IMG/VR virus record: IMGVR_UViG_3300035698_009545
Span: 1 to 26,705 of that record
Source: a virus
Reading direction: 5' to 3' (one strand)
Length of the DNA stretch: 26,705 nt
Part shown: piece after piece, positions 1 to 26,705 of the stretch
How positions within the stretch are numbered: position 1 is the first letter of the stretch
Layout of the letters: the number at the start of each line of letters is the position of its first letter
The notes under the pieces: model-generated
What the model was told of the DNA's origin: nothing
What the model saw: only the letters and a program-made list of their open reading frames with translations
Database searches by the model: none
Position numbers and translations under genes: made by a program

Positions 1-107
1 ACAACGACAGTTTTAATTAAAACCTCACCACTAGTAGGTGAAAACAAACTCGCCGCTGTCGTATTCGCTGGCCGTAACTGGCCTAGTTGCTCTAGCGTTA
101 CCGCCAT
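1..107 (-). CDS. Partial small phage structural protein (5' end only)
   Basis: The last gene of the minus-strand late block runs off the left edge of the window. It starts at ATG 107-105 with a GAGG Shine-Dalgarno about seven bases upstream, only eight bases after the stop of the tail fibre gene. The visible 35 residues begin MAVTLEQLGQLRPANTTAAS and continue into a hydrophobic beta-like run (GEVLIKTVV). The pattern 'QLGQ..PA.TT...L..P.SGE..I.TVVV' resembles small beta-sandwich virion proteins often found next to phage tail genes. That is a family impression, not proof. Its position directly after the fibre suggests a virion or adhesion accessory. The C-terminal part is missing. Confidence 0.7.
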   Translation of the reverse strand, partial: MAVTLEQLGQLRPANTTAASLFSPTSGEVLIKTVV

Positions 108-115
108 AAATTACC

Positions 116-1225
116 TCACAAGTTAATTAGTCTATAAACTTCTAAATCATCTAATGTTGAATCAATCACCGCGTGGGTTTTAGTACCAGCCCCGGATATG
201 TTTTGGTGTACAATACTTCCCTCGGTGAAGTGAATAGTGGCGTCGGCTATATGATTAGTTGAGTCCGTGACCGCAGTGTCTAGTTGAGCATGTGTGTTGG
301 CACCAGCTCCAGATATATTTTGGTGTACAATGCTTCCCTCAGTGAAATGAAGTGTACCATCTGAGACGTGTGTATCTATCTGAGCATGAGTGTTAGTTCC
401 AGCTCCAGATATATTTTGGTGGATAATACTACCCTCAGTGAAATGTAGAGTGGCATCTGCTACGTGAGCATTGACTGTAGTTATATGGCTGTCGATGGCT
501 GCGTGAGTATTCGTTCCAGCTCCAGATATGCTTTGATGGACAATACTGGATTCGGTGAAATGAATGGTTCCATCTGCTATGTGAGTGTCTATCTGTGTAT
601 GAGTGTTGGTACCGTTATTAGCGATATTATTATGGTTGATTGACCCCTCTGTGAAGTGAATCGAGAGATCCGCTATGTGAGCCAATATTGTACTTAGCTG
701 TGCAAGTGCCGGTCCTATCACCCACCCTGTACCTGTAGGGTTTGTCATTATAGTTTGAGATCCTGCAGCGTCCACTATCTCATTAGGTAGAGTTGGGTCA
801 AAGTCTGCAAGCTCTATGTAGTCAGGAGTTCTAACGGATCGTTGAGCCAGGTAGGAGTTACGTTGAGCCTCTCCTGCCACCCAATCAAGGGACATCTCAA
901 TCTTCTCCATCGTAAAGGCTGACTTATTCCTATATTGACCTGGTTGAGTTTGAGCATCATTGGCCTGTATCAAGAGTAAAGTGTAGTCTTCAGTCAGGTT
1001 GGCCTGTAAGGTCACTGTACCGCCACCTTCAACTGGATCGAACACAACAGTGGACAAGTACACTACATCCGTACCACGGACTCTCTGTGTCTCTACACCG
1101 GTAGTGTCGTACTCCACCACTTCAAGTTGAGATAACTCTTCAATCTTGAACAAGAATGTAAAGACAGCTGGACCACTAGCGGTACCAAGATGCCTCTCAA
1201 CTACTGATGTATAATCTCTGCTCAT
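116..1225 (-). CDS. Tail fibre protein, T7 gp17-type N-terminus with tandem repeats
   Basis: A 369-residue protein that probably attaches the host-recognition fibre to the tail. Residues 1-160 look like the phage T7 tail fibre N-terminal domain: an early FKIEEL beta strand, 'V..DPV.GGGTVTLQANLTEDYTLLLIQAND', then 'NKSAFTMEKIEMSLDWVAGE', matching the typical 'F.....N.A.D.L.M..Q' part of the family. Residues from about 180 to the end are five repeats of an HFTEGSIVHQNISGAGTNTH-type unit. The protein is short for a complete fibre and has no recognisable receptor-binding tip, so another protein may provide it, perhaps the truncated next gene. The start ATG at 1225 has an AAAGGA ribosome site. It follows the giant internal protein after a 40-base gap. 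The N-terminal domain is well supported; the receptor is unknown. Confidence 0.85.
   Translation of the reverse strand: MSRDYTSVVERHLGTASGPAVFTFLFKIEELSQLEVVEYDTTGVETQRVRGTDVVYLSTVVFDPVEGGGTVTLQANLTEDYTLLLIQANDAQTQPGQYRNKSAFTMEKIEMSLDWVAGEAQRNSYLAQRSVRTPDYIELADFDPTLPNEIVDAAGSQTIMTNPTGTGWVIGPALAQLSTILAHIADLSIHFTEGSINHNNIANNGTNTHTQIDTHIADGTIHFTESSIVHQSISGAGTNTHAAIDSHITTVNAHVADATLHFTEGSIIHQNISGAGTNTHAQIDTHVSDGTLHFTEGSIVHQNISGAGANTHAQLDTAVTDSTNHIADATIHFTEGSIVHQNISGAGTKTHAVIDSTLDDLEVYRLINL
160..679 (-). repeat. Five tandem HFTEGS repeats inside the fibre gene
   Basis: The HFTE codons fall on the plus strand near 221, 338, 434, 551 and 647. Spacing therefore alternates 117, 96, 117 and 96 bases, or 39 and 32 residues. 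The longer intervals carry an extra insert (ITTVNAHVAD or AVTDSTNHIAD). The basic duplication is thus a 71-residue pair of units, probably a repeated beta or helix-turn element in a trimeric shaft. Copies differ at many third positions, so the duplication is not fresh. Confidence 0.85.
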
Positions 1226-1265
1226 ATTTCAATCCTTTACAATTCTCTGTCAGATGTCAATTTAA

Positions 1266-4200
1266 CTACCTGGCTTTCTTATCGTCTCTCTTAATCCTAC
1301 CTTGCTCTAGTAACCAAGAGATGTAGTTCCTCATGTCACCAGTGGTTTTAACTCTACCTAGTCTTCGGTTAGCTGCGATCTTCTTTGCAGTCACTAGACT
1401 CTTTGGTACTGCCCTGGTCGCTGGGCCGGTAAAGACCTTCTTGGCTAAATCGGCACCAAAGTGATGGGCAAAATAAACAGTCTCAATAGTTATAGGAGCA
1501 CCAGCGTTTCTCATCACTCGGATGTTACTCTTAGTGTTGATCTTCATTGCGATCTGTTGCTGCTTACCGTCCTTTTTGTATAACCCATCAAGTGTTAGTC
1601 CTGCTCTGATACCTTCAGGAGATTCCACTAAACCCTTCCAAGTTTTAGGTACGAATTGGTAGATACCAAACGCATCGCTTCCACTAGGACTAGCGTTCCA
1701 CACGTCGTTGCTCTCAGTGAACTTGATTAGCTCGTAATCATCATTGCCGATATCGTTTATGTCGGCTTCACCTATGAGTAGGTTTCTGAGCTTTTTCAAC
1801 TCTTCCACGAAGCCTTGCATAGGTGAAGGTTTGGCTTCTTTACCTGCAGATATGTCTTTTAGTCGCTGTCTCTTCTGCGCTACAGTTAAAGGCTTCTCAT
1901 GTTTGTCTATGAAACCAGTTAAGGTTCCTATCACTTTTCCAACTGCATCCCCGGTTTTAAATATCAAAGCGTCTGGATCTTTATCGTGTTTGCGTCTGAG
2001 CTGGAGTATTGAACTTGCAGGGCCAAACCCTGTACCCATGGCGAACATTGTGATAAATGCTCTAAGCTCCTTATCGCTCAGGTTATCTTGCAGATCCATG
2101 AACGACATTCCAGCATAGAGCTCTGTGACGGCGTAGGGTAGCGCATTGAGGACTGTGAGGCCAGTATCTGCCAGAACAAGAGGGGCTATGGTCAGTGGCC
2201 TTCCAGTCTCGTAGGCAAACATCATATCTCTAAGTCCCACCATGGTGCCGATATAGTTGGCAGCCACAAGCTCCCTCCAACCCTCAGGGGTTGTCACTGT
2301 ATTTACAGCCCACCTCGGGAGATTACCCAGGTTCTCTGCCATTGTAGACTCACCCTCGTTATCTCGAGGTTCATCTTCTTCAGGGGTGGGGTCTCGCCCT
2401 CGCATGGCATTTAATATGGCCAAACTCATCATCGCCGGTATCATCACATTGGCTGTAACACCAAGGTTCTTAAACACAGCTCTCTGTACTGCATCGGGGT
2501 CACCGTTTCTATAGGCTTCAGCAGCTTCTTTGGAATTACCCATGATAGTTCTAGCGTCGGCTGCTCTTGCTAGACCAACGTTACGAGACTCGTTCCAAAA
2601 CATGGTGATGATGTTGACAAAAGGTATAGTTTGAATCGGGGCTTTACTTAAATCATCAGCCCTCATTGTGGATTGGGCACTTATCTGTTCAGCGTAGGAC
2701 ATAGCGTTCTCATGTAGCTCGTCCATGGATTGATCCAACTGGTAGTTCTCACGGATACTGGTCACATTGCCGGTCACGTACTGATCATAGGCGGCAAGAA
2801 AGGTGATAGTCTTCAACGCCTTGTCTATGTTACCCAGCACTCCAGTAAGAAAGAGAGTGTTGGCTGCATCTGATGCTCTTCTAGTTTTGTCCCACGCACC
2901 TTTTAGGTGGCGTGGGGCAGCGTTACTTCTCGCATTGAGTGACGCTATCGATGTAGATTTGTGCTCGTCAAGTCCAAGTCGTAAGGCATTTAAACTTGGG
3001 TCTCCGACACGAACTCGATCCATGAGCATCTGTGTTCGCCCACTCTTCCAATGCACTGGATTGAGAATATCGAAAGCAACCCTACTCATAAAGTATGTAC
3101 CATTGGCTACCCCCATTCTAGATAAAACTGCGGGTGCAGTCAGGAGAGTTGCCAATACAGAATTAACATTACCCACAATAGAGGTGATTGTTATGACAGT
3201 TCTTGATGCCGCGATACCCTTCTTCACAGTGTCACTTAATGTTTTATGAACCCCCATGTTCGAAGCCATTATAGAGTTCGTCTGGCCCATGACCATATTA
3301 GTCAGCGTGTTGTACCCATGTGGTCCAACAACATTTGAAATAGAGTTCTGCATTGTAGGGTTTGTAAGTAAAACCAATGTGTCTCTGACAGGGATTCTCA
3401 TTGTCACATCGTGAACTATCTCTTCAATACTCATTTCAAAGTTGGCCCAATTCAAATCCAATTGGTCCCCATTACCAGTTCGATCCTTGGTGTAGTTACT
3501 CTGCACTATGCCGTCGTAGGCTTCAGACTTTCTAACGGACTTGGTGTTTTGCACATCCACTAGCGCCTCTACGTCCTGGGCGTCCCTAACGTGAGCGTCG
3601 ATGTCAAAACGCTTCTTGTACTTCAACCTGTAGTGACCACCCCTATATGTCGTACCAAAAGCCACGAATGATTTAGCTACAGTATAGTTTAATTTATCTT
3701 CGCCTATATCTCCCCTATTCGTAGTCTTCTTTTCAATTGCACTAATCTTAGGTTTGAGCTCTTCAAAGGCACCCCATACGCCTTCTTGTACTAGGTCGAA
3801 CTCCTTCTGAGTAAGCTCTCTCTCAAGGACTTTCATTACAACATCTCTGCTTATTCCAAAATTCTCAACAGCACTGATGTTGTCTTCGTTACCCATGTTG
3901 GCCAATATAGAGAATAGATCGAGTTTTGTTAGCTTGCCTTTATTTAAACCCTTGGCTCTTCTAAACTCTACGATGTCCACCGACTTCGTACCTAAGTTCT
4001 TAAACTCCAGTACGGTCAAAGTGCTACCATAGGCTTTAACGTGATCTTTCCATCTATTGTACATCACACCTTGTAGTTCAACTTTAGCTGAATAGCCGTA
4101 CCCATTGTTCGCATACTTACCGATGCCCATTAATTTGTTATAAATAACCTCATTAAAGAACCCATTGAATTTCTGCTCATCCAATCTGAAAGCTATGAAC

Positions 4201-7200
4201 TCTATGTTGGACACTGCGGCTGAACCTCTGTTGATCAAATCCGCAAACCGCTCCATAGTTGTGACACTTCCCATTGGGGAGTCGCCTCGCCCTGGTTTCC
4301 AACCTGGGTGTTCTATTAATCTAGCTCTAGACTCACCGGCTATTACGTCCATCTGAGCCTGAGGAGTGTTCAGTGCTTCACTCAAGGCTACGTCACCTAT
4401 TGACGCTTCATAGAGTACAGCCTTGATCAGTTTATCAATGTAAAGGATCTGCTTAGGTGTCATCTCATTGAGATGAGTGACCGAATCCATATCGAACAAA
4501 AACTCCTTTATGATCTCAAAGTTACCTCTACCTTGCATCTCCATCTTCTGTATGAACTTATCGTACTGATCCATCTTGGCATCTATGTTGCCGTCAAAGT
4601 CGTAGAACGACGTTAATGTATTTATAGTGTTCACATAAATTGCAGGAGCACTTTCCAATAGTACTCTAATGGCTGGAGAGTTGAGTTTTGCTATGAAATC
4701 GAAAGCTTTATTAATTTTCTTTACAGTAATATGAGTCTGATTGGATGTCTCTGCGGCTTCAGCAGCCTTCTGCTTCTGGTCCATTGCACTGGTGTGGTCA
4801 CCTTTTCGTAGATCGTTTTTGGATTTAAAGTCAGACCGCTTCTCTCTATTTCTCCACAAGCTCGAGCTTAGATCTTTCAGTGGAGTATTCTCTACTATCT
4901 TTTTAGCAGTACGCTTCAGGTCTCTAATTGTAGGTATAACCGCATCTTGGAGCTTGGTGTTGGCAGTTTTTATTGACTGCATCGCCTTCAAGTGAAGGTC
5001 ACCAAGCTGTCTGTACTTATTGTTTAAAGCTGTCTCTATAATTTTACCAACTCTGGTGAGGCCAGATTCTACATCTGCTCGCTCTTTGATGTTCTTCTCT
5101 CGTTGCTCCAATGTAGGGGTTGACGACATTATGTCTAGAAATCTATTTACATCTTCAAAACCGTAGGCAGCAGCAAGTTCTTTTACATCTGTACCTTTTT
5201 CCGAGAAGAACTTTCTTCTCGCCAACACTACATCGTCTATAAATCGAGCTGCTTGTATCATGTCTAATGAACGAGGATCTACAGACATGGCAGGTTTTCC
5301 GCTATCGAGCCTCTTCTGTTGGGCTTCGGTGAGCACCTCTGGTAGAATCTTATTACCAAGATAGTTCTCAACTATGGCGACGTTCTCGTCACTCTCCACG
5401 TCTGCTGCTCGTTCAGCCTGACGCTGTTCCTCCTCAACTCTTAAGTTGACAGGTACTATTACGTTTTGATCAGGATTGTTGTTACTCTCTTCTTGGATCT
5501 CTGCTCGTTTGGTTTCGGCTTCAACCTTTGCACTAGGTTCTTCAGTCTTTGGGGCAAGCTTGTCTAACTTGGCTTTTGTAGACCTAGCACTATCCTTTAA
5601 CTCCTGAAGTAAAGCTTTATACTCTTCAGAGTTTTTATACTCCCGCCCTTGGAGGGCCATGTCTTCATTTGAAATTTTAGAACGATGTTCGCGTCTTACC
5701 GCTTTCATTTTTTTATATATAGCTTTGGTATTCTTCTCATCATTATCAAGTATGAAGAGTAGTTTTGACTTGGTTTCAGCCCTCTTACTTTCCTCCACTA
5801 ATGATATGCGTTGGTCTACGTCGTCATTCAGTAGATCGGATTGTTCTAGCCTTAATTTTAACTCTAGTTCGGGATCTATCGTATCGAATTTTGTATCGAA
5901 TAGTGCTTCATTTAGTCTATCAACTTCAGCATCAAATTTGTCAGCATCAGGGAGTGGCGTCTGCTTCTCTTCAGCAGGTGGTACAACCTCTTCAACTGGC
6001 TCAGTCTCTTCAACTGTATCGACTACACCTTCCGCAGCCTCTTCAGCATCGGCTTTAGCTTGTCGTTCTTTTTCTCTGACAAGCCCTTTCACTGATGGGA
6101 CATCAGGGTTATGCCTAGCAATGTGTGACAAACTCTGAGGGTATTTATCAACAAGCATTGAGAACTTGCCGGACTTTACTTGAATTAAACCTTCATAGTT
6201 AGTGTCACTATCTGCCAACATCTCTTTAACGTCAGCGGCCTTCTCGTCGTCATTGGCCCACTCTGTGAGCTCATCCTTGTCCACATAGATATTGGCAAAA
6301 CCAGCATCCTCCATAGTGATCTGTCTGAGTCTCTCCATCTCTTCAGGTGACGCCTTGCTTAGCCTACTCTCTTTGAGGTTGTTACTGGTCTCCTCAAGCT
6401 TGTCGCCAAACAACAATCCGTCCACCATTTGGGCCTCTTTATTGGGGACAGGTTTCTCAGGTGTGAAGTATTTGGTTTCTATAGAATTCAATCTCTCGGC
6501 TTCTTTGAGAGCCTCTCTTTTTTTTGTAAGTGATCTTTGAATAAGTGCATCATTGGCTTCCGCTATTCTTTGGGTGCCGACTCCTACTCCATGTATTGCG
6601 AAACCACCGGCTGCGCCAAAAAACCCTGCTTTACCAACCTGCCCCAGAGTCTCACCTGTAAGGGACGCCTGCATTGCAGTGAAGAGGCTGGCCTCCTTTC
6701 CGTCCCAAGTGTCACCAAGGTTCTTACCTACGATTTGTATAAACTCCTGAACGGACTCCTCTGTGCCTTCAACTGCACCGGACTTAACTATACTCGGTAT
6801 TAGGGACATCCACTTCTTACTTGTAAGTATGAATTTACTGGTTATTTGAGGGACACCTGCTTTTTTAGCAAGCCATGGTACTTTACTCATATGGTAAGCA
6901 ATTGGTATATAACTGAAGGCGGCCACAATGGTGGCTACAGCTCTAGCGGTTTGTCGTCTCTCTATTCTTCCAGCATTACTGAAGTCTTTACCGAGATCAG
7001 TCTCGCCAAGCTCTCGCCAAGCTGTTCCGTATGTCTGAATATAAGTGTCTTTTGGTAGAGCATAGAATGAGGCCGTAGGTATTGCACCTACACCGAAACC
7101 TGTGGCGAGAACTCCTGCACCGGCAAGTAATGAACCAGCACCTATAGCCACTGGTGCCGCCACTATTGCAGTAACTCCTCCGGCAATACCTACTGCGATT

Positions 7201-7931
7201 TTTGCATCAGATGTGCCTTCGAACATATCTACTGCGACAGCTGAGAGGGTTCCTGGTATTTGCTCGACTAGATTGAGACCTCGAGAATCAGCGTTCGGGA
7301 TCTGTTTCATCAACTGTCTATTTTTAAATCTCCGCCTCTGCTCTTCTTTTGTAAGAACACCTGTACTTCCCTCTTTGTAATCAATCTCGTTATTCTCTCT
7401 TTGAATCAGTCTTCTCTTTGCAGAGTCTCTAACGTCTGGCCAAGCCTTAAGGAAAAGCTGAATTAACCCAGCTTCAGCTTTAATGATGGGAGAGATCTGA
7501 GAACTTCTCATTATAATATCAAACACTCCCCTGGATTGAACCTCTTCCACCTTACTATTGAGCACCTCTTCGTCTAACAATTCAGGAGCGACCGCGTAGT
7601 TCTCAGATGGAATACCAAGTTTCTCTGAACCTTCTACGTTTTTAGCGGCTCTGTCTGGTGGAGTATATGCTGTCATCAACATTGTACTTGTCTGTTCCGC
7701 TCTCTGAACTCGCACCTCGTCTTCAGGTGGAGGCATTGGAATCTTTACGGAGGCATTGGGTGCCACTGATATACTGTCAGTAGATTCAAGCTCTTGACCT
7801 GACCCTACGAGATCAGGTGTGGCTATAGGGTCAATATCTGGAATCACATCCTCAGGGGGTTTTACTGACCCACTGAGGATCTCAGCAGCAGAGAGTTCAC
7901 TATCTGTCGGTGTTTGAGCAGGTGGGGGCAT
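1266..7931 (-). CDS. Giant internal virion protein with C-terminal lytic transglycosylase domain
   Basis: A 2221-residue protein at the position of T7 gp16, the ejectosome protein that carries DNA across the cell wall. The first 90 residues are Pro-rich and disordered. Residues 243-292 form a Gly/Ala-rich hydrophobic hairpin able to cross a membrane, and a second hydrophobic stretch lies at 329-347. Residues about 500-880 are charged and coiled-coil-like. Residues about 1769-1990 (from IPFVNIITMFWNESRN) resemble domains of large polyvalent phage proteins. The C-terminus looks like a transglycosylase: candidate catalytic Glu2073 in FTESND, then DAFGIYQFVPKTWKGLV and YFAHHFGADLAKK. T7 gp16 has this domain at its N-terminus, so the order is reversed here. 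The start ATG at 7931 shares a base with the previous stop (TAATG) and has AAGGAAG upstream. The virion role is inferred from order and domains; the enzyme call is fairly sure. Confidence 0.82.
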   Translation of the reverse strand: MPPPAQTPTDSELSAAEILSGSVKPPEDVIPDIDPIATPDLVGSGQELESTDSISVAPNASVKIPMPPPEDEVRVQRAEQTSTMLMTAYTPPDRAAKNVEGSEKLGIPSENYAVAPELLDEEVLNSKVEEVQSRGVFDIIMRSSQISPIIKAEAGLIQLFLKAWPDVRDSAKRRLIQRENNEIDYKEGSTGVLTKEEQRRRFKNRQLMKQIPNADSRGLNLVEQIPGTLSAVAVDMFEGTSDAKIAVGIAGGVTAIVAAPVAIGAGSLLAGAGVLATGFGVGAIPTASFYALPKDTYIQTYGTAWRELGETDLGKDFSNAGRIERRQTARAVATIVAAFSYIPIAYHMSKVPWLAKKAGVPQITSKFILTSKKWMSLIPSIVKSGAVEGTEESVQEFIQIVGKNLGDTWDGKEASLFTAMQASLTGETLGQVGKAGFFGAAGGFAIHGVGVGTQRIAEANDALIQRSLTKKREALKEAERLNSIETKYFTPEKPVPNKEAQMVDGLLFGDKLEETSNNLKESRLSKASPEEMERLRQITMEDAGFANIYVDKDELTEWANDDEKAADVKEMLADSDTNYEGLIQVKSGKFSMLVDKYPQSLSHIARHNPDVPSVKGLVREKERQAKADAEEAAEGVVDTVEETEPVEEVVPPAEEKQTPLPDADKFDAEVDRLNEALFDTKFDTIDPELELKLRLEQSDLLNDDVDQRISLVEESKRAETKSKLLFILDNDEKNTKAIYKKMKAVRREHRSKISNEDMALQGREYKNSEEYKALLQELKDSARSTKAKLDKLAPKTEEPSAKVEAETKRAEIQEESNNNPDQNVIVPVNLRVEEEQRQAERAADVESDENVAIVENYLGNKILPEVLTEAQQKRLDSGKPAMSVDPRSLDMIQAARFIDDVVLARRKFFSEKGTDVKELAAAYGFEDVNRFLDIMSSTPTLEQREKNIKERADVESGLTRVGKIIETALNNKYRQLGDLHLKAMQSIKTANTKLQDAVIPTIRDLKRTAKKIVENTPLKDLSSSLWRNREKRSDFKSKNDLRKGDHTSAMDQKQKAAEAAETSNQTHITVKKINKAFDFIAKLNSPAIRVLLESAPAIYVNTINTLTSFYDFDGNIDAKMDQYDKFIQKMEMQGRGNFEIIKEFLFDMDSVTHLNEMTPKQILYIDKLIKAVLYEASIGDVALSEALNTPQAQMDVIAGESRARLIEHPGWKPGRGDSPMGSVTTMERFADLINRGSAAVSNIEFIAFRLDEQKFNGFFNEVIYNKLMGIGKYANNGYGYSAKVELQGVMYNRWKDHVKAYGSTLTVLEFKNLGTKSVDIVEFRRAKGLNKGKLTKLDLFSILANMGNEDNISAVENFGISRDVVMKVLERELTQKEFDLVQEGVWGAFEELKPKISAIEKKTTNRGDIGEDKLNYTVAKSFVAFGTTYRGGHYRLKYKKRFDIDAHVRDAQDVEALVDVQNTKSVRKSEAYDGIVQSNYTKDRTGNGDQLDLNWANFEMSIEEIVHDVTMRIPVRDTLVLLTNPTMQNSISNVVGPHGYNTLTNMVMGQTNSIMASNMGVHKTLSDTVKKGIAASRTVITITSIVGNVNSVLATLLTAPAVLSRMGVANGTYFMSRVAFDILNPVHWKSGRTQMLMDRVRVGDPSLNALRLGLDEHKSTSIASLNARSNAAPRHLKGAWDKTRRASDAANTLFLTGVLGNIDKALKTITFLAAYDQYVTGNVTSIRENYQLDQSMDELHENAMSYAEQISAQSTMRADDLSKAPIQTIPFVNIITMFWNESRNVGLARAADARTIMGNSKEAAEAYRNGDPDAVQRAVFKNLGVTANVMIPAMMSLAILNAMRGRDPTPEEDEPRDNEGESTMAENLGNLPRWAVNTVTTPEGWRELVAANYIGTMVGLRDMMFAYETGRPLTIAPLVLADTGLTVLNALPYAVTELYAGMSFMDLQDNLSDKELRAFITMFAMGTGFGPASSILQLRRKHDKDPDALIFKTGDAVGKVIGTLTGFIDKHEKPLTVAQKRQRLKDISAGKEAKPSPMQGFVEELKKLRNLLIGEADINDIGNDDYELIKFTESNDVWNASPSGSDAFGIYQFVPKTWKGLVESPEGIRAGLTLDGLYKKDGKQQQIAMKINTKSNIRVMRNAGAPITIETVYFAHHFGADLAKKVFTGPATRAVPKSLVTAKKIAANRRLGRVKTTGDMRNYISWLLEQGRIKRDDKKAR

Positions 7932-9988
7932 TATTTACTACTTCCTTTTGGCAGCTTACCGCCATTGTTATAATACGCCTCTATGGCTTCAAGTTGTTCA
8001 TCATCTATTGTACCTTTGAACCCGGTGGCGGCTATCCACTTTGCCACCCACCTGTCAGTGGCGTTTGGAGGTAGACTGTAGAAGGAGACCTTACCTGTCT
8101 CACTCCGCTCGACTTCTACGCTGTCAGGGCTGTCGAACCCAAACTGCACTCCACGTTTTCCACGTATGTCACGCACACCGGGAGAACTTAGATTTACAGG
8201 AGTTTTTCTGAGGAACTCAAACTGATCAGCATCATCATCCTTATGTAGCTTCTGATTTTTTCTAATCTTATCCATTATGTATTCATCAGTTTGACCACCC
8301 CTGGTGGTCAATGGCGGTGGATCACGTTGTATGTCATCATATATCTCATTGAGTTTCTGTTGATCCTTATCGTTGCGCCTACCTGTACGTTTGCTTTTAG
8401 GTCGAACATAGGAGCGTCCATTTTTATCTTTTCTCTCCGCTAGAGTGTCCACCCTCTGGTGTAGGAATTTATCAGTACTCCGCTCTTGACCTCTAGTTTC
8501 AGGTTTGGTCTCTGTGGCGTACATGGCGTCAAACATCCTAGCATCTCTAGCGTTCAACCCCGTCTTTCTATCTAAGAACTCACTTGGAGACATGTTACGA
8601 AACTCTTTATCGTTTCTGGCCTGCCACATGTCAGCTATAGATTGAGGGTCTGAAGGACCTTTAGGTCTAACCAATTCTTGGGTTATAGCCTTTCGACCTT
8701 TGGGGTTCATATTCTCCCATACTTCTTTCCACCTTGAATCGTCCTTAATTTCTTGCACACTAACGAACTGCTTAAGATTAGGGTTCACAGCTCTATTGTT
8801 TAATTCATCACTGAGAAGCTCATAGTTCCTCTGTCTGAAGTTGTCCTCTATGCTCTTACTTCTAGCGAGATCGTCATTATAGTACTGAGTGACTAGTCGT
8901 CTCTCCTCACCTTTCAATCCTCTTAGTATAGCACTTCTCTCTTCAAAGGTTTTAGGCCTAGTCGGTCTATTAGATGAAGTTGGAGATGTACCCTTTTTGT
9001 ATTTATCATTTTTTACAGGAGCTCGAAGTTGATCTACGATGGCCAATGCGCTTTCTTTAGCGCCTTCATCTTTTAACTTGGCTCTTAGTTTAAATTCTAA
9101 ATCGTCATCAATCTTATCTTTATATTCATCAAGCACGTATTCTGCCATCTTGGCTTTTTTATTATCAATTAGCACCTGCACTGACTTACCTATAGTCTCA
9201 CTCTTTTTTAATGCGGCATCTTGTCTAACCTTATTGTCGACTCTGACTTTCCTGACCTTGTTCTGGTCGGTAACATAGAAGTCATACTTTTGAGTTATTC
9301 CGTTACGGTCCTTATAAGAAGAACCCTCCTCGTCGTCAGCGTATTCTACAGTACCCTCTATTAAACCTGTGGACAGATAGCTGTCTTGTATCTCCTGAAG
9401 ACTCTTGTCGAACTCTACCTGACTGTATTTGTCGTTAGGTCTAATGTAGGCCACGTTCTCCATGGCTTCCAAGCTACTTTGTCTAATGTTGGCCGTATCA
9501 GTATTCTTTTTAAACGCAGCCCACTGTTGTGAGTATGCAATGATCGATCTGTTGTTCGCATTATTGTGTGCATTCTGAAGTTTATTGGCTAACGCGTTTT
9601 GCACCCTCTCGGAGTAACCTGAATGTCTAGCTTTTATCTCGTTCATTTTCTCTTGAGACTCTGGTTCAAAATCTTGATACAACTTGGAAGGGTCACCCTT
9701 GTGGTGAATTAATCCTTTAGTCTTTACTGTACCGTCAGGGTTAACTGATCCGTACTGTCGCTCGGTACTCCAAGCGGTGTATTCCCCTTTACCCTTTGCG
9801 CTGATTGTATCAGCAACCTGGCCGTCAATGTCCTGAACATGCTTGTCGTAGGCCTCAACAACACCTGTGAGTGCCTGAGTTTGAGTCCTAACAACTGAAG
9901 AGGTGTCTGGGACTTGTGCCGTTATACGACCACTTGATGCCGGTGACGGTGCGCCTATTCTATCTAACTTCGGTATCTGTATTGGCAT
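7931..9988 (-). CDS. Internal virion protein, T7 gp15-like by position
   Basis: A 685-residue hydrophilic, mostly helical and highly charged protein lying between a gp14-like protein and the giant gp16-like protein, so it probably forms part of the internal core and DNA-ejection tube. There is no signal peptide or membrane segment. The N-terminus (PKLDRIGAPSPASSGRI) is a Pro/Ser-rich tail. Long amphipathic helices follow (about 45-350), then a basic, polar stretch around 330-620. No catalytic motif was recognised. It starts at ATG 9988, one base after the previous stop, with AGAGG six bases upstream, and ends in a TAATG overlap. Assignment rests on gene order, size and composition rather than sequence identity. 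Confidence 0.72.
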   Translation of the reverse strand: MPIQIPKLDRIGAPSPASSGRITAQVPDTSSVVRTQTQALTGVVEAYDKHVQDIDGQVADTISAKGKGEYTAWSTERQYGSVNPDGTVKTKGLIHHKGDPSKLYQDFEPESQEKMNEIKARHSGYSERVQNALANKLQNAHNNANNRSIIAYSQQWAAFKKNTDTANIRQSSLEAMENVAYIRPNDKYSQVEFDKSLQEIQDSYLSTGLIEGTVEYADDEEGSSYKDRNGITQKYDFYVTDQNKVRKVRVDNKVRQDAALKKSETIGKSVQVLIDNKKAKMAEYVLDEYKDKIDDDLEFKLRAKLKDEGAKESALAIVDQLRAPVKNDKYKKGTSPTSSNRPTRPKTFEERSAILRGLKGEERRLVTQYYNDDLARSKSIEDNFRQRNYELLSDELNNRAVNPNLKQFVSVQEIKDDSRWKEVWENMNPKGRKAITQELVRPKGPSDPQSIADMWQARNDKEFRNMSPSEFLDRKTGLNARDARMFDAMYATETKPETRGQERSTDKFLHQRVDTLAERKDKNGRSYVRPKSKRTGRRNDKDQQKLNEIYDDIQRDPPPLTTRGGQTDEYIMDKIRKNQKLHKDDDADQFEFLRKTPVNLSSPGVRDIRGKRGVQFGFDSPDSVEVERSETGKVSFYSLPPNATDRWVAKWIAATGFKGTIDDEQLEAIEAYYNNGGKLPKGSSK

Positions 9989-9989
9989 A

Positions 9990-10682
9990 TTATCCTCTGT
10001 AACCGCTTCCTGATTTTACTGTGAAAGGTAGGTCGGGTAGTCCATTTGGATAGCGGCGCTTAAGGCTCTCGAAAGGGTCTTGAAGCTTCTTGTTGCCAGC
10101 TGTATTAAAGTGTCCCGAATTTGTACTAGCCGCCTTATCGACCTTGATGTCACCATCAAAGGCGTCATCAAGGTTTCCAAATATTGTACCGAAAGTGAGT
10201 GCGTCCGGGGCTGTCGCTTTTATTCCTGATCCTATAGCTGCCCCCAACGCTTGTGCTCTAGCGTTGGACTGAGCGGCGCTGGCTCTCATATCGTTCATGT
10301 CGGAACCTAGTCTTATGTTTGCAGCTTCGCTCTCAAAACCCATGGCTCTATTACGAGCCTCGGTTCGTATGGCCTCCTGGTTTAAGAAGCCTGTGAGCCT
10401 TGTCTCGGCCTGTAACTCCGCAGCGGTACCTGAAGATACATCTACGTTGGCCCCAGCGAAAGAAGCCCTCTGAGAGCTTACAGTCTTGTCTATGATTGAT
10501 TGGTATCTTGCGGCTTGAGTCTCACCTTGTCCTAGGGCTTTGGCAGCATCACGTTCTGCAGCTGCAGCGTTCATGTCGTCAATGGCTCTTTGCCATCTTG
10601 CTTGGTTACCAATACTACCTGCTTGCTTCTCACCCGAATATAGTTGAATTGCAGCTAGGGCTGCAAATACTGGAAATGCCAC
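9990..10682 (-). CDS. Internal virion protein, T7 gp14-like
   Basis: A 230-residue Ala-rich protein, the smallest of the three putative ejection proteins. The N-terminus FPVFAALAAIQLYSGEKQAG is a short hydrophobic helix. The body has the pattern 'IIDKTVSSQRASFAGANVDVSSGTAAELQAET', typical of gp14-type core proteins, in which a helical stretch is followed by 'GVDV.SGSA'. Long Ala-rich helices reach residue 165 and a Gly/Pro-rich tail ends the protein. The start is GTG, sharing a base with the stop of the upstream nozzle gene (TAGTG), with a strong GGGGGAG ribosome site. By analogy with T7 it would be ejected into the outer membrane region; this is inferred. Confidence 0.78.
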   Translation of the reverse strand: MAFPVFAALAAIQLYSGEKQAGSIGNQARWQRAIDDMNAAAAERDAAKALGQGETQAARYQSIIDKTVSSQRASFAGANVDVSSGTAAELQAETRLTGFLNQEAIRTEARNRAMGFESEAANIRLGSDMNDMRASAAQSNARAQALGAAIGSGIKATAPDALTFGTIFGNLDDAFDGDIKVDKAASTNSGHFNTAGNKKLQDPFESLKRRYPNGLPDLPFTVKSGSGYRG

Positions 10683-13138
10683 TATCTCCCCCTTCTCTGG
10701 TCATCAATATCAGGGATGATCGAAAGTATCTCAAAGTGTATTGGGTCAACCTGCCTGATACAAACGACCCCTTCACCTGCCCAGCTACCCTCTACAGTCA
10801 TAGCGTATCTGGTAGTCTTTGGTTGGTCGTAACGGTTACCAATTATCGGAACGTCATCCTCATAGTTTATAAGGTAGGAGTCCACATTACCCATACCATC
10901 GACTTTGTCGTTCTTTGGGAAACTGCTGCCAGCATACAAACCTCGAGAGGCCTGAGCCTTAATGTAAACCTTGTTGGCGGTCTTGGACTCTAAGAGTACA
11001 GGTCTCTGCTCAACTGTATCTATAGGGAGAGTTTTAACATCCATCACATAAGGTCTACCTATGTGAACGATGGCTCCTATCAAACTGTCAGGTAAAGTTA
11101 GTGAACCACTAGATACAGTGGACACTGGGTAATTTTGATCATCATTATTTGGTGAGCTTACAACTGATCCATCGACAATGACTGACACACTCTCGTCATC
11201 CAAATGGTCAAGCCCTGTAAACACAGCTTTAGTTTCATATAGTCTTGGGTTTGTTGCGTAAGTGGACGGGAACTCGGCCGACGGTGTGACAACGAGAGTG
11301 TTGTCGTCGGTATGGGTCTTAACCACCAGGTCCACCACGGTCTTGTCCACTGGGTGAAAGTGCCTGTAGATGGTACCTACAGCTCCGAGACCGGGTGTGG
11401 GGAAAATGGCATCATCGACAATGGTCAGATCTAAGTCACCCTCCCAGTCGCCACTAACCACAGGTGCAATTGTTATGTCATCGTCTGTTAACGCATCGTT
11501 TATCAAAGAACTCCAGGACACCATCGCGTCCATTGCTGCAATCGACTCCTGCATATCAGACTCACTATCGGCAGCGGCTACATCAGCCGAGACATACCTT
11601 GGAACTATTTGTTCAATGTATCTCTCACCGGCCTTGTTGGTGACCACAAAAGTGGCACCGGGGATATAGTAAGGGTCAGCTGTGGCATACTGATCGAACC
11701 CAAAAGTTGTACTAGAAACCCACTCCACGTCATATCCAGAGTCGTGCCTGGTCCAAGCTTTCATCTCATGGTTACGCTCGTAAGTTAGTGTCACATATGA
11801 TCCATCAGTGAAGACGACCCAAAGAAGGGGTAACACCCCATCCTGAAAGCTCCAACATCTAACCTTATTACCGTTGAACAGGTGGTCACTGAAAATGCTC
11901 ACCTCGACACCTTGGTAATCTCTAGTCGTGTCTGAATAAGCAAGTTCTCTGACAGTGTTGGTTAACGAGTCTATAAATAAAACACCACCCGGTATCACTA
12001 TCGGAGGAACCTGGAAGTCTATAACCCAACTGCCTTTTTTATCCATTGTGAGATTTGTCGGAGACAGTCCTCCAATGTTGGTAAACACTCCAGAGGCTGT
12101 GAAGGCAATGAGACCGTCGCTCTCTAGTAAGTAATACACCTCAGTCCCATTAGATCCTGATTTAAAACTCAACCCTGAGTCGTCACCCAAAGGATAGTCT
12201 CTATAGTAATTATAAGGGAAGCCGGTTCTAGACGCCTCTATGTTGTCACCCCTGGCTTGAATAAGCCTTTGTTGATACATTGTCCCGGTCCTAGGGTTAA
12301 ACGCCTCAATACCGCTATAGCCCCTATTGAAGCCAGTTGTGCTCAAGGTCGGCGGCGAGTGACCGTAGTCAGCATCGTAACCAAATACATCATCAAAAGT
12401 GCAAGTGTAGGTTCCAGCTGGTGACTCAATAATGTTACTACTACTTCCGACGTATCCAAATGCACCAGCTGTTTGAGGCCTTCTAAAGAACTTAAACTCT
12501 GTGACCACATCTAATGGTGACCCAACCCATCTGACAGTCAGTAGGTTGTGTTCTGCAGCAGCTATGGGTAGTTTGAGCGCAGCCAAACCGTTCCATTCAA
12601 ACTCTGCAGACTCTTCACCGTTGACCACGGTTGTGAACGCGTAGTCTAAAAGATACCCGTTGGTTGTGGCCGTAGGTGCTCCAACATTAACTGGGGCAGC
12701 CGGTCTACTAAACGGAGTCGAATCGAACGCGCCCCCTGGTCCTGCAAATAACCTCAACATTGCGCTCCCTCTAAGGAAGACCAGTAAGGTGTTAACGTTC
12801 TCAGTGACAAATTGAATATCGTCTAAGTTGTCTTCAGTGAGAGCATGAGAAGCTTCAAAATCTAACGTTCCATCTAAGCTGGAGACCCTTACATATTGAT
12901 GCCCCCACTCAATGAGGGTTTGACTCTCGCTCATAGTGTATAGAATTACTCTTCTACCGCTATGCTTGGTTTTAATTACATGCCTTCGACCAGCTCTGGA
13001 AACTATCCTGCCTGTCTTGCCAATATTGACATTACGAGCAGTGTCCAAACCACTTCGGTATTTCTCTAAATCTGTTCGTTCATGTAGTGCTGGATCTAAT
13101 TCGCCTGCTGCAAAGCTCGGTTGTACTTTTAAAGCCAT
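10682..13138 (-). CDS. Tail nozzle protein, tail tubular protein B-like (T7 gp12 type)
   Basis: An 818-residue protein with the characteristic start of podovirus nozzle or stabilisation proteins: 'VQPSFAAGELDPALHERTDLEKYRSGLDTARN', then 'GRIVSRAGRRHVIKT'. The remainder is beta-rich with few charged clusters, as expected of a beta-propeller nozzle (GTMYQQRLIQARGDN, VLPLLWVVFTDGSYVTLTYERN and GERYIEQIVPR are typical segments). It lies between the tail tubular A-like protein and the internal virion proteins, the same order as T7 gp11-gp12-gp14. ATG 13138 overlaps the upstream stop (TAATG). It ends in a TAGTG overlap with the next gene. Size is close to T7 gp12. Confidence is high because the N-terminal motif is distinctive. 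Confidence 0.88.
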   Translation of the reverse strand: MALKVQPSFAAGELDPALHERTDLEKYRSGLDTARNVNIGKTGRIVSRAGRRHVIKTKHSGRRVILYTMSESQTLIEWGHQYVRVSSLDGTLDFEASHALTEDNLDDIQFVTENVNTLLVFLRGSAMLRLFAGPGGAFDSTPFSRPAAPVNVGAPTATTNGYLLDYAFTTVVNGEESAEFEWNGLAALKLPIAAAEHNLLTVRWVGSPLDVVTEFKFFRRPQTAGAFGYVGSSSNIIESPAGTYTCTFDDVFGYDADYGHSPPTLSTTGFNRGYSGIEAFNPRTGTMYQQRLIQARGDNIEASRTGFPYNYYRDYPLGDDSGLSFKSGSNGTEVYYLLESDGLIAFTASGVFTNIGGLSPTNLTMDKKGSWVIDFQVPPIVIPGGVLFIDSLTNTVRELAYSDTTRDYQGVEVSIFSDHLFNGNKVRCWSFQDGVLPLLWVVFTDGSYVTLTYERNHEMKAWTRHDSGYDVEWVSSTTFGFDQYATADPYYIPGATFVVTNKAGERYIEQIVPRYVSADVAAADSESDMQESIAAMDAMVSWSSLINDALTDDDITIAPVVSGDWEGDLDLTIVDDAIFPTPGLGAVGTIYRHFHPVDKTVVDLVVKTHTDDNTLVVTPSAEFPSTYATNPRLYETKAVFTGLDHLDDESVSVIVDGSVVSSPNNDDQNYPVSTVSSGSLTLPDSLIGAIVHIGRPYVMDVKTLPIDTVEQRPVLLESKTANKVYIKAQASRGLYAGSSFPKNDKVDGMGNVDSYLINYEDDVPIIGNRYDQPKTTRYAMTVEGSWAGEGVVCIRQVDPIHFEILSIIPDIDDQRRGR

Positions 13139-13752
13139 TACTCTAACCTTGCTTCCGCATATTCTGATACCACTTCAGGATCATCATAACCAAAATTCTC
13201 ATTCTTATCGTTCTCCTGGGCCTCACCCTTGGCGATGATGTACATCTTCTCGATGGACTCTCTAAGCTTCAATGCGCCTTTTCCTACAATCAACGGTGAT
13301 GACAGGTGGGCGAGCTTGTAGGCGACCGCTAGGCCAGCTGCAGGACTCAGGTACTCCAGAGCCACATTGAACGATATGTACTCGGCTATGGCGCTGTCCT
13401 GGTTCGTGAAGATAACCTTCTTGCCGTCAAGCATTCCTACTTTTTTATCAATATGTGTCGATCTGTTGTCTTGTTTGACTGGAGATTGGAGTCGTCTAAA
13501 GAAGGCGCAGTCCAAAGGGTATTTGTAAGCAAATGACCAGAGCAAGTTTGGATCATTCGTGATCAGTTCGAGGGCCACCTGTGAAGATGTCGAATCAAGA
13601 TCCATGTCTTCAAGGGCCATTCTGAAAGCTACATCGTAATGTATGTTCAGAACCTTGGCCTCATTAGACTTATCGGTTTCTGGGTTAATAATCTGCTTGT
13701 TAAGTAAAAGAGCCCCAAGAGCCAAATTGTATATATTTACTTTTGAGTACAT
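13138..13752 (-). CDS. Tail adaptor, tail tubular protein A-like (T7 gp11 type)
   Basis: A 204-residue protein at the position of the portal-tail adaptor. It shows the usual gp11 pattern: an N-terminal 'VNIYNLALGALLL' helix, then 'AKVLNIHYDVAFRMALEDMDLDSTS', then 'WSFAYKYPLDCAFFRRLQSP', and later an 'EYISFNVALEYLSPAAGLAVAYKLAHL' helix. In this family the protein forms a ring under the portal that receives the nozzle, the product of the next gene. The start ATG 13752 follows a GGTGGTAG stretch that is only a weak ribosome site. No odd features were seen. The name rests on family pattern plus gene order. Confidence 0.82.
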   Translation of the reverse strand: MYSKVNIYNLALGALLLNKQIINPETDKSNEAKVLNIHYDVAFRMALEDMDLDSTSSQVALELITNDPNLLWSFAYKYPLDCAFFRRLQSPVKQDNRSTHIDKKVGMLDGKKVIFTNQDSAIAEYISFNVALEYLSPAAGLAVAYKLAHLSSPLIVGKGALKLRESIEKMYIIAKGEAQENDKNENFGYDDPEVVSEYAEARLE

Positions 13753-13763
13753 CTACCACCGCC

Positions 13764-14048
13764 CTATTTAGCGGGTGTTATACCCGCAGATTGCCTTTTA
13801 GTAAGCTTCAATTTTTGCATATTAACAAGATGCTTTTCCTGCATGTCTTTATCAACACACTCCATCCAGCTACCAAGTTTAGACTCACTTGATACTCTGA
13901 ATTTATCACCTGGCTTTTTTCTAGAACAGTCAATGTGACCGTCCATGATAGCAACAACTTCAATGCCAACTTCTAAAGGTTTAACCTCTGGTGCAACAGC
14001 ATCAGAAGGAGCCTCCCCTAGAGGCGGCATTCCTTTGAGTTCTTTCAT
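13764..14048 (-). CDS. Small conserved head-region protein of unknown function
   Basis: A 94-residue protein between the capsid cement and tail adaptor genes. After a Pro-rich N-terminal 30 residues there is a compact segment 'VEVVAIMDGHIDCSRKKPGDKFRVSSESKLGSWMECVD'. Small phage proteins near capsid genes often carry a similar 'V.A...G.....R.PGD.F......LGSWM' pattern, which suggests a small beta-barrel fold. The C-terminus is basic (KLKLTKRQSAG). It starts at ATG 14048 with GGAGG nine bases upstream, three bases after the cement stop. Function is unknown; a head-completion or decoration role is a guess from position. Confidence 0.7.
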   Translation of the reverse strand: MKELKGMPPLGEAPSDAVAPEVKPLEVGIEVVAIMDGHIDCSRKKPGDKFRVSSESKLGSWMECVDKDMQEKHLVNMQKLKLTKRQSAGITPAK

Positions 14049-14051
14049 TTG

Positions 14052-14489
14052 TTATGCCTCCGAGTTTACAACTTTAGGAAACGATTTGTACTCAGCAATT
14101 TCATCTTGAGGTACAAGATAAACATCTGCAGTCAAAGTCGTTGTTCCACCAGTCGCAGTATTTTGAAAACCAATGTACTGTCTACTCATTACACCTTGAG
14201 GTATTGGCACTTCGTGCTGGCTACCTATAGTCAAAGCTGCAGCAAGAACTGTGACAGTTCCAATTACTTCTTTGTTGGTAGTAAGAGCGGCGTTATCTGC
14301 CTGAATTACATCAAGAACGTGAGTTGAACCAGAGCCAGCGGCAACAGTTGGTAAAACTAGAGCAGCATATCTGCGACCAATACTGATGTCTTGAGCTGCA
14401 GTCTGTTTTTCGTAAGCATTAGTACTGACAGTCGCGGCACCTGTGAAGGCCTGAGCTACTGACAGTTGATTTTCTACATCAAATCTCAT
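14052..14489 (-). CDS. Capsid cement (decoration) protein, Bbp16-like
   Basis: A 145-residue protein encoded just after the major capsid gene. It begins 'MRFDVENQLSVAQAFTGAATVSTNAY', continues 'ISIGRRYAALVLPTVAAG', and has a central 'VIGTVTVLAAALTIGSQHEVPIPQGV' and 'SRQYIGFQNTATGGTTTLTADVYLVPQDE'. This is the layout of the Bbp16 family of jellyroll cement proteins of BPP-1-like phages, which clamp capsomers at the outer surface. It starts at ATG 14489 with a strong AAAGGAG site, downstream of a terminator hairpin. Identification is by pattern and position. Confidence 0.78.
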   Translation of the reverse strand: MRFDVENQLSVAQAFTGAATVSTNAYEKQTAAQDISIGRRYAALVLPTVAAGSGSTHVLDVIQADNAALTTNKEVIGTVTVLAAALTIGSQHEVPIPQGVMSRQYIGFQNTATGGTTTLTADVYLVPQDEIAEYKSFPKVVNSEA

Positions 14490-14523
14490 GTAAGATTCTC
14501 CTTTAAAAGTTTAAAAATGTACT

Positions 14524-14552
14524 CAAAAACTAGAGGACCCTGAAGTCCTCCG
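14524..14552 (-). terminator. Rho-independent terminator after the major capsid gene
   Basis: On the minus strand, GAGGAC, a six-base loop TTCAGG, and GTCCTC form a perfect 6-bp GC-rich stem (plus strand 14533-14550), followed by TAGTTTTT. It lies 14 bases after the capsid stop codon and ahead of the cement gene's own ribosome site, so it probably reduces transcription beyond the capsid gene or stabilises the capsid mRNA 3' end. Confidence 0.75.
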
Positions 14553-14565
14553 TAATTAATTTATA

Positions 14566-15591
14566 TTAAGTTGTAACCTGAGCTTCAGTATTAAGTAAAG
14601 CGTCTGATCTACGAACAGGGTTACCTAGGAACATCAATACTTTTTGTCCTTGGTAGTTGTCATAGTTAAGACCGGCACCGGCTCCCACTGCAGTCAGTGA
14701 CTGTTTGTGTAAGAAAGCTTCGATAGTTCTATTGACATACCAAACACCTGTTCCATTTTGTGGATTGTGGATCTTGTAATGTCCACTGATCATTAGATCT
14801 AAAAGATCCGCTGCACCAGTTCCACTGATTAGGTTTGAAATATCAAGGTTCGCAACTCGACATGCTTGACGGTAATCTTTAACTACAAGACCGTGGTCAA
14901 TTTCAAACTGCTCTTCGTAACCATAAAATGTTCCGGCATCACCATTTGAATCTAAAGCTGAAATCTGAACTTCGCTGTTGCCAGCTGAACGGTCAGTTCG
15001 CTTTAAACCTGCTTGAGTTCCTGCTGGATAAACACCAAATACTGATCGCTCACCCCAGTTAACTAGTAACATAGAAGTATTGTCAGAACCTGTTCCACCA
15101 CCATCAACGATCTGCTTAGATGTCTCTTCGGTAGTTGCAAGAGTTGAGTAGATATCCATGAAGCCAGAAACTTTTCTATTTGAAACTACTGGTGATCCGT
15201 AGATAGTAAGGCTGGCGTGCTCGATAGCGTGAGCCTGGATGTGCCCCTGGGCTTGATTCCATCTATTATAACTAATTCTTTCTAACCCACCACGTTTTGC
15301 AACTGCTGCATCGATTTGTGATTTAGACTCGAAGTGTGCCGCTGTGAACGTGCGCTCTTCAGTAGTTGTCTTAGAAGCTGGAATCGCTTGGTTGGCCTTA
15401 CGGTAATAAACCGCAGGTAACGCAGAACGGATATCTTCTTTATGAATAGTACCTTCGTTCATCTCCATGTAAGGAATATCCATTAACATTGGATTTTCTT
15501 CCATTAGAACTTCAGCGACTTTACCAATTTGCTTATCTTTACTTTTTGCAACGTCTACAAGCGTTACTACTCTACTACCTAAAGCGGCCAT
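14566..15591 (-). CDS. Major capsid protein, BPP-1 (Bbp17) type
   Basis: A 341-residue protein placed between scaffold and cement genes. It starts 'MAALGSRVVTLVDVAKSKD', then 'LMEENPMLMDIPYMEMNEGTIHKEDIRSALPAVYYRKANQAIPAS', the N-terminal layout of HK97-fold capsid proteins of BPP-1-like phages. A late segment 'VWYVNRTIEAFLHKQSL' resembles the usual 'WY.N..I...L..Q' strand-helix of the same family. The reading frame opens one codon earlier with TTG, but ATG 15591 has GGGAG at the right distance and is chosen. Being the most abundant virion protein, its dedicated downstream terminator makes sense. Confidence comes from order plus family pattern. Confidence 0.85.
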   Translation of the reverse strand: MAALGSRVVTLVDVAKSKDKQIGKVAEVLMEENPMLMDIPYMEMNEGTIHKEDIRSALPAVYYRKANQAIPASKTTTEERTFTAAHFESKSQIDAAVAKRGGLERISYNRWNQAQGHIQAHAIEHASLTIYGSPVVSNRKVSGFMDIYSTLATTEETSKQIVDGGGTGSDNTSMLLVNWGERSVFGVYPAGTQAGLKRTDRSAGNSEVQISALDSNGDAGTFYGYEEQFEIDHGLVVKDYRQACRVANLDISNLISGTGAADLLDLMISGHYKIHNPQNGTGVWYVNRTIEAFLHKQSLTAVGAGAGLNYDNYQGQKVLMFLGNPVRRSDALLNTEAQVTT

Positions 15592-15612
15592 CAATTTCTC
15601 CCATTAAGTGTG

Positions 15613-16467
15613 TTATACTCCATAAAAATCGAGTGAGTCATCCCTATTTGGATCATCATCGACCGAACTCTCTTTCATCGGATCTCCTTGATTCAACTTC
15701 TCGGTAGAAAAAAGGTGATTACCAATAGCAGATAAATCCTTCATAATACTAGGAGGCAACAGACCGTCACTCTTTGTCAAGATTTTTTTAACGTTGGGCA
15801 TAAAATCGTCAATTACTTTGTCTACCCGCTTCACGTTGAAATCGAACTTGTCACCGCCAAATATTGGGTCACTTTTCAGCTCTTCTTTCCACTCAATGTT
15901 TCTAGCGTTTCTGTCCGTATCAGCCTGAGTCGCCGCTTCCAGCTTGGATTTCTCATATCTCTGAACTTCTTCTTTTTTATTCTGGACTAATGCCTGTGCG
16001 ACTTCTTCTGAGACTTTGTGCTTGTCCACAAAAGATTTGATGCTTTGAATTTCTTCAGGTAAAAGCCCATCCGTATCTTTTAATAGTACCGGGGCTGCTG
16101 GTTTGGCTGCATCATCGACCGCCTCTTTTTCTACAGGAGCATTGGAGTCAACAATCTCTGCAACTTTTATGGGTGGAAGCTCTTTGTCATAACCAGTTAC
16201 AGGGTCAGCTATCTTCTCAGCTGCAGCTTTCTCAGCCGCCACTTTGTCAGTTTCCACTTTCTCCGCTGCCACTCGATCAGCTATCGCTTTATCAACCGCC
16301 GCCTTCTCAGGTGGAGTCTCTTCTTTAGGGATCACCTTGTATCCGTTGTCATCAACTAGTGGCTCAACGGGTACGTTCACTGGTGGTGGCGTGTCGCCTG
16401 TTCCACCGCCGGTGTCGCCATAGGCACTCATCTGATCAAGCTTGATTCTGCTCTCGAACTTTAACAT
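15613..16467 (-). CDS. Capsid scaffolding protein
   Basis: A 284-residue, very acidic, Ala/Glu/Lys/Val-rich protein immediately upstream of the capsid gene, the classic scaffold composition and position. Residues about 15-50 are Pro/Gly-rich. Residues about 50-100 hold a degenerate repeat of 'DK.AAEK' type (for example ADRVAAEKVETDKVAAEKAA), giving a long helix. Residues 130-230 are also helical and charged, and the C-terminal part has basic residues expected to touch the shell. The start ATG 16467 has AAAGGGAAAAGA upstream and overlaps the previous gene by 32 bases. A later ATG at 16431 lacks a ribosome site. Scaffold function is inferred from composition and order. Confidence 0.78.
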   Translation of the reverse strand: MLKFESRIKLDQMSAYGDTGGGTGDTPPPVNVPVEPLVDDNGYKVIPKEETPPEKAAVDKAIADRVAAEKVETDKVAAEKAAAEKIADPVTGYDKELPPIKVAEIVDSNAPVEKEAVDDAAKPAAPVLLKDTDGLLPEEIQSIKSFVDKHKVSEEVAQALVQNKKEEVQRYEKSKLEAATQADTDRNARNIEWKEELKSDPIFGGDKFDFNVKRVDKVIDDFMPNVKKILTKSDGLLPPSIMKDLSAIGNHLFSTEKLNQGDPMKESSVDDDPNRDDSLDFYGV

Positions 16468-16756
16468 TCTTTTCCCTTTCGATTGAGGCCATAAGATCTC
16501 CTGCCACTGCAGGGGACGCCATAGCTACCATTTTATATATAGAGTTACCTGCTCTCAGGAACCCAAGTCTATCCATTAACATATCACCAGTGAATCCAAT
16601 AGGTGGTAGTTCTCCAACATCCAAACTCTTAAGGAGATACTTTATAAAGTCTCTACCTGATTTGGTCACCAGAACAGCCTGAATATCACGGAGAGCATTG
16701 CCGTATTCGACAGCCTCTCTATTTTCTTCTTGTGTCTGATAATTCGGATGGTCCAT
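16436..16756 (-). CDS. Bbp19-like small protein
   Basis: A 106-residue protein between portal and scaffold. The central part 'ALRDIQAVLVTKSGRDFIKYLLKSLDVGELPPIGFTGDM' and 'LGFLRAGNSIYKMVAMASPAVAGDLM' has the pattern of the Bbp19 family ('vL.t..GR....LL...gv....ftg......f..G.r......l....P'), found at the same place in BPP-1-like phages. Its function in the family is unknown. The start ATG 16756 is 13 bases from an AAAGGAG, a rather long spacing, so the start is less certain than the gene. Confidence 0.72.
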   Translation of the reverse strand: MDHPNYQTQEENREAVEYGNALRDIQAVLVTKSGRDFIKYLLKSLDVGELPPIGFTGDMLMDRLGFLRAGNSIYKMVAMASPAVAGDLMASIEREKNVKVREQNQA

Positions 16757-16787
16757 CGTGGGGAATGGCTCCTTTAGGTTGTTTTGT

Positions 16788-18509
16788 TCACTGTGCGGGC
16801 TCTCCTTGTCCTGGAGCTTTAATCCCTACATCTTTAGCGGCTCCCGCCATTTGAGCAAGCTGGTCCATCCGCTGCTGTTTGGCAGCCTGTGCTTGAGCTT
16901 GTTCTCTCATTGCGTCCACTTTTGCTTGAGGATTATTAAGCCCTGCAGGCAAGTAGAGGCGATCTTCATAAAGGTCAGCAAGCTTGTCAAGATTTGCCTT
17001 CTGCAAGATGCTGGGGTCCATAGGGGCTATGCTCATAATCATCTCCATGTATCTATTGATACTTGGTAGATCGGCAGCCTTCTGGGCCTGTGCGAAAACA
17101 GATATAAAGTCAGGACGTAAAAATCTACCCTCTAAAGCTTTAGGTGCTGGAGGTAGATTTGGATCTTCATCCAAGACATAGCTCATCACGAACTCAACTA
17201 CAGGTGTATTGTAGGTTTGATTCAAGCTTTGAAGGTTTGGTCCAATAACTAATTGTTGCTCACTAACCACAGCGTTGGTCTCTGTGGCTGTTCGAGTCTT
17301 TGGATTTCTACTTAGGAACATCAGGAAGTCGGCATAATATAATTTATCAATCTGACTTCTTAAGTCTTCTGTATCTTGAAGCAGGGCGTTAATGCCCGGA
17401 TTAATATCATAAACCTTCTTTAACCCGCCTTGAGTTAACGAGTGAGGATCTAAAGGTACATATGCGTTTGAAGTTGTAGTTACATAAGACTTTCTGAGTC
17501 CTGCAGGGCCTTGTACAGCTGGTCTGATCATCTGCTCAATAGCTTGATCCTTGCTGATGGCCTTTTTATTTAAGGACTTAATTAACCCCAGGGCGTCGAG
17601 GGTGGGCCCTTTCTCTCCATACTCAAAATTACCAGAAGTGTGAGACTTGCCAATAATAAAAGGCTTCCTCTTAGAGTAGGTAATACTTAAGAATAAGTCC
17701 TCGTCTCTTGAGTCGGGTGTCTTTGCACTGAACTCTTGACCCTCAATGTAGGCTTGAGTTCTACCAACCTCGTAGGTCTTAGAGGTCCACTGTCTGTTGG
17801 TACCACCTATGGCCTCAGTAGGGTTGAACTCGTCATTACTTTGGACAACGTGAACGACACCTATTCTAGTGGTGTAGTCCCCCTCATCAAACATCTTCTT
17901 AACACTTGTGGAGAAATTGCTCCAATCCCAGTTGCCACTCTCAGTCTTCTTACCGTACATCTCTACGAGAGCTTTGACGTTCATATCAAACTCTCTGACG
18001 AGTATGTTGGCCTCACCATAGCCATCATTTAAAATATAATAGGCTCCGGGCGTAAGGGTGTGAAAGTGTAACTCACCATCAAGTTCATCAATATAGTGGG
18101 CACCAGTGTTAAAAGTTCCATAGTCATAGTAGAATTGCCCAGCGGCATGGTAAAAGTTGCTACCAGTTAAGACCTTCAGGCATTGGCTTGTGTAGATGTC
18201 CAACCATGCATGGTTGTCAGGTTCCAAATTGACATCACTGTCTGGAGTCAAGATTCGAAACCATGGACGGGTGGCTGAAGTATTACCCTCAAGAAACCCT
18301 GCCACAAATGACCGTAAGGCCAAGATATGAGTTGTATCTACAATGTGGTTATTATTTCTTCGACCTTGCTCGGTTGAACCTTGTGATAATAACCACTCAG
18401 TTCTGTAAGGTAGAGCCCATTTCCCGCAGTCGAGCCATGTACCTCTTACCTTGTCGAATTTTTGTCTAGATTGGGCACGAATATATTCGCAATCTTTTTT
18501 AGATTTCAT
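16788..18509 (-). CDS. Portal (head-tail connector) protein
   Basis: A 573-residue protein that forms the dodecameric ring through which DNA is packaged. The N-terminal part, 'RGTWLDCGKWALPYRTEWLL', 'RRNNNHIVDTTHILALRSFVAGFLEGNTSATRPWFRI', is typical of the podovirus head-tail connector family: the region with conserved Asn/Asp, then an 'A...FVAGF..G.T.P..PWF' helix. The later stretch 'SKRKPFIIGKSHTSGNFEYGEKGPTLDALGLIKSLN' matches the family's 'Y..S......YG.GP...A..D...LN'. The last 45 residues are Gln/Ala-rich (the helical barrel or tail). ATG 18509 overlaps the upstream stop as ATGA. Length is usual for this family. Confidence 0.88.
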   Translation of the reverse strand: MKSKKDCEYIRAQSRQKFDKVRGTWLDCGKWALPYRTEWLLSQGSTEQGRRNNNHIVDTTHILALRSFVAGFLEGNTSATRPWFRILTPDSDVNLEPDNHAWLDIYTSQCLKVLTGSNFYHAAGQFYYDYGTFNTGAHYIDELDGELHFHTLTPGAYYILNDGYGEANILVREFDMNVKALVEMYGKKTESGNWDWSNFSTSVKKMFDEGDYTTRIGVVHVVQSNDEFNPTEAIGGTNRQWTSKTYEVGRTQAYIEGQEFSAKTPDSRDEDLFLSITYSKRKPFIIGKSHTSGNFEYGEKGPTLDALGLIKSLNKKAISKDQAIEQMIRPAVQGPAGLRKSYVTTTSNAYVPLDPHSLTQGGLKKVYDINPGINALLQDTEDLRSQIDKLYYADFLMFLSRNPKTRTATETNAVVSEQQLVIGPNLQSLNQTYNTPVVEFVMSYVLDEDPNLPPAPKALEGRFLRPDFISVFAQAQKAADLPSINRYMEMIMSIAPMDPSILQKANLDKLADLYEDRLYLPAGLNNPQAKVDAMREQAQAQAAKQQRMDQLAQMAGAAKDVGIKAPGQGEPAQ

Positions 18510-18955
18510 AGACCTAGAAGATCCCCTCTGTCACCAAGGATGGTATTCCTAGAGGAAGTGTTTCCACCTGAGCTAGAATTGGCCCTAGCTGCACTGGTGT
18601 TTCTAATCCCCTCGGCTGTGTTGGAAGCCCTGATGTCCTTGCGCTTGGCGGTGTCCTGCTCTTGAGCAATTCCCCTATCGACTCTGAGCTGCTCTCTGGC
18701 TATGTTCTCATCGCCTCGTTGACGGGCTCTCTCAGCGTTACGACCTATGAGTTCCCCCCATATCTCGTCATACCATTGGTCAACAACGGTTTGATCTGCA
18801 AAATCTTGGAAATTGTTATCAGTGAGATCGTCGAATAAACCTCCGAGACCTCCTCTTTCCGAGCTACCACTTGTGGCACCGGATCTGGTCGGAGCGGTGA
18901 CATCGTCAAATATACCTTCGAGACCGCCTTTGTCTGAACTACCTGAGCCACTCAT
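18506..18955 (-). CDS. Small Gly/Ser-rich protein with duplicated FDD motif
   Basis: A 149-residue protein of unknown function between the GNAT-like and portal genes. The frame extends to a TTG at 18967, but ATG 18955 has GAGG six bases upstream and is chosen. Its N-terminus carries two copies of a short motif, GSSDKGGLEGIFDDVT and GSSERGGLGGLFDDLT, separated by about 18 residues. A helical charged centre follows (AERARQRGDENIAREQLRVDRG), then an Asn/Ser-rich tail (ANSSSGGNTSSRN). The repeated motifs look like linear peptides that could dock on a partner such as portal or terminase; this is inference. It ends in an ATGA overlap with the portal gene. Confidence 0.68.
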   Translation of the reverse strand: MSGSGSSDKGGLEGIFDDVTAPTRSGATSGSSERGGLGGLFDDLTDNNFQDFADQTVVDQWYDEIWGELIGRNAERARQRGDENIAREQLRVDRGIAQEQDTAKRKDIRASNTAEGIRNTSAARANSSSGGNTSSRNTILGDRGDLLGL

Positions 18956-18956
18956 T

Positions 18957-19388
18957 TTAAACCTCAATTCGATATTGTTCTTCGAGTTTCTTAAAACCTA
19001 GCTTTTCTAAAGACTGACGCTTAATGTTAGTATGGGCACCAATCATAGTAATTATATGGTTCGCATTATTTTTTCCAAAGTCAATAAATTCCTCCATTAA
19101 TAGATGTGCCGCTCGAGTCCCAGGTTTGGCAAAAAGCAGATCTTGGTATAGGACTATAACGGTAGGATCTATGATGCTAGGGAAGAGTCTGGATAACATC
19201 GAGCCTACAGGCTCCCCATCTCTATAGCACATCATTATTCGACCTTGTCTCAAATAGTCACCAAGCTTAAAGTTTCTACCATTAAATTCACTGTACGTAT
19301 CGGAAAGATGCATGACAGTCTGAATAACAAAGTCCTTCTCAGACTCTGTGGGTTTGGTTTTGCCGAATCTCTTAATCGTATATGCCAA
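18957..19388 (-). CDS. GNAT-fold acetyltransferase-like protein
   Basis: A 143-residue protein with the layout of Gcn5-related N-acetyltransferases. Visible are 'IMMCYRDGEPVGSML' (strands 2-3), 'VIVLYQDLLFAKPGTRAAHLLMEEFIDFGKN' (strand 4, the acetyl-CoA loop and helix), then 'ITMIGAHTNIKRQSLEKLGFKKLEEQYRIEV', the usual end with 'LGF....'. The P-loop is degenerate: PGTRAA rather than (R/Q)xxGx(G/A). Such proteins commonly lie beside terminase and portal genes in T7-like phages; no substrate is known. The longest frame starts at TTG 19388 inside the terminase 3' end, with only a weak GGA upstream, so the exact start is uncertain. Some virion-associated members may have lost catalysis, which would fit the degenerate loop. 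Confidence 0.72.
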   Translation of the reverse strand: MAYTIKRFGKTKPTESEKDFVIQTVMHLSDTYSEFNGRNFKLGDYLRQGRIMMCYRDGEPVGSMLSRLFPSIIDPTVIVLYQDLLFAKPGTRAAHLLMEEFIDFGKNNANHIITMIGAHTNIKRQSLEKLGFKKLEEQYRIEV

Positions 19389-20970
19389 CGTCGTCGTCCA
19401 TATTCCTGTAGGGGTCTTCGTGGTCAGGCATTGTGTACGCGTTCGTGCCTGTCGTCATGTCCTCTGTACCACCATGCTCTTCTAGTCTCTCAAAGAATAT
19501 ACCAGCCGAGCCCATAACGTACCCATCCGCTACATCGGGAGACATACCAACTCTGTCTTTAATGTCCTTCTTCGGCTCAGCGAGCTTCTTAAGTGAGGTT
19601 TTATGTCTGTCACCTTTGGTCCACGCAAGCTGCTTCACTATGTCAGGTAGCCATTTAGGGTCCGTTGCTGTTATTACCCCACCCTCGATGAGTCTCTTTG
19701 CCGCCTCGTAGTACATCTGTGCTCTGATGTTGGCATAGACTGAGTCCTTTGGAGTGGGCGTGTCAGTAGGAGAGCTTGCAAAGCTGAGCAGTCTCCAGTG
19801 ATGCTTCCCTGCTTGGTTAGCCAGTGTCTTTAAAGCGGTGCCTTCACCTTGATCTATCAGGACCATGTCGGCTTTAAGCTTACGCTCCCACTCTGTCGCT
19901 ATCCTGTACGTGTAGCTGTGATCTTGACCTTGAGCTTTATCCAGTTTGAAGCGTTCAAGAAGGCAGGCATAGGCTCCCTGATGGTGCCAAATCACAGTCT
20001 CATCTCCACCTTGCCAGGCTGGATCAATAGTTATTAGTGAAGGTAGGACTTTGACGGACTCGGGATCGAAATCATAACCCCTTTGTATCGCGGCTTCCAC
20101 AAACTCTTGGAGGATAATTGCATCCTTTGACGATTTCCTCGGCAAGCCTCGCACCCGCACTCTGAACTCGTCGTTGTTCTCGTCGCCATTAGCCTCTCTA
20201 AGCCATTTGGCAACCTCACTTTTGTCGACATGATCCATCTCTCTGGTATCTATTCGTCTTGAGTTCCACTCTGGGGACTCCATGCACTGTTCAAACTTAC
20301 TCTCTGGGTCATCTGAGTTACCGAACGCTAACCAAATCTTTATCGTATCAACGTCAGTGAAAGCACCGGAGGCATAGTCCCAGATTATCGCTGGTATCCC
20401 TGGTGCCTCCTCAAATGTGTAGCATATCGCATGACCCTTGTTGTGTAGACCAGACACTCTGGTCGGGGTGGCCTCACTCCAGTTGAACTGATCAAGCCTC
20501 CAGGAGCCTGCGTAGTGAGAGTCTAAGGCTTTGATGCTCTCGCCTAGCTTCTCGAAGAATAAGCCATTGTAGCGAGCCCTGTGCAGCCACACGTCATACT
20601 CTGGCCAGATGACTGTAGCAAGCTGAGGCTTTGTATTGGCTGTGACTCTGGCTCTTAATTTATGTGTATATAAAAGAATGATGTTTATCATGGCACCGAG
20701 GGCTGTCTTCGCCGCTCCGTTACCAGAGGACACCACAAGTCGGTAGGTTTGATATCTAGTTACTGGGTTACTTAGGTGTTTGGTTATCTTTTGAAGCTCT
20801 TCTAATTGCCACTTGTACGGGTGGATCTTCTCCATCTCTGTACCAGGCTCACCAAAGCCAAATATGATATAGGCAAGCTTGACGAAATCAAAACGATTCT
20901 CCTCAATGAGATTCCTAAAGACCTCAATCTCTTCCTTGGTAGGAACTATGCCTGGATCATTCCTGCTCAT
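19372..20970 (-). CDS. Terminase large subunit
   Basis: A 532-residue DNA-packaging motor: an ATPase that drives DNA through the portal plus a nuclease that cuts the concatemer. The Walker A-like motif is SSGNGAAKT (81-89), with Ala where Gly normally precedes the Lys. The Walker B end is CYTFEEA (183-189), with Glu for the usual first Asp. The RNase H-like nuclease acids are probably D316 (TIDPAWQGGDE), D373 (VLIDQGEG) and D479 or D482 (SPDVADGY). The frame opens further upstream at 21015, but ATG 20970 overlaps the preceding stop (ATGA) and has AGAGG upstream, so it is chosen. The 3' end overlaps the next frame by 17 bases. Confidence 0.93.
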   Translation of the reverse strand: MSRNDPGIVPTKEEIEVFRNLIEENRFDFVKLAYIIFGFGEPGTEMEKIHPYKWQLEELQKITKHLSNPVTRYQTYRLVVSSGNGAAKTALGAMINIILLYTHKLRARVTANTKPQLATVIWPEYDVWLHRARYNGLFFEKLGESIKALDSHYAGSWRLDQFNWSEATPTRVSGLHNKGHAICYTFEEAPGIPAIIWDYASGAFTDVDTIKIWLAFGNSDDPESKFEQCMESPEWNSRRIDTREMDHVDKSEVAKWLREANGDENNDEFRVRVRGLPRKSSKDAIILQEFVEAAIQRGYDFDPESVKVLPSLITIDPAWQGGDETVIWHHQGAYACLLERFKLDKAQGQDHSYTYRIATEWERKLKADMVLIDQGEGTALKTLANQAGKHHWRLLSFASSPTDTPTPKDSVYANIRAQMYYEAAKRLIEGGVITATDPKWLPDIVKQLAWTKGDRHKTSLKKLAEPKKDIKDRVGMSPDVADGYVMGSAGIFFERLEEHGGTEDMTTGTNAYTMPDHEDPYRNMDDDVGIYD

Positions 20971-21227
20971 TGCGTCCTCTTCCTCAAAGCATTGATTATA
21001 CCACCAACACTGCAACCCATCTTGAACGATATCTGTGTATTACTAAGTCCCTCGTCATGGTAGGCATATATTAACTCCCAATTAAGCTTCTTCTTCTTAG
21101 ATAGACCAATAGTGCCGTCACTAATAGCCCTGCTTGTGGCTCTAGCGTGGGCTATAAACCACTCGTCTGTGAGAGTAGTACCGCAGTAGGGGCAGTCGTC
21201 ACCAGGTTTACGTTTGAAGGAGCTCAT
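20967..21227 (-). CDS. Small protein with CxxC and helix-turn-helix
   Basis: An 86-residue protein lying between the terminase genes. An N-terminal CPYCG (12-16) is a zinc-knuckle half-site; with no second CxxC, nearby His27 could be a ligand. Residues 50-84 (WELIYAYHDEGLSNTQISFKMGCSVGGIINALRK) read as a helix-turn-helix of homeodomain or sigma-region-4 type. It may help the terminase recognise DNA or act as a late regulator; neither is shown. The start ATG 21227 overlaps the upstream gene (ATGA-type, four bases). It ends in an ATGA overlap with the large terminase, so the genes are translationally coupled. Confidence 0.72.
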   Translation of the reverse strand: MSSFKRKPGDDCPYCGTTLTDEWFIAHARATSRAISDGTIGLSKKKKLNWELIYAYHDEGLSNTQISFKMGCSVGGIINALRKRTQ

Positions 21228-21430
21228 GGTCTGGACCTCTCCAATCTCTTTCTCATATAAGCTACAAGGTCTATGAGGTTGTCTCTCTCTGAAACCACCT
21301 TGGGGAGCTCTAAGGGTAGAGGAGGGACACCAACAAGATCACGCCACTCATTGACTAGGAACAGGCACTCGTCTCTGGTCATCAACGGGGAGAAGAGGGC
21401 CTCTACGTCACTAGGAGTTATCTGTATCAC
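21224..21430 (-). CDS. Small hypothetical protein downstream of small terminase
   Basis: A 68-residue protein with no recognised domain. Its body is 'MTRDECLFLVNEWRDLVGVPPLPLE' followed by a helical, basic end (ERDNLIDLVAYMRKRLERS). The start is GTG at 21430 with AGAGG seven bases upstream, overlapping the 3' end of the small terminase gene by 20 bases. It overlaps the next gene by four bases. The tight overlap on both sides supports it as a real gene of the packaging operon. Confidence 0.65.
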   Translation of the reverse strand: MIQITPSDVEALFSPLMTRDECLFLVNEWRDLVGVPPLPLELPKVVSERDNLIDLVAYMRKRLERSRP

Positions 21431-22193
21431 TGTCGTCCTCTGGTGTTACGTCTATCACCCCGTCCATGGCAGCTTGAGCACGTTGAGTGCTATGAAGTAG
21501 TATGGACCTCATGTCTTTACTGACACCGTGCTCGATAACACTAGTCTTTTTGAAGACCTTCTTCTCAGTGGCCAACAACTCAATGGCTTTCATCTTGTCC
21601 CAGAACTCAATCTCTATTATCTCACCGTCGATAACATCCATGTCATTTGGATCTGTACCCCAGGTGTTCTTTACTTTTATTTTCTTAATTGATCTACGCA
21701 GCTCAGGGGCCATTTTCTTCATACTGTTTATAAATGAGCCGTCCTCGTTTTGGATACCAACTGGGTCAATGAACGCCACCTCTTTGACCTTCTCCACCAA
21801 CTCCTCTGCGTCGTAGCCGTATTTGCGTACAGCCCCTGCAGTGACCTTTTGTATGCAGGCATAGATGTCCTTGCGGTCCATGAGGTTTTGTCCGTCACGG
21901 GCGTTCAGGCCTGTCAGACGAGCAGCCTGCTTGGAGTCTCTACAAGTGAGATAGTTATGGATGAAGCGGATTATGTTGGGGTCAGTAGCGTGGATAGGTT
22001 TAAGGGTAGAGCGTATGACTTTGTCTGTCTCCGACTCATCTAGGGTAAGCGTTCTGTTAGTCGAAGAGAGGTCGATAGAGCCAATATGAGGGATGTGTAT
22101 TTTGTCAGTCTTAACCTGAGAGGAAGCTATCGTCGGAAGCGGGTCCGAAGGCTTAAGGGACGGTAGGTCTGGCAACGGCGGTAGTTTACTCAT
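21411..22193 (-). CDS. Terminase small subunit
   Basis: A 260-residue protein that would bind viral DNA and hand it to the large subunit. Residues about 1-70 are Pro/Ser-rich and probably disordered. Residues 78-112 (YLTCRDSKQAARLTGLNARDGQNLMDR) form a helix-turn-helix typical of terminase small subunits. A segment follows of the form 'AEELVEKVKEVAFIDPVGI' and 'RRSIKKIKVKN...IEFWDKMKAIELLATEKKVF', a pattern common to this family ('EL..IA..D......A......DK..ALE.L....G'). The C-terminus is acidic. It is the first protein gene of the late operon. No Shine-Dalgarno is visible before ATG 22193, and a promoter-like sequence places the predicted transcription start at about the start codon, so the mRNA may be leaderless. 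Confidence 0.88.
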   Translation of the reverse strand: MSKLPPLPDLPSLKPSDPLPTIASSQVKTDKIHIPHIGSIDLSSTNRTLTLDESETDKVIRSTLKPIHATDPNIIRFIHNYLTCRDSKQAARLTGLNARDGQNLMDRKDIYACIQKVTAGAVRKYGYDAEELVEKVKEVAFIDPVGIQNEDGSFINSMKKMAPELRRSIKKIKVKNTWGTDPNDMDVIDGEIIEIEFWDKMKAIELLATEKKVFKKTSVIEHGVSKDMRSILLHSTQRAQAAMDGVIDVTPEDDSDTDNS

Positions 22194-22200
22194 ACTATAT

Positions 22201-22230
22201 AATGTAAGGGCAAGTTTTATAGAATGTCAA
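22201..22230 (-). promoter_or_regulatory. Candidate late promoter directly before the small terminase gene
   Basis: On the minus strand there is a perfect TTGACA (plus 22225-22230), an 18-base spacer and TACATT (22201-22206). The predicted start falls at about 22194, next to ATG 22193. The -35 box sits in CCCCACTTGACA, a context shared with the promoter at 22543-22571. Confidence 0.5.
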
Positions 22231-22338
22231 GTGGGGTTAAAAGCGTAGTAATTACGTGTCCATATGTGTTTATAGGAGTTGTGTGCGCACCCCCGCGAAT
22301 TTATAACAGTCACCAATAGATGAATGAACGACTAAGGA

Positions 22339-22410
22339 GGCGCTACAAGGACTCGAACCCCGATGAGCAGTCTCTCCGACCACACGCCTTACCCGTTAGA
22401 CGATAGCGCC
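22339..22410 (-). tRNA. tRNA-like gene, anticodon not assignable
   Basis: A 72-nt minus-strand element folds as a tRNA. The acceptor GGCGCTA pairs with TAGCGCC (7 bp). The D-arm is GTCT/AGGC with loop AACGGGTA, containing the usual A14 and G18G19. The T-arm is CGGGG/CCTTG with loop TTCGAGT. The anticodon arm is abnormal. The only good stem, GTGGT/ACTGC, gives a loop CGGAGAG with G at position 33 instead of the near-universal U. The alternative register (TCGGAGA) has no stem. CCA is not encoded. It is either a degenerate tRNA or a tRNA-shaped RNA with another use. Confidence 0.7.
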
Positions 22411-22418
22411 GTGAAGGC

Positions 22419-22464
22419 GAGGGGCCGAGGACTCAAACCTCGTAGCCAACAAGTGGCACCCCTC
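22419..22464 (-). ncRNA. 46-nt mini tRNA-like structure lacking an anticodon arm
   Basis: On the minus strand GAGGGGT pairs with GCCCCTC (7 bp ending in a T-G wobble). Inside are one small hairpin (GCCA, loop CTTGT, TGGC) and a T-arm (CGAGG, loop TTTGAGT, CCTCG). This is an acceptor/T-arm minihelix plus a single extra arm. It ends eight bases upstream of the 72-nt tRNA-like gene. A full-length reading starting at 22493 gives 75 nt but has an A-C mismatch in the acceptor and no D-arm. It could be a deleted tRNA, a processing signal for RNase P/Z, or a tRNA mimic. Confidence 0.45.
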
Positions 22465-22542
22465 ATAAGGGAGAGGAGAGGGCTAAGTCCCTCCAATCCC
22501 AAACTCATTTATCAGCTAGGACATCCAAACAAGTAAGTTAGG

Positions 22543-22571
22543 ATTTTATGGGGGCTCTTAGGTTGTGTCAA
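22543..22571 (-). promoter_or_regulatory. Strong sigma70-type promoter for tRNA-like RNAs and late operon
   Basis: On the minus strand TTGACA (plus 22566-22571), a 17-base spacer and TAAAAT (22543-22548) nearly match the bacterial consensus. The predicted start, about 22536, lies upstream of both tRNA-like elements and the small terminase gene. No competing gene lies in between. Confidence 0.7.
22548..22559. repeat. ATGGGGGCTCTT repeat, first copy
   Basis: The 12-mer ATGGGGGCTCTT occurs at 22548-22559 and again at 23007-23018, both times just after a T-rich run. In the first copy it forms the spacer of the minus-strand promoter. It could be a protein-binding site shared by the two sides of the divergent region. 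Confidence 0.4.
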
Positions 22572-22845
22572 GTGGAGGCCAAATAAGATGGTTCGACAAA
22601 GATTGTACTTGGCCCCTATCCATCACATAGGAGTGTTGTCGATTTAACCCTGATCAGGCCCAAATAAGTTGAAGTAGGCCCGTCGCGACTGGACTGTTTA
22701 GCTACTAAGAAGAGTTAACCCCCCTCTAACCGTTTTACCGTGGCTGTTACGCCCTTCGCATTTGGTTTCAAACCCTTTGCGTGTCTCTAGTGCAGTGAGA
22801 TACTAAGTCATCTACACAGCTCTCCACGCCGCTACTTCATATTCT

Positions 22846-22875
22846 TCATAGTGTATCGATACTGGGAGGGCAAGT
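22846..22875 (-). promoter_or_regulatory. Weak candidate minus-strand promoter
   Basis: TTGCCC (plus 22870-22875), a 17-base spacer containing the palindrome GTATCGATAC (22853-22862), and TATGAA (22847-22852) are each 4/6 matches to sigma70 boxes. The -35 sits in ACTTGCCCT, similar to the other late promoters (ACTTGACA). Confidence 0.35.
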
Positions 22876-22881
22876 GTTATA
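22867..22881. repeat. AGGGCAAGT-N-TTATA element, second copy
   Basis: A 15-mer AGGGCAAGTGTTATA matches AGGGCAAGTTTTATA at 22207-22221 in 14 of 15 positions. Both copies lie within candidate minus-strand promoters, one in a spacer and one over a -35 box. This suggests a regulator of late transcription. Confidence 0.45.
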
Positions 22882-22891
22882 TTTCTTAGCT

Positions 22892-22956
22892 AAAAGATAT
22901 AGCGAAAAATACGAACACAATATTTTACAGTAAAAAGATATAGCGAAAAATACGAA
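22892..22956. repeat. Pair of 24-bp direct repeats, 41 bp apart
   Basis: A 24-base sequence starting AAAAGATATAGCGAAAAATA and ending CGAA is present, identical, at 22892-22915 and 22933-22956. The start-to-start distance of 41 bp is close to four helical turns, so proteins bound to both would face the same side. The tract is A-rich and lies at the centre of the divergent region. It could be an operator, an activator array or an origin iteron pair. Confidence 0.7.
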
Positions 22957-23023
22957 AAATATTCGTTGCACCTTTTTAACAGTCCCACAGAATTCCAGGT
23001 TTTTTGATGGGGGCTCTTCAAAT

Positions 23024-23050
23024 ACGATTATATAAATCGTTTGAAACGAT
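23024..23050. promoter_or_regulatory. Overlapping operator-like inverted repeats
   Basis: ATCGTTTGAAACGAT (23036-23050) is a perfect inverted repeat around a central G. Its left half also pairs with ACGATT at 23024-23029 across ATATA. Three alternating half-sites (ACGAT/ATCGT) in 27 bp are typical of a dimeric repressor binding cooperatively between divergent promoters. Confidence 0.5.
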
Positions 23051-23127
23051 ATCAAACATCCTTCCACACAATGTCTCGCTATCTCTATCTATACAGAGGG
23101 CCTATAGGTTGCGACTCAATTTTAAAA

Positions 23128-23195
23128 CTATGCGCCATGCCCTATGATACGCATGATATCAAGCTACTATGCGCTATGATACGCTATGTTATTAT
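23128..23195. repeat. Imperfect ATGCGC / ATGATACGC repeat cluster
   Basis: CTATGCGCCATG followed by CTATGATACGC recurs about 40 bases later as CTATGCGCTATG-ATACGCTATG, so the units are similar but not identical. No ribosome site or convincing gene accompanies it. The cluster might bind a protein or be slippage-generated sequence. Confidence 0.4.
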
Positions 23196-23236
23196 GTATA
23201 TTATAAACATTCATTCATTATTAATAGTTATATAAC

Positions 23237-23265
23237 TTGACCATGCTTATAGGTTAGGCTATTTA
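23237..23265 (+). promoter_or_regulatory. Candidate early promoter before the first plus-strand gene
   Basis: TTGACC (23237-23242), a 17-base spacer and TATTTA (23260-23265) fit a sigma70 promoter, in a run of GTTATATAACTT motifs (23228-23239, and again from about 23279). The predicted start is near 23272, about 60 bases before ATG 23334. Confidence 0.55.
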
Positions 23266-23317
23266 TAACTCAATCAGGTTATATAACTTATATAACTTTA
23301 TGAGATTATGAATCGCC

Positions 23318-23333
23318 AACAAAGGACCAAATC
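23318..23333 (+). promoter_or_regulatory. Conserved early-gene leader with Shine-Dalgarno (first of a family)
   Basis: AACAAAGGACCAAATC precedes ATG 23334. Close copies precede ATG 23648 (23630-23647), ATG 24772 (24756-24771, identical 16-mer), ATG 25131 (25112-25130), ATG 25537 (25519-25536), ATG 26167 (26134-26166, doubled) and ATG 26296 (26283-26295). A weaker version precedes 24613. AAAGGA is the ribosome site, but conservation extends over the flanking AAC and CCAAA, more than the ribosome needs. This suggests a shared regulator, or duplication of gene cassettes. Confidence 0.75.
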
Positions 23334-23570
23334 ATGCTTACACGCAGTGCAGTAAAAGATAAAATAGAGATAATTAATATCAGAATAAGACGTTTAGAAA
23401 TTGAGACAGTGATGAAAGGAATTGATAATACTTCCAGCATTGCCTCACTTAACGCAAATGCATTTAAACTACTGCAATGGCTAGATTCAGAGCAATCTAG
23501 TTATCTCTCAAAATGTTCATTTAACTTTGAGAACCTCTTTCAGAGCTTAGAAAACAGTTACCAACACTGA
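23334..23570 (+). CDS. Hypothetical early protein, helical
   Basis: A 78-residue protein of unknown function, the first gene of the plus-strand block. Residues 6-28 (AVKDKIEIINIRIRRLEIET) form a charged amphipathic helix that could be a coiled coil. A helical Ser-rich second half follows. No membrane segment or catalytic motif is seen. ATG 23334 lies seven bases after AAAGGA in the recurring leader. By position behind a host-type promoter it would be expressed at once on infection, when host-takeover proteins are usually made; that role is inference. Confidence 0.65.
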   Translation: MLTRSAVKDKIEIINIRIRRLEIETVMKGIDNTSSIASLNANAFKLLQWLDSEQSSYLSKCSFNFENLFQSLENSYQH

Positions 23571-23589
23571 TAGTGGCTGAATGCTTTTT

Positions 23590-23616
23590 AGGTCCTTAGA
23601 TTCAATCCTAAGGCCT
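23590..23616 (+). other. Intergenic hairpin of the leader cassette, copy 1
   Basis: CCTTAG and CTAAGG pair across loop ATTCAATC, extended by AGG/CCT with a one-base bulge. Flanks GCTTTTTAGG and TAAAACCATT are shared with the hairpin at 24555-24582. No U-tract follows, so it is not a standard terminator. mRNA processing or stability are possible roles. Confidence 0.6.
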
Positions 23617-23647
23617 TATAAAACCATTTAACAAAGGATCAAACACA

Positions 23648-23752
23648 ATGAATCAGTTAACAACAATCACAGGCCATGTAATTTCTTACATAATCTTAAT
23701 TTCTCTCCTAATTAACCTATTATTTCAAATAAGACTCATTTCGCTCTTTTAA
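23648..23752 (+). CDS. 34-residue single-pass membrane peptide
   Basis: A short reading frame, MNQLTTITGHVISYIILISL..., starts nine bases after AAAGGA in the recurring leader (AACAAAGGATCAAACACA). Residues 11-28 are strongly hydrophobic, one transmembrane helix, and a single Arg follows near the C-terminus. The presence of the full leader argues that it is translated. Small phage membrane peptides can inhibit host functions or aid lysis; nothing here decides between these. Confidence 0.55.
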   Translation: MNQLTTITGHVISYIILISLLINLLFQIRLISLF

Positions 23753-23827
23753 AAGTCAATTCTATAACACCAAGGAAGGTGTTTACCTTAGTAATTCTAT
23801 ACTCTTAACGCATCCAAACTACTCCAT

Positions 23828-23856
23828 TTGACTTTCTTTAAAACGTCCTATATACT
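23828..23856 (+). promoter_or_regulatory. Strong sigma70-type promoter ahead of a long hairpin
   Basis: TTGACT (23828-23833), exactly 17 bases, and TATACT (23851-23856) are each 5/6 to consensus. The predicted start is about 23863, six bases before the hairpin at 23869-23952 and about 380 bases before the next gene. Confidence 0.7.
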
Positions 23857-23868
23857 AACTTTATACAG

Positions 23869-23952
23869 AAGCCCAAAGGGGCTTAGAGAGAGTCAAAAAA
23901 GGGTAAATCTATAGATTTATTTTTGACTCTCTCTAAGCCTCTAAGGGCCCTT
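23869..23952 (+). ncRNA. Long RNA hairpin, possible small RNA or RNase III site
   Basis: Bases 23877-23899 pair with 23920-23942 (23 bp, one G-T; the core 23880-23899 is perfect). The apical part 23904-23919 is itself a 16-base palindrome. A competing small hairpin, AAGCCC with GGGCTT (23869-23884), and the palindrome AAGGGCCCTT (23943-23952) flank it. There is no terminal U-tract, so it is not a standard terminator. It could be the body of a small RNA, an RNase III processing site as in T7 early mRNA, or a DNA cruciform. Confidence 0.55.
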
Positions 23953-24246
23953 CCCAGTAAAGTTATTACCCAAATCAATCCTGTTCGACTTCATCTCAAA
24001 ACTAAGCACCATAGACCGTTTTTAGAGACAAATCAATCAATCCTCCCCTAATCAAGCACACCCCAGTCCATAATCTCTATTCGATCTGTATAATATTTCA
24101 GTCCATTTGACGCACTGCTAGTCCATGCCCAAATAATAATCAATCAACCTATTGACTGTACCTATTTGGTTTTATAGAAACCTTAATCAAGTTATAAATA
24201 TATATAACAATTAATGATATAACTATAAATTAAAGGAATGTGATCA
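23953..24246. other. Gene-free AT-rich stretch before the 99-residue protein gene
   Basis: No gene is seen here. It holds three AGTCCAT copies (24065, 24100 and 24119), a perfect TATAAT (24089-24094) without a matching -35, a weak TTGACT-N15-TATAGA promoter (24152-24178), and AT-rich palindromic runs around 24190-24225. Just before the next gene, AAAGGA is followed by ATG-TGA, a start-stop pair at 24238-24243. Confidence 0.5.
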
Positions 24247-24546
24247 ATGGATACAATCAAAGACGTACTGTGCGAAGACATGCCTACGATAATCGAATCA
24301 AGGGACGAAGCTCATTATGACCAAATCAGTACAGCAGTGCTTGAGACTTCAAAAGGTGACATTAAAATACAGGACGTTAAGTACAAAGGTGTAAAGACTA
24401 AATGGTATGTATTTTTCAAGACAGGTGAGTTGATTGAATCGGTAAACTCAAAAGCTGTCCAGTTTGACCTAATAGACACCAAGCTTAATATCATCATAGA
24501 ACGTGTCGACGCTCTATGCGCTCAAATTGGTATACCAAACGAGTAA
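24247..24546 (+). CDS. Hypothetical early protein
   Basis: A 99-residue acidic protein with no recognised domain. It looks mixed alpha/beta: an N-terminal helix (DVLCEDMPTIIES), a central strand pair (GDIKIQDVKYKGVKTKWYVFF) and a C-terminal helix (KLNIIIERVDALCAQIG). Two Cys lie far apart and there is no membrane segment. ATG 24247 is nine bases after AAAGGA. Unlike the neighbours it lacks the CCAAA part of the common leader, and it has its own long upstream region. Confidence 0.65.
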   Translation: MDTIKDVLCEDMPTIIESRDEAHYDQISTAVLETSKGDIKIQDVKYKGVKTKWYVFFKTGELIESVNSKAVQFDLIDTKLNIIIERVDALCAQIGIPNE

Positions 24547-24554
24547 TGCTTTTT

Positions 24555-24582
24555 AGGCTCTTAGAGGCGATTCTAAGGGCTT
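24555..24582 (+). other. Intergenic hairpin of the leader cassette, copy 2
   Basis: AGGCTCTTAGA pairs with TCTAAGGGCTT over 11 bp (two G-T pairs) across loop GGCGAT. Flanks match copy 1 (GCTTTTTAGG and TAAAACCATT), while loop and several stem positions differ, so the fold seems to be what is kept. Confidence 0.65.
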
Positions 24583-24609
24583 GTAAAACCATTAAACATA
24601 GGTTGAGCA

Positions 24610-25062
24610 GTGATGACTCTATTTAATTTCTACATGATTGCCTATCGACTTGATGAGGCTTTGATTTGGTTCACCAACTTAAATCAATCAGAGCTTTTAA
24701 TCTCACTGCTAGGACTTCTTGTTTTCATCTATTTAATTGTTATTAACCACACATTAACAAAGGACCAAATCATGATAGACCACGTAACAGAGGCAGACTT
24801 CATAACAAGATTTAAAGAGTCTGGACGTCCAGACAATTTCAGTCGTGAAGGACTAAAAGCGTTATTTGAATACTTAGAGTCTTATGAAGAAGACTGCGAT
24901 ACTCAAATTGAGTTGGATGTTATAGCAATATGCTGTGAGTACACTGAGGATACCATAGAGAGTGTTTTAGAAAACTATGAGCTTAAAGACATTGACGACT
25001 TACGAGACCACACACAGGTCATTGAGGTTGATTCAGATACAATTATTTACCAAAACTATTGA
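24610..25062 (+). CDS. Phage early protein with optional membrane anchor (nested start at 24772)
   Basis: The long frame (GTG 24610 or ATG 24613, about 150 residues) has one transmembrane helix at 29-45 (LLISLLGLLVFIYLIVI). A soluble part follows: DFITRFKESGRPDNFSREGL, LFEYLESYEED and ELDVIAICCEYTEDTIES. This belongs to a recognisable but uncharacterised family of small phage and plasmid proteins. At residue 55 an ATG (24772) follows an exact copy of the early leader, which is read as TKDQI in the long form. So the usual family protein is probably the 96-residue form from 24772. The upstream half is either a separate membrane peptide lacking its own stop or an anchor. Function is unknown. Confidence 0.72.
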   Translation: MMTLFNFYMIAYRLDEALIWFTNLNQSELLISLLGLLVFIYLIVINHTLTKDQIMIDHVTEADFITRFKESGRPDNFSREGLKALFEYLESYEEDCDTQIELDVIAICCEYTEDTIESVLENYELKDIDDLRDHTQVIEVDSDTIIYQNY

Positions 25063-25074
25063 TTCTTTTCAGTT

Positions 25075-25096
25075 CCTAACTAAATAACTAGTTGGG
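25075..25096 (+). other. Intergenic hairpin of the leader cassette, copy 3
   Basis: CCTAACTA pairs with TAGTTGGG (8 bp, one G-T) across AATAAC, with an outer CAG/CTG. The sequence differs from the other two hairpins but occupies the same place, just before TGTAAACAATTAAACAAAGGA. Confidence 0.5.
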
Positions 25097-25130
25097 TTCT
25101 GTAAACAATTAAACAAAGGACCAAAGACAA

Positions 25131-25436
25131 ATGAATAAAATAATAGAAATGTGTAGGACTGATTATAATTTCATGGTTGGCACCATCAAAGACATTAAAA
25201 CTCAACTAGACAGTGAGATAACAGAGATAGACGTTAGACTCTGCATTGATGTTGACTCCTATGGTGAACCAGACTGGATAATTAGACAAGGTGATGCAAG
25301 CTTTGATCAAGTTCATTCGCAATATTGTGGGAGTGACACTATTACAAGTGAGACTGTAGTTAACAAGTTGGCCGATCCAACAATTGAGAATTTAATCGAT
25401 CAAGTTTTAGATCAATGTGCCTCTAATGACCACTAG
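25131..25436 (+). CDS. Hypothetical early protein
   Basis: A 101-residue acidic soluble protein. After an N-terminal helix (IIEMCRTDYNFMVGTIKDI) comes 'IDVRLCIDVDSYGEPDWIIRQGDASFDQVHSQYCG', then a C-terminal helix ending LADPTIENLIDQVLDQ. The 'RL.I...G.....GD.S.D..H..Y.G' core resembles small proteins common in phages and plasmids, generally of unknown function. ATG 25131 has the full leader (AAAGGA ten bases upstream). It sits among other such mobile-element early genes. Function is not known. Confidence 0.65.
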   Translation: MNKIIEMCRTDYNFMVGTIKDIKTQLDSEITEIDVRLCIDVDSYGEPDWIIRQGDASFDQVHSQYCGSDTITSETVVNKLADPTIENLIDQVLDQCASNDH

Positions 25437-25446
25437 TGACGCAGAA

Positions 25447-25509
25447 ATGCTAACAGCTTTACTTATTATAACAATATTGGTCATTCTAGGATGCTCATAT
25501 ACTTTTTAA
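25447..25509 (+). CDS. Possible 20-residue hydrophobic peptide with lipobox-like end
   Basis: ATG 25447 opens a 20-codon frame, MLTALLIITILVILGCSYTF, almost wholly hydrophobic and with a lipobox-like ILGC at 13-16. It lies in the 100-base gap between two genes. No convincing ribosome site is seen and the positive charge expected of a signal peptide is absent, so this is a tentative call. It recalls the hydrophobic segments preceding leaders at 23648 and 24610. Confidence 0.3.
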   Translation: MLTALLIITILVILGCSYTF

Positions 25510-25536
25510 AACCAATTAAACAAAGGACCAAGACAA

Positions 25537-25758
25537 ATGAGACAAGAAACAATAATAGTAAAATACTACCCATTCAATGAGTTATCAGATATTGCAAAAG
25601 GTAAGGCCTTAGAAAAGCTATGGGACATTAATTTAGAGCATGACTGGTGGAATTCAGTCTATGAAGATGCAAAGAACATAGGTTGCAAGATAACCGAATT
25701 CGATATCAATAGGGCTAGCTGCTGTAAAATTGACTTTAGTGAAAACCATTTAAATTGA
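25537..25758 (+). CDS. N-terminal half of a frameshifted phage family protein
   Basis: A 73-residue frame that starts nine bases after AAAGGA in the leader. It carries 'YYPFNELSDIAKGKALEKLWDI', 'DWWNSVYEDAKNIGCKITEFDINR', the first half of a phage and plasmid family normally near 180 residues. It stops at TGA 25756-25758. The remaining half follows in the +1 frame starting at 25757 with no gap. Joined, they give 73 + 106 = 179 residues, a normal family length. So this is a recent frameshift, a sequencing error, or programmed +1 shifting. The family is sometimes labelled antitoxin-like; its function is not established. Confidence 0.7.
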   Translation: MRQETIIVKYYPFNELSDIAKGKALEKLWDINLEHDWWNSVYEDAKNIGCKITEFDINRASCCKIDFSENHLN

Positions 25759-26077
25759 TGTTGCTAGAAATATTCAAAAACACCATGGTCCTGAATGTGA
25801 AACAACTAAACTAGCACTAAGTTACATTACTAAGCATAAACCGATACAACTTGAAATAGACAAAGAAGACTGCCCTAGTGGTGAGTATGACTTTGATTTG
25901 GTTGACCAAGCTGAAGATCAGCTAATGGACCTTAACAGAGACTTTATTGATTCATTGCAAAATGAATACCTATCAATGCTTAGAAGTGAGTATGAATACT
26001 TAAGTAGTGAAGAAGCTGTTATTGAGACAATAGAAGCCAATGACTATGAATTTAATGAGCTAGGAATACTAATTTAA
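25757..26077 (+). pseudogene. C-terminal half of the frameshifted family protein, +1 frame
   Basis: An open frame of 106 codons with no start codon near its beginning continues the previous protein: DVARNIQKHHGPECETTKLA, an acidic linker, then LRSEYEYLSSEEAVIETIEA and NDYEFNELG. These are the expected C-terminal signatures of the same family. It has no internal stops, which argues that the frameshift is recent or functional. An internal ATG at 25925 could give at most a 50-residue peptide. Upstream in this frame is a TAA at 25751-25753, so any shift must occur between 25754 and 25757. Its stop TAA shares a base with ATG 26077. Confidence 0.65.
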
Positions 26078-26104
26078 TGACTTCACTCTCACTGTCTTTT
26101 TTAG

Positions 26105-26147
26105 TTGGTCCTTTTGGGGCAGTGGGTTTTTTTAATCAAAGGACTAA
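26105..26147 (+). promoter_or_regulatory. Hairpin that can cover the first leader ribosome site
   Basis: TTGGTCCTTT (26105-26114) pairs with AAAGGACTAA (26138-26147) over 10 bp (one G-T), hiding the AAAGGA of the first leader copy. A second site, AAAGGG at 26152-26157, stays free. This could tune translation of the gene at 26167. Confidence 0.4.
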
Positions 26148-26166
26148 ACGTAAAGGGACCATATTA

Positions 26167-26538
26167 ATGTCAAAACTAAAAGCATTTTACACCGACGACA
26201 ACGGGGATATATCAGAGGTTAAGACTATCTTCCCCGACTTATTATTTAAACTCAATTTTGAGGTACAAAAAAACATCAATCGAAAGAAGGACCAAATGGA
26301 CTCCAAAGACAAAACAATTGTAATGCTAAAAAGATGCCTAACACACTTGGAGCAACATCAATGCGCTGAGTGGGTAGTCATAGACGACATAGAGGGCTGT
26401 CTAGGCTGTGATGAGTGCAATGGTTGCGACGACCATGACCAAATAGAGGCCAGTGACGAGACTATATATGACGACAATAAAGAGAGTCTAAAGACTGAGC
26501 TTGGTCTACTAATAGACAGATTAGAGGGGAAGCTATGA
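26167..26538 (+). CDS. Hypothetical early protein with CxxCxxCxxC cluster
   Basis: A 123-residue protein beginning MSKLKAFYTDDNGDISEV. The frame is open back to ATG 26077, which touches the previous stop, but ATG 26167 has AAAGGG nine bases upstream in a doubled leader and is preferred. A second leader-like AAAGAAGGACCAA precedes in-frame ATG 26296, which would give an 80-residue form (MDSKDKTIVMLKRCLTHLEQ). Both forms contain CLGCDECNGC followed by DDHD, four Cys at exact three-residue spacing that probably bind a metal (zinc or an iron-sulphur cluster). The rest is acidic and helical. It ends in an ATGA overlap with the next gene. Function is unknown. Confidence 0.68.
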   Translation: MSKLKAFYTDDNGDISEVKTIFPDLLFKLNFEVQKNINRKKDQMDSKDKTIVMLKRCLTHLEQHQCAEWVVIDDIEGCLGCDECNGCDDHDQIEASDETIYDDNKESLKTELGLLIDRLEGKL

Positions 26539-26705
26539 GCCAACTGGGGAGTCAACATAGACAGGTAAGGGGAAAATACCGCATTCATTATTACAATAAA
26601 GGGTCTCAAACCAGCAAGTCGTCACCAATGGCTTCATTTGACATAGCCAATGGCTTAATACAACGTATGGGCTATGAGTGGAATAAGGTGAGTGGGTTTT
26701 GGGAG
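26535..26705 (+). CDS. Partial hypothetical early protein (3' end beyond window)
   Basis: ATG 26535 overlaps the upstream stop (ATGA), with AGAGGGG upstream as ribosome site. The visible 57 residues are basic: an N-terminal SQHRQVRGKYRIHYYNKGSQ, then MASFDIANGLIQRMGYEWNKVSGFW. No domain is recognised and the C-terminus is outside the window. Coupling to the Cys-cluster protein suggests joint expression. Confidence 0.6.
   Translation, partial: MSQLGSQHRQVRGKYRIHYYNKGSQTSKSSPMASFDIANGLIQRMGYEWNKVSGFWE

Follow-up and report, generated by a model that had tools for sequence, protein, structure and literature searches.

The early genes of the phage studied here raise the question of what is achieved by an almost identical A-rich ribosome-binding leader that recurs in front of their start codons, and by the hairpins that lie directly upstream of several of these leaders. 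The window, that is, the entire DNA stretch analyzed, comprises the whole of a virus record of 26,705 bases; it is linear and probably represents a fragment. Its late genes run leftward on the minus strand, the early genes run rightward on the plus strand from position 23334 onward, and its right end falls inside the early genes. The large terminase subunit (19372-21015) shares about 30% identity with that of epsilon15-type podoviruses, and the nearest viral contig (L004) encodes a terminase that is 72% identical. The DNA between the terminase gene and the end of the record has no match in a collection of 50,697 phage records, no relatives of the early proteins starting at 25131 and 25537 were found among viral contigs, and a borderline tRNA is the sole Rfam match above its gathering score. 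We suggest, with a probability of roughly 0.6, that the hairpins are RNase III processing sites of the T7 style that are coupled to a standard ribosome-binding leader; the phage that carries them has an epsilon15-like terminase. The relevant features are compiled in Table 1.

Table 1. Hairpins, leaders and open reading frames in the early region of the window (stems are given as base pairs and internal loops)
Feature	Positions	Strand	Basis
H0, hairpin rich in A+T ahead of the first early gene, in its leader; directly adjoins the copy of AACAAAGGACCAAA at 23318	23257..23317	+	-20.1 kcal/mol, 25 bp
Leader AACAAAGGACCAAA of early gene 23334-23570	23318..23331	+	exact
First early gene, 78 aa	23334..23570	+	ORF list; no PHROG match
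H1, 4bp-1x1(C.C)-4bp-1x3-3bp-1x0-6bp; 3' internal loop UAU	23580..23628	+	fold, z -2.89
Leader AACAAAGGATCAAA	23630..23643	+	1 mismatch
Hydrophobic peptide gene, 34 aa, downstream of H1	23648..23752	+	translation MNQLTTITGHVISYIILISLLINLLFQIRLISLF
Early gene, 99 aa; different ribosome site, no cassette	24247..24546	+	ORF list, upstream sequence
H2, 5bp-1x1(C.C)-4bp-0x1-13bp; overlaps the stop codon of 24247-24546	24544..24594	+	z -4.03, geometry
Degenerate leader AAACATAGG before start 24613 (or GTG 24610)	24594..24602	+	sequence
ORF with N-terminal hydrophobic segment; reads through the leader at 24756 without a change of frame and continues into a phrog_9974-like gene	24613..25062	+	ORF list, PHROG
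Hairpin-free leader AACAAAGGACCAAA, within the upstream ORF and in its frame; ATG start at 24772	24756..24769	+	exact; fold z +0.19
H3, diverged, 4bp-1x1(C.C)-3bp-1x1-3bp-2x2-8bp; overlaps stop codon 25060-25062	25061..25110	+	z -4.18, geometry
Leader AACAAAGGACCAAA of gene 25131-25436	25112..25125	+	exact
Early gene, 101 aa	25131..25436	+	preceded by the exact leader at 25112
Hydrophobic ORF, 20 aa (MLTALLIITILVILGCSYTF); stop within CTTTTTAAAACC	25447..25509	+	direct sequence reading
Stemless cassette copy ahead of gene 25537: CTTTTT followed immediately by AAAACCAATTAAACAAAGGACCAAG	25498..25540	+	E 0.0013
Leader AACAAAGGACCAAG	25519..25532	+	1 mismatch

The leader itself is the most regular part of the arrangement. 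With at most one mismatch, AACAAAGGACCAAA is found five times (0.02 matches are expected, and none of 100 shuffled sequences contained this number), always on the plus strand and at a distance of 2-5 nt ahead of the start codon of an early gene; all 18 late-gene starts on the minus strand lack it. The initial annotation had counted at least seven early starts with a common motif; five of these stand, and a count of seven is reached only by including the weaker copies at 26135 and 26283, which carry two mismatches each. The copy at 26283 overlaps its own ATG, leaving just 4 nt between AAGGA and this codon. This copy and that at 24756 lie in frame within longer open reading frames (26167-26538 and 24613-25062, respectively) and may therefore be translated as protein. 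Pairing with the anti-Shine-Dalgarno sequence of the 16S rRNA is limited to AAGGA; the flanking AACA and CCAAA are conserved as well and are not complementary to it, so that the conservation does extend beyond the Shine-Dalgarno core of a ribosome site, as had been proposed. That the leaders are nearly identical is best accounted for if selection has favoured a single efficient initiation region, combined with duplication of the element in the case of H1 and H2.

Hairpins H1 to H3 are 49-51 nt long, contain 17, 22 and 18 base pairs, respectively, begin between -3 and +9 nt from the stop codon of the preceding gene, and stop 18-20 nt short of the start codon that follows; only 0-2 nt separate hairpin and leader. 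H1 and H2 are 83% identical over 58 nt, a segment that includes part of the leader. In a structure-based alignment of H1-H3, which was made by hand and leans towards structure, five pairs of H3 differ from those of H1 on both sides of the stem with pairing kept. The C.C mismatch and the U3-4/A3-4 stem are invariant in all three copies, the remainder of the stem is divergent, and the loop sequences are not conserved. H0 has the architecture 3 1x1 8 0x1 4 3x2 10 loop3 (z -4.05 for 23240-23330), and H1 folds rather weakly (-12 kcal/mol). With a covariance model built on the cassette (model R2), the three hairpins are recovered in the window with E-values from 1e-18 to 3e-15, these hits having been the seeds of the model; it also recovers the stemless copy at 25498-25540 (E 0.0013), which retains CTTTTT and AAAACCAATT and none of the 30 stem positions. 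The earlier description of several starts preceded by a hairpin with the flanks GCTTTTTAGG and TAAAACCATT applies in its exact form to two sites only, H1 (23580-23628) and H2 (24545-24593); the third hairpin is diverged and a fourth leader is stemless. The repeat, its placement at gene junctions, the pairing with compensatory changes, and a geometry like that of T3 and T7 sites are directly supported by these data and by the comparisons given below.

Long stem-loops are not rare in this kind of DNA: shuffled versions of the early region contain three to ten each, and the evidential weight therefore rests on hairpin position. All three short gaps between genes (212 nt in total) hold a stem-loop where 0.35 would be expected (Poisson P ~0.005), and a gap survey found stem-loops in three of five gaps in the window as compared to 0.0 in shuffles. 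These numbers bear on another account of the locus, namely nothing more than a strong ribosome site with A-rich flanks that is accompanied by chance or remnant hairpins. Such an account draws on the commonness of chance stem-loops and on the occurrence of the same leader, TTAAACAAAGGACCAAA, in unrelated marine phages that have no hairpins; it leaves unexplained why all three short gaps are filled, the z-scores of -2.9 to -4.2 relative to shuffled sequence, and the compensatory changes, and we regard it as very improbable. The marine viral contigs in question (L047, L050, L058 and others) carry an identical 17-nt leader, TATAATACTCACATAAATTAAACAAAGGACCAAA, before start codons, placed directly behind a -10 promoter element and not behind a hairpin, and the phages are unrelated to that of the window. 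Weak matches had initially made this promoter-linked group look T5-like; a longer comparison points instead to marine phages with cyanophage and methylophage matches.

Promoters do not accompany the hairpins of the window. Promoter-like sites occur in the region at background rate (18 versus 15.4 expected); no sigma-70-like promoter is found with the hairpins, and none at H1 or H3, the only promoter-like site near any of them being a 9/12 match inside the gene that precedes H2. The suggestion that the unit is translational rather than a promoter fits these results. Nor can the hairpins be read as intrinsic terminators, since their 3' flanks (UAACAAAGG, AAACAUAGG and AAACAAAGG) have no U-tract directly after the stem. 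T4-type phages possess promoter early stem-loop (PeSL) cassettes (Arbiol 2010; Comeau 2014, both as cited in PMC4503421), and a likeness to these had been noted in the initial annotation. PeSLs and the cassettes of the window are alike in being repeated stem-loop units before small early genes; the T4 unit contains a promoter, whereas the hairpin-leader unit does not, and no shuffling is observed here. Identity with PeSLs is ruled out because the promoter is missing. A related reading, in which PeSL-like mobile cassettes drive gene shuffling by homologous recombination, can point to the 58-nt repeat at two junctions, to leader repeats at five, and to the different early genes of L004. We nevertheless consider it improbable, given a unit that lacks a promoter, cassette DNA that occurs in no other viral contig scanned, and the lack of any observed gene swap at a cassette border.

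The search for relatives of the cassette, which the initial annotation had advised for the genome and its kin, confirmed the repeat within the window but revealed no relative that possesses the cassette. Among the public viral contigs scanned, AACAAAGGACCAAATCATG had no match; the two hairpin flanks had two matches, which fall within an open gene that belongs to an unrelated phage; and AAAACCAWTNAACANAGGA had 22, in apparently unrelated coding DNA and none with a strong hairpin. In a scan of genomes, the 19-mer matched once, in a Clostridiales MAG. When applied to relatives of the window, the cassette model returned leader-level matches only, in contig L087 (best E 0.014). All early genes of L004, the nearest relative, are different from those of the window, and this contig has TGTGAGCaatttaGCTCACA directly before AACAAAGGATATATAAGATG.

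The processing of the early message by RNase III is textbook knowledge for phage T7, and the record of phage T3 contains ten annotated RNase III stem-loops. The stem-loops at the T3 and T7 junctions are mostly 49-51 nt long and start at or near a stop codon, just as H1-H3 do. Their distance from the stop codon ranges from -7 to +18 nt (H1-H3: -3 to +9 nt), and that to the following start codon from 19 to 49 nt, mostly 19-28 nt (H1-H3: 18-20 nt). Individual architectures correspond as well: T7 R1 (4bp-1x1-5bp-2x3-9bp-loop4, 49 nt) resembles H1, likewise 49 nt in length, T7 R1.3 (4bp-1x1-13bp) resembles H2, and T3 R0.3 (4-1x1-5-1x1-1-2x3-8) resembles H3; the order of elements agrees with that of T3 R1 as well. 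The R sites are imperfect hairpins of roughly 15-20 bp. Common to the R sites and to H1-H3 are an outer stem, a 1x1 mismatch and/or an asymmetric internal loop, and an inner stem, and in both cases the hairpins form a family repeated within one genome. In contrast to the R sites, H1-H3 carry an attached, repeated leader, and they reside in a phage with an epsilon15-like terminase in whose 26.7-kb record, a fragment, no match to the single-subunit T7-type RNA polymerase (PF00940) of Autographiviridae was found. A covariance model built from 12 T7/T3 sites (model R1) did not find H1-H3 in the window at E<=10, and it does find unseen sites of phage K1F (down to 6.5e-05); by this measure, H1-H3 do not resemble the R-site family of T7 and T3 (AAGGUC...GGCCUUUAU) in sequence. 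Geometry is thus common to the two groups but sequence is not, and we therefore state that the hairpins of the window would work like the T7 sites, not that they belong to the T7 sequence family.

One of these sites, R1.1, is documented as an RNA of 60 nt whose internal loop is asymmetric and whose primary cut yields fragments of 47 and 13 nt (PMC6121014). With the T7 cut positions used here, all five early sites of T7 share a cut at the corresponding U on the 3' border of the internal loop, 27-35 nt ahead of the start codon at the four sites that have one nearby. The equivalent position in H1, H2 and H3 lies 29 nt before the start codon in each case. On this basis, the predicted cuts in the window are after U23619 (H1), U24584 (H2) and U25102 (H3). 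In the proposed mechanism, the cassette would serve to join successive genes within a polycistronic early message and would be made up of a hairpin of two stacked stems (49-51 nt) and the A-rich leader behind it. The early genes would be transcribed as one message, in which the RNase III of the host would cleave the internal loop on its 3' side (U^AAA), 29 nt upstream of each of the start codons. Cleavage would separate the cistrons, leaving the upstream message with a hairpin end and allowing the downstream message to begin with a short leader bearing AAAGGA; each early gene would thus gain a similar initiation region of its own, whatever its neighbour. The single early transcript, the RNase III cleavage, and the separate cistrons with uniform leaders are inferences. 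Probably, a long-known mechanism is met here in a new phage, with cleavage predicted. The weak fold of H1, the two leaders that have no hairpin, the commonness of stem-loops in shuffled DNA, and the failure of model R1 to detect H1-H3 are points against a processing function.

Hairpins that end 0-2 nt before a leader might also act uncut, by folding away upstream sequences, keeping the leader open, and protecting the message from decay. In folds of the segments from -90 to +35, the Shine-Dalgarno bases in the leaders behind H0, H1 and H3 are 42-99% unpaired, as such insulation and stabilization would call for; the Shine-Dalgarno-like AGG at H2 is only about 20% unpaired. This function, which would leave the conserved internal mismatch, the two-part stem and the match to the T7/T3 sites without an explanation, is unlikely in our view. 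Alternatively, the C.C mismatch and the U3-4/A3-4 stem, which stay constant in three otherwise divergent copies, could mark operators at which an RNA-binding protein of the phage would repress or couple the translation of early genes, comparable to the way in which the coat protein of phage MS2 acts on its own hairpin operator. Since no candidate RNA-binding protein has been identified, the ribosome site is left free, and the loops are not conserved, we hold operators of this kind to be very improbable. In summary, the hairpin-leader arrangement is a real feature, and it is fairly well explained by T7-style processing.

Structures of the same build occur in other uncultured phages and speak for the processing reading. 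Several uncultured contigs (L014-L030) carry 49-nt hairpins (9bp-1x1-12/13bp, no U-tract) 30-33 nt before the start codons of homologues of phrog_9974; they differ from H1-H3 in sequence. When L027 is compared with the other contigs, six of the 21 hairpin pairs are changed on both sides, and every cell remains paired (four distinct sequences). T7-type RNA polymerase has no match in the contigs tested, all of which are possibly fragments. Surveys of full contigs yielded no more than one or two clean hairpins of such a build per genome, and it is for this reason that the window, with its repeated hairpin family, stands out.

It is this recurrence in other uncultured phages that makes the finding moderately interesting. 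We tentatively raise the possibility that the hairpin-leader units represent a convergent processing grammar that is used in early operons by many phages not belonging to the T7 family. In such a grammar, the hairpin sequence would be lineage-specific, the two-part stem and the spacing would be common property, and small early genes might be added or lost, each keeping its own cut site and ribosome site. If true, an RNase III-type device would be widespread among phages and could be recognized from its structure and spacing, not from its sequence, and it would provide a simple reason why such phages hold rows of interchangeable small early genes.

Two early ORFs extend in frame through copies of the leader, the repeated ribosome-binding stretch that precedes early start codons; translated there, both copies encode KDQ(I)M, and each ORF looks as if a short upstream gene had been fused with the next gene. 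Another early gene is split in two by a one-base frame change, for which an assembly error, a real mutation or frameshifting may be responsible; taken together, its halves look like a single protein with relatives among the proteins of Pseudomonas phages. Three short hydrophobic ORFs resembling membrane peptides alternate with the soluble early genes, and two of the three sit downstream of the near-identical early-junction hairpins H1 and H2.

A 29-nt inverted repeat (90% complementary), located within a 495-nt stretch devoid of annotated genes, folds at -50 kcal/mol (z -8.4); no U-tract is present at this long perfect stem, which is possibly another RNase III target. A terminator-like stem-loop followed by seven T lies directly ahead of the leader of ORF 26167. 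The divergent intergenic region harbors a 37-nt tandem repeat (86% identical, including AAAAGATATAGCGAAAAATACGAA) that resembles an iteron or operator. A borderline tRNA-Leu (GAG; 29.9 bits versus a gathering score of 29) also lies in the divergent region.

Coordinates of features in the window and in Psychrobacter phage D'Alembert
Feature	Genome	Position
Borderline tRNA-Leu (-)	window	22336-22410
Tandem repeat	window	22879-22956
Short hydrophobic ORFs	window	23648-23752, 24613-24771, 25447-25509
Inverted repeat	window	23871-23948
ORF with in-frame leader	window	24613-25062 (leader 24756)
Split early gene	window	25537-26077 (frame change near 25748)
Stem-loop and seven T	window	26088-26131
ORF with in-frame leader	window	26167-26538 (leader 26283)
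Related hairpins	D'Alembert	481-557, 3806-3895
Repeated TTGACA-type promoter units	D'Alembert	1536, 2919, 3152

Two related hairpins, each built around a GCTAAGATAGG core, occur at early junctions of phage D'Alembert (L010), as do three repeated TTGACA-type promoter units. The 17-nt leader TTAAACAAAGGACCAAA/G, the same as in the window, was found in about 20 marine viral contigs (L047, L050, L051, L058 and L078 among them), some of which possess it at two or more genes. There, a -10 element (GGTATAATACTC) immediately precedes the leader, and the two together constitute a promoter-plus-leader unit in unrelated phages.
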